Shown here: in pieces, positions 1 through 64,000 of the stretch
Layout: each line of letters opens with the position of its first letter
Numbering within the stretch: position 1 is the first letter of the stretch
DNA from: a virus
Virus record (IMG/VR): IMGVR_UViG_3300013233_000195
Location: 1 to 64,000 of that record
DNA length: 64,000 bases
Direction: 5' to 3' (one strand)
Notes under the pieces: generated by a model
What the model was told of the DNA's origin: nothing
What the model saw: only the letters and a program-made list of their open reading frames with translations
Database searches by the model: none
Program-made: the position numbers and the translations under genes

Positions 1-40
1 CTATTGTAGTAAGAAGATAAGAGTATTGTATAACATTATA

Positions 41-71
41 TTACACCTCCCCCCTTCGGGGGGAGGTGTAA
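41..71. terminator. Strong GC-rich hairpin, probable bidirectional terminator
   Basis: A perfect inverted repeat of about 13-14 bp (ttacacctcccccc and its complement) closes on a TTC/CTTCG-type loop. It lies in AT-rich DNA ahead of the first promoters, so it probably separates this transcription unit from whatever lies to the left. Confidence 0.7.
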
Positions 72-95
72 TTCTTATAAGAAATTACTATATTA

Positions 96-155
96 GAGTA
101 TAGATAGTAGTTGTATATAGAGTATATATATTAACATATATAACGCGCGCGCGCG
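96..155. other. AT-rich tract followed by alternating CG run
   Basis: A stretch of TA-rich DNA (tatatatatt, aacatatata) is followed directly by six CG dinucleotides at 144-155. Such sequence melts easily and the CG run can adopt Z-DNA. No gene is seen between 72 and 376. It may be an unwinding element or just promoter-upstream DNA; the role is inference. Confidence 0.4.
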
Positions 156-222
156 ATCTAAGGTGGGAGAACTCTCCGAATGTAAAATCTCTGTAAAACG
201 GGCCGATCTGGGAAAAAATCCC

Positions 223-251
223 TTGACATGCCCAGTGAGGTGTGGTATGAT
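223..251 (+). promoter_or_regulatory. sigma70-type promoter P1
   Basis: TTGACA at 223-228, a 17-bp spacer and TATGAT at 246-251, with the extended -10 TGG just ahead (gtggTATGAT). It has the same layout as the other promoters of this phage and drives the replication block together with the promoter 85 bp downstream. Confidence 0.85.
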
Positions 252-307
252 TGCGGTGCCTGGAGAGAACCACCCCCGGCTCTCAGCAGGCTACCAAGAT
301 TTTCCCC

Positions 308-336
308 TTGACACCAGCGCCGATCTGTGGTAAGAT
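308..336 (+). promoter_or_regulatory. sigma70-type promoter P2
   Basis: TTGACA at 308-313, 17-bp spacer, TAAGAT at 331-336 preceded by TGG. This is the second of two tandem promoters for the operon starting at 377. Confidence 0.82.
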
Positions 337-376
337 CGGGGCGTCAGTGAAAACTACCCAAAACCAGGAGGGACCA

Positions 377-736
377 ATGCCACGAGGTCGCAGACGACTG
401 CACCCACATGCACAAAATCTAGTGGATCAGCTACTGAGTGCAAATGAGAATTATGGGGTTTCCCGAGAATCATTCACCCGACAGAGAAATTGGCTAAGAA
501 ATAACCTTTCCGTAGCTTCCCGACTTCTGCGGATTGCTCCTCTTGCTGAGTGGGAGCAGGTTATCAATTACGCTTTTCGAGATCGGTTTTACCGGCAGGC
601 ATACACAAACCATCTGCTGGGGATTGAGCGGGTTCGGCTTGCTTGGCTGAAGAGATCTCCTCAGCCACGACCCTCTCGGAATCGGCCTAGCACAAGTCGT
701 CAACATGCTCTTCTTCATGTGCAAGGAGATCAATAA
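377..736 (+). CDS. Hypothetical basic protein
   Basis: 119 residues, first gene of the replication operon. The start was chosen because AGGAGGG lies 5-11 bases ahead of the ATG; a longer open frame from 251 would begin inside promoter P1. The protein is Arg-rich at both ends (PRGRRRLHP near the N-terminus, RSPQPRPSRNRPS near the C-terminus) with a helical middle. I do not recognise a family. Its position before the helicase loader suggests an early or DNA-binding role, which is inference. Confidence 0.75.
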   Translation: MPRGRRRLHPHAQNLVDQLLSANENYGVSRESFTRQRNWLRNNLSVASRLLRIAPLAEWEQVINYAFRDRFYRQAYTNHLLGIERVRLAWLKRSPQPRPSRNRPSTSRQHALLHVQGDQ

Positions 737-737
737 C

Positions 738-1370
738 TTGTCCCGCAAAACAACAAACCAATACTTAGAACAGTGGGGCTTTCCTAAGAAGTTTATCAAA
801 AAACATTGGAGTGATGTTATTCCCGCTTTTCAGGAAGTTCGGAAACTTCTTGAAGACTATGCAACAAAATATCCAGAAACGAATCGAGGGCTTTTTCTTG
901 TCAGCAACACAAAGGGGCGGGGAAAGACCTTTTTTCTAACTTTACTTTGCCATGAACTTTTACAACAAAAGAAAATTAAAACCAAAATCACATTTGTAAA
1001 CGCTCTAGCTTTAGAAACAGAATTTCGGCGATGCTACGATCCAGATAGTTCTTTGCGAGAAAGTGAAATCCTAGAAAGTCTCCGAAGATCAGAAATTGTC
1101 GTTATTGATGATCTAGCTGCAAGAAATCCAAAAGAATGGATTGTTGTAAAGTTCTATGAGATCATCAATCAAATCTATGAGGATGAGAGAACTCTTTTTC
1201 TTGCATCCAATCATGATTTAGAAGAATTAGAAACTCAATGGAACTCTGTTGGTGATGAAAATATGGGCAGTCGTATTGTTGATCGCTTGTATGAGATGGT
1301 GGACATACTAGATTTGGGTGAAGGACGAAGCTACCGCCGGGAGGTTCCATGGGAGAAGAACAAGGACTAA
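738..1370 (+). CDS. DnaC-like AAA+ helicase loader
   Basis: About 210 residues. A P-loop (NTKGRGKTF), Walker B (VVIDDLA), a sensor-like strand (FLASNHDLEEL) and an Arg-finger region (GSRIVDRL) in that order match the DnaC/IstB-type AAA+ loaders that place DnaB on DNA. I chose a TTG start because AAGGAG sits 9 bases upstream and the preceding gene stops at 736; ATG codons at 705 and 717 lie before that Shine-Dalgarno. The gene overlaps the start of the helicase gene, its expected partner. Confidence 0.82.
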   Translation: MSRKTTNQYLEQWGFPKKFIKKHWSDVIPAFQEVRKLLEDYATKYPETNRGLFLVSNTKGRGKTFFLTLLCHELLQQKKIKTKITFVNALALETEFRRCYDPDSSLRESEILESLRRSEIVVIDDLAARNPKEWIVVKFYEIINQIYEDERTLFLASNHDLEELETQWNSVGDENMGSRIVDRLYEMVDILDLGEGRSYRREVPWEKNKD

Positions 1371-2710
1371 CTAACCGAGTCGCGGAGAGGGCTCTGTTAG
1401 GGGTTCTTCTCTCAAACTCACAATACTTTGACAGACTACTAATTTCTTTTGGAGATCAGGCCAGATTTCTTTTTGCGGAACCTGAGCATCAAGTTGTTTT
1501 TGAAGCGGCTCTAAAAGTTCTCAAGGAGGAGCAAGAACCCAACATAGTCTCTATTGGTGACAAGCTCGACCAACTAGGAGTTCTGGATAGCATTGGTGGT
1601 CTCCAAGTACTAGAAGAGCTTGTTCAAAATGCTTCTTGTGAAGAGAAAATTGAGCAGCTTCTATCCACATTGTCGGATGCAATGCAGAGGCGAGAAATTG
1701 TTGCCCATCTTCAGCAAGTTATCTCTCAAGCCGGTGCTGGTGGACTAGATGCAACTGCCTTAGTGAATCAAACAATTGACTCCCTGTGGTCCTTGAACTC
1801 ATTAGAGTCTGCTAATGGACCCACAATTATCTCTCCTGGAGAGATTTGGGAAGCTCGTAAAGAAGGGATTCGAGAACTCAGAAAGCAAAAGGTCTTCTCT
1901 TCCGGGTATGGACTTCTAGATCAGAAGCTACATCGACTGTTCTTTCCAGGAGGAATTACAATTCTTTGTGGAAGACCTGGAGTTGGAAAGTCTGCTTTCA
2001 AGGGACAGCTCTTGGAGAATCTGTGTTCATCGGGAGCCGGTGTAGTTTCATTTTGTTTGGAGCAAGATTTTCAAGCTGAGATGGATCGCAACGAAGCAAG
2101 ACTCTCAAATATACCCTTGAGTAACATTCCTCAGATTTGGATGAATGGTCAAACCGATCCCCGTTTTCAGCGGCTTAAGGAAGTTGCAAAGAGCCTAGAT
2201 GCTAAGTGGAACATTCACTATGTGGATAGTCGAGCGGTAAAAGTAGCAGACGTGAAAAGGCTAGTGTCTCTTGTGCAAAAAAAGTCTCAGGTTGATGTAG
2301 TTGCTCTTGATCTATTTGATCGCCTTCAGGATGTTCGAGAGGGAAGAAATCTAGCAGAGCGAATCACTCAGAAGCTACATGAGATTGCTCGCATAGCTCA
2401 AGAGTTAAAGGTCCATATGCTTCTTGTGGTTCAAGTGAATCGAGAAGCAGCTAAGAGAAAAGAGCACCGACCTACAATTGATACTCTCAAGTCCTCTGGG
2501 GGATATGAAGAAGCCGCCGATTTAATTCTTGCTCTCTATCGACCCTCATTTGACGATCCACACCTTGTGGAAGATATTACAGAAGTTCTTTGCCTGAAGC
2601 AAAGACATGGCCCTGACCACTGGAAAGTAAAGTTTGAAATGGATGACCAAACACTGAGATTTGTAGAGCTTGATCAGAAAGATGAAGAGGATGAAGATGG
2701 AGACGACTAA
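1349..2710 (+). CDS. dnaB: Replicative DNA helicase, DnaB family
   Basis: 453 residues, normal for DnaB. The N-terminal helical domain (about 1-120) carries the typical AERALLGVLL start. The RecA-like motor domain has Walker A GRPGVGKS at about 208-215, a Walker B-like strand VVALDLFDRL, and the Q/R motif LLVVQVNREAAKR. It unwinds DNA at the fork and would be loaded by the upstream AAA+ protein. GGGAGG precedes the ATG, which lies inside the end of the loader gene (translational coupling). The C-terminus is acidic (EEDEDGDD). Confidence 0.93.
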   Translation: MGEEQGLTNRVAERALLGVLLSNSQYFDRLLISFGDQARFLFAEPEHQVVFEAALKVLKEEQEPNIVSIGDKLDQLGVLDSIGGLQVLEELVQNASCEEKIEQLLSTLSDAMQRREIVAHLQQVISQAGAGGLDATALVNQTIDSLWSLNSLESANGPTIISPGEIWEARKEGIRELRKQKVFSSGYGLLDQKLHRLFFPGGITILCGRPGVGKSAFKGQLLENLCSSGAGVVSFCLEQDFQAEMDRNEARLSNIPLSNIPQIWMNGQTDPRFQRLKEVAKSLDAKWNIHYVDSRAVKVADVKRLVSLVQKKSQVDVVALDLFDRLQDVREGRNLAERITQKLHEIARIAQELKVHMLLVVQVNREAAKRKEHRPTIDTLKSSGGYEEAADLILALYRPSFDDPHLVEDITEVLCLKQRHGPDHWKVKFEMDDQTLRFVELDQKDEEDEDGDD

Positions 2711-3290
2711 GCTGACCAAGAGAGAAATCATTCGCATCTTTCGAAATACAGATGTTCAAGCCCTGTGGGAAAGAAAGAAGCGGGGGCAAGCACTTGGGTT
2801 TGATGCTTGTACTTTGGCAGCGTCATCTCAAGAGTCCCTTCACTATGACTGTCCGTTCCTGCTTGAGACTAAAGTATCTTGGACGACCTTTCCCTTCTGT
2901 CTCTTTCCCCCAAATGTAAAACAATGTCACCCAAAAGATCCAGCCCACTCCTACCCAGTTCTAACTGGTTGTGGTTCATGTATAGTTTCAATGAAGAGGG
3001 TAACTTATGAAGATGTTAAAATGGAGCGCCCGCTCCCAACCATCACACTCAGGCGAACTAGAAGAGCCCACCCAACAAGGGAAGCAGAAGAGGTCGAGAA
3101 GCCTTCTCAGCCTACAGGAAAGCCCCGGCGAAGTAGGTCTTCTTCAGACAATGCCCCAGCGAAGAAAAGAACGCGAAGAAAAAAGGCTGCGAAAGAAGCT
3201 AAAGCACCTACTAAGACTAAGGGGAAGCGCCGGTCTTCGAGAGTACGCCAAGACGCGACTCTCTCTGGATTTCTCAAGCTCCTTAGATGA
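2697..3290 (+). CDS. Cys-containing protein with very basic C-terminal tail
   Basis: About 197 residues. The N-terminal 100 residues contain spaced Cys and His residues, ending in GCGSC, consistent with metal binding; the rest is a long Lys/Arg/Ser/Pro tail (for example AKKRTRRKKAAKEAK) that should bind nucleic acid. The ATG at 2697 has GAGG 6 bases upstream and overlaps the helicase stop. The 3' end overlaps the next gene in another frame for about 140 bases. No family recognised. Confidence 0.7.
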   Translation: METTKLTKREIIRIFRNTDVQALWERKKRGQALGFDACTLAASSQESLHYDCPFLLETKVSWTTFPFCLFPPNVKQCHPKDPAHSYPVLTGCGSCIVSMKRVTYEDVKMERPLPTITLRRTRRAHPTREAEEVEKPSQPTGKPRRSRSSSDNAPAKKRTRRKKAAKEAKAPTKTKGKRRSSRVRQDATLSGFLKLLR

Positions 3291-4071
3291 TGATACAATC
3301 ATTGAAAGTATTATCGTGGAGTATCTCACAAGTGAGGAAACTCGTACCTTTGAAAAGATCTTACTTACTGAGAGACAAAAGGAACTCAAAGAAGATCTTG
3401 ATAAGATTCGATTCACACTAACTGGAGCTTTTGGAAGACAAACTCTAGCAGGGGTTGTAAACTCTCGGCGCTACCAAGAGTTTTTAGAAGAGGACTGTAC
3501 TCGATTTGTCCAAGATGTTGTTAGCGCACATTGGCATCTGGGACTTAGAATCCAGCAGTTGTTTGAGCAGATACCTTATCGTCTCTATCCAGACCTACTC
3601 AAAAAAATTGCTGAGTTCACACACGTTCCAGCAACGCGAGTAAAATATATGCGGATCTTCTATCGAGCAGATCCAGAAGGAAAGCTCCTCACATCGAATC
3701 TTACATGGGATCGTATTGCAAACATTCTTTCATTGCTGTATAATCCAGTAGTTCGTGCCTGGATATTCCAACACTCTAAGAAACTTGCAAAGATGGATAA
3801 AGAGACTTGGGCAAGGTGGCTAGACAATCAGTATGGAGCGAAGAGATCACACAGGAATAGAGTGCCCAATAGATATGCTGTTGATCTCTTTCCAGAGGAG
3901 AGAGCAACTCTAGCAAGACTTGTTCAAGCTAGAAGAAAGGCCAAGGAGTTAAGACAGATTCTTGAAGACTTGGGAAAGAAGAACGAGATTGAGTATTTGA
4001 GCGATGTTGAAGAGTTTACAACCTTAAGGAGACTTCTAGGTGCTGAAGAAACAGATACTACCACTTCTTAA
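3151..4071 (+). CDS. Hypothetical replication-region protein
   Basis: About 306 residues if it starts at the ATG at 3151; the frame is open from 3007. It begins Lys/Arg-rich, then becomes a mostly helical protein with conserved-looking stretches (TRLSLDFSSSLDDD, EFTHVPATRVKY). No motif identifies it. The start is uncertain because no good Shine-Dalgarno is visible and the first 140 bases overlap the previous gene in the +1 frame, so a frameshift fusion is possible. It sits between helicase and polymerase, as primase-associated or clamp-type proteins often do, but nothing shows that function. Confidence 0.62.
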   Translation: MPQRRKEREEKRLRKKLKHLLRLRGSAGLREYAKTRLSLDFSSSLDDDTIIESIIVEYLTSEETRTFEKILLTERQKELKEDLDKIRFTLTGAFGRQTLAGVVNSRRYQEFLEEDCTRFVQDVVSAHWHLGLRIQQLFEQIPYRLYPDLLKKIAEFTHVPATRVKYMRIFYRADPEGKLLTSNLTWDRIANILSLLYNPVVRAWIFQHSKKLAKMDKETWARWLDNQYGAKRSHRNRVPNRYAVDLFPEERATLARLVQARRKAKELRQILEDLGKKNEIEYLSDVEEFTTLRRLLGAEETDTTTS

Positions 4072-6709
4072 ACTGGTTAAAGAGCGCAAGATTCCAGCAA
4101 CGCGATTAGTTTATGCACTAGATAGAACTCCTCCAGAAGAGGTCTTTGCTTATGAGCAAAATTCCTGGGAAAAGCGAGTAGTTACTGGAAAGCTGACCGT
4201 CGAGGAGTTGACGCATCGCCCCCTGTGTGAACTCTGTCCTTTAGAGCGCTTCCACCGTGCCCGAGTTCGACCTGTGGGCTCACCCGAGGCATCCGTGCTC
4301 CTGGTGGGAGAAGCTCCTGGCTATGAGGAGAATAAGCAGGGGGTTCCTTTTGTTGGTAAGAGTGGGAAGGTGTTAAGACAACTTCTCAAGAAGGTGGGAT
4401 ATACAAAGAAGACTAGCCGAATTGCCAATACTGTCCTGTGTCGTCCTCCCGAGAACCGAGAGCCCACAAAGCAAGAACGGTTGTGCTGCTTGCCCTACTT
4501 CATTAGAACCATCAGTGAGATGCCAAATCTTACTTGTATTGTGCCCCTTGGAAATACAGCCCTACAAACTATTTCGGGAAGTACGGGGATTTCATCAAAG
4601 CGTGGACAGATTCTCAAGAGCAAGTGGGGACCGGCATGCCTTCCTACATATCACCCCGCTTATGCACTACGAAATCCCTCAGCCTTGCAAGATATTGAGG
4701 CAGACATTAGCTATGTCAAAAACAATCTACAGGTCCAGCAGTCTTTGGACTACAGAGTTGTTACAACAGAAGAAGACCTTCGGACTGTCTTTGAGGAAAT
4801 CAAGCAGGCAAAACTTCTAGCTTTCGATGTTGAGACTACAGGGGTCTCTTTCTTTAGAGACACTGTAATTGGCATCTCATTCTCCTGGGCTAGAGAGCAG
4901 GGAATATACATCCCACTCTTTAAGTCTAAGCAAAATGAGTTAGATCCACTAGTGCCCTTTTGGGGGCCAATCCTTGATGACTTTGTTAGAACTAACTTAC
5001 GACACATCCTAGAGAGCCCTGTGCCGAAAGCTGCTCACAATGGGAAGTTCGATGTTCTCTTTTGTAAGCACAGTCTCGGTATTGAGGTGCAGAACTTTGT
5101 GTTTGATACGATGCTTGCTGACCATCTTCTTAGTGAGAACACAAGGCATAGCTTAGATGCTCTATCTCTCCGGTATCCTATTCGGGGGTATAAGAGAAAG
5201 ATTCAAGAGGCCCTTGGAATTGGAAAGACGGACAATCAAATAGGTTATGAGGGGTTACCCCTAGAGTCTATTGGTCCCTATGGCTGTGCTGACGCAGACC
5301 TAACTTTCCGTCTTGCTCAAGATGAGCAGATTGCTCTTGAGAAAGAGGGATTGCTTGACATCTTTAATAACTTTGTTATGCCCTTCCAACAGTTCTTAAT
5401 GCATATTGAGGAGAGAGGAATCCTTACCAATGCTGACGCTATAGAGGTTGCCCGAGAGCAACTAACAGTAGAAGTTGCAGACCATTTACAGAAAGTACGA
5501 GAGGTTGCTGGAGACATCAATCTTAGATCACCTAAGCAGCTTCGTGCCCTCCTTTATGACCAACTTCATCTACAGAAGTATTTAGATCCCACAGTAAATG
5601 TGACTAAGAAAACACAGCAATGGAGCACTGATAGAGCTACATTAACAGTATTGGAGCCCCATCATCCAGTTATCAGTAGCATCTTGGCTTATAGTAAAGT
5701 TAATAAGCTACTAACAACGTACATTAATCCTCTGGAGAAGCTCCGAGATGAGGAGGGACGTATTCATCCAAACTTCCTTGTTCATGGGACAGTCTCAGGA
5801 AGGATCTCCTGTAAGAACCCCAATCTTATGAACATTCCAAAGAGTGCTCTCATTCGGGACATCTACATACCTTCACCTGGATACAAGTTTATTGAAGTAG
5901 ACTACCACCAAATGGAGTTTCGGATCTTAGCTTGGCTAAGTCAAGATCCTGGCCTTGCTGAAGTGATTGCTCAGGATGAGGACATCCACTCTAGCATGGC
6001 TTCCATGCTATTTTATGGAAAGCCGGGACACGAAGTGACGAAGGAGCAGAGGTTTACGGGTAAGAGCCTTGTGTTTGCTTTCTGCTACAATGGTACTCCA
6101 GAGGGTCTAGCTCATGGAGTGTTCCGAGAGCACGATGTGGGTAGGCTCAAAACTTGCCACCGTTGGTTCTTTAAGCGCTTTAGCACATTGAAGAGTTGGG
6201 TTGGAAAGACTGTTAATGAGATTGAGAGAAATCTTGGTTACACTAATCCCTTTGGAAGGAGAAGACATCTGCCTCAGATTGCCTATCTTAAGAGCAGTGG
6301 TGAGGACGAATACCAGGTACAGGCAGAGTTGGCTGCTCAGGTGAGAGTCGCTCTCAATAATCTTGTGCAGGGAACGTCTGCTGACTTTGTCCACCGGGCT
6401 CTTATGCGGGGCACAGAGCATGTGAAGAAGAAGTTTGGTGATGATAGCTTCTTTGCTCTGGACACAGTGCATGATTCGGGTTTGTTTGAAGTTCAAGAAA
6501 AGTTGATTGATGATGTCTTTGATTTTCTTACAGAGGACTTGGTAGTTCCCATCGACCCTATTGATATACCAGTAGCAATTGATGCAAAGATTCTCAATAA
6601 GTGGGGAGACCCATATAGGGAGGAAGAAAATGGCACAGGTGGGAGTACAGGATCTGACGCAGAAGAGGCAACTAATTCCCAAACCTCTATGTCTGGAGAA
6701 GGAAATTGA
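4040..6709 (+). CDS. polA: Uracil-DNA glycosylase / 3'-5' exonuclease / DNA polymerase A fusion
   Basis: 889 residues with three parts. Residues about 60-225 look like a family 4 (Fe-S) uracil-DNA glycosylase: CELCPL, the signature GEAPGYEENKQG at about 89, later Cys residues and TYHPA. Residues about 245-430 are a DnaQ-like 3'-5' exonuclease with DVETTG, AHNGKFD and an ADADLTFR aspartate, so proofreading looks intact. The rest is a family A polymerase: motif A VDYHQMEFR at about 619, motif B RxxxKxxxFxxxY at about 670, motif C VHDS at about 809. The usual HDE is HDS here. The start is GTG with AAGGAG 8 bases upstream. Confidence 0.92.
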   Translation: MLKKQILPLLKLVKERKIPATRLVYALDRTPPEEVFAYEQNSWEKRVVTGKLTVEELTHRPLCELCPLERFHRARVRPVGSPEASVLLVGEAPGYEENKQGVPFVGKSGKVLRQLLKKVGYTKKTSRIANTVLCRPPENREPTKQERLCCLPYFIRTISEMPNLTCIVPLGNTALQTISGSTGISSKRGQILKSKWGPACLPTYHPAYALRNPSALQDIEADISYVKNNLQVQQSLDYRVVTTEEDLRTVFEEIKQAKLLAFDVETTGVSFFRDTVIGISFSWAREQGIYIPLFKSKQNELDPLVPFWGPILDDFVRTNLRHILESPVPKAAHNGKFDVLFCKHSLGIEVQNFVFDTMLADHLLSENTRHSLDALSLRYPIRGYKRKIQEALGIGKTDNQIGYEGLPLESIGPYGCADADLTFRLAQDEQIALEKEGLLDIFNNFVMPFQQFLMHIEERGILTNADAIEVAREQLTVEVADHLQKVREVAGDINLRSPKQLRALLYDQLHLQKYLDPTVNVTKKTQQWSTDRATLTVLEPHHPVISSILAYSKVNKLLTTYINPLEKLRDEEGRIHPNFLVHGTVSGRISCKNPNLMNIPKSALIRDIYIPSPGYKFIEVDYHQMEFRILAWLSQDPGLAEVIAQDEDIHSSMASMLFYGKPGHEVTKEQRFTGKSLVFAFCYNGTPEGLAHGVFREHDVGRLKTCHRWFFKRFSTLKSWVGKTVNEIERNLGYTNPFGRRRHLPQIAYLKSSGEDEYQVQAELAAQVRVALNNLVQGTSADFVHRALMRGTEHVKKKFGDDSFFALDTVHDSGLFEVQEKLIDDVFDFLTEDLVVPIDPIDIPVAIDAKILNKWGDPYREEENGTGGSTGSDAEEATNSQTSMSGEGN

Positions 6710-7226
6710 TGAATCCTTTTGTCAGGTTGATGTTGAAATTGACGGGAAAAGATTATTTATCAATGCTCAGGATCTATTACGACTTGATCCAGATGGTATG
6801 GGTGATGATGAGATTACTGCCCAGCTAGAGGCAATCGACGCACTCAAGTTCTCTGTGGGGAGTGCGTACCTCCGTGTTCAGCGGCTGAGAAAAGAACTTG
6901 ACAAATCCAACGAGCTGTGGTATGATACTAGAATGAGAGAGGCCAAGGAGCTTTTGCTCTCGGGGGCTCTGAGGATGGTTGAGGAAAAAAAGATTACGAA
7001 GAGTAGTCTGAGCACCTTTGTCACGAAGCAAGATGTGATTAGCTTTGTGGCTCTTCACAGCAGAGAAGAACTCCTAGATCGGCAACGTAAGTTGTGGGAT
7101 CTAGAGGAAGATGAGAAGCTGTTAGCTATGCTACGGGAGGATCTCCATAGCCGAGGGATCAACCTACATGGGATTATCAAGATGCGGCTGGAGCGAGACC
7201 CCTTCCGCATCAGAAATAGTGCTTGA
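6630..7226 (+). CDS. Hypothetical helical protein
   Basis: 198 residues, start chosen for GGGAGG ahead of the ATG; it begins inside the end of the polymerase gene. The sequence is rich in charged heptad-like stretches (LRVQRLRKELDKS, LLDRQRKLWDLEEDEK), suggesting coiled coils. No family recognised. The shared operon with the polymerase suggests a replication accessory role (inference). Confidence 0.72.
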   Translation: MAQVGVQDLTQKRQLIPKPLCLEKEIDESFCQVDVEIDGKRLFINAQDLLRLDPDGMGDDEITAQLEAIDALKFSVGSAYLRVQRLRKELDKSNELWYDTRMREAKELLLSGALRMVEEKKITKSSLSTFVTKQDVISFVALHSREELLDRQRKLWDLEEDEKLLAMLREDLHSRGINLHGIIKMRLERDPFRIRNSA

Positions 7227-7251
7227 CAAAGCCCGCTCGATGTGGTAGAAT
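7223..7251 (+). promoter_or_regulatory. sigma70-type promoter P3
   Basis: TTGACA at 7223-7228, 17-bp spacer, TAGAAT at 7246-7251 preceded by GTGG. The -35 overlaps the stop of the upstream gene. It starts the unit of glycosyltransferase, SSB, RecA and SbcCD. Confidence 0.85.
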
Positions 7252-7263
7252 ACTGGAGGACGG

Positions 7264-8601
7264 ATGAAGATACCTGGTGTAGTAATCTCAAAAAAGCAAG
7301 AAAGGCCCATTCTTGCACTAAATATGATAGTAAGAAATGAGGCGGAGAATCTTCAAGACATTCTTCCTCCCATTGCTCACTTCTTTGATGAGGTTGTCAT
7401 AGTTGATACCGGCTGCACAGACAACTCCAAGGAAGTTGTAGAAAGCTGTATTAAGCAGGCAGATAGGCTGCGTAAGGAGGAAGGGGAACCACCAATCCAG
7501 CTTGTGTGGGTTGAAGATCCTTGGCACAAGGACTTTTCTAGGCCAAGAAATGTTGCCATTCAGAACACAACAGCATACTTAATCTTCGTACTGGATGCAG
7601 ACCATCGAATCTTACGCCAGGATATGAAGAGAGTTAGAAAACGAGCACTTGATGCTGTCACAAATAATACTTGGGAAAAGGGTACATATATATTTCCAAT
7701 GGTAGATATGGATGTTACTCCATTTCCACGAGATATTAAACCCCTTCTACTTATGTTTCCTAACCGACCTTCTATAAAGTGGGAGTCACGAATTCACGAA
7801 ACACTATCAGCCAGCGTCTCCCGCCTGGGAGATGTTGTGCTCTACAAGGTCAATGACATTCCCATCAGACATCTTGGGTACACAACTCCGCAAGCAGTGG
7901 TTCAGAAGTCTCTTCGGAACAGAGAGTTGGTTCAAGCAGAGTATGAGGAAAATCCCAATAAGATAACCCTTCTATACTATCTCATCCGTGGTTACTTGAA
8001 TGAGGGGGATCTTGAGGGGGTCCAACGGTGGACTAATGAACTATTTGAAGTTCTTAAGAAGGATGAATATGAGGACACTTCTACAGGTTCTCTGATGTAC
8101 TCCAGGGACCAAAATGCTCTGGATTTAGAGAAGTATGCGTATGAAGCACTGATAACAACGCTAACAAAGGGGGAGGAGGGAAAATGCTATGAGGCTCTAG
8201 CACTTGCAAATGAGGGCCTATCTAAGTGGCCCGATGATACTCGCTTCTGCTTCTTCCGTGGAGTTGTCTACTTGAATCTACGGAAGCTGAAGGAAGCAGA
8301 ACAGGATCTTCTCATTTGCCTTGAACAAGGCTTCAAACCTCAACGATATGATGTATCAACAGCATCTCGTATGTTTGATACCTTACGGTTCTTAGGGGAC
8401 ATTGCTGCCCTTCAGGGTGATGATGAAAAGAGGGATCGTTGCCGAGAGGAAGCTCTCAAACAGCTTCCAAAGCCTGCTCGAAGATTTATCCATTTTGAAG
8501 ATAATCTCCCAGCAAAGGGAACCAATCGGATTAATCAACGAGAGTTTCTAAAGGGTGTAGAGAACACACCTAATCAAGCCAAATCAATATCCACACAGTA
8601 A
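7264..8601 (+). CDS. Family 2 glycosyltransferase with TPR-like C-terminus
   Basis: 445 residues. The N-terminal GT-A domain shows NMIVRNEAENL, the nucleotide-sugar strand VVIVDTGCTDNS and a DxD metal site in VLDADHR at about 110. The C-terminal half is helical repeats resembling TPR (ALANEGLSKWPDD, FFRGVVYLNLRKLKEAEQDL). It would transfer a sugar to an unknown acceptor. GGAGG precedes the ATG, which follows promoter P3 by about a dozen bases. It is the first of several glycan genes, which suggests surface or DNA-base glycosylation; the target is unknown. Confidence 0.85.
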   Translation: MKIPGVVISKKQERPILALNMIVRNEAENLQDILPPIAHFFDEVVIVDTGCTDNSKEVVESCIKQADRLRKEEGEPPIQLVWVEDPWHKDFSRPRNVAIQNTTAYLIFVLDADHRILRQDMKRVRKRALDAVTNNTWEKGTYIFPMVDMDVTPFPRDIKPLLLMFPNRPSIKWESRIHETLSASVSRLGDVVLYKVNDIPIRHLGYTTPQAVVQKSLRNRELVQAEYEENPNKITLLYYLIRGYLNEGDLEGVQRWTNELFEVLKKDEYEDTSTGSLMYSRDQNALDLEKYAYEALITTLTKGEEGKCYEALALANEGLSKWPDDTRFCFFRGVVYLNLRKLKEAEQDLLICLEQGFKPQRYDVSTASRMFDTLRFLGDIAALQGDDEKRDRCREEALKQLPKPARRFIHFEDNLPAKGTNRINQREFLKGVENTPNQAKSISTQ

Positions 8602-8614
8602 AAGGAGAATAAAA

Positions 8615-9688
8615 ATGGCACAAGTTTGTGGTACGACCGTATCGACTCCACCCAAGGAGAACTCTAACTTTCCTAGTAAGGAGGACTTTCTAACATTTTC
8701 TGAAGAGGATACGACCTATCGCTTTCGGGTTTTCAACGGGGGACTCTTGCAGGGTTCTCTGTTCTACCCCACTCTAGTAAGTGGCGACGATGGCGAGCCT
8801 CGACAGACTACTAGAGTTTGTAAGGTTCCTGTAGACCTTTATGGGAATTGCACAAACTTTCTTGATTCCCTCATCAGTCTGGACATGGATATTGCGTCAT
8901 CCGCAGGAGAGAATCTAACATCTCAGCTAAAACCATCTAGAAAGTGGCTGTATCTTGCTCTTGATAAGCAGTATGCCGGGCGTAAGGGCTATGCCCCCCG
9001 AGTTGTGGTCATTCAAGCAACTTGGACGCTTCAAGACTTCATTGAAAAGCGAACTACGGAAGTAGACCCAGAGAATCCAGAGATGCTTGCTAATGGTCCC
9101 GCTTTCTCTTTTGACATTCTAATGACCAAGACAGTTCGGAAGGATCTTGGCAAGAGGTTTGGTACTAGTTATAGCCCACGACTCTATCAGAAGGCCACAG
9201 ACAGTCCCGGACAGTATCCGATTATGTATGACCTTGATAGTGTGGACCTAACCCAGCACTTTACAGAGGCTGAATTGCGGGCTATTGAGGAGTGCCCCTG
9301 GGATCTTGAGAAGATGGCACAGGCTCTCTCAGAGGATGAGACCCGAGAAGTCTTCCAGAAGTATCCACTCTTTCTGGGGGCTGTAAACTTCTCTTCCTCA
9401 AAGAGACTACCGATTTTCCGAGATCCCAAGTCTCTCGTTGAAACCCTTGATGCTCTAGACATTACATACGTCATGTCTAAGGAGGACTTTGTGCCTACTA
9501 GTGATGAGGATAAGCAAAAGGTGACTCAGGCTCGTACTGTGTCCCTTCCAATCTCTCGTCGTCGAGCTAAGAAGGTAGTCAACGATGACCTAGAAGACGC
9601 GGAGGAGACACCTTCGTCGTCCGCAGAGCCCACCCCGCAAGGTGAACCAAAGGCTGCTGCAAACGCTGATGATGACGAATGGAGCTAA
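8615..9688 (+). CDS. Probable single-stranded DNA-binding protein (gp32-like)
   Basis: 357 residues. The body is beta-rich with aromatic and basic residues, and the last 35 residues are a Ser/Pro/acidic tail ending DDDEWS, the arrangement used by phage SSBs to recruit replication partners. It lies directly before RecA and SbcCD and is followed by a hairpin. AAGGAG precedes the ATG. The call rests on the acidic tail and position rather than a clear motif. Confidence 0.6.
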   Translation: MAQVCGTTVSTPPKENSNFPSKEDFLTFSEEDTTYRFRVFNGGLLQGSLFYPTLVSGDDGEPRQTTRVCKVPVDLYGNCTNFLDSLISLDMDIASSAGENLTSQLKPSRKWLYLALDKQYAGRKGYAPRVVVIQATWTLQDFIEKRTTEVDPENPEMLANGPAFSFDILMTKTVRKDLGKRFGTSYSPRLYQKATDSPGQYPIMYDLDSVDLTQHFTEAELRAIEECPWDLEKMAQALSEDETREVFQKYPLFLGAVNFSSSKRLPIFRDPKSLVETLDALDITYVMSKEDFVPTSDEDKQKVTQARTVSLPISRRRAKKVVNDDLEDAEETPSSSAEPTPQGEPKAAANADDDEWS

Positions 9689-9704
9689 GTTAGTCCTCTG
9701 CTCT

Positions 9705-9728
9705 GGAGGGGGGCAAGTGCCCCCCTCC
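9705..9728 (+). terminator. GC-rich stem-loop between SSB-like and recA genes
   Basis: Ten-base stem (ggaggggggc with its complement) and a short loop, 16 bases after the stop codon. No long T run follows, so it may be a partial terminator or an mRNA-processing hairpin that sets SSB expression above recA. Confidence 0.6.
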
Positions 9729-9743
9729 TTCTAGGAGACTTAG

Positions 9744-10781
9744 ATGAAAAAAACAGATCCGATTGAGATTCTGGAGGCAATGAATCTTAAGAATGCGGGT
9801 AGATTTCTTCGTGCGAAAGACCATGATAGAATTGAGGCCCTGCCGACCCCCCTACCAGAATTCAATAGTTATGTTAGTGGGATTGGGGGGCTTCCCATTG
9901 GACAGCTAACAGAGATTGCTGGTGGGGAGTTCTCTGGAAAGACTACATTTCTTCTCAATGTAATTGCACACGCTCAACAGAGTGAAAAGGTTGCAGTTTA
10001 CTTTGATACAGAGCAGAACTTCGATCCACAGTGGGCGGAGAAGATCGGTATAGATCTCTCTTCTCTTGTGATTGTTCACCCCTCTAGTGGGGATGTGGGT
10101 TTTGAGCAGATTTGCTCCCTAGTTGGAAATGTAGATTTGATTATTATTGATTCTCTATCTGCTCTAACGCCAGAAGTTCACCTAGACAAAGAATATGGGA
10201 AGAACAAAAAGCTAGGAGCGCATGCAGCCCTTGTAGCAGAGTATGTAAATCGACTAATTGCGGGGAGTAAAAAGCACGCTCAGCCTGCTCTTAGAGATTC
10301 TGGAACCTGTCTTGTGGCATCTAATCAGGTTCGAGAGAAGCCCAATGTAATGTATGGCTCTCCACTAGACGTAACTGGTGGACGTGCTTGGAAGCACCAT
10401 GTTCGACTCCGCCTATGGTTTTCTAACTTGGGCGTTGACCAGAAAACAAAGGACAGACGTGGAGTTCCTACACGACAGAAAATTAGAATTAAGGCAAAGT
10501 ATAGTCAGATAGGTGTACCTCTCCGTGAAACGGAGTTTTGGCTTCCTTATGACACAGGTAGAATTGAACAGATTAGCAACATTACTCTCTTGGACGTAGC
10601 CAGAGACCGGGGTATTGTCTCTGTTGGGCCTACGGGCTGGATCTCTTGGAACCAAGAGTTCTTTAATAGTCGGAATGTAAAAACACCAGAAAAAATAAGG
10701 GGGCTTAGGAAGTTTGAGCAGTTCTTGGAAGATAATCCTACAATCAAATCTCTAATTGAGGAGGAAACAAATGGTGACTAA
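9744..10781 (+). CDS. recA: RecA/UvsX-family recombinase
   Basis: 345 residues, the usual RecA length. Walker A GGEFSGKTT at about 60-68, catalytic Glu in YFDTEQ, Walker B LIIIDSL, the Gln switch strand ASNQVREK and the TGGRAWKHHVRLRL segment match RecA-type strand-exchange ATPases. It would act with SbcCD and the Hjc-like nuclease in recombination-dependent replication and repair. It overlaps the next start by about ten bases. Confidence 0.92.
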   Translation: MKKTDPIEILEAMNLKNAGRFLRAKDHDRIEALPTPLPEFNSYVSGIGGLPIGQLTEIAGGEFSGKTTFLLNVIAHAQQSEKVAVYFDTEQNFDPQWAEKIGIDLSSLVIVHPSSGDVGFEQICSLVGNVDLIIIDSLSALTPEVHLDKEYGKNKKLGAHAALVAEYVNRLIAGSKKHAQPALRDSGTCLVASNQVREKPNVMYGSPLDVTGGRAWKHHVRLRLWFSNLGVDQKTKDRRGVPTRQKIRIKAKYSQIGVPLRETEFWLPYDTGRIEQISNITLLDVARDRGIVSVGPTGWISWNQEFFNSRNVKTPEKIRGLRKFEQFLEDNPTIKSLIEEETNGD

Positions 10782-11196
10782 GAAGCAGAGTCAGAAGAGG
10801 TCTGTAAATCCTATTCTTGATGAAGGAACAGGAGCAATTTCTGAGAGCAACACCGAGCTAGACAAAATGATTACTGAGGAACTTGGTGGAGATATTCTGG
10901 AGAGCAATGAGGAATCTACACTAGACACCCTCTTCACTGCCCAGCTCTCACTGTTCTATGCTATGCTCTCTGGTTTTCTTGGGCTACTCCAGGCCCTGCT
11001 ACAACATGGTAAGCTCTCAAGACCTGTTGTTGAGGGAGCAGCCACAAAAATCTGGGTTGGGCTGCACAATGCTGGTCCAGAGTTAGAAAAGCTGGGTATT
11101 CGTCCAGATGTTGAAGATATTGTGAGTAATATGATTACAGATATGCTTGGAGAGACTACTTGGAGAAATCGAGCAGAAAGGATTTTTGTAAAGTAA
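10771..11196 (+). CDS. Hypothetical helical protein
   Basis: 141 residues starting at an ATG with GAGGAGG just upstream, inside the end of recA. A polar N-terminus leads into amphipathic helices (LFYAMLSGFLGLLQALLQHG). No family recognised. Its place between recA and sbcD suggests a recombination accessory protein (inference). Confidence 0.72.
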   Translation: MVTKKQSQKRSVNPILDEGTGAISESNTELDKMITEELGGDILESNEESTLDTLFTAQLSLFYAMLSGFLGLLQALLQHGKLSRPVVEGAATKIWVGLHNAGPELEKLGIRPDVEDIVSNMITDMLGETTWRNRAERIFVK

Positions 11197-11197
11197 G

Positions 11198-12295
11198 ATG
11201 ACACAATTTCTACTAATAGGAGATCTTCACTTCTCAAACCGGAGTCCTTATGGAAAGCTCAATCCTAATACGGGATTGAATACTCATGTTGAGGAGCAAT
11301 TTGAGCTACTGGACTCAATCCTAGAAGAGAATGCTGGAGTCAACTATATTGTCTTTGGGGGTGATGTGTTTGACTACTATCTTCCTGGCAACACTCTTCG
11401 CACTAGGCTAGCTTCCTCCCTACAAAGGGCTATTGATCGGGGAAGTCACATCATTATCATGACGGGAAATCACGATCAGGGGAAGTTTCAGTCTCCATAC
11501 GCTGATCTCCAGCTCCTTGTGCCCAACATTCGAGTGCTTTCCAGCCCGGCTATGCTCACAAAGTACCGGATTGCCTTTGTGCCTTGGATCAGGGATCATA
11601 TGAAAGTCACCACAGTGTTGCAACAACATAAGGAAAAGGGGGCTGAGATTCTTGTAGGGCACTTTGCAGTTCATGGCAGCCTTGCTCATGGTGGACACCA
11701 TTTCAAGGCCAAGACCGGACATCAGGGAGTCTCTGCGGAGAGTCTCTCTGGCTTCAAGTATGTATGTCTATCGCACTTCCACCAACCTAGTGAGTTCTAC
11801 ATTGGCGCTCTGTGGAAGAATAACTTTGGAGAAGAGGAGCAAGGTAACAACCGATATGCCCGTCTTACATTTGACACCCCAGATAGTGAGGGCGCTTTAG
11901 AATATATCACCGTTCCAGATCTTCACAAGTTTCAGACAATAGTTATCAAAGAGGATGAGGAGGAAGATGTCCTCTCAAGAGTAAAGCAAGACAGCTTTGA
12001 GGGCAGCATTGTTCGTCTACGCCCCACTGGTAAAAAGTCTTGGCTAGCCAATAGCTCCACTTTGAAGTTTATTGAAGGGCATGTCCGCTCTACAGCGTAT
12101 CACGTTGTCATTGATCCCATTACTGAGGGAGAAGAGAGTGTTCAGAGAAAGGAAGCAAAGGCGCTCATGGAAGAGACTTCTTCCTTTGATGAAGCTGTGG
12201 TAGTAAAGGCAGAACGGTTCTTCAAAGATGATCCAAACTCTGAAGCTATTTTACTTTATGGGAAGATGCTGTTAGGAGATACCTATGGCTCTTAA
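11198..12295 (+). CDS. sbcD: SbcD/Mre11-type nuclease subunit
   Basis: 365 residues. The metallophosphoesterase ligands appear in order: LIGDLHF, FGGDVFD, MTGNHDQ, VGHFAVHG and LSHFHQP. With SbcC it forms an ATP-driven exo/endonuclease that opens hairpins and resects DNA ends; T4 gp47 is the phage equivalent. The sbcC gene starts before this one ends, showing tight coupling. Confidence 0.92.
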   Translation: MTQFLLIGDLHFSNRSPYGKLNPNTGLNTHVEEQFELLDSILEENAGVNYIVFGGDVFDYYLPGNTLRTRLASSLQRAIDRGSHIIIMTGNHDQGKFQSPYADLQLLVPNIRVLSSPAMLTKYRIAFVPWIRDHMKVTTVLQQHKEKGAEILVGHFAVHGSLAHGGHHFKAKTGHQGVSAESLSGFKYVCLSHFHQPSEFYIGALWKNNFGEEEQGNNRYARLTFDTPDSEGALEYITVPDLHKFQTIVIKEDEEEDVLSRVKQDSFEGSIVRLRPTGKKSWLANSSTLKFIEGHVRSTAYHVVIDPITEGEESVQRKEAKALMEETSSFDEAVVVKAERFFKDDPNSEAILLYGKMLLGDTYGS

Positions 12296-14339
12296 AAGGG
12301 TAGAAATTGATGGTCTAATGGCTGTAGATCAAGAGCTTCTTGATAACATCCCAGCGGACTTGATCTTTGTGTATGGTACCAATGGTAGTGGAAAGAGTAC
12401 ATTTGCCCACGCCGTGTCTTGGGCACTCTTTGGGAAGGTGGACCTCATTACGGGTGTGGATGGTATCATCAACACAAGTCGATCTGATTTTACAAAGGTT
12501 GAGGTACTGTGGGAGAATCCACAGACAGGAGATCAGGTCCAGATTACTCGTAGGAGGCCCTGTCGAGGATCAACTACTTTAACTGTTGCAGTCAATGGGA
12601 CGGATGTATCAAAGAACACAACAACACAAACACAAGAAGTCCTATTTGAGATCTTAGGCATCCAGGACAAGAAGCGGGGTTGGTTGGACTTCCTTAACCA
12701 AAACCTACTCAGTTCCCCCGAAAACCGAGTATTTGTAACAGATGGTGGGGGAAATGTTGCCTCTCGTCGAGACATGATTCTCCGGTTTATGTATGCTGAG
12801 GAGTATGAAGATCTCTATAAGAGATCTGTAAGTGCAAGAAAGAAGCTACAGGAAGTTGTAGACACAACGGAGTATAATGTTGAGCAACTAACTCATCAGC
12901 AGTCTCAATTTCTCTCTGTAAAAGAGTATGAGAGTGCTGTCCTCCAAGAGAAGAGTAAGATAATGGCCTGTAAGAAGGAGATCGAAAGGCTCAATGCCCT
13001 TAAAGAAGCTAGTGATCTAAAACAACGACTAGAATATTGTGACCAGGAGATTCTTTGTCTCACAGAGAAGCAGCAAAGTCTCCAAGTTAAACTGGATGCT
13101 CTAGAGAAGGCAGAGCCAACACCGCAACCTACTCAGCATCTAGCTGACGAGATGGCAAAAATAGAGGTAGAAATAGACGAGTATCGTAACACTAAGCATG
13201 AAGTTCAACAGACTGGAAGAGAGCTTCAACAAGAAATTGCTGGCTTTTCAGATCCCTTAAGGTGCCCTTCCTGCCAGGAACGTCTAAGCTATCACGACAA
13301 CACACTTGTTCTCTATAGTGGGCTAACTTCTGAGCAACAAAACTCTTTGGTTCAGCAGCTCTCAGCCAATAAGAAGGACAGACAAAGCCTGGATCAGAAG
13401 GTAGAGCAAGCTACCAAGAGACTTGCAGAGCTAAGAGCCCGGCTTTTACAAGCTCAACTACCAAAGCGCAGTCGGGATATGGAAGTGCTGCAAACAGAGA
13501 TAAACAACGCTCGTCTGCTGTGCGAAGACCGGGTTAGCAAGCGACAGCAGCTTGCTCTGGAGCTAAGTTCTTGTGAGGATAACGACGAGACACCGGATGA
13601 GATCGACAAGAAGCTGCTAGCCCAAAAGAGACAGGTAGAACTGGCTAACCAGAATCTAGGACGCTTGCGAGCGGAAAAGGAAAGCAGGGCACTGCTGGAC
13701 ATCAAAGTCAATCAGGAGCAGCTTGCTCTTGTCCAGGAGCAAAATGAGGTTCAGATTGCTCAACAGTGGGAGGCTTTCCTATGGGTCTTCCGAGATACTA
13801 TGATTGAGAGCTTTCTCCCTCTTCTTGAAGAGAAGACCAATTTCTTCCTTCGGAAACTAGGAACATTTCTGAGAATTGAGTTCTCAACCCAAAAGAAGAA
13901 AAAGGGAGCTAGAAAGGGAGAGAATGAGTTCAAGATGGACTTCCTCCTCCGTATCTTCGGAGATAACGGAGTAGCTCGGGAGGATCTGGAGACTTTCAGC
14001 AAGGGGGAGCGAGAACGGATCGGGCTTGCGACGAGTCTAGCGTTGAGAAACCTTTCTCAAAGAATGGGAAAGTCTCAGTTAGATTTTCTTATCATTGATG
14101 AAGCAGCCGACGCTCTGGATCAAGAAGGAATGTCTCGGCTACTTAATCTTCTCAAGAATGAGGAAATCCAAGCATTTGTGATCAGCCACAGAAGAGAATT
14201 CTCCGGCTGGTTCCCTAATCAGATAGAGGTGATAAAGTCTAATGAGTTCACAGAATACTTCCCATCCTGGGAAGAAGAAACCACCCAAGACATGGAAGCA
14301 GGACGAGCGCAATGTGGCGGCAATGTTTGGAACAACTAG
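12285..14339 (+). CDS. sbcC: SbcC/Rad50-type ATPase subunit
   Basis: 684 residues, short like phage gp46. Walker A GTNGSGKST at about 32, two coiled-coil arms around a zinc hook CPSCQ at about 325, ABC signature FSKGERERIGL at about 571 and Walker B FLIIDEAADALD at about 602. It partners with the SbcD subunit to process DNA ends. The 3' end overlaps the next gene by almost 100 bases. Confidence 0.93.
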   Translation: MALKRVEIDGLMAVDQELLDNIPADLIFVYGTNGSGKSTFAHAVSWALFGKVDLITGVDGIINTSRSDFTKVEVLWENPQTGDQVQITRRRPCRGSTTLTVAVNGTDVSKNTTTQTQEVLFEILGIQDKKRGWLDFLNQNLLSSPENRVFVTDGGGNVASRRDMILRFMYAEEYEDLYKRSVSARKKLQEVVDTTEYNVEQLTHQQSQFLSVKEYESAVLQEKSKIMACKKEIERLNALKEASDLKQRLEYCDQEILCLTEKQQSLQVKLDALEKAEPTPQPTQHLADEMAKIEVEIDEYRNTKHEVQQTGRELQQEIAGFSDPLRCPSCQERLSYHDNTLVLYSGLTSEQQNSLVQQLSANKKDRQSLDQKVEQATKRLAELRARLLQAQLPKRSRDMEVLQTEINNARLLCEDRVSKRQQLALELSSCEDNDETPDEIDKKLLAQKRQVELANQNLGRLRAEKESRALLDIKVNQEQLALVQEQNEVQIAQQWEAFLWVFRDTMIESFLPLLEEKTNFFLRKLGTFLRIEFSTQKKKKGARKGENEFKMDFLLRIFGDNGVAREDLETFSKGERERIGLATSLALRNLSQRMGKSQLDFLIIDEAADALDQEGMSRLLNLLKNEEIQAFVISHRREFSGWFPNQIEVIKSNEFTEYFPSWEEETTQDMEAGRAQCGGNVWNN

Positions 14340-14604
14340 GACTCCTTTATCGGGTTCTAACTCTAGACATGAGACTGAAAGTGATTCGCTTTCAGAGGTT
14401 ATGTACATTGAGTGTAAAAGGCGCAAGAGAATGGCTATCTGGACTCTATTTCAGGATACGGAGAATAAAGCTAAATCTGAGGGAAAGATTCCTCTTGTGG
14501 CTCTTAAAGAGACAGGTAGACGCGGCTATCTCTTCGTTATTAGACCAGAAGACCTTGAAAAGATAGCTTTAGTTTATGAGGGGGGAGAGATGAATGTAAA
14601 ATGA
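14242..14604 (+). CDS. Hjc/RecU-like PD-(D/E)XK nuclease, probable Holliday junction resolvase
   Basis: About 120 residues. The pattern W-x-x-x-ER-x-VAAMFG, TPLSG, S-x-S-x-x-VMYIECK and later PLVALKE resembles small PD-(D/E)XK resolvase-like nucleases, with the E-C-K element as the catalytic core. It follows SbcC and would cut branched DNA before packaging. The start at 14242 lies deep inside sbcC; only a weak AGGTG precedes it, so the N-terminus could be shorter. Confidence 0.65.
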   Translation: MSSQNTSHPGKKKPPKTWKQDERNVAAMFGTTRTPLSGSNSRHETESDSLSEVMYIECKRRKRMAIWTLFQDTENKAKSEGKIPLVALKETGRRGYLFVIRPEDLEKIALVYEGGEMNVK

Positions 14605-14906
14605 CGGTAAAAGAGAAATATCCCTACAACTTTAGCCTAAGAATTAGGGGCAATGAGTTTCTTGCAGAGAATCAGCTTAAGAGGATCATCAAAGAGGCTG
14701 TAGAAGACACCGCATTAGGTGTTCAAGATGTGACGTTTCCTAGCCCAGAAACGGGCTTTGGGAACAATAAGAATCTCCATTACTGGGCCGTCGCAGAGCA
14801 ATATCAGAATAATCTTTCAATTGCTAGAACATGTGGTACTTGCAGACACTCCTTTTTCAATGGAAATCCCGATGGCTGCCCCTACACCACCTGTCGCCAA
14901 AATTAG
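14601..14906 (+). CDS. Hypothetical protein with C-terminal zinc knuckle
   Basis: 101 residues, overlapping the previous stop by four bases. The last 25 residues hold CGTCRHS and CPYTTC, a likely four-Cys zinc site. No family recognised. Last gene of the recombination unit. Confidence 0.75.
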   Translation: MTVKEKYPYNFSLRIRGNEFLAENQLKRIIKEAVEDTALGVQDVTFPSPETGFGNNKNLHYWAVAEQYQNNLSIARTCGTCRHSFFNGNPDGCPYTTCRQN

Positions 14907-14908
14907 AC

Positions 14909-14937
14909 TTGACATGAGAGCAATTTTGTGGTATACT
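14909..14937 (+). promoter_or_regulatory. sigma70-type promoter P4
   Basis: TTGACA at 14909-14914, 17-bp spacer, TATACT at 14932-14937 with TGG ahead. It starts the packaging genes. Confidence 0.84.
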
Positions 14938-14977
14938 TATAGGGAGTTGAGGACATAATGAAGAGGAGGTGACTACC

Positions 14978-15190
14978 GTGGATGATGTAAGTAAAAAGGA
15001 ACTTTTAGCAAAAATCGACTTTTTTAAGACACAGATGATGGAACTGCCCATGGCTATTGAGGACGCAATTTCTCCGCCGCTGTGGTACTTCCTAGAGGAT
15101 CTAAGGCAAGCCTGCTTATGTATGCTGGAGATTGAAGAAGACCGAATTGAGGAGGAATCTCATGGCTCAGAGGCCGGAAACACCACCTAA
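14978..15190 (+). CDS. Small hypothetical protein
   Basis: About 70 residues. GGAGG lies 8 bases before a GTG at 14978; another GTG at 14969 is too close to it. Acidic, helical, no motif. The next gene starts inside it. Confidence 0.6.
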   Translation: MDDVSKKELLAKIDFFKTQMMELPMAIEDAISPPLWYFLEDLRQACLCMLEIEEDRIEEESHGSEAGNTT

Positions 15191-16004
15191 GAAGAGAGAA
15201 ATTGACCTAGAGCTATTGGACCTCCAATTAACGCCAGCAGAGCAGTTTGATGATGACGACATCTACTCAGACAAAAATGGGCACCTGTTTCTTCCTACGG
15301 GAGCTATCCGAGAGGGGAAGCCTCGATATGCCCGAATATGCGGTTTTCGGATGACTTATGCTGGCCCCGCTACAGTATGTCGAAACTGGGCTGGTAGCGG
15401 TACAGATCATGGTGGGATTGGCTTTTGTCGGATACATGATAAAGCATATAGAAACCGAAATCTCATTAGATCCGGAGGGAAGCTAGATGCTCTAGCTCAA
15501 AGTAGGATGCACAGTAAGGTCATGGAGCGGTATCTAGCTTCCTCGGGGGATGCCCAATTCGCAAATGTTATGCGAGAGACCTCTGAGATCGTTGAGAGTG
15601 GGGAATTACGAGACCTTCACAACGTTCTTGTGGTGTTGCACACAGCATTGCAGGCGGTAATGGCAAAGATTCGGGTTAACGACGACCCCGAGAGCGTGGA
15701 TATCTCAGGACTCAAACTGGGGCCACTTATCACCCTGCTTTCGGAGATCAGGAAGACAGCGGAAGCGGTAAATCGCATTGAGCAGAGTCTAATCTTTAAT
15801 CCTAGAGATATGAGAATGTTTATCACTAGTCTCCTGGAGGCCGCTCGTGCCTTAATGACACCAACAGACTACATTGTCTTTTTGGAGAGAATTGCCAACA
15901 ATGAAATCGTTTTGGGGAATGAGAGGAGTAAGAAAAATATCCTCAAAACAATGGACTTTTACCCTGTCGATGCAACAGTTATAGACGAGGAGAATGATGT
16001 GTAG
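15162..16004 (+). CDS. Putative terminase small subunit
   Basis: 280 residues. An N-terminal Cys/His cluster (ICGFRM, VCRNWAGSG, GFCRIHDK) resembles the zinc motif of some phage small-terminase-like proteins; the rest is helical. It ends one base into the terminase ATPase gene. The small-terminase call is by position and general look only. GAGG precedes the ATG. Confidence 0.5.
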   Translation: MAQRPETPPKKREIDLELLDLQLTPAEQFDDDDIYSDKNGHLFLPTGAIREGKPRYARICGFRMTYAGPATVCRNWAGSGTDHGGIGFCRIHDKAYRNRNLIRSGGKLDALAQSRMHSKVMERYLASSGDAQFANVMRETSEIVESGELRDLHNVLVVLHTALQAVMAKIRVNDDPESVDISGLKLGPLITLLSEIRKTAEAVNRIEQSLIFNPRDMRMFITSLLEAARALMTPTDYIVFLERIANNEIVLGNERSKKNILKTMDFYPVDATVIDEENDV

Positions 16005-17089
16005 TGTCAAAACTTTTGGAGGAACTGCTTAGTGAAACAAAGAAGCAGGCCACAACCACTCTAACTCAAAAGAACAGAATTATTCAGTCCGAGTGGAATC
16101 GGTCGAAAGCTGAGGATTTTGCAAAGAGATCTGTTCGAGATCTTCTAAATGATTCCTACTTCCTTAACTTCAAAAACAGTCCAAATGATGTAGATGGTTG
16201 GGCAGATCGTCTCTATCCTGCCGTCAAGCAAGATGTCATTGACCTTTTTGAAGAGAAGGATCGCAGAGAGATTAACTTTGCCTTGTTCATTGAAGGCATT
16301 GGTAGTGGAAAGTCCACAAAGGCAGGAATTATTACTTGGATTCAGTGGTACTACCTAACTTGCTGGTATGACTTCCCAACAGGACAGATATTTCTTCCCA
16401 ATGGGAAGGTTATCAAGATCACTCCTGGCAGCGTGATTGCCTTCATTTTCCTAAACCGTGGTAAGGAGCAGGCAAGGAGAGTATCCTTTGAGAAGGTGCT
16501 ACCGCTTTTCAAGTGTCCCTTCAACATGGACTTCTTTCCACCGGATCAGCGAAAAGTTGAGATTCGGATTCCTAGAAATAAGACAGTTATCTTTCCAGGA
16601 ACCGGAGAAGCTCTTTCAATTCTAGGGTATGACCTGTGGGGCGGAGTTATTGATGAGGCAAACTTCCTGAATGTAATCGAAGATAGTGCTTCTTCATTAG
16701 ACCCCAATGGGCGCTTTGATGCAGCTCAACACATGTTCAACGCGGTTCAGGCAAGAATGAAGAGCCGATTTGGTTTCCGAGGAGAGGCTCCTCCTGGTCT
16801 GTTGACCATGATCTCCTCTCCAAGCTACCCAGACGCCTTCCTAGAGCGTAAGGCGGCGGAGTATGAGATGAATCCTGAAAAGAGTCTCATGTTCTACCGA
16901 AGACGCGCTACCTGGGAGGCAGCACCATACAAGTACGCTCAGGACTGCTTTGTGTTTGACATTAACACAATGGAAGTGGTTGCAACTCCTCCCGGCAAGG
17001 AGGAGTACATCACAAACAGACGTGATAGAGAGCAAGCAATGAGAGAAAGGGATAGGCGAGAAAAAGATGGGGCAATCACTCAACTTTGA
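16004..17089 (+). CDS. terL: Terminase large subunit, ATPase half
   Basis: 361 residues. Walker A GIGSGKST at about 98 and Walker B GGVIDEANF at about 212, followed by MISSPSYPD (coupling motif region), match the packaging motor of tailed phages. The start is GTG at the preceding stop. There is no nuclease domain: the protein ends at a charged helix and the RNase H-like part is encoded separately at 17321, with a zinc-ribbon gene between. Confidence 0.88.
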   Translation: MSKLLEELLSETKKQATTTLTQKNRIIQSEWNRSKAEDFAKRSVRDLLNDSYFLNFKNSPNDVDGWADRLYPAVKQDVIDLFEEKDRREINFALFIEGIGSGKSTKAGIITWIQWYYLTCWYDFPTGQIFLPNGKVIKITPGSVIAFIFLNRGKEQARRVSFEKVLPLFKCPFNMDFFPPDQRKVEIRIPRNKTVIFPGTGEALSILGYDLWGGVIDEANFLNVIEDSASSLDPNGRFDAAQHMFNAVQARMKSRFGFRGEAPPGLLTMISSPSYPDAFLERKAAEYEMNPEKSLMFYRRRATWEAAPYKYAQDCFVFDINTMEVVATPPGKEEYITNRRDREQAMRERDRREKDGAITQL

Positions 17090-17324
17090 TAATCTCATAA
17101 AAAGATGTCCAGTTCATGGGGACCGAATGATCCCTCTAGTTATTAAGGGTGAAATCCAAGTCTTTATGACAAAGGACGCGCAGGGATATCCGGTTCCTGT
17201 TCCCCGACTTGTCTGCCCAGCATGTGAGGAGATGAGGCGAAAGAGAGCCCACATTCAGGAAGAAATGAGAAAAGACCTGAAAAGCAACAAAATTATCTTA
17301 CCTCCGGGGGTGTATGTTGAATGA
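17067..17324 (+). CDS. Small zinc-ribbon protein between terminase halves
   Basis: 85 residues with two Cys pairs, RCPVHGD and CPACEEM, a probable zinc ribbon, then a charged helix. It overlaps both flanking terminase genes. In a normal large terminase nothing separates ATPase and nuclease, so it may bridge or regulate the two subunits (inference). Confidence 0.8.
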   Translation: MGQSLNFDNLIKRCPVHGDRMIPLVIKGEIQVFMTKDAQGYPVPVPRLVCPACEEMRRKRAHIQEEMRKDLKSNKIILPPGVYVE

Positions 17325-18421
17325 TTGATGTCTCAAAGCTAAAGTCTGGTAGAGTTGGAAATAGTTCACTGTTGGCAGCGCCAATAGACTTCCTTCCCGA
17401 AGCTGTAGCAGATCCAGGACGGTTTCTGCGGGATTTTGCCTGCATTCCTACAGCTTCTCTATCTCCCTGGTTTCGCAGAAAAGCTAAAGTTATGGAATGC
17501 GTTGATGTAGTTGATCCCGGTGATCCAGAGCAAGGACTGGAGCCTGAGTATCGAAAGAATCCTTTCGATGACACTAACTTGTCCTTTGATCCTGAGTTCA
17601 CTCCAATTGGTGGGATGCACTATTACATTCATGTAGACCTTTCAAGAACTAGCGACCCCTGTGGTATTGGAATGTCCCATGTCGAGAAGTTTGTAGAAGT
17701 CAGTCGTCAAGATGCTGGCTCTGCCAAAGTTGAAAAGGTGCCTATTGTTGTTGTGGACTTTATGGGTAGGATTGATCCAAGGTTACAACCCAATCAAGAG
17801 ATCAGTTTTGGAGCCATTAGAAATCTAATAGTAGAACTCAAGCAGCGGGGCTTCTCAATTCGTCTTGTGACCTTTGATGGTTTTCAAAGTGTAGACTCTA
17901 TTCAGATACTAATGGAAACACACAGAATTCTTGCAGCAAAGCTGTCTGTTGACTACACAATGAAGTATGCAAAGGTGAATATGAAGAAAAGAAAGGTTGA
18001 ATATCTTCCTACAAATGGCAGATATTTGGCCGTCTGGACTGCTCTACGAGAGTTGATGTATGAAGACCGAATTCATGTGCCATATCATCCCTATTGGGAA
18101 TTTGAGTGTTTGGGAACAGAGCATACTGCTCTACGCACTACAGGCGCAAGGAAGAAGGAAAAGGTAGATCATGGACCGAAGACCACCATTGACATGCTCC
18201 AGGGAGTGGGAGGATCTGTCTTTGAAGCGGTGATGAACGAAAAGCAACGATTTGTTTTTGACTATGAGAGCGAACTTCGGCAGATTCCACCGGATAGGTA
18301 TTATAGTCGCCTACCACAACACAACGCAAGAATAGGCTCCCAGGGAGAGGGAGCTGATCCCTATTACCAAGATCCAGAAATTGGATTACAACGAAGATGG
18401 GAAGAGGATTTAGATGGCTAA
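17321..18421 (+). CDS. Terminase large subunit, nuclease half
   Basis: 366 residues. The N-terminus (FLRDFACIPTASLSPWFRR) is the linker seen after the ATPase domain in large terminases. The RNase H-like nuclease follows: HVDLSRTSDPCGIGMSH at about 104, the strand LVTFDGFQS and a late Asp in DHGPKTTIDML. It would cut concatemeric DNA during headful or site-specific packaging. It overlaps the zinc ribbon by four bases and the portal by eight. Confidence 0.85.
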   Translation: MIDVSKLKSGRVGNSSLLAAPIDFLPEAVADPGRFLRDFACIPTASLSPWFRRKAKVMECVDVVDPGDPEQGLEPEYRKNPFDDTNLSFDPEFTPIGGMHYYIHVDLSRTSDPCGIGMSHVEKFVEVSRQDAGSAKVEKVPIVVVDFMGRIDPRLQPNQEISFGAIRNLIVELKQRGFSIRLVTFDGFQSVDSIQILMETHRILAAKLSVDYTMKYAKVNMKKRKVEYLPTNGRYLAVWTALRELMYEDRIHVPYHPYWEFECLGTEHTALRTTGARKKEKVDHGPKTTIDMLQGVGGSVFEAVMNEKQRFVFDYESELRQIPPDRYYSRLPQHNARIGSQGEGADPYYQDPEIGLQRRWEEDLDG

Positions 18422-20303
18422 AAAGATTAAGATTGCAGCAACTACGGCTGACCCCTCTGTTTTCAAGTTTGGAGAGGAAGAGCTAAACATCTACAACCAA
18501 GAGCAAATGAGAGAAGTCAACGAGACTGTCCGACTTGCTGTAGCTCAGGCAGTTAATGAGAGGGGTGAGTATCAAACCGTAGAAGACATGGAAAAGGGGA
18601 TGCTAGGAGAGCTAAGGGACTTTCAGCACGATCCTGCTCTGTGCTATCGCTTGGGACGATATGCTGGAGTTCTTGAGGGAATGACAGCCCACTCGGTAGC
18701 AACTAATGAAGATTCTAGTGCCCGATCTCTTCAAGAAGCTGCAAAGTGGATGATCCTTGGGGGGGGTGGTGGCATTGCTTCTGTTACCTCCCAAGACGAC
18801 CAGACTAGAATTATGCTCCAAGATGCAGCCTTTACAAAGACACAGACCTCTCCCCATGCCCGCTCCATTGTGGATAACTTCCAGCGATATACCATTGGAA
18901 GAGGCATTAAAATCAAAATTCCTTCTGAGAAGGTACAGAGTAAGATCAACAGGTTTTGGGCAAAGAATCACATGAACTCTAGACAAAAGCTGTTCGTGTG
19001 GGATGCCTATGTTCGGGGAGAGCTGCCTCTTGCCTATTTCATCTCCCCTTCTGGGGGCGTGCGTGTACGAAGCACACCACCAAAGGAGATTGTCCAGATT
19101 GAAACCGATCCCGATGATGTGGCTATGCCCCTGTCTTATCTGAGACAGTGGAGAGACCCAAGAACTCACGAGGATCATCAGCAAATCTTCGCAGATGTCA
19201 ACTACTTCCAGAACATTGAAGATGAGGATTTCTTAGTTCCTTATAGTCAATTTCACTCTTCATTGTCTCCGACTCGTTTGATGCAGTTTATCAAGTATAG
19301 CTGTGGAGAAGGAGAAACGCGAGGACGAGTCCCAATGGCTCCCGTTCTGCGGTGGATTCGTCTACATGAAGAGTTTGGTATAGATCGAGCTGTTCTAAAT
19401 CACGAGCGCTCTAAGGTACTATTCAAGAAAATTATCTCAGGGAATACCTCTGAGGCAACAACAAGGTACCTGCCTTCTCCACCAGCTAGCGTGACTCTTG
19501 TAGAGACAGAAGATGTTCAGTGGGAGATTATGAGCGCAAAGATTGAGGCAGCATCTGCAAAGGATGATGGTCTACTGCTTCTCTACTTCATTGGAGCGGG
19601 TGTAACGGTTCCTCTTCACATTCTAGATCAGAATACAAGTCAGGCTGTCTATGCTTCAATCCGTAAGAGCGACTCTCCCTTTGCACAGGCGATTCTAGAC
19701 AATCAAGACTTTTGGGACAATAACTTCAAGGTTATGGAACGAATAGTTATTCGGGCAGCAATGGATGCTGGAACGTTGCCCCCAAAGGTTAAGATTCGTA
19801 GATTTCTTCAGGAAGGAGAGAAGGGGTACCAGCCTTGGATGGACGAAGAAACCTTCTCTTTCCGAATCTATGAAGCGGTGCGAAATGGAAAGACTCCTGA
19901 TGAAGTTCTAGATGAACTCTCTACGGACATTCAAAAAGCACAAACCCCTAAGATGGTCGCTACTGATGAGATCCCAATTAATAATATCTTTCCAGATATG
20001 ATTATTCAAGATCCTCTGGAGCAGGCTCAGGTTGCACTGGTACATCAAGAGTTGGGAGTTGCAAGTACCCGGAGCTTGGCTGCGAAGGCCGGTTACAACT
20101 TTGACATGGAGATGTTCCTAAAGCATGTTGAGGATCAAGAAGCAAAAGCACTAGGAATTGATATTATTCCACCTACGAAGAGTGGTAGACCAGTAGATGG
20201 AAACCCTAACAGTCCAAAGGACCAAGGAGCACTGGCAAAAAGTGGAACGACAAAGAAGGATAGATCCCCTGGCACTACAAGACCAAGAAAGCCTTCAAGA
20301 TAA
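18414..20303 (+). CDS. Portal protein
   Basis: 629 residues. Sequence and position after terminase fit the dodecameric portal: SPHARSIVDNFQRYTIG near the N-terminus, a long clip/stem region, VPMAPVLRWIRLHEEFG, and a basic disordered C-terminus. It forms the DNA channel at the capsid vertex and docks the terminase. No scaffold or capsid gene follows here, unlike most phages. Confidence 0.85.
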   Translation: MAKKIKIAATTADPSVFKFGEEELNIYNQEQMREVNETVRLAVAQAVNERGEYQTVEDMEKGMLGELRDFQHDPALCYRLGRYAGVLEGMTAHSVATNEDSSARSLQEAAKWMILGGGGGIASVTSQDDQTRIMLQDAAFTKTQTSPHARSIVDNFQRYTIGRGIKIKIPSEKVQSKINRFWAKNHMNSRQKLFVWDAYVRGELPLAYFISPSGGVRVRSTPPKEIVQIETDPDDVAMPLSYLRQWRDPRTHEDHQQIFADVNYFQNIEDEDFLVPYSQFHSSLSPTRLMQFIKYSCGEGETRGRVPMAPVLRWIRLHEEFGIDRAVLNHERSKVLFKKIISGNTSEATTRYLPSPPASVTLVETEDVQWEIMSAKIEAASAKDDGLLLLYFIGAGVTVPLHILDQNTSQAVYASIRKSDSPFAQAILDNQDFWDNNFKVMERIVIRAAMDAGTLPPKVKIRRFLQEGEKGYQPWMDEETFSFRIYEAVRNGKTPDEVLDELSTDIQKAQTPKMVATDEIPINNIFPDMIIQDPLEQAQVALVHQELGVASTRSLAAKAGYNFDMEMFLKHVEDQEAKALGIDIIPPTKSGRPVDGNPNSPKDQGALAKSGTTKKDRSPGTTRPRKPSR

Positions 20304-20553
20304 CTCAGAAGTGGGAGAGGAAAGCAAGCCCAAGTATGTTCTTGGGCTTGTCTTACTAGAAGGAGGTTCTGTAGAAATACTTCCTCAAATAGAAGTAGGA
20401 GACAGTAAGTTTACATTTAATGTTGAAGATACAGAAGACATTTACAGAGCAAAGGCTCTGATCGCCGCCGTCCAGGAGGCCCTACAGCTCAACACTGTGG
20501 CCGGGCTTGTCGTCGAGGCACTGGGGGGGTTGACAGACGAAATTAGTCCTTGA
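20197..20553 (+). CDS. Hypothetical protein overlapping portal 3' end
   Basis: Up to 118 residues. The start at 20197 would give a 107-base overlap with the portal gene; a GTG at 20311 is another choice, and neither has a strong Shine-Dalgarno. The C-terminal 80 residues look like a folded domain (YVLGLVLLEGGSVEILP, then a helix). No family recognised. Confidence 0.55.
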   Translation: METLTVQRTKEHWQKVERQRRIDPLALQDQESLQDNSEVGEESKPKYVLGLVLLEGGSVEILPQIEVGDSKFTFNVEDTEDIYRAKALIAAVQEALQLNTVAGLVVEALGGLTDEISP

Positions 20554-20578
20554 CAGGTGAACGCTGGCGTGGTATAAT
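20550..20578 (+). promoter_or_regulatory. sigma70-type promoter P5
   Basis: TTGACA at 20550-20555, 17-bp spacer, perfect TATAAT at 20573-20578 with extended TGG. Another TTGACA lies 20 bases upstream. It drives the nucleotide-metabolism operon. Confidence 0.9.
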
Positions 20579-20616
20579 GACGAAGCACGATTGAAGAAAA
20601 CTGAAAGGAGAACATC

Positions 20617-21720
20617 TTGGCAATTGAATGGAGTCCTCAAGAGTATCAACTATTGCTCGACTGTATTGCAAAAAGTGGAAATCTCAGAGAAGCGGCCCAA
20701 CTTCTGGCCGCAGAGGGGTACAATCGAAGTCCTGAAAGTATTCGGGGGGTTTTACGTCGAAGGGCGCTGAATTACTCCCAGTTAAAGAAGTGGTCCTCAG
20801 AGGAAACCACAACCCCCTGTGCCCCCCAATTTGAGCCCAAAACATCGGGGATAGAAACTTGGGAGGACTTTCTTGACACCGCTTCAGAGGTTCAGGTAGA
20901 TCGGAAGTTAGATGAATATGGCACGTTAATTGCCTCAGTTCATATTCCTGCTGAGGCTGCGGCAGTCGTATGGTTGGCCGATCTTCAAGTTGGCTCTCAA
21001 CATACTGATTATGATGCTCTTAGAAAGCATCTTGACTTTATCTTGAAAACACCCGACATCTACGTTGGGCTTACAGGAGACGAATTGGATAACTATGCCA
21101 GATTTCCAAATCCTGAGCCCATTGTAAACCAAGTTTTGCCTCCAAGAGATCAGTATAGGTTCCTGCGCTCTTTGATTAAACACCTATCTGATGAAAAAAA
21201 GCTCATTGCGACCTGCTGGGGTAATCATTTGGATGAGCGGAGCGAGAAGGTTCTCGGGACTTCTCTCCGCGAGTTCCTTACAGAGTCTCAGGAGGCTCCA
21301 CACTTCCGGGGGCAGGGGGTCTTAAGGCTCACTGTAGGAGAAGTAGAATACCTGGGTCTAATCACCCACCGCCCCCGCTACAGTTCTGCTCTGAACCCTA
21401 TTCATGGAGCTATTCGCTTGCGAGATATGATTTTCCCTTATGCAGACTTTGTAGTAACCGCACATAAGCATGTACCCGCAACCATGCAGTTGCCTAAGTC
21501 CAAGATGGCTCTAATGACTGGAGAAACTGATGGGTCGATGTGTACACTAGTCCAGTGTGGAACTTTCCAAGTTGATGATACCTGGTCTGCACGGGGTTTT
21601 GATGTTTCTCATGCTATCATGCCAACAACTGTCTTTAGTGGAAGAGAAAAGAGGGTCTTTGCCCTCTGTGACCACCCACAGTATGCTATTAACTTACTAC
21701 AGAGCATAAAGGAAAGGTAG
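20617..21720 (+). CDS. Metallophosphoesterase with N-terminal HTH
   Basis: 367 residues from a TTG preceded by AAAGGAG. Residues 1-55 look like a SANT/Myb- or HTH-type DNA-binding segment. The phosphoesterase core follows: WLADLQVGSQH, VGLTGDELDN, CWGNHLDE, THRPR and TAHKHVP, the standard two-metal ligand set. The family hydrolyses phosphodiesters, often in nucleic acid; the substrate here is unknown. Confidence 0.82.
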   Translation: MAIEWSPQEYQLLLDCIAKSGNLREAAQLLAAEGYNRSPESIRGVLRRRALNYSQLKKWSSEETTTPCAPQFEPKTSGIETWEDFLDTASEVQVDRKLDEYGTLIASVHIPAEAAAVVWLADLQVGSQHTDYDALRKHLDFILKTPDIYVGLTGDELDNYARFPNPEPIVNQVLPPRDQYRFLRSLIKHLSDEKKLIATCWGNHLDERSEKVLGTSLREFLTESQEAPHFRGQGVLRLTVGEVEYLGLITHRPRYSSALNPIHGAIRLRDMIFPYADFVVTAHKHVPATMQLPKSKMALMTGETDGSMCTLVQCGTFQVDDTWSARGFDVSHAIMPTTVFSGREKRVFALCDHPQYAINLLQSIKER

Positions 21721-21726
21721 ACAACC

Positions 21727-24700
21727 ATGACCCAGCCATTGTCTCTGGTGTCCTCCCATTTTTGTGAAGAGGGGGGAGTCCTAGACCAACTAACTATAGA
21801 GGAAAAGACTGTCTCGGACGCCATTTTGAAAAACAGTAATGGAGAAGTAATCTTCAGGAAGGATTCAGTCACACACCCGAAGAGTTGGAGTTCTACAGCA
21901 GTCACAACTGCTGCCCACAAGTATTTTTACGATGGGGAGAACTCTGTCTATGACTTGATAGCACGAGTTGTAGACACTATTACTAGGTGGGGTATTGAAG
22001 AGAATTACTTCACTGAAAAAGAAGGCCAGGTATTCCATGATGAGCTAACATACATTCTCTTAACGCAAAGAGCTTCATTCAACTCTCCCGTGTGGTTTAA
22101 TCTAGGCACACCGGAATCACAAGCAATTTCCGCATGCTACATTGAGAATGTGGAAGACAAAATGGAGTCCATTATAGACCTCCAGGCCACAGAGACCAAA
22201 ATCTTCCGAACTGGTGCGGGGGTTGGTGTAAACCTCTCTTCTCTACGAAGCTCCTATGAGCCCATTTCGGGCAGAGGAACCACTTCCAGTGGTCCAGTAG
22301 CATTTATGCGTGGACTGGACGCTTGGGGGGGTGTGATGAAGAGTGGTGGAAAGACTCGTCGGGCGGCTATGATCTTTCTGTTGAATGCAACCCACCCAGA
22401 CATTCTAGAGCTTGAAGACGGTTCAACGGGCTTTGTTGGATTAAAGGGCGAGGAAGAGCGAAAGGCCAAAGCCCTTGCTGAAAGCGGTTGGTCTGCACAA
22501 CTTCATGGAGATATGAAGCGGAAGCTGTTCTTCCAGAATGCAAACAACTCCGTTCGTGTGACGGATGACTTTATGAGTAAGGCATGTGGAGAAGATCCCG
22601 ATCCCAATTACAGTACCCATGATGTTGTTAGTGGGGAGCCTAGACACCTTCTTAATGCTAAGGATGTTCTGATGGCAATTGCCAAGGCTGCCCATGAGTG
22701 TGGTGATCCAGGACTTCAGTTTAACGACACCATTAACATGTGGCACACATGTCCAAATTCTGGTCAAATTGAGGCTACAAATCCTTGCCAACCTGCTTCT
22801 GCTCTTCTACTCACTCCAGATGGATTACGCTCTCTTGGAGACCTTCGCACAGGAGATACTGTTTGGTCGGGCAGTGACTGGACGAAGATTGTTAACAAGG
22901 TAAGCAGGGGAATCAAGCCAGTTTACAAGTATATTACAGATTCTGGTTCCTTTTTGGGAACAAAAGAGCATCATATTGTTTCTAATGGCAAAAAAGTTGA
23001 AGTCCAGAAAGCAGACACTATTGATGTCTGTTGTGGCCCAAATCCCAACGTACCCAAAACATATCTATGGGCACTTCTTAATGGACACCGATTTTCTCGG
23101 CTGGGAGGAGACATCACACCAGCCCTCATTCAGCCCCCCCAAATTCTCTGTTCCTTCTTAAGAGGAATATTCTCTGGTCGGGGCAAGATCAATGAAGGGA
23201 ATGCACAAGTCACTCTTAGACTTAAGGATACAAGTTCCCTAGAGGCAGTTCAGATAGCTTTGTCTTCTGTAGGAATTAGAAGTCAGATACTAGACCAGAA
23301 AAAGGGAGCATCCTTGGTAATTAACGAGGACTTAGAAAAGTTTCAACATTCGGTAGGATTCTTGCTAAGACAATCCGACCTAAATAAGGTGGTAGAAGCC
23401 GCCTCTCATAGGGAGCCTACTTCCTTTGAAACACAGTCTAGAAAGATCATTACTAGTGAATCCTGTGGGGACCAAGAAGTCTTCGATATTGCAGTAGATG
23501 CTCCTGAGCACACTTACTGGACTCAGGGGCTGTTGGTTTCTAATTGCGCGGAATATGTTTTTCTTCCTCATACTTCCTGTAACTTGGCCTCAATTAACTT
23601 GGATAAGTTCTGGGAGCCAAACAATCCCTCTTTCTTGATTGATGACTACACTCATACAATCAGAGTCATGGCAACCGCAATGGATATTCTTATTTCTCGG
23701 GCAGATTATCCAACACCAGAGATTGCTAAGGAAACACGGGAGTATCGAACAATTGGTCTTGGTTTTACAAACTTGGGCACAACTCTACTGGGGCATGGAA
23801 TCCCTTATGACAGCCCCACTGGGAGGCACTTTGCCACAGCTATTGCATCCCTTCTAACTGCGACTGCTTACCGGCAATCTTCCAAAATTGCTGAGAGACT
23901 CTCACCCTTCCCAGCTTTTGAGAAGAATAGAGATACAATGCTAGAGATTATAAAAAGACATGGAGAGTGTGTTTTTGTCTCCGAAACCCCTGTGTGCAAT
24001 GAGATCATGGGCGAAGCGGAGCTATGCTGGCACGCTGTTCTAGCGGAAGGAGCCCAGCATGGTTTTAGAAATGCTCAAGTTAGTGTCGTCGCTCCAACAG
24101 GCACAATCAGTATTCTAATGGATTGTGACTCTACAGGCATTGAGCCCATGTTCCAGATCAACCCAGTAAAAACAATGATTGACGGGGGACAGCTTACCTA
24201 TCAGATGAAGGCGGTACAAAGGGCTCTGGAAACTCTGGGGTATGATAACACAGAAGAGATCATGCAAGAGATCCAAGCCGGGAAGATGGATAAGCTACAC
24301 CATGAAGACCTAGCCGTCTTCGACTGTGCTCTTCCAGCAACGCCAGGGGGTCGTTGCCTGACTCCTGACGCCCATCTCAAGATGATGGAGGCTGTTCAGC
24401 CCTTTATCAGTGGTGCTATTTCAAAGACAGTAAACGTCCCCGCAGAAGCTACTGTAGAAGATGTCTTTCAACTCTATATTTCTGCCTGGAGGATGGAGTT
24501 GAAGAGCGTTGCCATCTATCGAGATGGGAGTAAAGATGATCAGCCCCTCCGCTCAGGTCAGCAACTCGGAAAGACAAAGAGTGGGAGACGAAGGTTGCCC
24601 AGTGAACGGAGTTCTATCACCCATAAGTTCTCCGTGGGAGGCTTGAAGGGATATGTTGTCGTGGGTCTTTTTGAAGATGGAACTCCTGGAGAACTATTTG

Positions 24701-25065
24701 TAACGGCCTCAGAACAAGGCTCCGTTATTCAGGGCCTGATGGACGCTTTTGCAACTTCGTTCTCTTTGAACCTCCAATATGGTGTTCCTTTGGATGCTCT
24801 CATTCGGAAGTTCCGAAATGCTGCTTTTGAGCCTTCTGGATTCACTGGAAATCCAGATATTCCAACAGCGCGCTCTCTTGTGGCATACATTGTCCGATGG
24901 CTGGATCACAAGTTTGCTCAAAAGGATGCGGAGGGCAACAACCAGAAAATCGAAGAAGTTCCCTTCAAAACCTGCTTGGAGTGTGGTAGTATGATGAAGC
25001 CATCTGGAGGCTTCAACTGTTATGTTTGCCCCAACTGTGCATCAAGCGAAGGAGTTTGTGGATGA
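21727..25065 (+). CDS. nrdJ: Class II (B12-dependent) ribonucleotide reductase with intein
   Basis: 1112 residues, about 859 after removal of the intein at residues 354-606. It converts ribonucleotides to deoxyribonucleotides using adenosylcobalamin. Visible signs: NSPVWFN, the catalytic NPC/AEYVF junction, TSCNLASINL, PTGTISILMDCDSTG and a C-terminal Cys-rich zinc domain (CLECGSMM, CPNCASSEGVCG) typical of NrdJ. No second subunit or activase gene is nearby, consistent with class II. With ThyX and Dcd it forms a dNTP supply set. Confidence 0.93.
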   Translation: MTQPLSLVSSHFCEEGGVLDQLTIEEKTVSDAILKNSNGEVIFRKDSVTHPKSWSSTAVTTAAHKYFYDGENSVYDLIARVVDTITRWGIEENYFTEKEGQVFHDELTYILLTQRASFNSPVWFNLGTPESQAISACYIENVEDKMESIIDLQATETKIFRTGAGVGVNLSSLRSSYEPISGRGTTSSGPVAFMRGLDAWGGVMKSGGKTRRAAMIFLLNATHPDILELEDGSTGFVGLKGEEERKAKALAESGWSAQLHGDMKRKLFFQNANNSVRVTDDFMSKACGEDPDPNYSTHDVVSGEPRHLLNAKDVLMAIAKAAHECGDPGLQFNDTINMWHTCPNSGQIEATNPCQPASALLLTPDGLRSLGDLRTGDTVWSGSDWTKIVNKVSRGIKPVYKYITDSGSFLGTKEHHIVSNGKKVEVQKADTIDVCCGPNPNVPKTYLWALLNGHRFSRLGGDITPALIQPPQILCSFLRGIFSGRGKINEGNAQVTLRLKDTSSLEAVQIALSSVGIRSQILDQKKGASLVINEDLEKFQHSVGFLLRQSDLNKVVEAASHREPTSFETQSRKIITSESCGDQEVFDIAVDAPEHTYWTQGLLVSNCAEYVFLPHTSCNLASINLDKFWEPNNPSFLIDDYTHTIRVMATAMDILISRADYPTPEIAKETREYRTIGLGFTNLGTTLLGHGIPYDSPTGRHFATAIASLLTATAYRQSSKIAERLSPFPAFEKNRDTMLEIIKRHGECVFVSETPVCNEIMGEAELCWHAVLAEGAQHGFRNAQVSVVAPTGTISILMDCDSTGIEPMFQINPVKTMIDGGQLTYQMKAVQRALETLGYDNTEEIMQEIQAGKMDKLHHEDLAVFDCALPATPGGRCLTPDAHLKMMEAVQPFISGAISKTVNVPAEATVEDVFQLYISAWRMELKSVAIYRDGSKDDQPLRSGQQLGKTKSGRRRLPSERSSITHKFSVGGLKGYVVVGLFEDGTPGELFVTASEQGSVIQGLMDAFATSFSLNLQYGVPLDALIRKFRNAAFEPSGFTGNPDIPTARSLVAYIVRWLDHKFAQKDAEGNNQKIEEVPFKTCLECGSMMKPSGGFNCYVCPNCASSEGVCG
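22786..23544 (+). mobile_element. Intein in nrdJ with degenerate LAGLIDADG endonuclease
   Basis: 253 residues from Cys (CQPASALLLTPDG, block A) to Asn (QGLLVSN, block G), followed by the +1 Cys of the extein. Block B is GTKEHHI (T-x-x-H). The middle contains one LAGLIDADG-like motif, LRGIFSGRG, where the metal-binding Asp is replaced by Arg, so the homing endonuclease looks inactive. The penultimate residue is Ser, not the usual His. It interrupts the enzyme exactly at the catalytic Cys, so splicing is required for activity. Confidence 0.92.
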
Positions 25066-25220
25066 TGGGCAAAACCTATCGTGTTAGACGGCCCAAGAGG
25101 CACTACAAAGAAGTTCATTCTGAAGACCCCAAACTTGCGCGTAGAAAGAGAGCATACAAGCGACGGAAAGACTGGAAGAAATTTGACAATGAGGAGGAGC
25201 TAGATGATTCAACATATTGA
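25062..25220 (+). CDS. Small very basic protein
   Basis: About 52 residues, overlapping the nrdJ stop in ATGA fashion; AAGGAG lies upstream. Lys/Arg-rich (RRPKRHYKEV, RRKRAYKRRKDWKK) with an acidic end. Possibly nucleic-acid binding; unknown. Confidence 0.65.
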   Translation: MMGKTYRVRRPKRHYKEVHSEDPKLARRKRAYKRRKDWKKFDNEEELDDSTY

Positions 25221-26013
25221 GGGTAACGGGGAGATGGAACCTCTTTCTAGTAGTGTTCCTGGGGTTCGATTCCCCAACAACCCCTTGGAGAGACAAATTA
25301 TTCTCCTCGGGCCTATTACAGACCGAGAAGTAGCGGTTGTGCTAGAGGGGCTGTTCACTTATGAAGCACAAGATCCTATGGCAGATGTAAGCCTGTACAT
25401 CAGCTCTCCTGGTGGAGACCTCTATGGAGCTGTAGCAATTATTGATGCTATGGAGGGCCTGATCTGTGACGTAAGAACTTATGGGTTGGGTATGGTGGGC
25501 TCTGCCGCAGCAGTCATCTTCTCCTGTGGTTGTCTAGGTAAACGAACCCTCTTTCAAAATTGTCAGATGATGCTTCATCAATCACAGGCGGGTGTAGTTG
25601 GTGATCCTTCAAATGTGATGAACGCTGCTAAACAGATTCAGCATATACAAGATCGTATGTTTGAGATGCTAGGAGCACACTCAAATTATGATGCCTCTTG
25701 GTGGAAACAGCGATTAGAGACAGAGGGGCAAGATCTATATTTGTCATCAGAACAAGCGCTAGAACATGGAGTAGCTGATGAAGTACGGTCTCATAGGAAT
25801 CTATTGGATTTGCAACCGAGAAAGATTCTAACTTCGTACCCAACAAAGACTCTTGGACTTCCAAAGACACCTCTGCTCGGTAGATACCGAATGGAAGCTG
25901 AAGAAGGATCGAAACTACTAGAGCCTCTCAGAGAGAAGATTCGCAAGGATCTGCTCGGACCTGAGAAGGGGGTGAAGGAAGGAGAATTAGAGGAAGAAGA
26001 TAAGGAGGAGTAG
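25204..26013 (+). CDS. clpP: ClpP-family serine protease
   Basis: 269 residues. The ClpP fold shows YISSPGGDLYGAVAI, catalytic Ser in GMVGSAAAV at about 99, His in MLHQSQAG at about 123 and a probable Asp in HGVADEV at about 191, spaced much as in bacterial ClpP. A C-terminal extension of about 65 residues is highly charged and ends acidic. Phage ClpP proteins either mature capsids or degrade proteins with a host unfoldase. No capsid gene is adjacent, so the second is possible. Confidence 0.88.
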   Translation: MIQHIEGNGEMEPLSSSVPGVRFPNNPLERQIILLGPITDREVAVVLEGLFTYEAQDPMADVSLYISSPGGDLYGAVAIIDAMEGLICDVRTYGLGMVGSAAAVIFSCGCLGKRTLFQNCQMMLHQSQAGVVGDPSNVMNAAKQIQHIQDRMFEMLGAHSNYDASWWKQRLETEGQDLYLSSEQALEHGVADEVRSHRNLLDLQPRKILTSYPTKTLGLPKTPLLGRYRMEAEEGSKLLEPLREKIRKDLLGPEKGVKEGELEEEDKEE

Positions 26014-26014
26014 G

Positions 26015-26299
26015 ATGCCACAGTACAACTATCAGTGTCAACAAGAGCACTTGACAACTCGAATATACCCAATGAGTAAAATCCGTCAATGGATTAAATG
26101 TCCCCAATGTGGAAAGCGGGCTAACAAGATTATCAGCATCCCTTCGGGAATCATCTTCAAGGGGGTAGGCTTCCCTGGCAATGATATGAAAAAGGAAAAG
26201 ATTAGCAAAAAAGAAGACCTAGAGGAGCATGTTCAGAAGATCAAGGAAGAGGAACGGAAAACAAGAAAAGAAGGTTGGATGAAAGCTGCTGACGAGTAA
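26015..26299 (+). CDS. FmdB-type zinc-ribbon protein
   Basis: 94 residues starting MPQYNYQCQQEH, with CPQCGKRANKII and GIIFKGVGFPGND, the hallmark layout of FmdB-family zinc ribbons, then a charged helical tail. Its role in phages is unknown; small regulatory or structural zinc proteins are the usual guess. Confidence 0.8.
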   Translation: MPQYNYQCQQEHLTTRIYPMSKIRQWIKCPQCGKRANKIISIPSGIIFKGVGFPGNDMKKEKISKKEDLEEHVQKIKEEERKTRKEGWMKAADE

Positions 26300-26317
26300 A
26301 CTACCCGGAGAGGAAAG

Positions 26318-27205
26318 ATGAATCAAAATCTAAAAAGTTTCTATGATTATCCCCAACCAGTTCTAGACGATGGTTGGGTAAAGCTCATTGACATTATGGG
26401 AGATGATAAGGCAATAGAAGATTCGGCCAGAATTAGCTATGGTGGTAAAAAAGGAAATCACCTCCGAACCGAGCTTGACAGAGAGCGCCTTATCCGATAC
26501 ATGATGAGACACCACCACGGAACTCCCTTTGAAATGTGTGAGATCAAGTTAGCTATTCGGGTTCCCTTGTATGTTTGGCAACAGTGGCTTAGGCATAGGA
26601 CGGCAAGCATCAACCAACGGAGTACACGATACTCTGAGTCTTTTTCGACTTGCCACAGGTATACATCTTCTGAGTGGAGAGGCCGAAGTGACTCCAACAA
26701 ACAGGGTAGCGGAGAGTTTCTTCCAGAGACAGTCGGAAGGGATCTCAGCAAGGAACAAGACGAAATTCAGACTCTTGCTCAAGAGGTCTATAATCGTCGG
26801 CTTCTGCGAGGAGTTTCAAAGGAGCAGGCTAGGGTTGATTTGCCACACTCAACCTACACAGAAGCATTTTGGAAGATTGACTTGCGAAACCTACTCCACT
26901 TCCTTGAGTTGCGATTAGATGAACATGCACAATGGGAAATTCGAGAGTATGCACATGCTATTGCGGAGATTGTGAAGATGTGGGTGCCCATGACCTGGCG
27001 AGCTTTCCAAGATTACCGTCTAAACTCCCTGACTCTCAGTGGTCCTGAGATTGAACTCCTAGCCGATCTTCTTGCAAACCCATTAATTAGCGATGGATAC
27101 TTTTATGATCGGGAAGAGATTCTCAGGAGAGTAGGACAGGGATTGGTCTTCTCAAGTGAAGGCAAAGAGTTTCAGAGAAAGCTAGAAAGGTTACGACTCC
27201 TATGA
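26318..27205 (+). CDS. thyX: Flavin-dependent thymidylate synthase ThyX
   Basis: 295 residues. The ThyX signature RHRTASINQRSTRYS at about 92-106 binds FAD and dUMP. It makes dTMP from dUMP with methylene-tetrahydrofolate and NADPH. With Dcd (dCTP to dUTP) and NrdJ it forms a thymidine route. GAGAGG precedes the ATG and the next gene overlaps its stop. Confidence 0.94.
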   Translation: MNQNLKSFYDYPQPVLDDGWVKLIDIMGDDKAIEDSARISYGGKKGNHLRTELDRERLIRYMMRHHHGTPFEMCEIKLAIRVPLYVWQQWLRHRTASINQRSTRYSESFSTCHRYTSSEWRGRSDSNKQGSGEFLPETVGRDLSKEQDEIQTLAQEVYNRRLLRGVSKEQARVDLPHSTYTEAFWKIDLRNLLHFLELRLDEHAQWEIREYAHAIAEIVKMWVPMTWRAFQDYRLNSLTLSGPEIELLADLLANPLISDGYFYDREEILRRVGQGLVFSSEGKEFQRKLERLRLL

Positions 27206-28353
27206 GAATCTTACATGTTCAGGCCAATCCTGAGATTCGCCTCTCCCGAGAAGCCTGGTGTCTTCGTCAGAAGGGGCACACTGTAGACTTGTTGCATACT
27301 AGTGGGGAGGACTTACATCTTAACTACCCTCCTGCGGAGCCGCTTGAGCAATGTTACAATGAAATCTATGGGCTCACAACCTTTCAAGACTTTTGGGAGC
27401 TAGCAAGTGGCTATGATGTTGTTCACAGTCATAGCCCGCCCGAGGCCACAACTTTTATGTGCCTTCCTCTCAAGGTTCCTGTAGTCCATGACATCCACGA
27501 CTCATGCTCAGAGATCGGATGGGGAAGTCCAAACATTGAAAAGATTGACCTCAACCTATGCGATGGGGTTGTTTATGTAAGTAGTGGGCAAATTCAACAG
27601 ATTTGGAATAAGCATAGGTTTTGGCCCACAAATAGTTGTATACTTCCAAACTATCCCCATCAGCTTGATGAGGAGTGGAAATTAGAGCCTCCTGTAAAAT
27701 ACTCCAGTCTTGATGGACAGACTCACTTGGTATTTCAAGGTATGATTGCTTCTCCCGGTGTGGGAAGCCACCGAGACGTGACAGCATACCTAATTGGATT
27801 AGCTAGCCGAGGTATCCATGTTCATATCTACCCCATTTTAATGACTACTTTTTGGCTAGAACTAGGACAGTATATATCAACAATACACATACATGACAAG
27901 GTAGATCCAACAAAGCTAACTTGGGAACTCGCGCAGTATGATGCGGGCTTGGTTCTTTTCCGTATTGATGACCTGAAAGAGTTGCCTGTGCTGGATTCGA
28001 TGTTGCCAAATAAACTCTTTGAATATGAGATGGCTGGCTTGCCAGTTCTTTATCCAAATTGTAGGGCGATGAGATTCTACATTCGAGAAAGAGCAGTAGG
28101 ACTTTCTTATGATGACTATGATGATATTGCATTCTTGGCTAGAGAAGTGCCGAAGATCAAAGTAACATCTAAGCCACCACAGATGATAGATTGGATATTC
28201 AAAGTTGAGGAACTGTATGAAAGAGCAATAGAAAGATTCAAGGTTACAAAGCGTCAGCGAAGTTCTCCTTCGGGAGATTATATCAAGGGATGGCTTATGG
28301 GCCATGAAAAGGAGTTTCTCGAAAATGACCAAGTTTCAGGTTTCGCTGGCTGA
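27202..28353 (+). CDS. Glycosyltransferase, GT4-like (paralogue A)
   Basis: 383 residues. A GT-B fold is suggested by the N-terminal HVQANPEIRLSREAWCLRQ, a middle VYVSSGQIQQIW and VFQGMI, and a C-terminal NKLFEYEMAGLPVLYPN region, where family 4 enzymes bind the nucleotide sugar. It shares organisation and many residues with the protein at 31263. The acceptor is unknown. Confidence 0.78.
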   Translation: MRILHVQANPEIRLSREAWCLRQKGHTVDLLHTSGEDLHLNYPPAEPLEQCYNEIYGLTTFQDFWELASGYDVVHSHSPPEATTFMCLPLKVPVVHDIHDSCSEIGWGSPNIEKIDLNLCDGVVYVSSGQIQQIWNKHRFWPTNSCILPNYPHQLDEEWKLEPPVKYSSLDGQTHLVFQGMIASPGVGSHRDVTAYLIGLASRGIHVHIYPILMTTFWLELGQYISTIHIHDKVDPTKLTWELAQYDAGLVLFRIDDLKELPVLDSMLPNKLFEYEMAGLPVLYPNCRAMRFYIRERAVGLSYDDYDDIAFLAREVPKIKVTSKPPQMIDWIFKVEELYERAIERFKVTKRQRSSPSGDYIKGWLMGHEKEFLENDQVSGFAG

Positions 28354-29389
28354 GGAGGAAGCGCTCACATTCGATGACGTGTCCTTGGTGCCAAAGTATT
28401 CTACTCTGAACTCTCGATCAGATGCAGATTGTAGTTCTTTTCTGTTCAATAGACGCTCAGAGGACCGATCACATGCTTGGGACAACCCACAGGTTTTCCT
28501 ACCTACTCCCCTGATTCCAGCAAACATGACTACAATCACTGGGAGGGAGATGGTTAAGGAGATTCAGCAGAAGGGATCTGTTGCGATTCTTCCTCGACAG
28601 AGAGAGGACTTCCAATGGAAAACTGCCTTAGAGGGGTTGCCCTTTGCTTATGTAGGAGCAACCTTTGGAATCCACACGCCTCTTGAAGACTTGCCGCGAC
28701 TTCCTCAGATCATCTTCTATGTTTTGGAGCTTGCTCATGCGGATCTTGCTCTAGCAGAGAAGAAAATCCGAGAGTTTAAGGCTCAATCTGAGTATCTATT
28801 AATGGTCGGAAACATTGTTACTGATGATGCTGCAAACCGTTTGATCTCAGCAGGAGCAGACGCTGTGAAAGTGGGCATTGGTGGCGGTAGTGTGTGTACA
28901 ACACGACTAGTAAGTGGTGTTGGCGTACCACAGTTCACCGCTCTTAAGAATGTCTGTGAGTTTGTTCGTAGCTGCTATCCCAATGTAACCGTCATTTCAG
29001 ATGGTGGGATAAGGCACCTCGGCGACATCGTAAAAGCCCTAGCTTGTGGAGCAGATGCTGTAATGAGTGGCTATCTGTTTGCTGGAACGAAGGAAGCCGC
29101 AGCACCAACAGTCTCCCTACCAGATGGAAGTCTAGTAAAGAACTATGCAGGTGAAGCCTCAGCTCAAATCAAGCGAAACAATGGAGACTCTACGCTACCC
29201 GAAGGAGTCTCGCAGGGAGTCCCCTACAGTGGCGAGGGGGTCGGGGACGTTCTGTGGCGAGTACACAGAGCTATCCAAACAGGCATGGCCTACTGTGGAG
29301 CAAAGTCCTTGACAGAACTGCGAAAGTGTGCTACATTTGTACGAGTGAGCCGGGCGGCTCAGAGGGAGGCCAGGCCCCATGTCTTTTGA
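28325..29389 (+). CDS. IMP dehydrogenase / GMP reductase family enzyme
   Basis: 354 residues. LTFDDVSLVPKYSTL at the start, the catalytic-Cys loop GIGGGSVCTTRLVSG at about 190, ISDGGIRHLGDIVKALA and LPEGV define the IMPDH/GMPR TIM barrel. There is no CBS pair, so it is the short form; GuaB versus GuaC cannot be settled by eye. It would tune guanine nucleotide pools, rare among phages. AAGGAG precedes the ATG, inside the previous gene. Confidence 0.88.
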   Translation: MTKFQVSLAEEEALTFDDVSLVPKYSTLNSRSDADCSSFLFNRRSEDRSHAWDNPQVFLPTPLIPANMTTITGREMVKEIQQKGSVAILPRQREDFQWKTALEGLPFAYVGATFGIHTPLEDLPRLPQIIFYVLELAHADLALAEKKIREFKAQSEYLLMVGNIVTDDAANRLISAGADAVKVGIGGGSVCTTRLVSGVGVPQFTALKNVCEFVRSCYPNVTVISDGGIRHLGDIVKALACGADAVMSGYLFAGTKEAAAPTVSLPDGSLVKNYAGEASAQIKRNNGDSTLPEGVSQGVPYSGEGVGDVLWRVHRAIQTGMAYCGAKSLTELRKCATFVRVSRAAQREARPHVF

Positions 29390-29789
29390 TCTTCAACTAG
29401 CAGCTAATTCAGATCATCAGAAAACAGAGATAAACCACCAAACAGATGCTCTATTACCTAACTACCTGAAAATAGGAGATTCAACAAATGAAGAAGAGAT
29501 AAAAAAGATCCTCCAAGTGTGGGTTCTTTCCTCTGGTATGGGAAAGAGAACTATTAGACTAGCTAGAAAGACAGCTAAAAGAAAGAAGTCAAAGAGAGTA
29601 TCAACAAGACATGCTGTTTCAGAACTAGTAGACTTTATTCTACTTGCTCTGCAAAAGGGAAGATTTCAGCTTTCAATTGTCACTGCTGGAGAGGATTCCT
29701 ATGTACGCATTGTCCCCAGCAAAAAAGAGAAGGTTAGAACCCCTCTAGGTCCTATTAACGAATATGAGGAGAAATCAAATGAAAGTTAG
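29379..29789 (+). CDS. Hypothetical protein
   Basis: 136 residues, overlapping the previous stop. A basic stretch (RLARKTAKRKKSKRV) separates an acidic N-terminus from a folded-looking end (FQLSIVTAGEDSYVRIVP). No family recognised. Confidence 0.7.
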   Translation: MSFDLQLAANSDHQKTEINHQTDALLPNYLKIGDSTNEEEIKKILQVWVLSSGMGKRTIRLARKTAKRKKSKRVSTRHAVSELVDFILLALQKGRFQLSIVTAGEDSYVRIVPSKKEKVRTPLGPINEYEEKSNES

Positions 29790-30141
29790 AAACATTGACA
29801 AGAAAGATGTACTAACGCTTGGATGGGCAATGAATCACATGCTGCCCGAAGAAACAAATGAGCTAATTAATATCGCCATTCTACCGGAGATTATGAAGTC
29901 TTGGACGCTAAAGCGCGTAGAGGAAACATTTGGGGTAGACTTCTTTCTTGTAAAGAAGAACAGCAGTCCAACCCATACCGTTTCCTCCCCACAAGGTGAC
30001 AAGCTCATCCCTCAGACGAGAGTTAACTGGCAACTATCTGGTACAACGGCAGAGGAAGAGGAGCAATTAAAGGTTAAGTCCAGGAGTGTGTATGATGAAA
30101 AGGGAAACGCTGTACAAGAGTCTTCTAAAGAAGAGAAGTAA
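29779..30141 (+). CDS. Hypothetical protein
   Basis: About 120 residues, with GAGGAG ahead of the ATG and overlapping the previous stop. Mixed alpha/beta, Lys/Glu-rich end. Not recognised. Confidence 0.68.
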   Translation: MKVRNIDKKDVLTLGWAMNHMLPEETNELINIAILPEIMKSWTLKRVEETFGVDFFLVKKNSSPTHTVSSPQGDKLIPQTRVNWQLSGTTAEEEEQLKVKSRSVYDEKGNAVQESSKEEK

Positions 30142-30412
30142 TCGCTTTCTTCTACGGGAGTATGCCCGCATGTTTCGACAGGAGGAAAATACTGTATTCT
30201 CTGAAGCAAAAAGGGCAAAGGCAAAGGTGCGCCGTCAACTCTTGTGGGCAGAACTGCGAGATCGGCGCATCAATAGAACGGGGAGAACACTTGTGCAGCT
30301 TTCAAGGCGGGTGCTCTCTCCCGAAGGACAAAAGAATGTAGCAGGTAGCAGACCAAATCCCGCTTACCTGCTCGAAGTTTGGAACTCTTACTGTAGCCCG
30401 GAGGATTTCTAA
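30092..30412 (+). CDS. Hypothetical basic protein
   Basis: About 106 residues; AGGAG precedes ATGATG, which lies within the previous gene. Arg-rich helices (LLREYARMFRQEE, KAKVRRQLLWAELRDRR) suggest nucleic-acid or ribosome binding. Not recognised. Confidence 0.65.
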   Translation: MMKRETLYKSLLKKRSNRFLLREYARMFRQEENTVFSEAKRAKAKVRRQLLWAELRDRRINRTGRTLVQLSRRVLSPEGQKNVAGSRPNPAYLLEVWNSYCSPEDF

Positions 30413-30684
30413 TGAGTGAACAAGTTACACTAATCATCCCAAATCATCCTAGTGACACCTACATTACCGTTCATCGAAAGAGAACAATTCAGCCAAAACC
30501 TTTCTTTTCTGAAACCTTTGGTTTAGACGTTCTAAAGCCGGTTGTTTGTCAAGAGGATGAAGATGCTCGGACAGCCACAATTCGCACTGTGAAAGAGGCT
30601 ACGGAGTTGGTGGAGAGTTATCTAGACCACACAGAGAAGGAAATCAAAGAGCTTTATGGAGAGCCAAACTATGATTCTGAATGA
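30412..30684 (+). CDS. Hypothetical protein
   Basis: 90 residues, TAATG overlap with the gene before. Beta-rich start, acidic helix at the end. Not recognised; it sits directly before dcd and overlaps it. Confidence 0.7.
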   Translation: MSEQVTLIIPNHPSDTYITVHRKRTIQPKPFFSETFGLDVLKPVVCQEDEDARTATIRTVKEATELVESYLDHTEKEIKELYGEPNYDSE

Positions 30685-31261
30685 TCATGAGTTACAGGAA
30701 CTGTATGAGAAGACAAACACAAAAACTCCATTTATCCGACCTTTTATCCAGCAAAAGGTAAGTAGACGTGGACGGAATAATATCCTGTCATATGGGTTGG
30801 GCTCCTTTGGCTATGATATTCGTCTTGGACATCTTGTAAAGGAACTACACAGCGATGGTACGGGTGGAGTTCTAGATCCACTTAATCCAGCTATGCCAGA
30901 GCAGTCTCTACACTGGACAGAAGAGTATCATTCGGAGCCATTTGAGCTTGCTCCTCATGGCTTTATCTTAGGAACTTCACATGAGATTTTCTGTATGCCC
31001 AGAGACGTTGTAGGTCTTTGTATTGGAAAGTCTACCTATGCTCGTGCTGGAATTCTTATCAATGCAACTCCTCTTGAACCGGGGTGGGAAGGACAACTAA
31101 CTCTGGAGATCTCTAACATGACCGATGTTCCTGTTCGGCTGTACCCGCAACAAGGGATTGCTCAAATTCTCTTCTTTCGTGGGGATACACAGCCTCTTAG
31201 GGATTATAGACTCTTAGGGGCAAGGTATCAAAATCAGCAAGGACCAACTCTAGGGAGATAA
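30671..31261 (+). CDS. dcd: dCTP deaminase
   Basis: About 196 residues. Dcd/dUTPase-fold motifs are clear: SYGLGSFGYDIRLG, CIGKSTYARAG, TPLEPGWEGQLTLE, QGIAQILFF and YQNQQGPTLGR. It deaminates dCTP to dUTP, feeding ThyX after dUTP is hydrolysed to dUMP. Start chosen at the ATG preceded by GGAGAG. Confidence 0.92.
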   Translation: MILNDHELQELYEKTNTKTPFIRPFIQQKVSRRGRNNILSYGLGSFGYDIRLGHLVKELHSDGTGGVLDPLNPAMPEQSLHWTEEYHSEPFELAPHGFILGTSHEIFCMPRDVVGLCIGKSTYARAGILINATPLEPGWEGQLTLEISNMTDVPVRLYPQQGIAQILFFRGDTQPLRDYRLLGARYQNQQGPTLGR

Positions 31262-31262
31262 A

Positions 31263-32417
31263 ATGAATATCCTAGTTTACCGGGGCTATCCCGAGATTCG
31301 AACGGCTAAAATCTGTAGAGCCTTGCGAGTAGCTGGGCACACGGTGGACTTTGTGGGGCTAACAGAGGCTCCCATCGCCTATCCTACTCATGTAGACCAC
31401 ACAGAGTGCTTTGACCACACCTATCGTCTCGTGAATCCTCGGGATCTGTGGATTGCAATGCCTAAATATGATATCGTTCTAATGATGAATCCGTCAGATG
31501 GAATGGCTGTTTATGCTATGGCTGGAGAAGCACAGATTCCTGTGATCTTCGGAGTCAATGACATGCTCTCCTCTCTTGTAGGTGGAGAACACTTATGGGA
31601 GAAAGCTGCTTGCCAATGGGCAGACGGCCTGATCTTTGTTAGTAAGACCCAGTATCAGCAAGCTGCTGAAAAGTATGGAATTCCAGAAGATCGAATTTTC
31701 GTTCTTCCAAACTATACTTCTGAGGTCTCAGTGCCTACCGAGAAGAAAGAAAAACTCTCCTCAAAGGATGGAAAAGTGCATCTAGTGTATGTGGGTACAC
31801 TAACCCCCACAGTCCATCATAGATACCTACTGGATTGGTTCGTAGATCTATTAGACCAGGGAGCTTGTGTCCATGTTTACCCATCTAGCGAGGTAACTGC
31901 CTATGAAAATCTTGGTGATGGATACTTTTACAATAAGCCCATTTCTCCGGCAGAACTAAGTTGTGAGTTAGGAAAGTATGATGCTGGTCTTATCAGCTTT
32001 CGAGGATACTGTGATGGAAAGGCAGATGGAAAGGAGCAAACATACAAAGATCAGGTCTTGTGTAACCTGCCCCACAAGCTATTTGATTACTGGACTGCTG
32101 AATTGCCTATCTTGGCTCCAGATGTTCCTGGAGCAGAGTACGCTAGACTCATTGAGCATCAACATGGTGGCCTTCTCTACTCTTCACCAGAAGACTGTGT
32201 TCTGAAGGCTAAGAAGATTCAGGAAGATCCTGAGCAGTTCATAAACGACCGAGCTATTACAATGGAGGAGGCCATCTCTGGACTAGTAGACTTTATTGGT
32301 CACATCAAGAGTAAAGCTCTCTTACATGCAAACATGACCATTCCAAGAGAGTTGGTTGAAACCTATGTAATGGGCGCTTGGGCTCTGTGGTCTCGGGGCC
32401 AGATTTTTGTGTCGTAG
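31263..32417 (+). CDS. Glycosyltransferase, GT4-like (paralogue B)
   Basis: 384 residues, related to the protein at 27202: both begin with a short strand then PEIR, a GHTVDF/L stretch and end in a conserved region (NLPHKLFDYWTAELPILAP). VYVGTLTPT and CELGKYDAGLISF match GT-B enzymes of family 4. A duplication within the phage or acquisition of a pair is likely. Last gene of its unit. Confidence 0.78.
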   Translation: MNILVYRGYPEIRTAKICRALRVAGHTVDFVGLTEAPIAYPTHVDHTECFDHTYRLVNPRDLWIAMPKYDIVLMMNPSDGMAVYAMAGEAQIPVIFGVNDMLSSLVGGEHLWEKAACQWADGLIFVSKTQYQQAAEKYGIPEDRIFVLPNYTSEVSVPTEKKEKLSSKDGKVHLVYVGTLTPTVHHRYLLDWFVDLLDQGACVHVYPSSEVTAYENLGDGYFYNKPISPAELSCELGKYDAGLISFRGYCDGKADGKEQTYKDQVLCNLPHKLFDYWTAELPILAPDVPGAEYARLIEHQHGGLLYSSPEDCVLKAKKIQEDPEQFINDRAITMEEAISGLVDFIGHIKSKALLHANMTIPRELVETYVMGAWALWSRGQIFVS

Positions 32418-32424
32418 ATTTTAC

Positions 32425-32453
32425 TTGACACCGGCTCGCCGCCGTGGTATAAT
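32425..32453 (+). promoter_or_regulatory. sigma70-type promoter P6
   Basis: TTGACA at 32425-32430, 17-bp spacer, TATAAT at 32448-32453 with extended TGG. It drives the sulfotransferase-rtcB unit. Confidence 0.9.
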
Positions 32454-32476
32454 GGGCGCACAAGGAGGAGACAGTA

Positions 32477-33262
32477 GTGAAGCGATTCATCCTGTATGGT
32501 CGAGGCCGGTGTGGGTCAACCCCCGTAGCAGACGAGATCGACCGAGGGGTACATAGTGCTTGTGTGCTAGAGCCCTTTATTGACAAGGAAAGCATGGGAC
32601 CAGGAATTCATATTCCCCTTAAGTTTGATCTGTGGTTAGAGCATCATGGGATTCCATCAAGTATGGCTTCGGTAGTGTATAGCCCCTATCTGGAGTACAT
32701 GGAAACAACAGTAAGTCAGCGAAGAGATATTTCTGCTTTTGGATTCAAGATTATTGCTAATCAGATGACAGAACGAAGAGGGTTGTTAAAGACACTAAGG
32801 AGAAACAACTTTGAGATCCTCTTCCTCATTAGAAAAAATGTGATTAGACAAGCAATCTCTTCAATGATAGCTGAACAGCGAGGAGTCTACAATGCAAAGG
32901 GCTATACCCCTCCTGAGTCAGAATCTTTTGTATTAGATACTTCTACTCTTGCCGAGGCAGCAGCAAGATTTGAAAGAAGCAATGAGGAGACTCAGCAACT
33001 CTTTGAGGAGATGGGATTTCCTGTTCATACATTTTATTATGAAGACTACTGTAGTAACAGAAGAGCATTTCTGATCCGAGTTCAGAGAACTCTTCAACTC
33101 TCTCAGTTAAATCCAACGGAGACACGGTATTCAATAATGACTCCAAGAGATTTGACTACAATCATAAGCAACTTAAGTCAGGTACGAGAACAGCTCAAGA
33201 GACATAATTCTGAATATGTGGAGATGCTGGATAACCCGGAGTACGGACATGAAACCACTTAA
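32477..33262 (+). CDS. Sulfotransferase-like protein
   Basis: 261 residues from a GTG preceded by AAGGAGGAG. The N-terminal GRGRCGSTPVA resembles the 5'-phosphosulfate-binding loop, and EILFLIRKNVIRQAISSM the 3'-phosphate-binding segment of PAPS-dependent sulfotransferases (closest in look to Stf0-type). It may sulfate a surface glycan. No PAPS synthesis gene is present, so the donor would come from the host. It overlaps rtcB. Confidence 0.72.
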   Translation: MKRFILYGRGRCGSTPVADEIDRGVHSACVLEPFIDKESMGPGIHIPLKFDLWLEHHGIPSSMASVVYSPYLEYMETTVSQRRDISAFGFKIIANQMTERRGLLKTLRRNNFEILFLIRKNVIRQAISSMIAEQRGVYNAKGYTPPESESFVLDTSTLAEAAARFERSNEETQQLFEEMGFPVHTFYYEDYCSNRRAFLIRVQRTLQLSQLNPTETRYSIMTPRDLTTIISNLSQVREQLKRHNSEYVEMLDNPEYGHETT

Positions 33263-34472
33263 TATATGGGGAAAAGAGTTCATTGATGACCCCACAATGA
33301 AGCAGATGCAGCGGTGTATGTCCTTGCCAATCACTGTGGCTGGGGCACTTATGCCTGATGCTCATTTGGGCTATGGACTTCCCATTGGTGGTGTTCTAGC
33401 TACGAAAGATGCTGTGATCCCTTATGCTGTTGGTGTGGACATTGCTTGTAGGGTGATGCTCTCCGTCCTACCTATTACTCAGGTTGGAAGTCAAGATCCA
33501 TTGAACATTCTGGGCAACGATCTAAAGGAAGCTATTGATGAATCTACTTGCTTTGGGGTTGGTAGCTCCTTTGAGACGGAAGATCGCAGACAGCATAAGG
33601 TTCTAGATGATCCCCGCTGGGGAACGTTAGAAAGGCATATTCCAGACATCGTGGATCTTGCATGGAGACAACTTGGTACTTCAGGAGCAGGCAACCACTT
33701 CATTGATATTGGCATGTTAGAGTTACAAGAGCCCTACCAGACAGGAGATAATGGTGGTACACATCGGCTAGATGCTGGAACCTATCTTGCCATCCTAACT
33801 CACAGTGGCTCAAGGGGACCTGGGTATAAAGTATGTAATCACTACTCTCAAATAGCACAGTGGATGAATGTCAGCCTTAGTGACGAGCAGAAGCATCTGG
33901 CTTGGCTTCCGCTAGACACAGAGGAAGGTCAGGAGTATTGGAACGCAATGGAACTGATGGGAGAATATGCTTCGGCAAACCACCATTTAATACATCAAGG
34001 AATCTATAATCATCTCAATGTCTCCCCTTCTTTAGTGATTGAGAACCACCATAACTTTGCCTGGAAGGTGAATCCTACAGGACTTCCTGAAGATGAGATC
34101 ATTCTCCATCGAAAGGGGGCTACCCCGGCAGAAGAGGGAGATGTGGGAGCCATTCCAGGTACATTTGCTTCGCCCACTTTTGTTGTGCGGGGACTTGGCA
34201 ACGAGCAAGCTCTGTGGTCCTCCGCACATGGAGCGGGGAGGGCCTTGAGTCGGAAGAAAGCTAAGATGTCTCTCTCCTGGGATATGATCGAGCCTACGCT
34301 AAAGAAGGAGAAGATTGAGGTTATGTCCTCCTCACTAGATGAGCTACCATTTGCCTATAAGTGCATAGAACGAATTATGAAGGCCCAAAAGGATCTAGTA
34401 GAGATCTTTGGTGTTTTCCATCCAAGACTTGTTAAGATGGCTACGGGTAAGAAACTACACAGAACTTCCTAA
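33249..34472 (+). CDS. rtcB: RtcB-type RNA ligase
   Basis: 407 residues. RtcB landmarks: PDAHLGYGLPIGGV, YAVGVDIACRV, GTSGAGNHFIDIG, THSGSRG, ENHHNFAW, HRKGATPA and the guanylylated His in SAHGAGRALSR. It joins 2',3'-cyclic phosphate ends to 5'-OH ends, so it can repair tRNAs cut by host anticodon nucleases. A tRNA cluster and a second RNA ligase in the same phage fit this. Confidence 0.93.
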   Translation: MKPLNIWGKEFIDDPTMKQMQRCMSLPITVAGALMPDAHLGYGLPIGGVLATKDAVIPYAVGVDIACRVMLSVLPITQVGSQDPLNILGNDLKEAIDESTCFGVGSSFETEDRRQHKVLDDPRWGTLERHIPDIVDLAWRQLGTSGAGNHFIDIGMLELQEPYQTGDNGGTHRLDAGTYLAILTHSGSRGPGYKVCNHYSQIAQWMNVSLSDEQKHLAWLPLDTEEGQEYWNAMELMGEYASANHHLIHQGIYNHLNVSPSLVIENHHNFAWKVNPTGLPEDEIILHRKGATPAEEGDVGAIPGTFASPTFVVRGLGNEQALWSSAHGAGRALSRKKAKMSLSWDMIEPTLKKEKIEVMSSSLDELPFAYKCIERIMKAQKDLVEIFGVFHPRLVKMATGKKLHRTS

Positions 34473-34484
34473 CTGGGGTGAAAA

Positions 34485-34748
34485 ATGAGTAAGATTCAAG
34501 ACTACATCTTCACAGAAACAGAGATTCAAGAAGGCAAAGTACCCCCAAATCTTCGTCTTGTTGGTCCACCTGAATTAGATATAACAGACCTTGATGCTGA
34601 GGGCTTTGTTGGTACAATGGGAGATAAGCCCAAAGGAAAACTGTTTTCACTGCGACAGGTGAAAATTCATGGTATGCTTATGCCTTGGTTCATTTATGTT
34701 CCTGTAGATGTCAAGTTTGATAATGATGAAAATGATAAGAGTAGCTAG
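34485..34748 (+). CDS. Hypothetical protein
   Basis: 87 residues, 12 bases after rtcB. Beta-rich with an acidic end. Not recognised. Confidence 0.65.
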   Translation: MSKIQDYIFTETEIQEGKVPPNLRLVGPPELDITDLDAEGFVGTMGDKPKGKLFSLRQVKIHGMLMPWFIYVPVDVKFDNDENDKSS

Positions 34749-34756
34749 GGGGCGCT

Positions 34757-35140
34757 GTGCTTGACTTACCTCATACACAAAAGAAGTTTACTTCTGCTTC
34801 AGAGATGGCAGCTTACTATCACCAGCGGAGAGAACGAAGAAGAAAGATAAGAGCCAATCGACGCAGGAAGCTCAAGGCAGCCCATAGCAAGGTTCGTAAG
34901 GCAGTTAGAAGGGGGGATTTGATTCGGCCTGACGTTTGTCCAGTTTGTAAGAGACATAGGAATGAAGTTGGAACCATCCAAGCCCACCACGAAGACTATG
35001 ATTGCCCGCTTGTGATTCTGTGGGTTTGTGATGACTGCCACAAAGAGATTCATAGGAAGAAAAGGAGACGACATGGGAAAAGGTATCGACAGCAACAGAA
35101 TCTTTCTGCCCAAGAACGAACAGACGAACCGAATCATTGA
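34757..35140 (+). CDS. HNH-like zinc endonuclease
   Basis: 127 residues, very basic, starting at a GTG after AGGGGG. CPVCKRHR, IQAHHEDYDCP and CDDCHKEIH give two Cys pairs with an H-H core, the arrangement of small HNH nucleases. It could be a free-standing homing nuclease or a packaging/repair nuclease. It overlaps the next gene by 68 bases. Confidence 0.75.
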   Translation: MLDLPHTQKKFTSASEMAAYYHQRRERRRKIRANRRRKLKAAHSKVRKAVRRGDLIRPDVCPVCKRHRNEVGTIQAHHEDYDCPLVILWVCDDCHKEIHRKKRRRHGKRYRQQQNLSAQERTDEPNH

Positions 35141-35504
35141 GCTGCTTCTGGAGTATAGCAGGATCTTTGATAAGAAGCACTCTGATTATGGTCCCAACAA
35201 CATTGCAAAGTTTGGTGAGATTGGTTGTTTGGTTCGTCTGAATGACAAGCTAGAAAGGTTGATTACTTTGCTTATGGGTAAGAAGGAACCATCTGTAGAT
35301 AATGAGAGTGTTGAGGACACTTGGTTTGATGTGATTGGTTATGCGGTGATTGCTCTTGCATGTCGTCGTGGTCTGTGGCTTGAAGGAGAGCACTTACTGA
35401 ACACTACCCCACAAGCGGAGCAATACTATAACAGTGACGCAACAGCAACCACCCCCTTTGAGAATCACACCTCAGTAACTCATGGAGATGTGAGAAATGG
35501 CTAG
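35073..35504 (+). CDS. Nmad1/DUF1599-like protein
   Basis: 143 residues, start chosen for AAAGGAG. LLEYSRIFDKKHSDYG, FGEIGCLVRLNDKLERL and ESVEDTWFDVIGYAVIA match the 'nucleotide modification associated' domain 1 family, found in phages near base-modification genes. Its biochemical activity is not established. It hints that modified nucleotides may occur in this phage. Confidence 0.72.
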   Translation: MGKGIDSNRIFLPKNEQTNRIIELLLEYSRIFDKKHSDYGPNNIAKFGEIGCLVRLNDKLERLITLLMGKKEPSVDNESVEDTWFDVIGYAVIALACRRGLWLEGEHLLNTTPQAEQYYNSDATATTPFENHTSVTHGDVRNG

Positions 35505-36045
35505 GAGACCAACGGAACAAGTTGTCTATGCGATCGTGTGTAGCAACTATACGCCGCCAGAGGTCTATGCTCTGTATGAGAAGGAAGAGGATGCGGAGAA
35601 GGCCCTTGCGAAAGCCTCAAAAGAAATTGAGTCTCTTCGAATTATGCCAATGGTATTGCATCTTCACACCCCATCAGCTACAATCAAGTTTTCAAAGCGA
35701 AAGCTGAATACTCTTAAGGAAGTTGCGGAGATTGCAAAGCACGACGACGTATACGTTGTAGGGCCACATCGAGATGGCTCTTACAACGAACTAATACAGC
35801 TTCATTTGGACTATCTTCCCGATTGGGAGAGAGTCACTAAGAGTCGTTTGCAAGATCCCTTTAACCACCATGCAGTAATTGCGATCCCCCTTTCAGAGCA
35901 AGCTATCATGGGCAGAGACATTCACTATTACTATGTGTGGGGAGATCCTCTCTACTTCTCAACACAGGCGCTGAACGCTTTAGAAACTCTGAATACTCTT
36001 GTAACTCTACTTGACGTTGATCTTGATAAGGAGAAGGAAGAATGA
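35497..36045 (+). CDS. Hypothetical protein
   Basis: 182 residues overlapping both neighbours. VVYAIVCSNYTPPEVYALYEK at the start suggests an alpha/beta fold that senses or carries small groups; the rest is mixed. No family recognised. Confidence 0.7.
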   Translation: MARRPTEQVVYAIVCSNYTPPEVYALYEKEEDAEKALAKASKEIESLRIMPMVLHLHTPSATIKFSKRKLNTLKEVAEIAKHDDVYVVGPHRDGSYNELIQLHLDYLPDWERVTKSRLQDPFNHHAVIAIPLSEQAIMGRDIHYYYVWGDPLYFSTQALNALETLNTLVTLLDVDLDKEKEE

Positions 36046-36446
36046 ATAGCAATCAAGACAAAAGCATCTCTTCGGTTAAGAGAGTCTGCTACTCCTGTGG
36101 TACTGACCTGTCCTCTTGGTGGATGACAACTTGGTGGTCTGATGAAACGGGAGAGCCCGTTGGTCCTTATTGCCAGGATTGTCTGAACAAAGCTAGACAG
36201 ACCTATAGGGAGAGAATGGCGACAATGTTCCTTACACCGGAGAAGATGCTAAAGCGTTGGGCTGAGCGAAATGTTCCGGATGACCCCTTTGCAGTTGCTT
36301 CTCGTGAGATTCGGATAGCGCGGAAAATTATCCGCGCTACTTGGAAAGAGGATATGGGCTCCATACGTCCACGTCGCGCAATTACTCTGCTCAATAAGAT
36401 GTTCGCATACATTCGTACTGTTCTGGAAATAGGAGAAGAAGAATGA
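36042..36446 (+). CDS. Zinc-finger protein
   Basis: 134 residues, ATGA overlap with the gene before. An N-terminal four-Cys site (CYSCGTDLSSWW, PYCQDCLNKAR) precedes basic helices. Not recognised. Confidence 0.7.
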   Translation: MNSNQDKSISSVKRVCYSCGTDLSSWWMTTWWSDETGEPVGPYCQDCLNKARQTYRERMATMFLTPEKMLKRWAERNVPDDPFAVASREIRIARKIIRATWKEDMGSIRPRRAITLLNKMFAYIRTVLEIGEEE

Positions 36447-36820
36447 AGAAGAACAAAGTGAAGCTGACGAAGCAAAAGACATTAAGATATTGGGCAAACT
36501 ACGCTGTTACAGAGTCAGAGAGAACTGTTGCTCACGAGGTACTGATGCTGCGGGAGATTGTGCGAGCATTCTGGTTGGAAGATAACTCACAGGGAGATAG
36601 CCGGGGACTTGTTTTTCGACACTATCACATTCCTTCCGAGGAACAAGCTGCCTGGATTCACGCTGTGCTCAATGACGCTGGGCCAGATGGTGTAACAGTA
36701 AAACTCAAGAAAGAGGACGCCGAGTGGCTGGCGAGACCGTGCTCCCGACATGGAAGGTACGCCTGCATGTTCCGCATCAAAGAAGCGGTGAAGCGAGCGC
36801 TGGACGCGAGTGATGAGTAG
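36443..36820 (+). CDS. Hypothetical protein
   Basis: 125 residues, ATGA overlap. Its 3' half is clearly GC-richer than its 5' half and marks the left edge of the GC-rich island. Contains two Cys near the end (RPCSRHGRYACMF). Not recognised. Confidence 0.65.
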   Translation: MKKNKVKLTKQKTLRYWANYAVTESERTVAHEVLMLREIVRAFWLEDNSQGDSRGLVFRHYHIPSEEQAAWIHAVLNDAGPDGVTVKLKKEDAEWLARPCSRHGRYACMFRIKEAVKRALDASDE

Positions 36821-36917
36821 CGGCGGGCGGAAGAAGCCGCCCTTCGTGCCGGACCAGGCCCTATTTACAGGGAGGAGCCTAATGAAAATAAGGAGGATTG
36901 GCATTTGGATGCACTAG
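36813..36917 (+). pseudogene. Truncated duplicate of the 37050 gene
   Basis: A 34-residue frame whose first 9 residues (MSSGGRKKP) are identical to the start of the gene at 37050 and whose next residues are similar, after which similarity stops. It looks like a leftover of a local duplication at the left boundary of the GC-rich island. Confidence 0.5.
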
Positions 36918-37057
36918 ACCATCTAGCTATTGTGCTATATGGAAGGCCAGCTACTGCGAGAGAGTATTTGGGGGGATCTAATGCAAAGATTCTTGAAGAC
37001 GCGGCGAAGATACTGGAAAGACTTTTGTGTGAGCTAAAGGAGAAAGACAATGAGTAG
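36905..37057 (+). CDS. Small hypothetical protein
   Basis: 50 residues from a TTG 8 bases after AAGGAGG, ending in the start of the next gene. Helical and acidic (SNAKILEDAAKILERLL). Not recognised. Confidence 0.55.
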   Translation: MDALDHLAIVLYGRPATAREYLGGSNAKILEDAAKILERLLCELKEKDNE

Positions 37058-37259
37058 TGGTGGAAGAAAGAAGCCGGTATTCCTCCCGAACCCAAGGCTG
37101 ACGGTGGGCGAAGCAAGAGCCCTTCGTAGTTCGAAGGTTATTATGGGGTGGGGGGATGTAATGAGGGTCCATGCCCCAAACTGTAGGTGCCCTGCGTGCC
37201 GTGGCATCCGCAAGCTCCGCGCCGCGCTCAAGCGGATGGAAGAGGAGGAGAAGCCGTGA
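37050..37259 (+). CDS. Small Cys-rich protein
   Basis: 69 residues with AAAGGAG upstream. CRCPACRGI near the end is a likely zinc knuckle. Start sequence duplicated at 36813. Overlaps the next gene by four bases. Confidence 0.65.
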   Translation: MSSGGRKKPVFLPNPRLTVGEARALRSSKVIMGWGDVMRVHAPNCRCPACRGIRKLRAALKRMEEEEKP

Positions 37260-37639
37260 AGATCGACCACCGCGAGCTGGAGCGCGACCTGGCCCGCAAC
37301 CCGGCGGACTACGACGATGACAAGGTGCAGACGCGAACCTGCCACTTAGCCAACCAGTACGGGCACGTCTTTGGAAAGGTGGTACTGGCTCCTGAATGCG
37401 GGAGCGACTTCTGTGATAGCTGCGGCGATTGTTTGGGCTGTTCGCAAGCAGACGGTCCCTGCCTCGTGGACGAAGACGGGAACCACTTCTGGGTCCATTA
37501 CAGCGACGACGTGGAGGCGTTGAAAAAGTGGCTCGAAGAAAGGGAGGTGGACGAGGCGCACAGGGAAAAGCTGGTCGCCACCTGGAGTGATTTCGACCCA
37601 CTCAAGCAGGCAGAGAAGGAGGAAAAAAACAATGAGTGA
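37256..37639 (+). CDS. Hypothetical Cys-rich protein (GC-rich island)
   Basis: 127 residues from a GTG after GGAGAAG. A cluster of seven Cys residues (CGSDFCDSCGDCLGC) suggests metal binding. Codon use is visibly GC-richer than in the neighbouring replication genes. Not recognised. Confidence 0.7.
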   Translation: MKIDHRELERDLARNPADYDDDKVQTRTCHLANQYGHVFGKVVLAPECGSDFCDSCGDCLGCSQADGPCLVDEDGNHFWVHYSDDVEALKKWLEEREVDEAHREKLVATWSDFDPLKQAEKEEKNNE

Positions 37640-38037
37640 TCACAAGGGAGAAGTGGGAAGCCGACGTGTTCTACGAGGTCTGGAGGCTAGTGATGATTAA
37701 CCTAGACGACAACCGCCGGACGGGGCGTACATCACGGATGCTCGCTGAGGCAGAACGCTTGGTTCGCGAGGAGGGCAAGCCTGTTCTAATTGTTGCGGCG
37801 AACTATGCTCAGTCCGAGGCCCTTCTCAAGCAGATTCCAAAGGATATTTCTGGTTCGATAGAAGTGCTTACTCTCCGAGAAGCGGCAACGCGGATCGACT
37901 TCGGCGAGGGCGATTGGCCCCGGATGTGGGGTTTTTGTGTCTGCCTGGCAGATCACTACGCGACCGAGTTGTTTCTGGAGGAATGTGCTGGGTGGCTGAT
38001 TGATCAGAGGAATCAGTGGGAAGCTGGAGGTGAGTGA
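37636..38037 (+). CDS. P-loop-like protein (GC-rich island)
   Basis: 133 residues from GTG at 37636, or 114 from the ATG at 37693, which has the better Shine-Dalgarno (GGAGG). RRTGRTSRMLAEAERL followed by VLIVAANYAQSEAL resembles a minimal Walker A and strand. No Walker B is obvious. It directly precedes the ATPase. Confidence 0.6.
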   Translation: MITREKWEADVFYEVWRLVMINLDDNRRTGRTSRMLAEAERLVREEGKPVLIVAANYAQSEALLKQIPKDISGSIEVLTLREAATRIDFGEGDWPRMWGFCVCLADHYATELFLEECAGWLIDQRNQWEAGGE

Positions 38038-39116
38038 TGCGAATTGAAGAGTTGCAGCTACACAACTTCCGCCGCTATGAAGCCGCTTTGTTCCGTTTCC
38101 ACCCACAGTTCACAGTCCTCGTCGGTGACAACGGGAAGGGCAAGACAACGGTGCTTGATGCACTGGCGGTGCTGTTTGGCACCTACTTTCAGGGTTCGGG
38201 GATTGAGATAGGGCGACGAACAATCCAGAAGTCAGACGCACGCTTCGTCGTACACGAAGTCGAGGGGCAGGTCTCGTTCGAGCCGCAACGCACGGTCTAC
38301 CTCAAGGCGACGGTGGAAACCGGTGGCCGGTTGCTCACCTGGAGGCGAGATCTTGGAGATCGGGGCTCCAAGGCCCGAGAGCTTATTGAGTTGGGAGCGC
38401 AGCATCGCGATAGGGTCGCGGCGGGAGACTTCACCGACCTCCCGCTGATGCTCTACTATGGCTCGGGTCGGCTGTGGTGCCCTCACAAGGATGTGCAGCC
38501 CGACCGCCCAGGCTCTCGCCTGGATGCATATCGCTTCAGCCTTGACCCCAAGTCCGACCACAAGGGCTTCGAGAGGTGGTTCAAGCGCCTCACATACGCC
38601 GCGCTTCAGAAGGGCACGGAAAGCCCGGCAATTGAGGCGGTCGCGCACGTCGTGAAGTCTTGCATCCCGGATGCACAATCTTTTTTCTTCGACACTGGTG
38701 GGGACCACATGGTCCTCTCCTTGGATGATGGGGAGTCGGTCCCTTTCGACAACCTCTCGGATGGCTTTCGGAACATGGTCGCGATGGTTGCGGACATCGC
38801 CCATCGTGCGAGCCGCCTCAACCCCCACCTCGGAGCGGACGCCCCCGCTCTCACGCGGGGGATTGTGCTCATCGACGAGATCGACCTCCATCTCCATCCG
38901 CGCTGGCAACGACGTGTCGTCCACGACCTGAAGACCGCCTTCCCGGCACTCCAGTTCATCGCCACCACCCATTCGCCGTTCATCCTTCAATCTCTCAGTC
39001 CCGGCGAGGTCATCGACCTTGATCTCGACACGAGCGCAGCCATCGTCAAGGCGACCCTGCCAGGAGCCGCGGCGCTGGCGAAGAAGGAGGCTATAAAAGA
39101 TGAAAAGCGATCTTGA
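38037..39116 (+). CDS. RecF/OLD-like AAA ATPase (GC-rich island)
   Basis: 359 residues. Walker A GDNGKGKTT near residue 33, signature-like NLSDGFRNM, Walker B GIVLIDEIDLHLHP and a switch His in IATTHSPFIL place it with the RecF/SMC-like ATPases of the COG3950 sort. Relatives work in DNA repair or in anti-phage systems such as Septu and some retrons, normally with a partner nuclease; no HNH or TOPRIM nuclease is adjacent here. GC-rich sequence and codon use unlike the neighbours suggest recent transfer. Confidence 0.82.
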   Translation: MRIEELQLHNFRRYEAALFRFHPQFTVLVGDNGKGKTTVLDALAVLFGTYFQGSGIEIGRRTIQKSDARFVVHEVEGQVSFEPQRTVYLKATVETGGRLLTWRRDLGDRGSKARELIELGAQHRDRVAAGDFTDLPLMLYYGSGRLWCPHKDVQPDRPGSRLDAYRFSLDPKSDHKGFERWFKRLTYAALQKGTESPAIEAVAHVVKSCIPDAQSFFFDTGGDHMVLSLDDGESVPFDNLSDGFRNMVAMVADIAHRASRLNPHLGADAPALTRGIVLIDEIDLHLHPRWQRRVVHDLKTAFPALQFIATTHSPFILQSLSPGEVIDLDLDTSAAIVKATLPGAAALAKKEAIKDEKRS

Positions 39117-39399
39117 AATCCACGAAGAATGTGCTAGAATTCAGGAACAACTAGAAAATCAGCGCGATGAGGCCATCGCTCGTGCAGACAGACTTGAACG
39201 GGAGCGAGCGGATGAGCGCGACCATCCGTGGGCCGACTTTCTGGCCGCTAGGGTCCGGGCCATCAGATGGCTGCGCTCACAGAGGAAAACGAGCGGGGAA
39301 ATCGCACAAGCGGTGTCACTGGATGCTTCGCAGGTGTTTTCGATCCTGCTCAAGAGTGATATTCTGCCGGAGGAGACTCACATGGAGGAGAAGTCATGA
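39100..39399 (+). CDS. Coiled-coil plus HTH protein
   Basis: 99 residues overlapping the ATPase stop, with GAAGGAGG upstream. An N-terminal coiled coil (QLENQRDEAIARADRLERER) leads to a helix-turn-helix-like end (KTSGEIAQAVSLDASQVFSILL). A likely regulator or partner of the ATPase. Confidence 0.68.
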   Translation: MKSDLEIHEECARIQEQLENQRDEAIARADRLERERADERDHPWADFLAARVRAIRWLRSQRKTSGEIAQAVSLDASQVFSILLKSDILPEETHMEEKS

Positions 39400-39734
39400 A
39401 AGGACGTAGACCGTGGCGGCCTCACCCAAAAGCTGATTCCTTGATTCTCGACGTTGACGGGCATGTTGTGTGCAAGGTCTCTCTGCCCACCGGACAACCA
39501 GCGAAGCCAATCCGGGACATGGTGGTGCGTGCGGTGAACCTTTATGAAAGAGTGCAAGGGACCCGAGAAGAGAGGCCAAGTGTTATACTTGCCGATGACA
39601 AGCCAAGGAAGGTTAACGTAGATTGTCGGAAGTCTCGTACTCGTCATTCCCGGCAAGTCAGGAGACTTCCAAGATTTGTGCCGGATCGGTTTGCTAGCTC
39701 AAAGGGCCTCTGGACAAAAGGAGATGCAAAATGA
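39396..39734 (+). CDS. Hypothetical basic protein
   Basis: 112 residues, ATGA overlap. Arg-rich C-terminus. At the right edge of the GC-rich island. Not recognised. Confidence 0.62.
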   Translation: MKGRRPWRPHPKADSLILDVDGHVVCKVSLPTGQPAKPIRDMVVRAVNLYERVQGTREERPSVILADDKPRKVNVDCRKSRTRHSRQVRRLPRFVPDRFASSKGLWTKGDAK

Positions 39735-39928
39735 AGTTCAAACCACTTACAAGACAGCAGTTAGAAACACTTAGAGATGATGATGGCATTGCAGTCTTTG
39801 AACCCGACACATGGCAAGTTGCTTGTACCGCTCTCTATTACCTGGACCTACTTTGCGATGCCACTATCCGGGCTGAGAGACTTGAACGGGAAATACAAGA
39901 TTCCAATTCAGAAGAAGAAAATAAATGA
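39731..39928 (+). CDS. Small hypothetical protein
   Basis: 65 residues, ATGA overlap. Acidic, helical. Composition returns to that of the rest of the phage. Not recognised. Confidence 0.6.
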   Translation: MKFKPLTRQQLETLRDDDGIAVFEPDTWQVACTALYYLDLLCDATIRAERLEREIQDSNSEEENK

Positions 39929-40098
39929 GAAAATCAACAAAAGGTGTCTTTACAAAAGTCTTCTTTGCTGCCCTCTTTGCAATGGCAGGTGCTCAAGTCC
40001 TTGGAGTTCCTGCACAGTTGATTGCTGGAGGTGGACTAATTATTGCTGCCGCACTCTTCCTTGTGGTGGCTCTTGTAGACTTTCTTATTCCCCTTTAA
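39925..40098 (+). CDS. Small membrane protein, two TM segments
   Basis: 57 residues, overlapping the preceding stop by four bases. Two hydrophobic stretches (VFFAALFAMAGAQVLGV and LIIAAALFLVVALVDFLI) after a basic start. A small inner-membrane protein of unknown role. Confidence 0.62.
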   Translation: MRKSTKGVFTKVFFAALFAMAGAQVLGVPAQLIAGGGLIIAAALFLVVALVDFLIPL

Positions 40099-40108
40099 GG
40101 AGAACACA

Positions 40109-40744
40109 ATGCAGTATCCAAAGATTCAATCTGTTTGGAAAAGAGATCCAAAAACGCCCAAGTATCTTTTGGAAGGCCAGTGGACCACACCAGAATTCGA
40201 GTACCTTAAGGATCTCTTCTGGGAGTGGACGGAGAAGGTTGATGGAATGAATATCCGAGTCATCTGGGACAAGGATAGCCCCCAGCCACTTCGGTTCGCT
40301 GGTAGGACGGACAGAGCACAGATCCCAACATTTCTACTAGACAAACTTTTTGAGTTGTTCCCACCAACTAAGTTTGCAGACTTTCCAGATCAGATTACTC
40401 TGTTTGGAGAAGGTTACGGTGAAAAGATTCAGAAGGGTGGGGGCAATTACGGCGAGCCTTCCTTTGTGCTTTTCGATGTTTTCTGTGGCATGTGGCTCAA
40501 AAGAGACAATGTTAATGACATCGCCGCAGTGCTAGGTATTCGATCTGTGCCAGTCGTAGGTTTTGGGACTCTTCCAGAACTGGTTAAGTATGCTGAAGCT
40601 GGTCCCGACTCATGCTGGGGAGATTTCACTGCTGAAGGATTTGTTGCCCGCCCAACATTTGAGTTGCTTGACAGAAGAGGAAACAGAATCATCACAAAGA
40701 TAAAGTACAAGGACTTTAATCATGGAGATTCAAATGTCGTTTGA
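40109..40744 (+). CDS. Compact RNA ligase (nucleotidyltransferase)
   Basis: 211 residues. Covalent nucleotidyltransferase motifs: I EKVDGMNIRV (Lys is AMP-linked), III LFGEGYGEKI, IIIa VLFDVFC, IV EGFVARP and V ITKIKYKDF. It is short, without an added C-terminal domain, resembling Rnl2-like or other small phage ligases. It would seal nicked RNA or DNA. No kinase/phosphatase is visible in the window. AAGGAG precedes the ATG. Confidence 0.87.
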   Translation: MQYPKIQSVWKRDPKTPKYLLEGQWTTPEFEYLKDLFWEWTEKVDGMNIRVIWDKDSPQPLRFAGRTDRAQIPTFLLDKLFELFPPTKFADFPDQITLFGEGYGEKIQKGGGNYGEPSFVLFDVFCGMWLKRDNVNDIAAVLGIRSVPVVGFGTLPELVKYAEAGPDSCWGDFTAEGFVARPTFELLDRRGNRIITKIKYKDFNHGDSNVV

Positions 40745-40892
40745 TAGCGCTGTAAAGGTCTCTAGAATCATTATAACGGTTGCATCTGGTTTCACAGGCA
40801 TCTTCCTCCTTGGAGCGGCCCCAAAAACCATTCTAGGTATCTTCCTGCTTGCTTATGCGTTTATCCGCATCATAGGAGATCTCTACTTATGA
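40734..40892 (+). CDS. Small membrane protein
   Basis: 52 residues starting inside the ligase stop region, with GGAG upstream. Two hydrophobic segments (IIITVASGFTGIFLLG and ILGIFLLAYAFIRII). Unknown role. Confidence 0.6.
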   Translation: MSFDSAVKVSRIIITVASGFTGIFLLGAAPKTILGIFLLAYAFIRIIGDLYL

Positions 40893-41017
40893 AGACCAAA
40901 AAACCAACAATTCTAGACAATAACAACCTTACTAGAAAAGAGCGTAAGGCGGTTATACGAGCACTTTATCAACTCATCCAAAACTTAGAGGATCAATGGC
41001 AATTATGGAAAAGATGA
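40889..41017 (+). CDS. Very small basic protein
   Basis: 42 residues, ATGA overlap with the preceding gene, AGGAG 10 bases upstream. Helical (TRKERKAVIRALYQLIQNLE). Not recognised. Confidence 0.5.
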   Translation: MKTKKPTILDNNNLTRKERKAVIRALYQLIQNLEDQWQLWKR

Positions 41018-41325
41018 CAAGTACACAAGAACAACCGACCACACTAAGACTTTGTCACCGCTCCGAAGCCCCCAAAACATCTTTGACTTTTGAGACCGCA
41101 TTACCAGTCTACAACAAGCTCAAGCCATTTCTAGCCCTTCGTAAAAACCTTCTATTCCCAGGGCAGTTTAGATCAGCCGGAAAACATCGTTGTTTGGCAA
41201 CCTCCGCAAGAATGTTTACCGAAGTCGTGTGGGCACCAAATCCAGCGCAAAAATACAGAAGGCTCAGATACGACGAGTTCTGCGCATACTACAACATTTA
41301 CCCTTTCAATGGTCGTGAATTTTAA
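40996..41325 (+). CDS. Hypothetical protein
   Basis: 109 residues, with GAGG ahead of the ATG; its last base is the first base of the methyltransferase gene. Contains spaced Cys and aromatic residues (RYDEFCAYYNIYPF). Not recognised. Confidence 0.65.
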   Translation: MAIMEKMTSTQEQPTTLRLCHRSEAPKTSLTFETALPVYNKLKPFLALRKNLLFPGQFRSAGKHRCLATSARMFTEVVWAPNPAQKYRRLRYDEFCAYYNIYPFNGREF

Positions 41326-42017
41326 TGCTTACCGTAGGTTCCTGCTTTACTGGCATCGGTGGTATTGATATTGGGCTCTCACTAGCAGGGCTCAAAGTCC
41401 TTTGGCAGATTGAAATAGATCCCCAATGCCAAAGAATCCTAAAATCCCATTGGCCCATCACAACACTTTACAAGGATATTTGCAATGTTCCAAAGACAAT
41501 CAAGCACGTTGACGTTATCACTGGAGGTATCCCCTGCCAACCCACAAGCCAAGCAGCCGCCAGAACCCACAGGGGGAAACATTGGATGTGGCCTCCCTTC
41601 TTCAACCTTATCAAAACTCTCAAACCCAAATACGTTATCATTGAAAATCCCCAAAGTCTTCGCTTCCGTCAAAGAGGACTTGGCGAAATACTCCAAGACT
41701 TGGCCCAAATCGGGTATGATGCGGAATGGTCTGTGTTACGAGCTTCCGACATTGGAGCACCACACAGAAGAGCCCGAATATGGGTGGTTGCCCACCCCCA
41801 CAGCAAAAGCAAACCAGACAGCACCATCCATGCAGAAGCACCGCTCCTGTCGCAATTTACAAAGACTGTTCCCTGGCCCGATCCACCCAAACATATTCGA
41901 ATGGCTTCTTGGGTTCCCCATAGATATGACAGACTTAGAATGCTTGGAAACGCGGCCATGCCCGCCATGGCCCACACAATAGGAGAATACATTCTCAATC
42001 ATAATGGAGAATCATGA
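41325..42017 (+). CDS. dcm: DNA cytosine-5 methyltransferase
   Basis: 230 residues. Motifs: I FTGIGGIDIG, IV GGIPCQPTS with the catalytic Cys, VI IIENPQS, VIII APHRRARIWVVA, and X MLGNAAMP. The protein is short and lacks most of the usual target-recognition domain between VIII and IX, so specificity may be low or supplied otherwise. It probably protects phage DNA from restriction. A second long frame overlaps its 3' two thirds. Confidence 0.9.
   Translation: MLTVGSCFTGIGGIDIGLSLAGLKVLWQIEIDPQCQRILKSHWPITTLYKDICNVPKTIKHVDVITGGIPCQPTSQAAARTHRGKHWMWPPFFNLIKTLKPKYVIIENPQSLRFRQRGLGEILQDLAQIGYDAEWSVLRASDIGAPHRRARIWVVAHPHSKSKPDSTIHAEAPLLSQFTKTVPWPDPPKHIRMASWVPHRYDRLRMLGNAAMPAMAHTIGEYILNHNGES
41485..41982 (+). 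CDS. Overlapping +1-frame ORF within dcm
   Basis: 165 codons fully inside the methyltransferase gene in another frame, starting at an ATG 8-9 bases after AAGGA. Its product carries WPKSGMMRNG, YGWLPTPTA and IFEWLLGFPIDMTDLE, which I recognise from phage and bacterial proteins annotated as DNA methylase-associated. The motifs coincide with motif VIII and X DNA, so the resemblance may come from constraint on the main frame. Real expression is not shown. Confidence 0.35.
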   Translation: MFQRQSSTLTLSLEVSPANPQAKQPPEPTGGNIGCGLPSSTLSKLSNPNTLSLKIPKVFASVKEDLAKYSKTWPKSGMMRNGLCYELPTLEHHTEEPEYGWLPTPTAKANQTAPSMQKHRSCRNLQRLFPGPIHPNIFEWLLGFPIDMTDLECLETRPCPPWPTQ

Positions 42018-42238
42018 AACCTTTTAGAATTGTCCACACAAAGGAAACCAATCATTATGAAATCCGTGAAATCGTCTATGACACAAACAAGAACATTGTA
42101 AACTCTTTTCCCACAATCCTTGTAGAAGCAACACAAGAAGAACTCTTACAAAAGGTTAAAGATATAATGGAAGCGTTCTCCTCCCCAGTTTTACACTCTT
42201 CACCACTACATAGACGTAGTAGGCTAAAAGAACACTAA
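42014..42238 (+). CDS. Small hypothetical protein
   Basis: 74 residues, ATGA overlap with dcm and GGAG upstream. Mixed alpha/beta. Not recognised. Confidence 0.62.
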   Translation: MKPFRIVHTKETNHYEIREIVYDTNKNIVNSFPTILVEATQEELLQKVKDIMEAFSSPVLHSSPLHRRSRLKEH

Positions 42239-42280
42239 AGATACTGAGATAACCATTATCATCACACAAAGGATAATAAA

Positions 42281-42499
42281 ATGAGAACAAAACAAGATCA
42301 ACTATGCCCGCGCTGTATGGGCACAGGAACCTACATATTTCCAGGCGACTCGACCCCAACCTCCTGTGAGTGGTGCCATACCACTGGCAAGGTAGACCGG
42401 TACACAAAAGATAGGTGTATAGAGTTCTACAGACAACAGAAACAAAAGAAGCACATCTCCACCCTCCCAATCCATTTGAGGCCAGCACAGGGCAAATGA
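42281..42499 (+). CDS. DnaJ-type zinc-finger protein
   Basis: 72 residues with CPRCMGTG and CEWCHTTG, the repeat of the DnaJ central zinc domain, then a basic tail. Last rightward gene. Its Shine-Dalgarno is weak (AAAGGAT). Confidence 0.68.
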   Translation: MRTKQDQLCPRCMGTGTYIFPGDSTPTSCEWCHTTGKVDRYTKDRCIEFYRQQKQKKHISTLPIHLRPAQGK

Positions 42500-42555
42500 G
42501 GGGGACTACAAGCGATTCTCACACAAGAGTTGAGCACAGGGAGTGGCCCCCGCTT

Positions 42556-42693
42556 GTGCTCGTTAGTATAACATACCATTTTTTTGAGCTAAATTTACAT
42601 TGGCTAATTTTTTTTGAGCTTCTGTGCTCTCACCTGTGCTCTTTAGTGTAACATACCATTTTTTTGAGTCATTTTTATGGTGGCTATTTTTTA
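42556..42693. repeat. Two imperfect direct repeats of about 58 bp
   Basis: Copies at 42556-42614 and 42636-42693 (80-bp period) share GTGCTC-N-TTAGT-N-TAACATACC, a T tract, GAG and GGCTA. They lie in the gene-free gap between the converging gene blocks (42500-42813). T tracts followed by GAG could act as weak bidirectional terminators or protein-binding sites. Confidence 0.7.
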
Positions 42694-42732
42694 GCTTAGT
42701 TCATGCCACCTTGAGATTTCCGATTTTGGAGT

Positions 42733-42752
42733 AAAAGATATCTATATCTTTT
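42733..42752. terminator. AT-rich hairpin at the convergent junction
   Basis: AAAAGATAT and ATATCTTTT form a 9-bp stem with a two-base spacer and end in a T run on the + strand. A weak terminator candidate for rightward transcription. Confidence 0.4.
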
Positions 42753-42776
42753 TATCCGGAGTTGGACTGGCGGAAT

Positions 42777-42803
42777 GCCCCACGCGCGCGTTGCGCGTGG
42801 GGC
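42777..42803. terminator. GC-rich hairpin after the leftward gene block
   Basis: An 11-bp perfect stem (GCCCCACGCGC with its complement) and 5-base loop, just past the stop of the gene at 42814. No T run, so more likely a barrier or processing hairpin than a simple intrinsic terminator. Confidence 0.55.
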
Positions 42804-42813
42804 CCGCCCCTAC

Positions 42814-43491
42814 CTACTCCGCGTCGTCGTCCGCGTCGTCGTCCGCGTCGTCGTCCGCGTCGTCGTCCGCGTCGTCGTCCGCGTCGATCAACGCGCGGAC
42901 GGCCGATTCGGACGCATCCCGCTCCAGCGTATCAAGCTGGCGGGCCAGCGTTTCGTGATCGGCGATCACGCGTCCCAAAAGCGTGTCGTCGTCCCCAGTA
43001 GGACGTTCCAAGAGAGAACGAACCCCGCGCAATGCCGACAGATAGAGTTTGTCATGATTCAGAACCGGATACCAGATAGACTTTTGAACCCCCTCCATCG
43101 CAAGCCGGGCCTCAGGCTTGTGGGCAAGGTGCGCAGGGAGTCCGGAAACAATCGCGGCTTGCGCCGTCCATCGGGCGGTTTTTCCCGCCGCGTGATAGGC
43201 GACTAGCCGACATTCTCGAAGTACTGTATCGGCCTCTTTTCCACCTACCTTGTAGGCGTGAATCTCCACCTCCTGCCCCTTGGGTTTGCGTCCACGCCGC
43301 GTAGCTTTGCCTGATACTCCCTCCGCGATCTTTCGGATTGCGTCAAGGGGATCATCATCGGCCACCATTCCGAGAATCCCGACACCGGCCAAGCCAATCA
43401 TGCCGACCAAGGTGCCAGCGTTGACGACTTGCGCCACAAGCTCCAACGCGAGCAACGCAAGAGCAAAAACGAGGAGCCAAGAACTACGCAT
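42814..43491 (-). CDS. Membrane-anchored protein with Ala-Asp repeat tail
   Basis: 225 residues. The N-terminus is a signal anchor or two TM helices (LLVFALALLALELVAQVV, then a Gly-rich hydrophobic stretch). The middle is soluble, with a basic patch (ATRRGRKPKGQ). The C-terminus is five ADDD-type repeats encoded by a perfect 12-bp repeat. Composition is GC-rich compared with other leftward genes. Function unknown. Confidence 0.72.
   Translation of the reverse strand: MRSSWLLVFALALLALELVAQVVNAGTLVGMIGLAGVGILGMVADDDPLDAIRKIAEGVSGKATRRGRKPKGQEVEIHAYKVGGKEADTVLRECRLVAYHAAGKTARWTAQAAIVSGLPAHLAHKPEARLAMEGVQKSIWYPVLNHDKLYLSALRGVRSLLERPTGDDDTLLGRVIADHETLARQLDTLERDASESAVRALIDADDDADDDADDDADDDADDDAE
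42819..42878. repeat. Five perfect 12-bp tandem repeats in a coding region
   Basis: CCGCGTCGTCGT repeated five times, with a partial sixth copy to 42890. In the leftward gene this encodes Asp/Ala repeats. Copy number is likely to vary by slippage. Confidence 0.9.
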
Positions 43492-43494
43492 AAC

Positions 43495-43683
43495 CTACCT
43501 TCCTTCCATGCGCCGACAATCGGCGCGCTTGCGGGCCCTCACGGTCCCTACGATAGGGACCATGAACAACCCGATCAATCCTAGCAGGCTACAACCCACT
43601 AGTGCCACGACTACGCCGCCCCTTGCGCCGTCGCCGTGGACTAGTGCATAGTCCATGCCAGACTCTATCCCGTTGATTTTCAA
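43495..43683 (-). CDS. Small membrane protein
   Basis: 62 residues from a TTG, or 53 from the ATG at 43656. One long hydrophobic segment (GGVVVALVGCSLLGLIGLFMV) then a basic end. Four bases ahead of the next leftward gene, so probably one unit with it. No clear Shine-Dalgarno. Confidence 0.5.
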   Translation of the reverse strand: MKINGIESGMDYALVHGDGARGGVVVALVGCSLLGLIGLFMVPIVGTVRARKRADCRRMEGR

Positions 43684-43979
43684 CGACTTAGGTTTTCGCC
43701 GATCCGTCGATCCGTCAAGCCCACCGACACCATCCCGACGGCCAAAACGGCGTAACTCGTTGTCACGTAAGGAGTTAGGCCATTTTCGACCAGCGTAAAG
43801 AATTCCGTCAACGGTAAAATCGACCGAAACTCGGAAACGCCGAATTCAGCCCCTACAGGCCGAATACGCCCATTCTGCGGTAGGTCCAGAATTATCGAAA
43901 GATTCCGTCGATCTGGCCTAACTTGAGAAAAATCAACGGGTTACGAGGTTCCAGGTTTCGGCTGGCGGATCGGACGGTT

Positions 43980-44066
43980 TGGCACGATTCTTGCTCAAAT
44001 CTCGAGGGTTTTTTTTGGCACGATTCTTGCTCTGGCACGATTCTTGCTCTGGCACGATTCTTGCTC
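43980..44066 (+). repeat. Iteron array of TGGCACGATTCTTGC
   Basis: Identical 15-bp elements at 43980-43994, 44016-44030, 44033-44047 and 44050-44064. The last three are head-to-tail with an exact 17-bp period (element plus TC). Each matches the sigma54 consensus (GG and GC separated by 10 bp). Single copies also lie at 45970, 49074 and 51715, always in the same orientation. Confidence 0.92.
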
Positions 44067-44557
44067 AACGGCCAAATGATAATAGATTCCCATTCTCAAC
44101 CCCCCCCATGCTAAACATATCTATAGTGTATTCTATACTGTATATTGCTTATCTTATTTCTAATCTTATATTCCAATCCAGTCTTCTAATATTCCAGCCA
44201 GTTATTAGTATTCTATTCCGATCTCCCCAATTTCTTGTTAGAATGGGGCCAAAATCGACTAGAATTTCTTATATTGATAGTATGAGCCCAATACAGTCAA
44301 TATAGCGTTTTTCACCTCCCCAAAATGCGTATATTGATAGATAGCTGGGATTATTCCTAAAGGAAACGCACTTTAGCCTTTTCAGAACCGCTATAATCTT
44401 TGTATTTCACAGGGGATAATATCAGGCTAATAACAGTATTATTTATCGCCACAATCAACCGATTTCGGTTGCCATCGCCAGTAAGGCGTCTAGCTTGCGC
44501 TCTAAGCGATTTTCATCTTTGGGGATGCCTGGAGTACCCTATTCGACGATCGTCGAT

Positions 44558-44620
44558 CCTGACGCAATTCAGGGCCGTTCCCGTCGATTCTCCGCCCGTG
44601 ATCGGGACGCAATTCCCGAT
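44558..44620. repeat. Two hairpins with the same CGCAAT loop and different stems
   Basis: CCTGA-CGCAAT-TCAGG at 44558-44573 and ATCGGGA-CGCAAT-TCCCGAT at 44601-44620. The loop is conserved while both sides of the stem differ yet pair, which is what selection for a stem-loop produces. A 14-base perfect palindrome (TCGACGATCGTCGA) lies just upstream. Confidence 0.6.
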
Positions 44621-44664
44621 TCCGGGAATCTGGACGCGATACCACAATATGAATATACAAAAAA

Positions 44665-44698
44665 AATAGGCGCTAGGAGGAATCCCCTAGCACCTATT
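44665..44698 (-). terminator. Intrinsic terminator of the 45.8-44.7 kb operon
   Basis: AATAGGCGCTAGG pairs with CCTAGCACCTATT (one wobble) and on the leftward transcript is followed by a run of eight U. A textbook rho-independent terminator. Confidence 0.85.
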
Positions 44699-44701
44699 AC
44701 T

Positions 44702-44729
44702 ATAGAAGACTAGATTACTAGTCTTCTAT
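44702..44729 (-). terminator. Perfect 12-bp hairpin overlapping the last stop codon
   Basis: ATAGAAGACTAG and its exact complement with a four-base loop. It includes the stop codon of the gene ending at 44718 and lies just before the T-run terminator, so it may stabilise the 3' end. Confidence 0.7.
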
Positions 44730-44873
44730 CCTCCTGTAGGAAAAGCACGCGCAAAGCTCCTCAGGATCATACGACTCTCTGTATCTCTTTGCAAGAGCCA
44801 GAGCTTCCCTGTGCGTGTCCACAATCCCGATCCGGATTTCCCCATCTGGGACTTCCATATAGACTTCAATCAT
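44718..44873 (-). CDS. Small hypothetical protein
   Basis: 51 residues (MIEVYMEVPDGE start), with AGGAGGAAG before the ATG. Ends in a Cys-containing helix. Last gene of its operon; overlaps the one upstream. Not recognised. Confidence 0.65.
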   Translation of the reverse strand: MIEVYMEVPDGEIRIGIVDTHREALALAKRYRESYDPEELCACFSYRRIED

Positions 44874-45108
44874 CTTCTTCCTCCTCCAGAAGATCATGAA
44901 CCGCCCCACAGTCTTCACAAATGGCACAAGTAATGCCATCTACGAGCCTTCCGCCGCACATACAATACCGGATGGTATTGCTATTCTCTTCGTCCAGTGC
45001 ATTCCGAATTGAATGATTCAATTCGGAGAGCTTTTCTAGCCCCACAATATGGGCAGGAAGAATATACTCCTCTTCCTGCCCATAGGGGATTCCGGTTCCT
45101 TCAGCCAT
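44866..45108 (-). CDS. Small zinc-ribbon protein
   Basis: 80 residues. CMCGGRL and CAICEDCGAV form a zinc ribbon near the acidic C-terminus. GGAG precedes the ATG; overlaps both neighbours. Unknown function. Confidence 0.68.
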   Translation of the reverse strand: MAEGTGIPYGQEEEYILPAHIVGLEKLSELNHSIRNALDEENSNTIRYCMCGGRLVDGITCAICEDCGAVHDLLEEEEDD

Positions 45109-45481
45109 TGTTATTCTCCAAATCGTGAAGGAACGAGTCAACAACGTTTGCGGCCTTTTCTTCCACACCATATCTTTGCAGATACTCGTGGAGAATATGG
45201 TTGATAGAATCATCATCATCCATATCCATAAGCATGAAGAGGCTGTTTTCCAAATCGTCCTTCAATTCCGATTCTTCCAATTCTCCATGCTTATACGCTT
45301 CCCCGAGAAGATCCGCAAGGAAATGGAAAGAACTAACGATGAGAGTCCGAAAAGTCTTATCGTCAATTCCACTATCTAGGCCAGCCTCATGCCCATTGTG
45401 AAGAAAACTCACAAAAGGCATGAGAGAACTTGTCAATTGGAGCCACAATCTTAGTGACTCCAAAGAATGATCTTTGTTCAT
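45101..45481 (-). CDS. Hypothetical helical protein
   Basis: 126 residues, start with GGAGG upstream. Acidic and helical (LLGEAYKHGELEESELKDDLE). Resembles in general look, not by clear motif, the small proteins at 45483 and 45635. Not recognised. Confidence 0.68.
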   Translation of the reverse strand: MNKDHSLESLRLWLQLTSSLMPFVSFLHNGHEAGLDSGIDDKTFRTLIVSSFHFLADLLGEAYKHGELEESELKDDLENSLFMLMDMDDDDSINHILHEYLQRYGVEEKAANVVDSFLHDLENNNG

Positions 45482-45482
45482 T

Positions 45483-45635
45483 CTAAGCCTCCTTCCTTTC
45501 CTCCTGGAGAGCCACAATGATATTCTGAGTGATAAGATCACACTCCTTATCACTAAGGACATCCTCATACGAATACAGCAGACTTTGCAAATCGCCCATA
45601 AACTGGGCGATTCTGAGAGACAGATCCTGTTCCAT
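45483..45635 (-). CDS. Small acidic protein
   Basis: 50 residues. GGGAGG precedes the ATG, which overlaps the upstream stop (TAATG). Helical (SLRIAQFMGDLQSLLYSYE). Not recognised. Confidence 0.62.
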   Translation of the reverse strand: MEQDLSLRIAQFMGDLQSLLYSYEDVLSDKECDLITQNIIVALQEERKEA

Positions 45636-45838
45636 TACATATCCTCCCTGCGGCCATAAAGGCCCAAAAGAGTAAGAATGAGACTATCCACAACGTATCT
45701 AACGTCAGTGTTATCATGCTTGGCACACAGGTCCAGAAGACTAAGCACAATTTGAACAAGTCTTCCAGTAACAGGTTCACTATCAATGCTAATAGGAAGA
45801 GTCAGAGTATAGACTTCAGTCTTGGTGCGAAGCTCCAT
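45635..45838 (-). CDS. Small hypothetical protein
   Basis: 67 residues from the ATG behind AGGAGG. Helical, hydrophobic end (YVVDSLILTLLGLYG). First gene after the 45.9 kb promoter. Confidence 0.65.
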   Translation of the reverse strand: MELRTKTEVYTLTLPISIDSEPVTGRLVQIVLSLLDLCAKHDNTDVRYVVDSLILTLLGLYGRREDM

Positions 45839-45907
45839 ATCTAACCTCCTATGGAAAGAGAAAAGAGAAAAAGTAATATCTAATAGGCTTTGCAAGCCTA
45901 CGCTCCA

Positions 45908-45937
45908 AGTATCGACCCGGACCCGGGGGCCGGTCAA
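45908..45937 (-). promoter_or_regulatory. sigma70-like promoter, leftward (weak match)
   Basis: TTGACC at 45937-45932 and GATACT 18 bases on. The transcript would begin near a GGCTTGCAAAGCC stem-loop. A copy of TGGCACGATTCTTGC lies 32 bp upstream of the -35. Confidence 0.5.
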
Positions 45938-45969
45938 GCTTGTAAAAACTTTTTTACAATCGGCCCGGC

Positions 45970-45984
45970 TGGCACGATTCTTGC
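45970..45984 (+). repeat. Single TGGCACGATTCTTGC element
   Basis: Exact copy of the iteron, upstream of the leftward 45.9 kb promoter and beside AT-rich DNA, as at 44.0 kb. Confidence 0.85.
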
Positions 45985-46059
45985 GGGGCCGGCCAGATGG
46001 CCTACTGAACAAACGTATAGTAAAATTTGAAAATCCTTTTTATTGATTGATTTTTTCCC

Positions 46060-46250
46060 CTTCCGCTGTTTATCTTATAATCTCTTTTATATCGCCTAGC
46101 TTATCTTATGGGGGATTTCTTATCGGGTGTCTTATCTCTAATGAGGCTTCATATCGGCTATCTTATTCTATCATGCTTGACTCTTATCTTATCGGGGCTC
46201 TTATAGTGGTTTATATCTTATAATGGAATTCTTATCGGGTGTCTTATAAT
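46060..46250. repeat. AT-rich region with CTTAT repeats
   Basis: Many CTTATCTTAT-type words, including a 19-bp exact direct repeat TTCTTATCGGGTGTCTTAT at 46117-46135 and 46229-46247. No gene is seen between 45839 and 46306 apart from the regulatory sites listed. Possibly binding sites or an unwinding region. Confidence 0.6.
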
Positions 46251-46256
46251 AAAAAA

Positions 46257-46284
46257 GGGGATAAGAGCTTTCGCTCTTATCCCC
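46257..46284 (-). terminator. Intrinsic terminator of the 49.0-46.3 kb operon
   Basis: GGGGATAAGAGC pairs perfectly over 12 bp around a TTTC loop; the leftward transcript continues with a U run. Confidence 0.88.
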
Positions 46285-46306
46285 TGTGAGAGAAGAAAGG
46301 CTTATA

Positions 46307-46714
46307 TTAGGAAAGCCTCTCCGCAAGATTGTTGAGATCCTCAAGCATTCCCTTCCCTTGCGTATTCGCAAGAATGGTGTTCATTTCCTGAGCATCGAAG
46401 TTTCCTTCACTATCAGTGAAGAGAAACATCGTAAGAGCAGTAGCAAAGGAAAGCTGAACGTTGAGAGGATTTCCTTCTTCATCCGGAAGAGTCTTTTGAA
46501 TGACAGGAAAACGCTGTACGTTTCCCCTACCCTTGCCAGGAAACTTGATAGTAAGCTGCAAGGAAGGAATCTCTTCTCCTGTTTCCGTATCAGGCTTGGA
46601 AACAAGCTGAGCGGAAAGATACTTATGGGGCGATGGGTATTCCTTATGGACAGTGATATTGCTCTGTGATTCTGCCTTATGATTCTCGGGGACTTCAGGA
46701 ATGAATCCCAGCAT
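46307..46714 (-). CDS. Hypothetical protein
   Basis: 135 residues from the third in-frame Met (MLGFIPEVPENHK), with AAAGGA 7 bases upstream; upstream Met codons at 46738 and 46729 are alternatives. Beta-rich middle (LQLTIKFPGKGRGN). Last gene of its operon, just before the terminator. Not recognised. Confidence 0.65.
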   Translation of the reverse strand: MLGFIPEVPENHKAESQSNITVHKEYPSPHKYLSAQLVSKPDTETGEEIPSLQLTIKFPGKGRGNVQRFPVIQKTLPDEEGNPLNVQLSFATALTMFLFTDSEGNFDAQEMNTILANTQGKGMLEDLNNLAERLS

Positions 46715-46841
46715 TGTAATTCCTTTCATTGTGTTCATTGTGTTGTGCTATGACCCTAATAGCTTGTGAAACCGTTTTACCATGCTTCACAAGGTATAAG
46801 AACATTGGACGCTTCTGGAGAATGCTTTGTTTCTCTTTCAT
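46695..46841 (-). CDS. Very small basic protein
   Basis: 48 residues with AAGGAAG before the ATG, overlapping the start of the next gene. Basic helix (LVKHGKTVSQAIRVIAQH) with an HTH-like look. Tentative. Confidence 0.4.
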   Translation of the reverse strand: MKEKQSILQKRPMFLYLVKHGKTVSQAIRVIAQHNEHNERNYNAGIHS

Positions 46842-46905
46842 ATCTTCCTTATGAGAAGAAGGGAAGAGACTGTATTTCTATAGAATTCCTCCTATTTTGA
46901 ATTGA

Positions 46906-47070
46906 TTAGATATTCCTTGGATGCTGGGCGATCCAGCGTATGAATTCCGGAAGATTCTTATTCTTTGTTTTCCTTTTTGTTCCCTTTCGGAAACACTTAG
47001 CGGATTTGTGCGATGCGTGGGTGTATTTCAGGTTTCTATCTCTTTTGGACTTTTGCTGTCTTCTTTTCAT
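46906..47070 (-). CDS. Small very basic protein
   Basis: 54 residues, start preceded by AAGGA, overlapping the upstream gene. Half the residues are Lys/Arg (MKRRQQKSKRDRNLK). Possibly nucleic-acid binding. Confidence 0.5.
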   Translation of the reverse strand: MKRRQQKSKRDRNLKYTHASHKSAKCFRKGTKRKTKNKNLPEFIRWIAQHPRNI

Positions 47071-47221
47071 GATGTTCCTTCTGTCGTTGGAAATGACTCG
47101 AACAAAGGAAAATCCTTTCACCAAACTTATAGATGTGGTGTGTTGCGATGTTATCACAGCGGGAACAGTAGTATGTTCCATTGATCTTTGTGACTGGAGC
47201 TTGCCTTGTGTTGTATCTCAT
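47036..47221 (-). CDS. Small zinc-binding protein
   Basis: 61 residues behind GGAGGAG. CSRCDNIATHH and LCSSHF give Cys/His zinc ligands. Overlaps the genes on both sides. Unknown function. Confidence 0.65.
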   Translation of the reverse strand: MRYNTRQAPVTKINGTYYCSRCDNIATHHIYKFGERIFLCSSHFQRQKEHHEKKTAKVQKR

Positions 47222-47658
47222 TTCTCCTCCGCAGTAAGTATAAGTCTGATTGCCGCATTCCAATCTATTGCGTTTGATTCACACATTTTTCGGACAACTG
47301 GATTGAGCTTGAGAAACCCCTCAATAAAGTGATATTGATCCTTTGTCTTGGTAAAGACCTCATCCCTGCAAAAGTGAAGGTGCAGGAAACTTCCAAAGAA
47401 ATGAATTGAAATGGTCTCAAACAGAGAACTGTTATCTTCTTTCTCAGAGGGAAAGCAGACATTCTTTTTCAACCCCTTTCTAAGGTCAATTCTAAGGCCC
47501 TCTTCCATACCCTTTTCTTTGGGAAGCCTTACAAAGACCGTCCACTCACAAGCAATTGTTGGAAAGAACCTACTCTTTCCACCGAGAAAACACTCACAAT
47601 CATAGAAGTCCAGAAGATCCCTGACCACATTTAGCACCCATGCACCGCTGATAAGCAT
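47218..47658 (-). CDS. Hypothetical protein
   Basis: 146 residues from the ATG after GGGAGA, TAATG-coupled to the upstream gene. Contains aromatic and Cys-rich strands (LLDFYDCECFLGGKSRFFP). Not recognised. Confidence 0.66.
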   Translation of the reverse strand: MLISGAWVLNVVRDLLDFYDCECFLGGKSRFFPTIACEWTVFVRLPKEKGMEEGLRIDLRKGLKKNVCFPSEKEDNSSLFETISIHFFGSFLHLHFCRDEVFTKTKDQYHFIEGFLKLNPVVRKMCESNAIDWNAAIRLILTAEEK

Positions 47659-47963
47659 TATTCTTCTCCCTTTCTTGTGTCCACTGATTCGACTTGAAGC
47701 AGAGTTGGTGGCACAACCCAAATCCCTTTTGTTTTGTCTTCCCTTACTTTGACGTTCTTGACACAAACCTTTATAACTGTCCCATGATAAACTTCCCTTC
47801 TCTTGTGAAGCCAAGAGACTCTTGAACCGACATGAATGGTCTCTCTTACTTTCTGAAGAGCCCTATCCTGGAGCAATTGATTGATTACAATTCTCTCGGA
47901 TGGCAAGAGATTCTTTCCATGTTGCAGAATAATGGAATAAACCTCTGTGAAAGCGGTACTCAT
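47658..47963 (-). CDS. Hypothetical protein with KOW/SH3-like segment
   Basis: 101 residues behind GGGAGG. VGSRVSWLHKRREVYHGTVIKV resembles a small beta-barrel, as in KOW or PcfJ-like domains, but the resemblance is loose. Coupled on both sides by TAATG. Confidence 0.62.
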   Translation of the reverse strand: MSTAFTEVYSIILQHGKNLLPSERIVINQLLQDRALQKVRETIHVGSRVSWLHKRREVYHGTVIKVCVKNVKVREDKTKGIWVVPPTLLQVESVDTRKGEE

Positions 47964-48067
47964 TACTTTCCTCCCCTACTGTGAAGGTTTGAAAAGAAGT
48001 TACTCCAGCCTCTTATGAGGAGAAGTATGACAAAAATGTAGATGGCAATGCCAAAAAGGAAGCGCAT
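47963..48067 (-). CDS. 34-residue single-span membrane peptide
   Basis: One hydrophobic helix (FLFGIAIYIFVILLLI) and a polar tail. Start and stop overlap both neighbours (TAATG at each end), which supports real translation despite the length. Confidence 0.58.
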   Translation of the reverse strand: MRFLFGIAIYIFVILLLIRGWSNFFSNLHSRGGK

Positions 48068-48360
48068 TATACTTCTGCCTCCCTTGTGTTTTCGATATAC
48101 TCTCTTGCCTCCTCAAGAGAGTAGAAGCAGTGAGAACGTGGATTTGTGGAACGGGATGGAAGAACTTCCCAAGTATTTCCGAAACACTCTAGGAAAGTTA
48201 CTCCATAGAGCTGCTTTTTGGAGATAGGACCAATTCCCGTTGAAATTTCATAAATAAGACGATAGGAAGCCTGCCCATACTCCACGATGTTTGGAGTCAT
48301 CCAGTTTGTTTTTGGAAGTACATGATTGAAGATTGCGCGAATTTCGCTGTTTGTCATCAT
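48067..48360 (-). CDS. Hypothetical protein, paralogue of the 49581 gene
   Basis: 97 residues behind GGAGG. Shares MTPNIVEYGQ, GPISKKQLYGVTFL and EEAREYIE with the protein at 49581-49895, so the two come from a duplication. Unknown fold or function. Confidence 0.7.
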   Translation of the reverse strand: MMTNSEIRAIFNHVLPKTNWMTPNIVEYGQASYRLIYEISTGIGPISKKQLYGVTFLECFGNTWEVLPSRSTNPRSHCFYSLEEAREYIENTREAEV

Positions 48361-48668
48361 TTCTTGCCTCCAAAGGTAGCCTGAAATTCTTCCAAAAAGC
48401 ACTCCAAGCACTCAATTGCATCATCAATCTCTGGAATCCGCAATCTTGAGGAATACTGCTTTTCGAAAATTACTGGGAGACATAGGCTGTACCGATAAAC
48501 AGCCTCATTTCCCAAAAGGATCATTGGAGGAGTTAGAAAACTCTCAATCTCTGGAGAGTACCAAGACTGTCCATTCTCTGTTCTCTTACGGATGTTCCGC
48601 AAGAGAACAAGCATCATTTCTACCCTAAAACCAATTACTGCTCCCATCTCTGCCTTGAAGCTAATCAT
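48357..48668 (-). CDS. Hypothetical protein
   Basis: 103 residues behind GGGAGG, coupled to both neighbours. Two Cys near the end (IECLECFLEEF). Not recognised. Confidence 0.65.
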   Translation of the reverse strand: MISFKAEMGAVIGFRVEMMLVLLRNIRKRTENGQSWYSPEIESFLTPPMILLGNEAVYRYSLCLPVIFEKQYSSRLRIPEIDDAIECLECFLEEFQATFGGKK

Positions 48669-48982
48669 TATTCACCTCCCTTGATTATTCCTAGACTCTT
48701 GAGAAGTTGAATGTTCTCTGCGGAGAGTTGAGACATAATATCAATCTTTTCTCCGCGCTTCCTTGCTCTTTTCATGGGAATAACTGTCTTTCGTTCTTCC
48801 CTCCAAACAGTCTTTCCACTCTTGAGATAATAGATTCTCTGGCAGGAACTACAATACTTTGTATCACTCCCCTTTCTTACGGTTAGGCGTGAATGACAGG
48901 AAGGACAAAAGGTTTCTTTTGGCCTATTGTCCTTCAATCTTTCTGCTCTGCATTCTGGACACATGCAATTCGGACAATACAT
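48668..48982 (-). CDS. Double zinc-ribbon protein
   Basis: About 104 residues. The ATG has AAGGAG 7 bases upstream; a GTG two codons earlier sits too close to it. CPNCMCPEC, CPSCHSR and CSSCQRI give several CxxC pairs. First gene after the 49.0 kb promoter, so possibly a regulator (inference). Confidence 0.7.
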   Translation of the reverse strand: MYCPNCMCPECRAERLKDNRPKETFCPSCHSRLTVRKGSDTKYCSSCQRIYYLKSGKTVWREERKTVIPMKRARKRGEKIDIMSQLSAENIQLLKSLGIIKGGE

Positions 48983-49001
48983 TTTCACTCTCCTTTCTCT
49001 T

Positions 49002-49014
49002 GGGGACTTTCCCC
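49002..49014 (-). other. 5'-leader hairpin, copy 1
   Basis: The leftward transcript starts close to GGCGCTAGGGG or its equivalent and folds GGGGA-AAG-TCCCC within its first 25 bases. The same leader occurs after the 51.7 kb promoter. Confidence 0.6.
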
Positions 49015-49024
49015 TAGCGCTTGC

Positions 49025-49053
49025 ATTATACCATGGCGAGACGTGGCTGTCAA
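49025..49053 (-). promoter_or_regulatory. sigma70-type promoter, leftward P7
   Basis: TTGACA at 49053-49048, 17-bp spacer, TATAAT at 49030-49025 with TGG extension. The TGGCACG element ends 20 bp upstream of the -35, in the opposite orientation. Confidence 0.9.
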
Positions 49054-49073
49054 GCCCGAAATTCGCCGGGTTT

Positions 49074-49088
49074 TGGCACGATTCTTGC
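49074..49088 (+). repeat. Single TGGCACGATTCTTGC element
   Basis: Exact copy, 20 bp from the -35 of P7. The flank between element and promoter (CGCCGGGTTT, CAAGCCCGAA) is also shared with the 51.7 kb copy. Confidence 0.9.
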
Positions 49089-49187
49089 GGGGCCGGACAA
49101 CCGTCGGTTTTCGCCTTTTCTTCAAACTTTCGGGATAAATTGAAACAAATGTTTTCACTTTTTTATATTTCCGCCATTATTGAGTTA

Positions 49188-49400
49188 CTATTTTGAAGAT
49201 GATTCCTCATCCTCTACTTCAATAACTACAGTAAAGAGGCTGCAACTATCGAAAGCAGACATATGAGCATCACCTTGTATTTGTGAGATTGAAATGATCT
49301 TTCCCTGTAGTCGGAGTGCATTGAGCATATCCTCAATTAATTTAGCCCGATCTTCAAAACCAAATCCAATCGTAAACTCTTCTACTTTCAGCTTACTCAT
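49188..49400 (-). CDS. Small hypothetical protein
   Basis: 70 residues behind AGGAGG. Alternating beta strands (FTIGFGFEDRAKLIEDML, FTVVIEVEDEE). Last gene of its operon. Not recognised. Confidence 0.66.
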   Translation of the reverse strand: MSKLKVEEFTIGFGFEDRAKLIEDMLNALRLQGKIISISQIQGDAHMSAFDSCSLFTVVIEVEDEESSSK

Positions 49401-49581
49401 TTTTCCCCTCCTTTTCCACCTTCCTAGCTAATCTCCTCCGCCTTGACATTTCATTAGCCTTATTTCGGCAAGTAAAGCAGTATTTTGTGGTTACTAAGGG
49501 TGATTGTCCACACTGAATACAACGCTTTTCTTTCTTACGCTTCAATTGCCAACGTCTTTGCCGAGAAACTTGCTTATCCAT
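49393..49581 (-). CDS. Small basic zinc-finger protein
   Basis: 62 residues, AGGAGG upstream. CIQCGQSP and CFTCRNKAN in a Lys/Arg-rich sequence, like ribosomal-type zinc proteins. Overlaps both neighbours. Confidence 0.66.
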   Translation of the reverse strand: MDKQVSRQRRWQLKRKKEKRCIQCGQSPLVTTKYCFTCRNKANEMSRRRRLARKVEKEGKNE

Positions 49582-49895
49582 TATTCCTCCTTAGCGCTAG
49601 TGTGATTATTCTTGACTTCCTCAAGGTATTCTTTGGCCTCCTTTAGTGTAAGGAAGACTTGATCTTTTGAGAGGTCTCTATCATCCCATTCTCCCAATTC
49701 CCCCAAATGCAAGAAAGTTACCCCATAAAGAGTCTTATGGGTGATTGGTCCTTCGCCATAAGACAATTCATAGATGGTATCTGGAGTCAATTGTGCGTAT
49801 TCGACTACTCCCGGTGTCATTATGTTTCTTTGTCCATTGAATACCTCTGAGAAGATTTCCTCTATCTCTTGGCTTGACAGAGTCTTTGATAACAT
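49581..49895 (-). CDS. Hypothetical protein, paralogue of the 48067 gene
   Basis: 104 residues behind GAGGAG. MTPGVVEYAQ, GPITHKTLYGVTFL and KEAKEYLEE align with the 48067 protein. Confidence 0.7.
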   Translation of the reverse strand: MLSKTLSSQEIEEIFSEVFNGQRNIMTPGVVEYAQLTPDTIYELSYGEGPITHKTLYGVTFLHLGELGEWDDRDLSKDQVFLTLKEAKEYLEEVKNNHTSAKEE

Positions 49896-49896
49896 A

Positions 49897-50115
49897 TTAT
49901 CTCTCCTCTGGAAGAGCACTAGTAAGGACTTTGATCTCTTCAACGGACATATGCTGTTCCATCGCCATTTTCAAAACACTGCAAGTCTCCTTATGTTTGT
50001 AACAGTTACCAGCAAAGTAACCGCCCATGAAAAGCAGAGTGAAAGCCAGAAAAGAGATCCAGCCCCAAAGATATAGCTTATTATCACTGAGCTGTGGGTT
50101 TACTGCTCTTCTCAT
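49897..50115 (-). CDS. Small single-pass membrane protein
   Basis: 72 residues behind AAAGGAGG. One TM helix (LWGWISFLAFTLLFMGGYFAG) then a Cys-containing acidic tail. Unknown. Confidence 0.66.
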   Translation of the reverse strand: MRRAVNPQLSDNKLYLWGWISFLAFTLLFMGGYFAGNCYKHKETCSVLKMAMEQHMSVEEIKVLTSALPEER

Positions 50116-50128
50116 TATTATTCCTCCT

Positions 50129-50668
50129 TTACATGCCCAGGTCATAGATGACTGGCGCTCTAGTATTACAAGAGATTCCACAATTTGTCACAGAACCCCA
50201 TGAGAAGAAGACATCGTTGATACCGTACTTCTCAGTGAGGCCCTTGACCAATTCCTTATCTTCATCCTCAAGACAAGCGTCATGATCAAGGGGGATGTAT
50301 TCGCAAATTACAACGGGTTCAACGAATTGTCGAGTGAATGAGCAACGCTTTGAAGGCGAAAAAGCGTAGAAAGTGGGAAAGTATGGTCTATCCTCATTAT
50401 CAATATCATGCCATGCAGACCACTCATTCTCCCCTTGAACCCCTATCTTGATTACAAAGCCAAACTCTGGAAAAGATAGGACATCTCGACTAGCATTGAT
50501 CTCTCTGTGGTCTTTGAACGAGTATTCCTGCCCATCAATGAAGATTCGAGGAGTCCTATAATCTACTTCATCCATCAACTCCTTTGACGTGGAAGCAGTC
50601 AATTCTCCCAATTGAAGCCGTTGAATAATAATAACCCGATGTCCGAGAACTTCAAAGGACTGAATCAT
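50129..50668 (-). CDS. Hypothetical protein with protein-kinase-like pattern
   Basis: 179 residues behind GGGAGG. The order FVIKIG, VVICEYIPLDHD and VIYDLGM loosely recalls the kinase Lys strand, hinge and DFG region, but no catalytic HRD is visible and the protein is short. Treat as unknown. Confidence 0.5.
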   Translation of the reverse strand: MIQSFEVLGHRVIIIQRLQLGELTASTSKELMDEVDYRTPRIFIDGQEYSFKDHREINASRDVLSFPEFGFVIKIGVQGENEWSAWHDIDNEDRPYFPTFYAFSPSKRCSFTRQFVEPVVICEYIPLDHDACLEDEDKELVKGLTEKYGINDVFFSWGSVTNCGISCNTRAPVIYDLGM

Positions 50669-51126
50669 TATCTTCCTCCCTCCATTTCTTCCAACCAATC
50701 CAAGAAGGCTTCAAGATACTCGATCTTCCTATCGTAGTCGGTATCTCTAGCAGTAGCGTACTCATCAAGAGCACCGTAGCAAACCTCAAAGCAATGATGG
50801 TAATTAGGAGGAGTATACTTATCGCACTTGTGAAAAACACAATCACTGCAATAATTCCGGGCAAGCTTACAGTATGGGCAGGTAGACATTAGAAGGGTCA
50901 GAATTTGGTCAATATAGACTTCCTCCCCCCCGTCGTTAGGATCAATCTCTTTATCTCGGAGACTTTCGAGAAGATCCACGAGAATGTTCAATTTCTCCAT
51001 CGTAAGAGTAAAGGCAATTCTCGCTCCTTCAATAGAAGTAGAAGAATAGCCTTCTGCTACAAAGTCACTTAGTTTGTCCAAATACGTACTCCACCGTTCC
51101 ACAATCTCCGCATAAGATTGAATCAT
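50668..51126 (-). CDS. Cys-rich hypothetical protein, paralogue 1
   Basis: 152 residues. TMEKLNILVDLL, CPYCKLARNYCSDC and EYLEAFLDWLEE occur at the same places in the gene immediately upstream, so the pair is a tandem duplication. The Cys cluster probably binds zinc. Unknown function. Confidence 0.72.
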   Translation of the reverse strand: MIQSYAEIVERWSTYLDKLSDFVAEGYSSTSIEGARIAFTLTMEKLNILVDLLESLRDKEIDPNDGGEEVYIDQILTLLMSTCPYCKLARNYCSDCVFHKCDKYTPPNYHHCFEVCYGALDEYATARDTDYDRKIEYLEAFLDWLEEMEGGR

Positions 51127-51611
51127 TCCTCTTCTCCTTCCTTTCCAAAGTGTTCTTCAAACCAATCCATGAAGGCTTCAAGATACTTGATTTTCCCTTG
51201 GAAGAAGTCATCATCCTTCAGGTTAGTATACTTATCAAGGGCACGACGGGATACTCGCAAACAGGGAGGAGGAAAGCCAGGCTCGTTTTTATGAAACCTG
51301 GAGAAGAGACAATCTTCACAGTAGCTGCCTGAGAGTTTACAGTAGGGGCAAGTTGACATTGAAAGACAAAGGATATTCTCAATATCCTCCCAAAGCTCAA
51401 ACCCATTCTCATCTAGGGAATGAGGATCAACCTTGTAATCCCTAAGATCCTTGAGAAGATCCATGAGAATGTTCAATTTTTCCATTGTCAAACCGTAGGC
51501 AATATGCGCTCCACGAGAAGAATTAGGTGGATAACCTTCACCACCAAAACTCTTCAATTCTTCTAAGAAAAGAGTCCAACGTTCTTCAATTGCCTCAAAA
51601 GAATCCATCAT
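51123..51611 (-). CDS. Cys-rich hypothetical protein, paralogue 2
   Basis: 162 residues behind GGAGG. TMEKLNILMDLL, CPYCKLSGSYCEDC and KYLEAFMDWFEE match its downstream neighbour. First gene after the 51.7 kb promoter. Confidence 0.72.
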   Translation of the reverse strand: MMDSFEAIEERWTLFLEELKSFGGEGYPPNSSRGAHIAYGLTMEKLNILMDLLKDLRDYKVDPHSLDENGFELWEDIENILCLSMSTCPYCKLSGSYCEDCLFSRFHKNEPGFPPPCLRVSRRALDKYTNLKDDDFFQGKIKYLEAFMDWFEEHFGKEGEEE

Positions 51612-51641
51612 ATCCTCCTAGATGGAAGTTTTGGAGTGCTT

Positions 51642-51654
51642 GGGGACTTTCCCC
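51642..51654 (-). other. 5'-leader hairpin, copy 2
   Basis: Same GGGGA-AAG-TCCCC hairpin and GGCGCTA start as at 49.0 kb, within the first 25 bases of the transcript. Confidence 0.6.
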
Positions 51655-51665
51655 TAGCGCCTATA

Positions 51666-51694
51666 ATTATACCACGGCGGAGATCGGGTGTCAA
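51666..51694 (-). promoter_or_regulatory. sigma70-type promoter, leftward P8
   Basis: TTGACA at 51694-51689, 17-bp spacer, TATAAT at 51671-51666 with TGG extension. The TGGCACG element starts 20 bp upstream, as at P7. Confidence 0.9.
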
Positions 51695-51714
51695 GCCCGA
51701 ATTTCGCCGGGTTT

Positions 51715-51729
51715 TGGCACGATTCTTGC
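51715..51729 (+). repeat. Single TGGCACGATTCTTGC element
   Basis: Exact copy with the same flank and the same 20-bp distance to the -35 as at 49.07 kb. Confidence 0.9.
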
Positions 51730-51754
51730 GAGGAGCCACAAGCGGAGACAAAAA

Positions 51755-51790
51755 AATAGCCTAAAGGATATGGAAATCCTTTAGGCTATT
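51755..51790 (-). terminator. Intrinsic terminator of the 56.6-51.9 kb operon
   Basis: AATAGCCTAAAGGAT pairs perfectly over 15 bp around a 6-base loop; the leftward transcript then runs into U7. Confidence 0.9.
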
Positions 51791-51854
51791 ATAAAACGAA
51801 TATGTCAACCCCTTGCTGTTATATTTCAGCGAAAGTTTCGACAACTTTGTAATG

Positions 51855-52259
51855 TTACTCTTTCTTCTTTTTCTCCTTCTTATCAGGAGGCTTGATACTA
51901 GCAACACCAATGGGAAGAGTCTTCAGAAGGCCATCTTGAAGATAGCGCTTTAGAATGTCATTAAGATCCTGGATAATCTTACTAAAGTAGGCATACTGTG
52001 CATCTCTGGAGTCTATTCCAGAGATAACACAGTGTAAGAAGGTAAGGAAACCAAGAGAAGCTGAGAGGGTTACGTTTGATTGTGCAATAAGACTCGTAAT
52101 CCAAGGTTCTCGTAACTCGGGATTAGGAGTATCGGGACTTGGAGTAGTAGTCTCAACAAAATGGATAATGGCTTTCACTGTTTGAAGACACTCTTCAAGT
52201 GATTCTAAACGAATCTCTTGCTTCTGTGTCTCCTCATCCCTTAGCAGACGCATTATCAT
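51855..52259 (-). CDS. Hypothetical helical protein
   Basis: About 134 residues; AAGGAG precedes ATGATAATG, so the start is the first or third codon. Ends Lys-rich (PPDKKEKKKKE). Not recognised. Last gene before the terminator. Confidence 0.65.
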   Translation of the reverse strand: MIMRLLRDEETQKQEIRLESLEECLQTVKAIIHFVETTTPSPDTPNPELREPWITSLIAQSNVTLSASLGFLTFLHCVISGIDSRDAQYAYFSKIIQDLNDILKRYLQDGLLKTLPIGVASIKPPDKKEKKKKE

Positions 52260-52566
52260 TAGTCTCCTTCTGTTCTTCCTTCCACAGGTAGAAGATTGCA
52301 AGAGTTAGAGCCCAAAGAGAGCCCCAATCCTTATCCCCTACCAGAGTCCTAATATCGGAGACATTCGTACCTGTTTTACAATATCCTACGGAAGCGTATT
52401 CGTGAACCTCATCTCCAAATCTAGCTAGAACAGAAATGTTAGGACTCTCTGGGCCAGCATCGCAAAGGTAAAAGTCATGCAGTTTATTCTTTGGTGAAGC
52501 AGAACCAAGGAACCTGCAACAACCACAATGATGTACGAAAGTAGGCTTCCCTTGAACTTGTAGCAT
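52234..52566 (-). CDS. Hypothetical protein with CxC-rich N-terminus
   Basis: 110 residues. HHCGCCRFLG near the start suggests metal binding; the rest is mixed. The only Shine-Dalgarno is a GGGGG seven bases before the ATG. The leader shares CTGAAATATAACAG and GGGGTTGACAT with DNA at 51.8 kb. Confidence 0.6.
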   Translation of the reverse strand: MLQVQGKPTFVHHCGCCRFLGSASPKNKLHDFYLCDAGPESPNISVLARFGDEVHEYASVGYCKTGTNVSDIRTLVGDKDWGSLWALTLAIFYLWKEEQKETNDNASAKG

Positions 52567-52604
52567 GTCAACCCCCTACTGTTATATTTCAGGGAAAAAT
52601 TGAG

Positions 52605-53231
52605 TTATTGGTGGATGTCGCAAGCTATGATGAGAGCATCGGAATGCTTTTCAAGGTAGCTAAAGTATTCCTCGCTCCAACCTTCCTGTGTTAAGAATAG
52701 GTCTCTGGAATGCCAAGTTCCCTTAAGATCAAGAAAAGCATAAGGTACTTGGAACTCCTTCTCCCTTGGAGAAAAGGCTAGAAGCTCTTGGATACTGCAA
52801 GTATTCCCCTTGAAAGCCCGATACTTCTCTTTGAGGACTTCCCGCTTATCCTGCGGGAACAGATCATAAATGATGTCTTGCCATCTACCTCCAAAACCCC
52901 ACCACTCCCACTTTCCATTGGGATTAGCTGTGGTAGTATGAACCCCAGTACCATCACAATCAGCGCAGTTAGGATCGGGAAAACCCTTTTTAGGATCGTT
53001 TGCTACCGTAGTATCAATGAAATCCCTACGCTCAATTGGATCATCAATGCCGGCTTCATTGCATTGAACAATCGCTTCACGAGTAGCCTCCCAGCCAACA
53101 CAATAACACTTCGTATCATGCGGGGAGGAGAGATTTGCCTCATCAAAGGGATGAAGCCGATTCTCTACTTCCTCTTCAATCTGTGGGATTTCGATGTCTG
53201 ATGGCAGAATGACATGAAGATAGTAGTGCAT
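52605..53231 (-). CDS. Conserved phage-type protein with GGRW motif
   Basis: 208 residues. CADCDGTGV and NPNGKWEWWGFGGRWQD form a pattern I have seen in many phage and bacterial hypothetical proteins; the function is not known. TAATG-coupled to the gene upstream. Confidence 0.68.
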   Translation of the reverse strand: MHYYLHVILPSDIEIPQIEEEVENRLHPFDEANLSSPHDTKCYCVGWEATREAIVQCNEAGIDDPIERRDFIDTTVANDPKKGFPDPNCADCDGTGVHTTTANPNGKWEWWGFGGRWQDIIYDLFPQDKREVLKEKYRAFKGNTCSIQELLAFSPREKEFQVPYAFLDLKGTWHSRDLFLTQEGWSEEYFSYLEKHSDALIIACDIHQ

Positions 53232-53419
53232 TATGCTTCCCCCTTTCCGCAAAGATCACAGATTCCAGGATGTTGGCCCATATAGATACTACAGTATTCC
53301 TCGCCCTTTTTGTTCTTAGGCCAGGGCTCTTTCCATTCTTGAATCTCTCGTTCGCAGGCTTCACAAACTTGAATGGTGTCGCCTGATGGAGTCTGGTAAG
53401 TAATCACTGAGATTGTCAT
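53231..53419 (-). CDS. Small zinc-ribbon protein
   Basis: 62 residues. CEACEREI and CDLCGKGEA supply four Cys. Coupled on both sides. Unknown. Confidence 0.68.
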   Translation of the reverse strand: MTISVITYQTPSGDTIQVCEACEREIQEWKEPWPKNKKGEEYCSIYMGQHPGICDLCGKGEA

Positions 53420-53820
53420 TACTTGTGCCCCTTCTTACTGTTCTTCTTAGCGGAGTTTGCCCTCATGGGAGCAAGACAAACGACCTTGACAGAACCATTA
53501 CGCTTTCTTTCCTTCCTGGACAGTTCCCCAAAACGTGACATAGCCTCGTCAATATCCTCCTCGTCCATTCCAGACACCATAGTAGCAAGATAAAGACGAA
53601 AGGCTTCCTGCCACTGAATGGGCCTATCAACACCAGGCTTCACAAACGTAGGAGAGAAGACTCCTTGGGGAAAACGCTGTGTTTCATCTACTTCCGCATC
53701 GAGAGCATAGTGCATGTTCAGGATCTCATCCTGGAGTCTGCGATAACCCTTTGCAGCGTCATCTCTCTCAATCTTAGTATAAAAGAGATCCCTGAGCATC
53801 TTCTGCGTGATCTTCCGCAT
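53419..53820 (-). CDS. Hypothetical protein
   Basis: 133 residues behind AAGGA. Basic end (RANSAKKNSKKGHK), acidic middle. Not recognised. Confidence 0.65.
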   Translation of the reverse strand: MRKITQKMLRDLFYTKIERDDAAKGYRRLQDEILNMHYALDAEVDETQRFPQGVFSPTFVKPGVDRPIQWQEAFRLYLATMVSGMDEEDIDEAMSRFGELSRKERKRNGSVKVVCLAPMRANSAKKNSKKGHK

Positions 53821-53830
53821 TTTCCTTCTC

Positions 53831-54469
53831 CTAGTGAAGAGGGTAATCAACCCATGAAACCGAACGATCCCAGCAAGCGCGACAAGAGCCACAATTGTTG
53901 CCCTGTAGCCTTGCAGGGCACCTATAAGTGTCCTTTGGCGCTTCACCCTTTGTAACGGTCGAAAAAGGGAGCTTGCGAAACCTCTTAGGCTTTTTATTGA
54001 TAAAAGGCCCGCTTACTCTCACTACTAGGTTCTTTGGCAGTCTTCCTCCTTCTTCATAGAATCTACGAAGAATGTCTGTTTGCCTTGTTGGCAGCCAATG
54101 CTTTACATTGGGAGTTCTCTTGCAGACTTCCACAATTCTACGAAAGTGTTGGAGACTCTGAAGATCTCCTGAATCATGCCAACGGAAGTAAGGATGCTTT
54201 TTGGCTCTCTTTCCAATAAGAGTTACCATTGCTTCAATCCACTTAGGACTTCCTAGCTTTGCATATCTACGGAAGTAAGCGCTTTTGGCTGAGGGATAGG
54301 TATAGTTCCCTCTATTGTTCGCATAGCAGTGACCACAAACAGAGTTTGGAACACCCATCATCTTCTTGCCGAGCTTACAAGTGCTTACTGGAAGCCCAAA
54401 AGCGTATCCTGGCATCTTAGAGGGTTCGGAAAGCCCTCCAACGATTTCGTTTGCCATTTTGATATTCAT
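53831..54469 (-). CDS. Gene product 88-type (GP88) Cys-rich protein
   Basis: 212 residues. KMPGYAFGLPVSTC, CGHCYANNRG, RWHDSGDLQS, HWLPTRQTDIL and CGSCRACWD match the GP88 family of phage proteins, which resemble radical-SAM-type Cys arrangements. Two start codons (53831 frame from 54469 or the Met four codons later). Its reaction is not established. Confidence 0.78.
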   Translation of the reverse strand: MNIKMANEIVGGLSEPSKMPGYAFGLPVSTCKLGKKMMGVPNSVCGHCYANNRGNYTYPSAKSAYFRRYAKLGSPKWIEAMVTLIGKRAKKHPYFRWHDSGDLQSLQHFRRIVEVCKRTPNVKHWLPTRQTDILRRFYEEGGRLPKNLVVRVSGPFINKKPKRFRKLPFSTVTKGEAPKDTYRCPARLQGNNCGSCRACWDRSVSWVDYPLH

Positions 54470-54621
54470 ACATTATGCTCCGTAGAATGAATGATTACCC
54501 ATAGAAAGGCACCCATACAAAGAGCTGTGCAAAGATTAGACACTACCCCCAGCGAAAAAAGGTAAATAATGAAACCCGGAGCAATTGCAAATGTAGCGAC
54601 TTTTTTGGTTCTATTATCCAT
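54466..54621 (-). CDS. Small membrane protein
   Basis: 51 residues, overlapping both neighbours. Two hydrophobic spans (FAIAPGFIIYLFSLGVV and LCTALCMGAFLWVII). Unknown. Confidence 0.62.
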   Translation of the reverse strand: MDNRTKKVATFAIAPGFIIYLFSLGVVSNLCTALCMGAFLWVIIHSTEHNV

Positions 54622-55150
54622 TGTGTTCCCTCCGAATTCGGAAGGTATGGTCATTCTGGTCAAATGAGTCAAACTTGAGGAAAAACTGACTTTCAGAATC
54701 CTCTGTTAGTGCCTTGAGAATCTCCAAAGAAAGCGGATCTGGAGTCTCGTAAACAGGCTGTGCTAATGGAAAACCAAAGGGTCGAGAGAATCTCTCAATG
54801 GTAGCCCAGTTATGCCAATAAGAGTGCCCAGTTGACCAAAGATCCGTTATAAAGAATTCATTTACGGCCTCTGGAACAATACCCTGGACTGCAAAGAGAG
54901 GGAACATTGCCACCATCTCTGTGGGTTGGAGAACATGTCCTGGGAAGATCTCATTTCCAACAGAAATTGTCCTTACAATCTCTATAGTTTCCCCCTTGAT
55001 TACAAGGTGTGACCCAGAGTCATTATCATACAGCAAAGTTGGAAAACCCACAGGAGTCTTGAGAAGAATCTTAGGTCCAAAGTCTCTCAAAAACTCCGGT
55101 GGATTATCAAAATCCAGGAGAGGATGAATTTGTGGACTAGTTAGCTTCAT
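54614..55150 (-). CDS. Hypothetical protein
   Basis: 178 residues behind GGAG. Aromatic-rich C-terminal half (SYWHNWATIERFSRPFG). It faintly recalls a degenerate RNA-ligase nucleotidyltransferase fold but no KxxG is present, so I leave it unknown. Confidence 0.6.
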   Translation of the reverse strand: MKLTSPQIHPLLDFDNPPEFLRDFGPKILLKTPVGFPTLLYDNDSGSHLVIKGETIEIVRTISVGNEIFPGHVLQPTEMVAMFPLFAVQGIVPEAVNEFFITDLWSTGHSYWHNWATIERFSRPFGFPLAQPVYETPDPLSLEILKALTEDSESQFFLKFDSFDQNDHTFRIRREHNG

Positions 55151-55164
55151 GCTCTTCTCCAAAG

Positions 55165-55196
55165 GAATAGGAGGGGGCATTAGCCCCCTCCTATTC
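55165..55196 (-). terminator. Strong hairpin between the DUF932 gene and the next
   Basis: GAATAGGAGGGGGC pairs perfectly over 14 bp with an ATTA loop. No U run follows; the hairpin also covers the region just before the next Shine-Dalgarno, so it may lower downstream expression or protect the upstream mRNA. Confidence 0.65.
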
Positions 55197-55204
55197 TCAC
55201 TTGT

Positions 55205-56269
55205 TTAGACCAATGCCAAGATTGCGGAAGCCTTACGATCTAGGTCCGCTCGACTTCCAGCAAACTTGCTATTCTGAGAAAGTCGAGTCATAGCATCCAC
55301 AACGGAGAAAGCACTGAATCGGTTAGAAGTCTCTTCAATAAGGTCTGTGACCATTTCCGAAGCCTTCTTCGAATACCCCTGCTTCTGGAGAAGCGTAAGA
55401 ACCTCTTCCTTATAGCCCAGGTCAGTATTCTCAGCAGCCCGCATCTTTGTTACAAAAGCATCCTTGCGAAGGTCTGAGATCCTGATAAGATCCTCGACCA
55501 TATAGCTGATATCGCTAAGGATTCTCTGTGAGTTTCCAACATGCCGACGGACAACCTGCTGAACCTCCGTAGCATCCCAAACAATATGGTTTGCACAGAT
55601 GTACTGGTACCAGAAGGTCTCAATACCAACAGAGCGAGAACCAACCTCTGAATTCCAAACAAAGAATCCAGGTGAGAACTCCTGGTTTTGTCCGCCAACA
55701 TCAAGCTCTACACGAGTATCAGGATCAACGAGAAACATGAACATATCCTGCTCACCCGTATAAAGCCCAGTAGCTCCATTAAACCCCTTCTTAGGAGGAG
55801 CATAATGAGGAGCGGCCTTTGAGATTGCGTCCACAACCTGAGAATCCCAAATTCGGGAATACTTATTGCTTGTTACTGCTCGAAGCTGTGCGTCAGGCTT
55901 TCCCTCTTTCAGAGTTACAAGAGAACGAACTGAACCAGCAGCAGAAGCTCTCTGTGAAAACAGTTCATTCAAAGCCACTGCTGCCGTGTGAGAAGACAGC
56001 CGATTGATCGTTCTCTTCTCTGCTCCGGCCATTCTACAAAGCTGAGAGAATGCCCAGGAGTTGATTGAGTAGGTATTACTGGAAGTACAAAGATTCACAG
56101 TGAGAGTATTGGGATCTGACTCAAAAGAGAGCTGATTAGCAGGCACGGAGAACTCTCCACTATCGCTCATTCGTTCCAGACAAGCCCTGTGAAGACTGGG
56201 AATGTCTTCAAAAGTCTCATCTGCCTTACGACTGAAAAGCTGATGACTGGCCTTCAAAAGATTTGCCAT
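55205..56269 (-). CDS. DUF932 phage/plasmid protein
   Basis: 354 residues. The build, with FWVWNSEVG-like FFVWNSEVGSRSVG, FWYQYICANHIVW and RAVTSNKYSRIWD, fits the DUF932 (phage/plasmid-related TIGR03299-type) family. The family is common on plasmids and phages; the function is unproven. It starts inside the upstream gene. Confidence 0.82.
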   Translation of the reverse strand: MANLLKASHQLFSRKADETFEDIPSLHRACLERMSDSGEFSVPANQLSFESDPNTLTVNLCTSSNTYSINSWAFSQLCRMAGAEKRTINRLSSHTAAVALNELFSQRASAAGSVRSLVTLKEGKPDAQLRAVTSNKYSRIWDSQVVDAISKAAPHYAPPKKGFNGATGLYTGEQDMFMFLVDPDTRVELDVGGQNQEFSPGFFVWNSEVGSRSVGIETFWYQYICANHIVWDATEVQQVVRRHVGNSQRILSDISYMVEDLIRISDLRKDAFVTKMRAAENTDLGYKEEVLTLLQKQGYSKKASEMVTDLIEETSNRFSAFSVVDAMTRLSQNSKFAGSRADLDRKASAILALV

Positions 56270-56640
56270 TTTCTTGGCTCCTGATTAAGAGTAGCCCTAG
56301 CCCGCCTAACTTGAGCGTGCAACCAATCAATGAACTGGAGACAGTCATCTCGGTTTACATTAGCTCTTCCTCCTATATGCCATTCATAAGGCTCTAGGGA
56401 CGCTTTCATACGAAACTGCTCCGGTGTTGGAAGCCCCGCAGCATACTTGCTTGTCTCCTTGTAATCGTAGAGAGTCCAAAGAGTCCCATCATCCCCACGA
56501 AGTACCCATTCTGTTGATACTTTGCCCCCATCTCCAGCACCATTTGGAGAACCTAATGCCACCACAAGCTCAGGATAGGTAGCTGAAAAGTAACCCTTTA
56601 GACAAGTGCCTTCAGGGCTATCACTGATTACTGCATACAT
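56254..56640 (-). CDS. Hypothetical protein behind the tandem-repeat leader
   Basis: 128 residues behind GGGAGG. YEWHIGGRANVNRDDCLQFIDWLHAQV near the end. Not recognised. First gene of a long leftward operon whose 5' leader holds two 48-nt structured repeats. Confidence 0.7.
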   Translation of the reverse strand: MYAVISDSPEGTCLKGYFSATYPELVVALGSPNGAGDGGKVSTEWVLRGDDGTLWTLYDYKETSKYAAGLPTPEQFRMKASLEPYEWHIGGRANVNRDDCLQFIDWLHAQVRRARATLNQEPRKWQIF

Positions 56641-56667
56641 AAGCAATCCTCCCATGCCAACGTCGTG

Positions 56668-56776
56668 TCATGACGGGATTGACCCACCAAGGGAAAAGGT
56701 CGGATTGTTCCCGACAATCTACCCTGTATCATGACGGGATTGACCCACCAAGGGATAAGGCCGGATTGTTCCCGAC
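56668..56776 (-). repeat. Tandem 48-nt structured repeats in the 5' leader
   Basis: Copies at 56668-56715 and 56729-56776 (61-nt period) differ at about three positions. On the leftward RNA each reads GTCGG-GAACAAT-CCGRC, then CCCTTGGTGGGTCAATCCCGTCATGA. The stem GTCGG/CCGAC becomes GTCGG/CCGGC in the other copy, keeping pairing (U-A to U-G). The upstream copy begins at the expected transcription start. Candidate tandem riboregulator or protein-binding leader. Confidence 0.8.
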
Positions 56777-56783
56777 GGCCAAC

Positions 56784-56812
56784 ATTATAGCACGGCGGAG
56801 CGGGGCCGTCAA
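56784..56812 (-). promoter_or_regulatory. sigma70-type promoter, leftward P9
   Basis: TTGACG at 56812-56807, 17-bp spacer, TATAAT at 56789-56784; the extension is TGC rather than TGG. Transcription would begin within the first structured repeat. Confidence 0.85.
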
Positions 56813-56842
56813 GGAAAAAATCGTCAACCCCCCGTCAACCCC

Positions 56843-57070
56843 TCACTCGCAGGAGTCTGGTCTTGTAAAATAGTAGTAAAAATCATGTTGATTGGTATAA
56901 ACGTCGCAAGTGCAAGGTACTGCATGCGTTCTATTATATCTCTCAAAAAATTGCTCGTTGAAATCCTGATTGTAGAGACTATGATCGGGGAAAATACACT
57001 TTACTACATCACTGCAAGCAGAGAGGAGAAGAACAGCACAAAGAATAACCGCAGACCAAAGGTAACGCAT
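56843..57070 (-). CDS. Small lipoprotein
   Basis: 75 residues behind AGGAGG. Signal peptide with lipobox LLLSAC (Cys 19), then a short Cys-containing periplasmic part. It would be lipidated and face the periplasm. Phage lipoproteins often block superinfection or help lysis; the role is not shown. Confidence 0.78.
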   Translation of the reverse strand: MRYLWSAVILCAVLLLSACSDVVKCIFPDHSLYNQDFNEQFFERYNRTHAVPCTCDVYTNQHDFYYYFTRPDSCE

Positions 57071-57080
57071 GGTAAACCTC

Positions 57081-58166
57081 CTAGAATGGGGGACGAACTG
57101 CCATAGCCTTCCGAATAGTCAATCCCAGGTAGTAGTCGCTATCATGGTGTGTCCTAGCCTTTCCGTGTGAGTAATTCCACAGGATTGTGGCTATCTCAGC
57201 TACAGTGAAGCGATTTTTAGCTAGGAAGGCAGCTAAAGCGTAGTCAAGACCTGAACGAGAGTGATCTGCTTTCTGCGTTGTATTCCCAAGCCACAGTTGG
57301 CGCACTCTTTCATTACGAAGTAGCTCTAAAGAGAACCTAGCAGGAAGCTGTGCTTCCTTATAATCTCCCAGAGTAAAGTCAACTCCCTCAATAGTACGAA
57401 AGTTACTACTCTGTATATTTTCAACAGAGATTTTGGTAACTTCATCCATCATGAGAGAAAGTCTACCATCCCAAGGTTGAAGGATCTTAGCCATTCTGTG
57501 GGGGCGCTCTGGAGTATTCTCTCCTTTGATGCAGAGAGTCCCAGGAATCTTTACAATTCGGGCAAGATCGTAGACATTATCAATATTAATCCTAAACTTA
57601 TGTTCCCACTTACTTCTTAGCTGATCCTCCCACACCATTAACTGTTTGGTAATCTCTTCTCTCTTATTGGGTTCAATCTTGTAATGATGCACAGGGAACC
57701 AGGGATAGGCTCCATTTCCAGAGCTAATAATGGGATTGTTCTCATCCTTGGCAATCTCTTGAGCAGCTCTAATTGCCTGTAGGTGCTCTGCTTCTGTTGC
57801 CGCACAATTTCCACAGTTGGGCCTTTTGGCATCTATGTCAAGAGACAGGTTAGAAATCCACTCAATGTCAGTAGAACGTCCTCCCCGGCAAATGTCTTCC
57901 TTATGGAAGGAAATCCTATTTCTTAGATTGGGAGTGACAATAGCCTTTGGTCTTGCATTTCTTCCTGCGTAGAGATTATACTTTCCAGCAAGCTCTGCTA
58001 GAGCATCTACAAAAGCATCTTCGGACACAAAGAAACCCAACCCAATGTGTGGGCCAAAGCGCTCCTTTGGATTGATTGCTCGGACCTCTGTACATGACTG
58101 TGGGAGTTCATGGTGTCCCAAGAGCTTCCAAAAGGCTCTGACATCCTTTTCATTAAACTTTTCCAT
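57081..58166 (-). CDS. AEP-type (PrimPol-like) primase
   Basis: 361 residues. Catalytic motif I NLSLDIDAKRP (hhDhD), motif II SSGNGAYPWFP and motif III DLARIVKIPGT with a following LCIKG are those of archaeo-eukaryotic primases on phages and plasmids; CGNC may bind zinc. In motif II the usual His is replaced by Tyr. A helical C-terminal PriCT-like part follows. It probably primes the DnaB/UDG-polymerase fork. Confidence 0.78.
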   Translation of the reverse strand: MEKFNEKDVRAFWKLLGHHELPQSCTEVRAINPKERFGPHIGLGFFVSEDAFVDALAELAGKYNLYAGRNARPKAIVTPNLRNRISFHKEDICRGGRSTDIEWISNLSLDIDAKRPNCGNCAATEAEHLQAIRAAQEIAKDENNPIISSGNGAYPWFPVHHYKIEPNKREEITKQLMVWEDQLRSKWEHKFRINIDNVYDLARIVKIPGTLCIKGENTPERPHRMAKILQPWDGRLSLMMDEVTKISVENIQSSNFRTIEGVDFTLGDYKEAQLPARFSLELLRNERVRQLWLGNTTQKADHSRSGLDYALAAFLAKNRFTVAEIATILWNYSHGKARTHHDSDYYLGLTIRKAMAVRPPF

Positions 58167-58650
58167 GTTTAGCCCTTGTTATATCCTTCCCACGAAACTC
58201 AACCCCATACGTTTGATAGGCTTCTTTCAGCTCTTTTGCTTTTTCGGTTCCCATAAAGTATCTAACTAGCTTGAGATAGGTTGCCGCAAACTCTCGACCA
58301 TGCCAGCTAGCTTTAGCTGGTCTAATAGTATGCGCTATCTCCTCCAAAAGCACGCCAATACGCCGAAACTCTCTAGGAGCCTTTATATAGAACCCTGTAA
58401 TGGGATTCCAACCACCTTCTGCACTCTGCCTCCCCCTACCATCATGTACCTTAATTTTCAGACTTTTGTAGGGGCAGAGGTTTTTGAGAAACCAGGGACT
58501 CGTTGTCACAAGGTCTACGAAGTCTTGACATACTTGAACAGAGACAAATTCGGGGAGATCTCTAAAAAGATGAAAAGTAACATTCTGTGCCTCATAAAAC
58601 TTATCTCTCTGGTAATCCCTGTAAGTGTTCGAAAATGGACTCTTTCTCAT
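58153..58650 (-). CDS. TIGR04338-like metallohydrolase, altered site
   Basis: 165 residues. An N-terminal DYQRDKFYEAQ and a late LLEEIAHTIRPAKASWHGREF match the small putative metallohydrolases of the TIGR04338 type, whose HExxH...HGxxF binds zinc. Here the first His is Glu (EEIAH), so zinc binding may be lost. It overlaps the primase start by 14 bases. Confidence 0.65.
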   Translation of the reverse strand: MRKSPFSNTYRDYQRDKFYEAQNVTFHLFRDLPEFVSVQVCQDFVDLVTTSPWFLKNLCPYKSLKIKVHDGRGRQSAEGGWNPITGFYIKAPREFRRIGVLLEEIAHTIRPAKASWHGREFAATYLKLVRYFMGTEKAKELKEAYQTYGVEFRGKDITRAKHGKV

Positions 58651-58668
58651 AGCCTCCCCTATTTATTT

Positions 58669-58743
58669 TGGTGTCCTGCATGGGAATCGAACCCATTTCT
58701 GGGGGTTGAAGGCCCCCGATCCTAACCAATAGACGAGCAGGAC
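58669..58743 (-). tRNA. tRNA-Glu (UUC)
   Basis: Full cloverleaf with anticodon loop CCTTCAA between five-base G/C stems, T arm GGGTTCGATTCCC, encoded CCA. Its first base is the last base of the preceding gene's stop codon. Confidence 0.92.
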
Positions 58744-58967
58744 TATACACCTTTGCTATTTTCTTCTTTATCAATCCAATTTCCAATGTCTTGCAAAAGG
58801 GACGCACCGACAACAACGCAACCCCAGTAGAAGAAAAAGAAGGAGAAGAAAACTCCCAGAAAAGCTAAGACACCAACTTTTGATAAAATCAGTGGTAGAG
58901 AATACTTCACCAGGCAGAAAGCACTCACAAGAAATGTGAGTATCTTTGCAACAATCTTTCTGGTCAT
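58743..58967 (-). CDS. Small membrane protein
   Basis: 74 residues behind GGGGGG-CGGAG. Two or three hydrophobic segments (ILTFLVSAFCLVKYSLPLI, LGVFFSFFFFYWGCVVVGA). The stop codon touches the tRNA-Glu gene. Unknown; a holin-type role is possible since an M23 peptidase is nearby. Confidence 0.65.
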   Translation of the reverse strand: MTRKIVAKILTFLVSAFCLVKYSLPLILSKVGVLAFLGVFFSFFFFYWGCVVVGASLLQDIGNWIDKEENSKGV

Positions 58968-59018
58968 CTCCGCCCCCCTTTACTATGTTGGGGGAACTGG
59001 ATTCTCTCCAGTCCCCCC

Positions 59019-59047
59019 ATTCTACCACATCCAGAGCAGGATGTCAA
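59019..59047 (-). promoter_or_regulatory. sigma70-type promoter P10 with leader hairpin
   Basis: TTGACA at 59047-59042, 17-bp spacer, TAGAAT at 59024-59019, TGG extension. The first transcribed bases (58990-59017) fold into a GGGGGACTGGA/TCCAGTTCCCCC hairpin. Confidence 0.87.
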
Positions 59048-59054
59048 GGAAAAA

Positions 59055-59870
59055 TTACCAACCCAGGTCGATCCCCGCCGTTAGGAGAGTCAAAGCCTGT
59101 ACCTGCTCAGTCTCCAGCCGGTCATACCTTACTCTCAGATCTAGATCAAGAGAAAGATACTTCACTAGAGCATACTCAAAGTCCATCTCTCCCTCAACCA
59201 CGGAGTCGGCGAAATCTTCGTCCACAGGGTAGAAGAGTTCAAGAGAACGGTTAAGAGTTAAGTTCTCCCACCAAGTAGGCAGAACACTTGTGGAAGACAG
59301 AAGAATCCCATAATCATTCCTTGGAGAGCTTTCTCCTGTGAAAACGGGATAATCTGAAACCGTTCGACGGTAGCGGAAGCCTAGCTCGTTGAACCCATTG
59401 TCATTCTGGACCTGATAAGCAAAATCTGAGTCCAGGGTGTAAGGGTCAAAAGGCTCCACTACTTGCGTTCCATCGGCCTTGAAAACATTATCAATGCCTG
59501 TGGTGCCCCGAACGCGGGCAAGAACGAAAGAGTTGCTTGTGGAGTCTCCTAGCGCCCTTCCAAGCGAAACAGCAAGCCTACCTCGGTTTAGAAATGGGTT
59601 CCGGTCCTCATTCTTACCATCGTGAGCACCATACTCCACGTCAATGGAGTAAAGGGTCTGTAGACCAATAAAGGTGAGAAAATCAACCTGATTCTGAAGT
59701 TGAAGTTCTCCGCGATAGGTGTACTGCTCCTGGCCACCGCGTGCCCAGTTGTCATTGAAACTAGCCATACCCTGAAGTTCTACATCTCCTGCCGCGAAGG
59801 CACCTGTTGCCCAGCATACAATAGCTGAGGTCAAGGCACCTAGAATGAACCACTTGATCTTATTCTTCAT
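59055..59870 (-). CDS. Secreted outer-membrane beta-barrel protein
   Basis: 271 residues. A signal peptide (FILGALTSAIVCWATGAFA) is followed by alternating strands with aromatic ends and a C-terminal aromatic residue (LTAGIDLGW), as in outer-membrane barrels; it recalls DUF481-type proteins. In a phage this would sit in the host outer membrane, for example to alter receptor use. It supports a Gram-negative host. Confidence 0.8.
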   Translation of the reverse strand: MKNKIKWFILGALTSAIVCWATGAFAAGDVELQGMASFNDNWARGGQEQYTYRGELQLQNQVDFLTFIGLQTLYSIDVEYGAHDGKNEDRNPFLNRGRLAVSLGRALGDSTSNSFVLARVRGTTGIDNVFKADGTQVVEPFDPYTLDSDFAYQVQNDNGFNELGFRYRRTVSDYPVFTGESSPRNDYGILLSSTSVLPTWWENLTLNRSLELFYPVDEDFADSVVEGEMDFEYALVKYLSLDLDLRVRYDRLETEQVQALTLLTAGIDLGW

Positions 59871-60431
59871 TTATTCCCTCCATAAAAGTCGGGGATTGAT
59901 TGCTACGTTGTTGTCCAAAACCTCGTAATGCAAATGGTAGCCCCTGGCGTTGCCGGTATTTCCAACAGTTCCAAGTATATCCCCTTGAACTACTTCTTTG
60001 CCCTTATAGACATTTGTTCTGTCTAGATGGGCGTATACTGTCGCAAGACCATTCTGGTGATCTACACAGACAGTATTTCCATATCCAGGGTAATAGCCTA
60101 CCTCAGTCACAACTCCTGTTGCGGTGACTTTGATGGGAGTTCCCCATGGAGAAGCAAGATCAATCCCGGTATGATCTCTGGTTCTTAGTTTCCCAAACCC
60201 CGCACTTACTGGACCGGGAACAGGCGGAGAAAGGGGAAGATGAGAAATAGACTTTTCTATGTCATATTCCACCCCCTGCATTGACTCAGTATTTTCTTTG
60301 AGTTGGAAGACCTCCTGCTCTAGGATAGTTACCCTCTGTGAGAGATCCTCTATATGGGACATGAAAAACCCAGCCCCAACAAAAAGTCCCCATGCAATAG
60401 CACAGAGGATGATAGCAAAGGTGTATCGCAT
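59871..60431 (-). CDS. Membrane-anchored M23 peptidase
   Basis: 186 residues. N-terminal TM anchor (FAIILCAIAWGLFVGAGFF), a short coiled coil (LSQRVTILEQEVFQLKEN), then the M23 zinc fold: HTGIDLASPWGTPI and GYHLHYEV (H-x-H). It would cut peptidoglycan cross-links, in lysis or DNA entry. It ends at the base before the barrel gene. Confidence 0.88.
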   Translation of the reverse strand: MRYTFAIILCAIAWGLFVGAGFFMSHIEDLSQRVTILEQEVFQLKENTESMQGVEYDIEKSISHLPLSPPVPGPVSAGFGKLRTRDHTGIDLASPWGTPIKVTATGVVTEVGYYPGYGNTVCVDHQNGLATVYAHLDRTNVYKGKEVVQGDILGTVGNTGNARGYHLHYEVLDNNVAINPRLLWRE

Positions 60432-60452
60432 TGCTTTGCCCCCAATAAAAAG

Positions 60453-60528
60453 TGGAAGCCCCGGTGGGATTCGAACCCACGGCTTGCTCATTAGAAGTGA
60501 GCCACTCTGTCCACTGAGTTACGGGGCC
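60453..60528 (-). tRNA. tRNA-Arg (UCU)
   Basis: Anticodon loop CTTCTAA, T arm GTGGGTTCGAATCCCAC, encoded CCA. Reads AGA, a codon used heavily by this phage. Confidence 0.92.
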
Positions 60529-60533
60529 TCTTA

Positions 60534-60896
60534 TTATTCTGACTCTTCTGCCCAGAAGTGAAGGATTCCGCCACCATCGAGCAAGAAGAAGGCGTCTTGT
60601 CCTTGTTTGTATACCGCTGTAACCTTTCGCACGGGATTAAACTCATAGGGCTCAAGTCCATCCATATCCGAAGCATTCAGAGACCAGTGAACTAGCTCAT
60701 CGTCAACTTCTTCCCCACCAAACACTCGAAAAGTGTCTTGTGAGGCAAAGGACATCATAAGGGTCTTCTGAGAAACCCTGGAGATCATCTGGATTTCTTG
60801 ATTGACAAAGTAACCCAGTCCCTGGGCATTGGAACTCTCCGGCCAATCTACAAGAGTTGATCCAGTATCCATCTGAAAGCCAATGTGAGCTAGCAT
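60534..60896 (-). CDS. Hypothetical protein
   Basis: 120 residues; AAGGAG lies 5 bases before the ATG. Beta-rich (TAVYKQGQDAFFLLDGGGILHFW). It sits between two tRNA genes with five bases to spare. Not recognised. Confidence 0.66.
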   Translation of the reverse strand: MLAHIGFQMDTGSTLVDWPESSNAQGLGYFVNQEIQMISRVSQKTLMMSFASQDTFRVFGGEEVDDELVHWSLNASDMDGLEPYEFNPVRKVTAVYKQGQDAFFLLDGGGILHFWAEESE

Positions 60897-60915
60897 TGTC
60901 ATCTCCTTTTAGTAG

Positions 60916-60991
60916 TGGCACCCCCGGCAGGAATCAAACCCGCATCTTCACGGTTCGTAGCCGTGTGCCTTGTTCATTAGACCACAGGGGC
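60916..60991 (-). tRNA. tRNA-Arg (ACG)
   Basis: Anticodon loop CTACGAA between CACGG and CCGTG, T arm present, encoded CCA. A34 would need conversion to inosine by host TadA to read CGU/CGC/CGA. Confidence 0.9.
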
Positions 60992-60992
60992 A

Positions 60993-61355
60993 TTATAGCT
61001 TTTTGTACTCTTCCAGCGTTAGGGCATTGCTGGCTCCACTAGGGAAATGCCCCTCCATCATACGCAAGAACTCGGGGAGAGTAGGAACCGGAATCTCTTT
61101 CCACAGTTCAACTCCTTGATGGAATCCTAGCCTCCAAAACCGAACCTTGTTGCCTCTCCGTTGCCACCGATAGCAAGGTCTGCCAAAATAACGGACATCT
61201 TCAAACTCTCTGATAGCAACCCTCTCAGTAGGGTATTGGGGGTCTCTTCCCCCCCACCTTACAGAAGGCTTTTTTTGCTTCGCTTTTCTATCCGCTACCT
61301 TCTTTTGCTGTCTACCTCTTTTTTTAGCAGCTTCATAGGGAAGGCTAGAATTCAT
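60993..61355 (-). CDS. Hypothetical basic protein
   Basis: 120 residues behind GGAG. Lys/Arg-rich start (KKRGRQQKKVADRKAKQKK), aromatic middle (YFGRPCYRWQRRGNKVRFW). One base separates its stop from the next tRNA. Not recognised. Confidence 0.65.
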   Translation of the reverse strand: MNSSLPYEAAKKRGRQQKKVADRKAKQKKPSVRWGGRDPQYPTERVAIREFEDVRYFGRPCYRWQRRGNKVRFWRLGFHQGVELWKEIPVPTLPEFLRMMEGHFPSGASNALTLEEYKKL

Positions 61356-61370
61356 CTTCTTCTCCTTATG

Positions 61371-61449
61371 TGGCGCACGGTATGGGATTTGAACCCACGA
61401 TCACTGGATTGACAGTCCAGGGCCTTAGACCAGACTAGACTAACCGTGC
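61371..61449 (-). tRNA. tRNA-Asp (GUC)
   Basis: Anticodon loop CTGTCAA between CTGGA and TCCAG, slightly long D arm, encoded CCA. The last ten bases of the neighbouring coding gene, including its stop, are the 5' end of this tRNA. Confidence 0.9.
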
Positions 61450-62027
61450 ATATTCTTTTTCAATAGTCTGCGTGTACAGTTTACTTGCCACTTTGCCTCT
61501 GCCCACCTTACTGACTCTCTCCGCGCATAAGAGAGGATGTTTTCAGCAAGGTCATAACAGGCTTTCGTTGTGTTTATTGCAGTAATAAGAGTAATCTGCT
61601 CTACTGCATTGGGGAGCAAGCGAAATAGTAAGTTCCTGTAGTTTTTAAGTTCTTTATCTGTGATCTCCCCAGCAATCCACCGTCGCTTTACCTTTATGGC
61701 CTCTTTGATCCCTCTGGCCTCGTCTATTACAAGCTCAAAAGATCTAGCCCAAACAGCGCGTTCCATAAAACGACAGCCAAGCTCATGCAGCAGAGGAGCC
61801 GGAATCAGTTTTGGGCGTAGTACCACCCAAAGCAGGTCTGCATACCATTCCTCATCTCGTCTATTTGTAGGAACTACCAAGATTCTCGGATTCAGTAGAT
61901 CTTGTGCTGTCCAGAACTTTTTACTCTTAAGCAGTTCCCGTACCCGCCTCCGTGGATATCTGTAACACGGTCTCCAAGAAATGATATCTTCAGCCGTTAC
62001 ACGAAAAGACTTTTCATCAAAAGACAT
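61440..62027 (-). CDS. Hypothetical protein ending inside tRNA-Asp
   Basis: 195 residues. ISWRPCYRYPRRRVRELL and APLLHELGCRFMERA are found in bacterial proteins of unknown function. Its last codons (ATG CAC GGT TAG) lie in the tRNA-Asp acceptor stem. Confidence 0.7.
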   Translation of the reverse strand: MSFDEKSFRVTAEDIISWRPCYRYPRRRVRELLKSKKFWTAQDLLNPRILVVPTNRRDEEWYADLLWVVLRPKLIPAPLLHELGCRFMERAVWARSFELVIDEARGIKEAIKVKRRWIAGEITDKELKNYRNLLFRLLPNAVEQITLITAINTTKACYDLAENILSYARRESVRWAEAKWQVNCTRRLLKKNMHG

Positions 62028-62028
62028 T

Positions 62029-62802
62029 TTAGGCTCCTGAATCTTCTTGTTGGGGCCAGTTAAGATATGCTACATGAGTAGTTCTTCGTCTTACGCCTCC
62101 AGTTCTGATCCCCTTTGCCATTGTGGGCGCAAGGGAAATCCAATCTAGATTCCAGAGGCTGTCTGCATTATCTCCATAAGTGAAGATTACTGGAATACCT
62201 TTCTCCCCACAGGTTGAAATGAGTTTGTCAACTTGACTCTTAATATGACTATACTTATTGCCTCTGTTCTTACTTGAGTAGCCCCTAGTTCCATGATAAG
62301 GAGGATCTAGAAATACAAGATCTCCTGGTTGTGGATCATAGGTGCCAGCCGAGCCACGAACGACAATAAGATCCTTTAACCGTGGAAGTGCTCGAATGGT
62401 TTTCTCAACTGGAAGATTGTGCTGTGGGTAAATCTTCCAAGAGGAAAGCTGACCAACTACGAAACTTGTAACATTAACACGGATATAAGCCTGCTCCCCA
62501 GGAGAGAGATTTGGAATCTCTCGAACATCGGTCTTGGGTTTGGCCTGTTTAACTATTTTATCCAATTCCCAAAGTCTCTTGGGAGTTATATGAGCTAAGG
62601 CCAGCCACAGTTGAACAACTGGTATGGATGTATCTAACCCAAAGCCCGGTAAACCAGAGTTCAACCAATATGCTCCAGAGCCAAGAAAAGGCTCTACTAC
62701 TATTCTAGTGCCTGATGGCGGATCTCGGAGAAGTTTAAGAACTCTCGTTTTCGATCCTTGATATCTGAACAGTTTGAGAGGCTTCCCATCAGGTAGCTTC
62801 AT
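62029..62802 (-). CDS. dam: DNA adenine methyltransferase, Dam-like
   Basis: 257 residues. FRYQGSK, EPFLGSGAYWL (motif I) and FLDPPYHGT (motif IV, DPPY) are those of N6-adenine methyltransferases of the alpha (Dam) class. It would protect the phage from GATC-type restriction. TAATG-coupled to the gene upstream. Confidence 0.87.
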   Translation of the reverse strand: MKLPDGKPLKLFRYQGSKTRVLKLLRDPPSGTRIVVEPFLGSGAYWLNSGLPGFGLDTSIPVVQLWLALAHITPKRLWELDKIVKQAKPKTDVREIPNLSPGEQAYIRVNVTSFVVGQLSSWKIYPQHNLPVEKTIRALPRLKDLIVVRGSAGTYDPQPGDLVFLDPPYHGTRGYSSKNRGNKYSHIKSQVDKLISTCGEKGIPVIFTYGDNADSLWNLDWISLAPTMAKGIRTGGVRRRTTHVAYLNWPQQEDSGA

Positions 62803-63005
62803 TACTTGGCCTCTGAAGTTACAGCAGACTCCTTCGCCCACTCACTTTCTAGGATCTCTTCAATGTTGTCAATTGCTAGAGCAAACGTATCTATCATGGC
62901 AGCGTCCTCAAGAGAGTATTGGGCATGATCCTCAAAAAAGCCATACACTTCTTGCAAATTCCCTAAAGCCCTGGACAGACGAAAACGGATGTTTGAAGGC
63001 ATCAT
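62802..63005 (-). CDS. Small acidic helical protein
   Basis: 67 residues, helical throughout (IDTFALAIDNIEEILESEW). Coupled to dam. Not recognised. Confidence 0.62.
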   Translation of the reverse strand: MMPSNIRFRLSRALGNLQEVYGFFEDHAQYSLEDAAMIDTFALAIDNIEEILESEWAKESAVTSEAK

Positions 63006-63014
63006 AGCTTTCCC

Positions 63015-63206
63015 CTACTTTGTTAGAGTACGAGCAGGCATTACTCGGTTACGACGGCGAGTAGCCCTCCACAACTCTCTAGCAGCCCTCTCAGTCATTC
63101 CATTGAACTTCATCAAATGATGGACCTTATGCTTCTCAAGAACGCCCTCAGTCTTGTACTTCTCCCGAGAAGGCTTCTTGTTACTCCCTCTTCCCTTCTT
63201 AGCCAT
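63015..63206 (-). CDS. Small basic protein
   Basis: 63 residues behind AGGAG. Lys/Arg-rich, helix-turn-helix-like end (NGMTERAARELWRATRRRN). Not recognised. Confidence 0.62.
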   Translation of the reverse strand: MAKKGRGSNKKPSREKYKTEGVLEKHKVHHLMKFNGMTERAARELWRATRRRNRVMPARTLTK

Positions 63207-63225
63207 TGGCTTTCTCCTAAAAGGT

Positions 63226-63304
63226 TGGTGGAGGCGGTGGGATTCGAACCCACATCTTCAACGGCTTAAAAGGCCGGTACTCTGCGCAATTGAGTTACGC
63301 CTCC
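63226..63304 (-). tRNA. tRNA-Lys (UUU)
   Basis: Anticodon loop CTTTTAA, T arm GTGGGTTCGAATCCCAC, encoded CCA. First base pair of the anticodon stem is a mismatch. Confidence 0.9.
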
Positions 63305-63310
63305 AATTTT

Positions 63311-63386
63311 TGGAACCCCCAACAGGATTTGAACCTGTATCCTCTGCTTAGGAGGCAGGAGCACTATCCCCTTGTGCTATGGGGGC
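63311..63386 (-). tRNA. tRNA-Arg (CCU)
   Basis: Anticodon loop CTCCTAA, T arm CAGGTTCAAATCCTG, encoded CCA. Reads AGG. Confidence 0.92.
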
Positions 63387-63414
63387 TTGAGCCTATTGAG
63401 CCGTTCGTGCGCCC

Positions 63415-63443
63415 ATTATACCACGACGGGAGGGGGGAGTCAA
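63415..63443 (-). promoter_or_regulatory. sigma70-type promoter P11 between tRNAs
   Basis: TTGACT at 63443-63438, 17-bp spacer, TATAAT at 63420-63415 with TGG extension. It fires leftward into tRNA-Arg(CCU) and the genes beyond. Confidence 0.85.
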
Positions 63444-63478
63444 GCAAAAAAGCGTCAACCCCCCTCCCGGTTGTGACT

Positions 63479-63555
63479 TGGTGGCCTCCCTCGGACTCGA
63501 ACCGAGATCTTTTCGGTTAAGGGCCGAAATCTTTGCGCAATTAAGTTAGAAGGCC
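63479..63555 (-). tRNA. tRNA-Lys (CUU)
   Basis: Anticodon loop CCCTTAA, T arm CTCGGTTCGAGTCCGAG, encoded CCA. Confidence 0.92.
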
Positions 63556-63561
63556 AAAATA

Positions 63562-63649
63562 TGGCGGAAGGTGAGAGGTTCGAACTCTCGCTGGTGTTAC
63601 CCAGGCTACAGTTTAGCAAACTGACGCCTTTCCACTCGGCCAACCTTCC
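63562..63649 (-). tRNA. tRNA-Ser (GCU)
   Basis: Type II tRNA with long variable arm; anticodon loop TTGCTAA, T arm GAGAGTTCGAACCTCTC, encoded CCA. Confidence 0.92.
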
Positions 63650-63653
63650 AAGA

Positions 63654-63741
63654 TGGCGGAAGAGGAGGGATTCGAACCCCCACAGGTGTTACCCCGACTA
63701 CTGGGTTCAAGCCAGCTACATTACCGTTCTGTCACTCTTCC
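63654..63741 (-). tRNA. tRNA-Ser (UGA)
   Basis: Type II, anticodon loop CTTGAAC, long variable arm, encoded CCA. Its 5' end abuts the CCA of the next tRNA with no spacer. Confidence 0.9.
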
Positions 63742-63829
63742 TGGCGGTAGAGGTAGGATTCGAACCTACGGAGCTATTACACTCACCTATTTTCGAGATA
63801 GGCGCATTAATCCTCTCTGCCACTCTACC
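63742..63829 (-). tRNA. tRNA-Ser (CGA)
   Basis: Type II, anticodon loop CTCGAAA, variable arm TGAGTGTAATAGCTCC, encoded CCA. Its 5' end overlaps the stop codon of the gene upstream. Confidence 0.9.
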
Positions 63830-64000
63830 TAATACTTTCCATCCAAGTTTCTAAATCTACTTCCCAGTCTTCCTTTTGACTAAACAAAAGATTAGCATTT
63901 GGAGCCTGATTCTTGAGAAAGGGTGTATTCTTCCAAAGAATTAAGCCTTTCTTCTTTAATGCCGCCGCCGCATGATACAGGCCAGAGTCATTTGCTATGA
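63825..64000 (-). CDS. GT9-like glycosyltransferase, C-terminal fragment
   Basis: 58 codons; the gene continues past the window. ANDSGLYHAAAALKKKGLILW resembles the C-terminal nucleotide-binding region of family 9 (heptosyltransferase-like) enzymes, where GNDTGxxHxA is diagnostic. If right, it would act on lipopolysaccharide-type sugars. The stop codon lies in the tRNA-Ser(CGA) 5' end. Confidence 0.65.
   Translation of the reverse strand, partial: IANDSGLYHAAAALKKKGLILWKNTPFLKNQAPNANLLFSQKEDWEVDLETWMESIR

Follow-up and report, generated by a model that had tools for sequence, protein, structure and literature searches.

A short DNA word that recurs in a single direction beside opposed blocks of phage genes raises the question of which protein reads it, and with what effect. 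Such a word, TGGCACGATTCTTGC, forms an array in the 100,623-bp phage record IMGVR_UViG_3300013233_000195, the first 64 kb of which are the window analysed in the present study. The original prediction noted the agreement of this word with the sigma54 -24/-12 element and set three readings side by side, namely an iteron replication origin with an adjacent unwinding element, tandem sigma54 promoters or decoys directed rightward against the genes, and operators read from the other strand for leftward transcription.

Results

The array consists of four exact copies of the word on the plus strand (43980-43994, 44016-44030, 44033-44047 and 44050-44064), the last three following one another at a 17-bp period, as had been described. 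A search of the whole record revealed three further exact plus-strand copies in the window that had been missed; these solo boxes occupy 45970-45984, 49074-49088 and 51715-51729. The whole 100.6-kb record therefore carries seven exact copies, all on the plus strand and none on the minus strand, and no exact copy of a reversed control pattern. With up to three mismatches allowed, 10 matches were observed in the window versus 1.44 expected in shuffles. No known RNA family was matched at the array, and the DNA hairpin predicted there is weak (z -1.8).

The proposed fit to the sigma54 GG-N10-GC pattern proved stronger than first stated, and the whole extended consensus YTGGCACG-N4-TTGC is matched. 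GG and GC lie exactly 10 bp apart in all seven copies. Against the broader form YTGGCAYR-N4-TTGCW, the array boxes are complete and the solos depart only at the W of position -11, where the array has T and all three solos have G. Using a matrix built from 42 intergenic E. coli sigma54 sites mapped by ChIP-seq (PMC4591121), the array boxes scored above all 42 mapped sites and the solos above 41 of the 42.

The genes of the window run mainly rightward from about 0 to 42.6 kb and mainly leftward to the right of 44.7 kb, and thus the array sits in a convergence gap. The claim of a gene-free block of about 1 kb holds for 43684-44717 in the sense that this region is gene-poor. The array is followed by a non-coding, partly A+T-rich tract (44067-44664) with no convincing gene, and the A+T-rich DNA originally noted was recovered at 44101-44400 (62-67% A+T). 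This tract extends to the terminator of the next leftward operon, which ends at 44718; the terminator (44665-44698, minus strand) has a 15-pair stem and a T run. All seven boxes point right, that is, against the leftward genes and away from genes, and no convincing rightward gene was found downstream of any of them. The non-coding tracts that follow the boxes measure about 600 bp past the array and about 270 bp past the solo at 45970. Repeated TATCTTAT-like words were also observed in non-coding DNA at 44140-44220 and 46071-46250, just past the array and this solo, respectively.

Each solo lies behind a leftward sigma70-type promoter. The solo at 45970 is 32 bp behind a weak match on the minus strand (45908-45937, TTGACC-18-GATACT, 9/12 matches), whereas those at 49074 and 51715 are exactly 20 bp upstream of the -35 elements of two paralogous minus-strand promoters with 12/12 matches to TTGACA-17-TATAAT (49025-49053, with TG before the -10 element, and 51666-51694); these two modules share 81% identity over 79 bp. 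Intrinsic terminators, reading leftward, come before the array and two of the solos; in addition to the one at 44698-44665, they lie upstream of the units transcribed from 45937 (46285-46256, 13-pair stem and T run) and 51694 (51790-51755, 15-pair stem and T run). About 20 sigma70-type promoters are present on both strands of the whole record, with TTGACA-17-TATAAT or a close variant and in many cases TGTGG before the -10 element; examples are found at 223, 20550 and 32425 on the plus strand and at 69050 and 100484 on the minus strand, most of them without a sigma54-type box. Among these strong promoters, only the two perfect ones in the present block have a box within 60 bp.

Several other features of this phage were observed. 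About 35 tRNA genes, a near-full set, lie on the minus strand, from 58669 to 63829 in the window and continuing as far as 71291 in the record. A 225-aa protein without a Pfam match (42814-43491, minus strand) carries a C-terminal Asp-Ala repeat encoded by an exact 12-bp DNA repeat, in a region with G+C above that of its neighbours. A G+C-rich island (37001-39000, 57-60% versus about 45%) begins with a gene for a 360-aa, distantly SbcC-like protein. The large subunit of ribonucleotide reductase (21727-25065, plus strand, 1112 aa) is longer than its profile match suggests and possibly contains an insertion. The phage also encodes an RtcB-like tRNA ligase (33216-34472, plus strand); a sigma54 site has been mapped at rtcB of E. 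coli (PMC4591121), and a link between the phage ligase and the boxes is possible.

Boxes of the same kind are widespread in other viruses. The 15-mer was found in at least 120 stretches of IMG/VR and a reversed 16-mer in 4. Tandem pairs of TGGCACG-N4-TTGC placed 2-30 bp apart were observed in at least 120 viral stretches, versus 0 for the reversed pattern, and in 31 cases in 257 Gb of prokaryote genomes; these are raw counts from collections of 2.9 million viral and 11.3 million prokaryote contigs and give no fold enrichment. Several of the 31 prokaryote matches look like repeats in coding DNA; a sigma54-activator gene is found close to one match and a phage-like gene close to another. The viral boxes are clustered, often with one cluster per genome, and are arranged in tandem (17-28 bp and more), convergently (mostly at 18-22 bp) or divergently; the loci were chosen by motif, and the numbers of viral stretches are minimum counts. 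Their per-genome placement relative to sense and antisense, which is blurred by spurious open reading frames, was not relied on. Twelve cultured phages with a distantly homologous terminase or primase showed no box clusters, although several of their hosts are expected to carry rpoN.

The bases of these viral boxes are constrained in the manner of a sigma54 site. At the collected loci, degenerate TGGCA-N6-TTGC copies numbered 329, compared with 10-21 at neighbouring spacings, and in the non-seed copies the bases left free settle on YTGGCAYR-RTTY-TTGCW at that spacing only. In 65 non-redundant clusters, 106 one-mismatch sites were observed versus 1 in shuffled DNA, and spacings other than GG-N10-GC gave almost no sites. 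The departures fall mostly at W-11 (42), T-15 (34) and T-26 (12), while G-25, G-24, T-14, G-13 and C-12 account for 1, 0, 1, 0 and 2, respectively. Among 152 pairs of related viral regions, which are phylogenetically non-independent and in which one member was picked for its box and the partner was free to vary, the core bases differ by 0-7% (most by less than 4%), compared with 12-32% for the adjacent bases and 26% for the first free position. An invariant GG and TGC with a varying T-15 and W-11 is thus the pattern seen both in the one-mismatch sites and in the substitutions among relatives. A, T and T are preferred alike in E. coli and in viruses at the first three free positions, whereas C at the fourth is preferred in viruses and not in E. 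coli; the tolerance per position shows a moderate rank correlation between the two (0.59, p 0.04). Perfect boxes in 15 bacterial genomes were too near chance (33 sites versus 18 for the control) to give base preferences.

The geometry relative to sigma70-type promoters also recurs elsewhere. A perfect sigma70 promoter with a box facing away at 15-35 bp was found in 13 stretches, several of which are copies of one sequence, and with a box facing toward it in 2. Strong promoters (11 or 12/12 matches) gather at 15-50 bp behind the TGGCA end, where 18 of the 24 within 180 bp lie, compared with about 0.2 expected per 5-bp bin, an excess partly inflated by loci that had been fetched for this feature. 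The gaps gather near 16-22, 29-34 and 39-49 bp; their periodicity is weak (p 0.02 in the deduplicated set and 0.15 in the unbiased set), and helical phasing is suggestive only. A search of 297 genomes from a single bacterial phylum yielded no such sigma70-box module. Many of the box-bearing phages have a small-terminase-like gene approximately 0.2-0.8 kb from the cluster, with the large terminase gene mostly at 0.8-2.3 kb, and the boxes point away from the small-terminase-like gene at 21 of 33 loci and toward it at 9. In one 57.7-kb viral contig (L001), inspected by eye, a degenerate GG-N10-GC element (TTGGCAY...TGCATTA) was seen 30-60 bp upstream of nearly every gene or operon start and in gene orientation; L001 also carries reversed strong boxes and is a candidate for a phage truly using sigma54-type promoters.

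No gene is common to 14 box-bearing genomes of 31-65% GC, suggesting that the reader is probably host-encoded. The widest gene family among them, DNA polymerase, is present in 7, and where large terminases from box-bearing viruses can be aligned, their median identity is close to 34%. A phage-encoded reader common to all box-bearing viruses is therefore unlikely, although a small, fast-evolving one could escape such a gene-sharing search. This phage and 35 other records were searched for a sigma54-activator domain, and this phage and 15 others for an RpoN DNA-binding domain, in each case with a negative result; the likely reader is thus host RpoN (sigma54), a host protein whose deeply conserved specificity would fit an unchanged box. 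Relatives of this phage were sought by DNA polymerase in viral_contigs, and close relatives by megablast of the right arm and by tblastn of the portal and a tail-region protein, and none were found.

Discussion

The copies, their orientation and geometry, the sigma54-type consensus and its conservation in other phages are read directly from sequence, and conservation of exactly the contact bases across many viruses strongly supports the sigma54 identity of the boxes. The further proposal that these are sites for the host sigma54 RNA polymerase holoenzyme (E-sigma54), and neither an origin nor promoters of phage genes, is in our judgement about evenly balanced between right and wrong, and it has to be weighed against four other accounts of the same DNA. 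The iteron origin with an adjacent unwinding region is not supported by the analysis and is very improbable. Head-to-tail direct repeats of 17 bp do adjoin A+T-rich DNA; however, the repeats are not confined to that place, and exact solos 2-8 kb away, together with a terminus-type extremum of GC skew, make an origin unlikely. The cumulative skew has its maximum at 40758, near the array, and its minimum at the contig end, a profile that may also track gene direction. Moreover, the genes for the helicase loader, helicase and polymerase lie 37-43 kb from the array, and the boxes of other phages are convergent as well as divergent and irregularly spaced. That the boxes are repeated small-terminase sites of a packaging signal (pac or cos) appears, if anything, even harder to believe. 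The proximity of many clusters to small- and large-terminase genes in other phages would suit such a signal, but in this phage the portal gene, at 18.4 kb, is separated from the array by some 24 kb, a terminase was not found next to the array, and the box remains unchanged among viruses whose large terminases have diverged as far as described above.

Two further accounts deserve more weight. Read on the minus strand as GCAAGAATCGTGCCA, the box might be an operator for another regulator, its likeness to a sigma54 site being a convergence; such a regulator would bind at about -56 to -70 of the leftward sigma70 promoters and act on them from this class I activator position. The original suggestion of operators for leftward transcription is in keeping with the position of the three solos (20, 20 and 32 bp behind their promoters) and does not clearly fit the array, which has no such promoter at that distance. 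The 13:2 bias in orientation, the grouped gaps in other phages and the regulon-like restriction of boxes to two perfect promoters among about 20 strong ones all favour this account. On the other hand, the positions that are frozen and those that vary correspond to those of sigma54 sites, the box-bearing phages have no gene in common, promoters with 12/12 matches hardly require an activator, and the gap periodicity is weak; we regard another regulator as unlikely, with the binder itself predicted in either case. It is somewhat more doubtful still that the boxes are working sigma54 promoters, which would produce rightward antisense or non-coding RNA once a host activator is switched on. The -24/-12 elements are near-ideal, non-coding tracts follow the array and the solo at 45970, and further boxes in L001 stand directly upstream of genes. 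Yet no rightward gene follows any box here, tandem copies at 17 bp are not all usable by one polymerase each, the boxes elsewhere mostly point away from the small-terminase-like gene, and no phage-encoded activator was found. The claim that sigma54 sites fire or act as decoys against the genes was accordingly retained in part: conservation of the contact bases across viruses argues for the sigma54 identity and a docking or decoy role is preferred, while productive rightward promoters fared less well.

Herein, we propose as the best reading that the boxes are non-productive docking sites of host E-sigma54, acting as a trap or a backstop. The poor support for promoters and the 13:2 orientation behind sigma70 promoters are the grounds on which docking is favoured. 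Host E-sigma54 would bind the near-ideal -24/-12 element and, because the phage encodes no activator, remain as an inactive closed complex. The four-copy array would collect such complexes in non-coding DNA and so form a trap, in which the 17-bp spacing probably allows only alternate sites to be occupied at once. At each solo, a single stalled complex would sit behind a leftward sigma70 promoter in back-to-back orientation and might act there as a backstop or insulator while directing no RNA into the genes. During infection, RpoN of the host would thus be bound for trapping or insulation rather than for transcription. Several observations speak against docking. The solos have G and not A or T at -11, and no clusters were found in the 12 cultured phages described above. 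Nor does a pure trap account for the constant direction of the boxes behind sigma70 promoters. The expression of genes overlapping intragenic sigma54 binding in E. coli was not lowered, which speaks against a simple roadblock. In addition, Salmonella without rpoN was more resistant to two phages; a phage does not necessarily benefit from trapping sigma54, and this counts against a pure trap.

The clusters suggest that phages hold or trap sigma54 polymerase by means of DNA. More broadly, and tentatively, we hypothesize that selection maintains DNA traps in many unrelated uncultivated phages, namely clusters of near-ideal, non-promoter -24/-12 elements, often back-to-back behind strong sigma70 promoters, which might hold E-sigma54 in the closed state and thereby damp host sigma54 responses or shield phage promoters; this wider hypothesis may well turn out to be wrong. 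Phages attack or borrow the host sigma70 polymerase, and the sigma54 polymerase drives nitrogen, phage-shock and RNA-repair responses. If the clusters bind E-sigma54, phages would manage this alternative polymerase by DNA itself, box clusters would hint at hosts, in which rpoN is to be expected, and factor titration by viral DNA would have a ready test case.

Known systems offer partial parallels. The stoperators of mycobacteriophage L5 are short asymmetric sites spread over its genome and oriented the same way with respect to transcription, and they are read by the phage's own repressor. The boxes resemble them as one-way scattered sites and differ in that no common phage reader was found. 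The chromosomal datA locus carries clustered high-affinity sites that titrate DnaA, and the array is similar in that clustered sites could soak up a factor, titration by the array being our proposal. The RpoN -24/-12 sites of E. coli share with the boxes their base preferences, invariant GG and GC, and spacing; most of those sites showed no apparent transcriptional activity in the conditions used, and many are antisense (PMC4591121). Unlike them, the boxes are viral and nearer the ideal, lie in non-coding DNA either in tandem or in pairs that face each other, and are found behind sigma70 promoters. Searches of open-licence PMC papers gave no report of clusters of sigma54 sites in phage genomes, and the phage agents against E-sigma54 that they revealed were only protein inhibitors, namely P7 of phage Xp10 (PMC5053324) and Ocr of T7 (PMC7064336). 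These inhibitors are comparable to the proposed boxes in that a phage acts on the host sigma54 polymerase; however, P7 and Ocr are proteins that block the engagement of the holoenzyme with the promoter or compete with sigma, whereas the agent proposed here would be DNA.

Follow-up and report, generated by a model that had tools for sequence, protein, structure and literature searches.

We found that a 51-nt segment has been copied in tandem at the start of a long phage operon, and that the two copies occupy the 5' leader from the predicted transcription start (+1) to shortly before the ribosome-binding site. Judged by sequence comparison, this duplicated leader element is probably under constraint, because it extends between +1 and the ribosome-binding site, and because the substitution rate within the block is lower than that in the linker between the copies. 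The window analyzed is a 64000-base stretch of DNA corresponding to bases 1-64000 of the virus record IMGVR_UViG_3300013233_000195, which has a full length of 100,623 bases. It was found to contain phage replication genes, a ribonucleotide reductase, a portal-like protein and ten tRNA genes. The host domain is bacteria, and the virus is a phage.

Tandem units in the operon leader

The direct repeats are located on the minus strand at 56786-56726 and 56725-56665, with a spacing of 61 nt and an identity of 85% over 61 nt. This agrees with the initial annotation of this DNA, which had described two near-identical units with a 61-nt period. The unit length of 48 nt given there had to be revised, as the block within the repeats (GTCGGGAACAATCCGRCCTTWTCCCTTGGTGGGTCAATCCCGTCATGAYAC) is 51 nt long and 48/51 positions are identical, leaving three differences. 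With ≤3 mismatches allowed, the window contains two occurrences of the repeat core GGGATTGACCCACCAAGGG, compared with 0.02 expected by chance, and no other copy of the 51-nt unit was found elsewhere in the 100,623-base virus record. The tandem copying of the leader segment is real.

The two copies differ at 3/51 positions of the block versus 6/10 positions of the linker (Fisher p=0.00026). This unequal divergence fits either constraint on the 51-nt block or a duplication that was confined to the block. Tandem repeats of comparable size and identity were then sought in 0.65 Mb, comprising the window, the remainder of the record and 85 loci with related genes. This search returned 35 rows from nine sources, with periods mostly divisible by three. 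The 61-nt repeat differs from these mostly multiple-of-three repeats, yet tandem duplication itself is not rare.

Table 1 Features of the duplicated leader and the operon behind it (window coordinates).
Feature	Position	Strand	Description
Promoter	56784..56812	-	Sigma-70-type, TTGACG-N17-TATAAT
Leader unit A	56726..56776	-	51 nt; starts at predicted +1
Linker	56716..56725	-	Between units; 4/10 positions common with the stretch before unit A
Leader unit B	56665..56715	-	51 nt; 3 substitutions relative to unit A
Ribosome-binding site and likely start of first gene	56638..56653	-	GGGAGG; ATG at 56640-56638
First gene	56254..56640	-	128 aa from likely start; no assigned function
Second gene	55205..56269	-	DUF932-type phage protein (phrog_1362)
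Terminator-like hairpin	51755..51790	-	Strong; closes the run of genes, just ahead of the following promoter

Promoter, translation start and operon

The promoter upstream of the units is near-consensus and strong, matching 11/12 consensus positions with a 17-nt spacer. It places the predicted +1 at about 56777-56780, which is the start of copy A and confirms the earlier statement that the leader starts at the predicted +1. The units had also been said to fill the 5' leader of a long operon, and this was borne out by a minus-strand run of about 10 close or overlapping ORFs that extends to 51855. The next promoter after the terminator-like hairpin of this operon is at 51694 (-). The first gene appears in the ORF list with 133 aa and a start at 56655; the position of the Shine-Dalgarno sequence, 13 nt upstream of the ATG at 56640, fits that ATG instead. 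No metabolic gene was recognized behind the leader. A 15-bp inverted repeat (GGAATAGGAGGGGGC-ATTA-GCCCCCTCCTATTCT) without a clear U-tract was observed at 55164-55197, between genes 2 and 3.

Other candidate signals in this locus were rejected. A 34-aa frame (56732-56628) crosses unit B and was considered as a leader peptide, but the 61-nt period is not divisible by three and the frame lacks a good ribosome-binding site upstream. The boxA-type nut signal GCTCTTNA does not occur in the 3.1-kb locus that surrounds the leader.

Predicted folding of the leader

Each unit was predicted to fold at about -16.5 kcal/mol when taken singly, slightly better than shuffled sequences (z -1.35 and -1.29). 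Folding of the whole leader was no better than that of shuffles (z -0.29 and +0.20 in two computations), and the first 50 nt of the leader gave a z of -1.7. The initial annotation, in calling the leader structured, had thus overstated the case. The predicted hairpin of the unit is imperfect, with a CGGGA/UCCCG outer stem and a CC-GRCC/GGU-GG inner stem. The consensus fold of the two units comprises 11 pairs, with one one-sided change (G-U/A-U) and two-sided changes at 0/11, and the three substitutions between the units leave the predicted pairs intact. It is therefore true, as had been noted, that one stem retains its pairing across a base change, but this amounts to a single G-U to A-U difference, and as evidence of structure the kept pairing carries almost no weight. 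Likewise, the two segments named earlier as giving alternative folds can pair, but the products are 3-bp GGG/CCC hairpins. The alternative pairings in the leader vary with the length of the RNA folded.

We also considered a switch acting on the Shine-Dalgarno site. In the computed folds, CAAUCC of unit B can pair with GGAUUG over this site. The probability of this pairing was 0.98 for unit B alone and 0.09 when unit A was included, a result that depends on the length of the RNA. We rejected this two-unit switch as unspecific and do not claim it, because a shuffled unit A lowered the pairing as far as the real unit A in 56% of trials.

Searches for relatives of the unit and the phage

A scan of Rfam at the gathering thresholds identified tRNAs only, with no family match for the leader, and a scan at E≤5 added one meaningless microRNA match outside the units. 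Exact patterns of the unit were found neither in viral contigs (IMG/VR) nor, in one scan, in species genome contigs (GTDB). An 18-mer from the unit had 20 matches in genome contigs versus about 15 expected by chance, with no further similarity around them. Searching the unit by blastn returned chance matches only in phages and none in plasmids. A covariance model was derived from the two units and searched against the window together with 87 related loci, where only the two units themselves scored well, and against the four records that carry the closest gene 2 relatives, where nothing was found. The covariance search suggested by the initial annotation thus returned no homologue, and covariation was compared between the two copies, with no pair showing a two-sided change.

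The phage itself was similarly isolated. The 3.7-kb stretch around the leader had no match by blastn among 50,697 phage records. When IMG/VR was scanned with single proteins, four of them (the first-gene protein, gene 2, portal and DNA polymerase) returned no match. An alignment search with gene 2 identified only relatives at ≤41% identity, and the four records nearest by gene 2 contained no matches to the first gene or the portal. By these sequence comparisons, the collections searched contain no close relative of the phage. As the phage is without known relatives, missing homologues in these collections do not refute function.

Leaders and motifs at other promoters

Across the record, we identified about 19 promoters that follow, with mismatches allowed, the pattern TTGACA-N17-TATAAT and TG in front of the -10 box. 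Their 5' leaders, taken over all 19, were no more structured than random stretches (p=0.28). In the minus-strand cluster at 45-59 kb, which was picked after looking at the data, 5'-proximal hairpins (z -1.7 to -3.4) were found behind the promoters at 45.9 (a probable promoter), 49.0, 51.7, 56.8 and 59.0 kb. Two of these leaders have one common hairpin sequence and the others are different. Locally, this cluster gives the clearest hint that these operons habitually carry short 5' stem-loops, and the leader described here would be the duplicated, longer version. The differing hairpin sequences are easier to reconcile with stem-loops that serve a generic role than with one sequence-specific ligand.

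Several motifs recur near the promoters. The sequence GGGGGGTTGAC is located just upstream of the promoters at 56812 and 63443 (-) and 20550 (+), and the spacing TTGACGNTTTTTTNCTTGAC is common to the promoters at 56812 and 63443 (-). A 17-bp motif, GAGCAAGAATCGTGCCA, has four exact copies at 43980-44066 (-), three of them head to tail. It also occurs once each, with 2 mismatches, upstream of three promoters or probable promoters (45970, 49074 and 51715, minus strand), and the copies at the promoters at 49053 and 51694 lie about 20 bases above the -35 box. From its arrangement, this motif looks like a phage regulator site or an origin iteron. Outside the window, two similar promoter-plus-hairpin modules (CTTTACCCCTTGACAAA...TTGAGTCGGGG) were found in tandem at 100484 and 100370 (-) of the record, 114 bp apart.

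Possible roles of the duplicated leader

We tentatively propose that the locally duplicated 5' leader acts in cis on message stability, elongation or ribosome loading rather than as a ligand sensor, a reading that we regard as the likeliest of those weighed, plausible but short of probable. In this reading, tandem duplication of a 51-nt element beginning at the transcription start gave the 5' leader of the operon, and each unit would fold into an imperfect hairpin, with the RNA as the active form. The 5'-proximal structure may protect the message from 5'-end-dependent decay. Alternatively, the leader may tune early elongation and ribosome loading. The 5' hairpins behind the other promoters of the gene cluster may act likewise. 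Such a role is favored by the span of the units from +1 to just before the Shine-Dalgarno sequence, the unequal divergence of block and linker, the intact predicted pairs and the 5' hairpins of the cluster. It is disfavored by the folding of the leader, which is no better than that of shuffles, by the result over all promoters (p=0.28), by the post hoc choice of the cluster and by the lack of any relative for comparison in the collections searched. Stability alone would not need 51 nt of conserved sequence, which counts against a leader that acts on nothing but stability.

5'-terminal stem-loops of bacterial and phage mRNAs, for example in the ompA leader, slow 5'-end-dependent decay. The phage leader is similar to these ompA-type stem-loops in that sequence able to form stem-loops lies at the predicted 5' end of a message with strong transcription. 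However, its predicted hairpins are weak and imperfect and its 51-nt sequence is duplicated. It is also unlike the simple strong hairpins of the neighboring operons.

The same observations were weighed under other explanations. Each unit could be an RNA operator, in line with the translational operators also named in the initial annotation. It would bind a phage or host RNA-binding protein that places the operon under repression or activation, at the level of translation or transcription, with two sites giving tighter control. Long stretches of exact sequence, including the predicted loops, have been kept, and the two sites lie directly upstream of the ribosome-binding site. However, no other copy of the unit exists in the phage record, no candidate binding protein has been identified and the computed Shine-Dalgarno switch of unit B was not specific, and we consider this explanation unlikely though credible. 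We assign a similarly low probability to an idle duplication, in which slippage or recombination copied a stretch of the leader and the second copy is functionless. The near-zero folding z of the leader, the ordinary shuffle controls and the lack of a homologue in the collections searched are what such an event would leave, but the unequal divergence of block and linker is not, unless only the 51-nt block plus filler was duplicated. The units could instead be duplex DNA sites, immediately behind the promoter, to which a transcription regulator binds, as suggested by short inverted repeats in the unit (GTCGG-N7-CCGAC; GTCATGAC in copy B) and by the presence of another repeated motif upstream of promoters in the same phage. 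We consider this rather unlikely, as in copy A these inverted repeats are imperfect as well as short, operators are seldom as long as a conserved block of 51 bp and the unit is absent from the other promoters of the record. It is quite improbable that the 51-nt unit represents an unrecognized class of phage cis-acting RNA, of which it would be the first member seen and which would work in tandem, bind a protein or RNA polymerase and switch the operon on.

Comparison with known leader elements yielded further candidates. The putL element of phage HK022, which is about 70 nt long with two stem-loops, is located just downstream of the phage promoter of a long operon (PMC9378689). By analogy, the nascent leader might fold, bind RNA polymerase and let the polymerase pass the terminators of the operon. 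The leader resembles putL in its stem-loop content and in following directly on the promoter of a long operon (PMC9378689), with two 51-nt units compared with about 70 nt. The strong hairpin between genes 2 and 3 also favors this reading, although it has no good U-tract on the operon strand. However, the put stem-loops are parts of one fold without tandem duplication, the folding of the unit is weak, and the likeness noted is one of position and size. We consider this antitermination very unlikely.

The glycine and guanidine-II riboswitches are known to occur in tandem. The initial annotation had pointed to cooperative riboswitches of this kind, and the phage leader does resemble them in having two similar units in one 5' leader. 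Unlike them, it has no Rfam match, even at the relaxed threshold, and no conserved aptamer core. In addition, no homologue was found in the collections searched, no covariation was found between the copies, the folding energy is ordinary and no metabolic gene was recognized downstream. The proposal was not supported, and a metabolite riboswitch with two cooperative aptamers is extremely unlikely.

If functional, the leader would be a compact duplicated element controlling phage gene expression, and its forms with one and two copies could be compared directly. As it stands, it is one example, for which the collections searched yielded no relatives, and it mainly illustrates the layout of strong promoters and short leaders in this phage.

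Further repeats in the window

Repeats were also observed away from the leader. An imperfect 80-bp repeat is located at 42546-42677 (+) and contains GTRTAACATACCATTTTTTTGAG twice. Close to it, at 42818-42886, the 12-nt unit TCCGCGTCGTCG is repeated 5.8 times with a perfect match.
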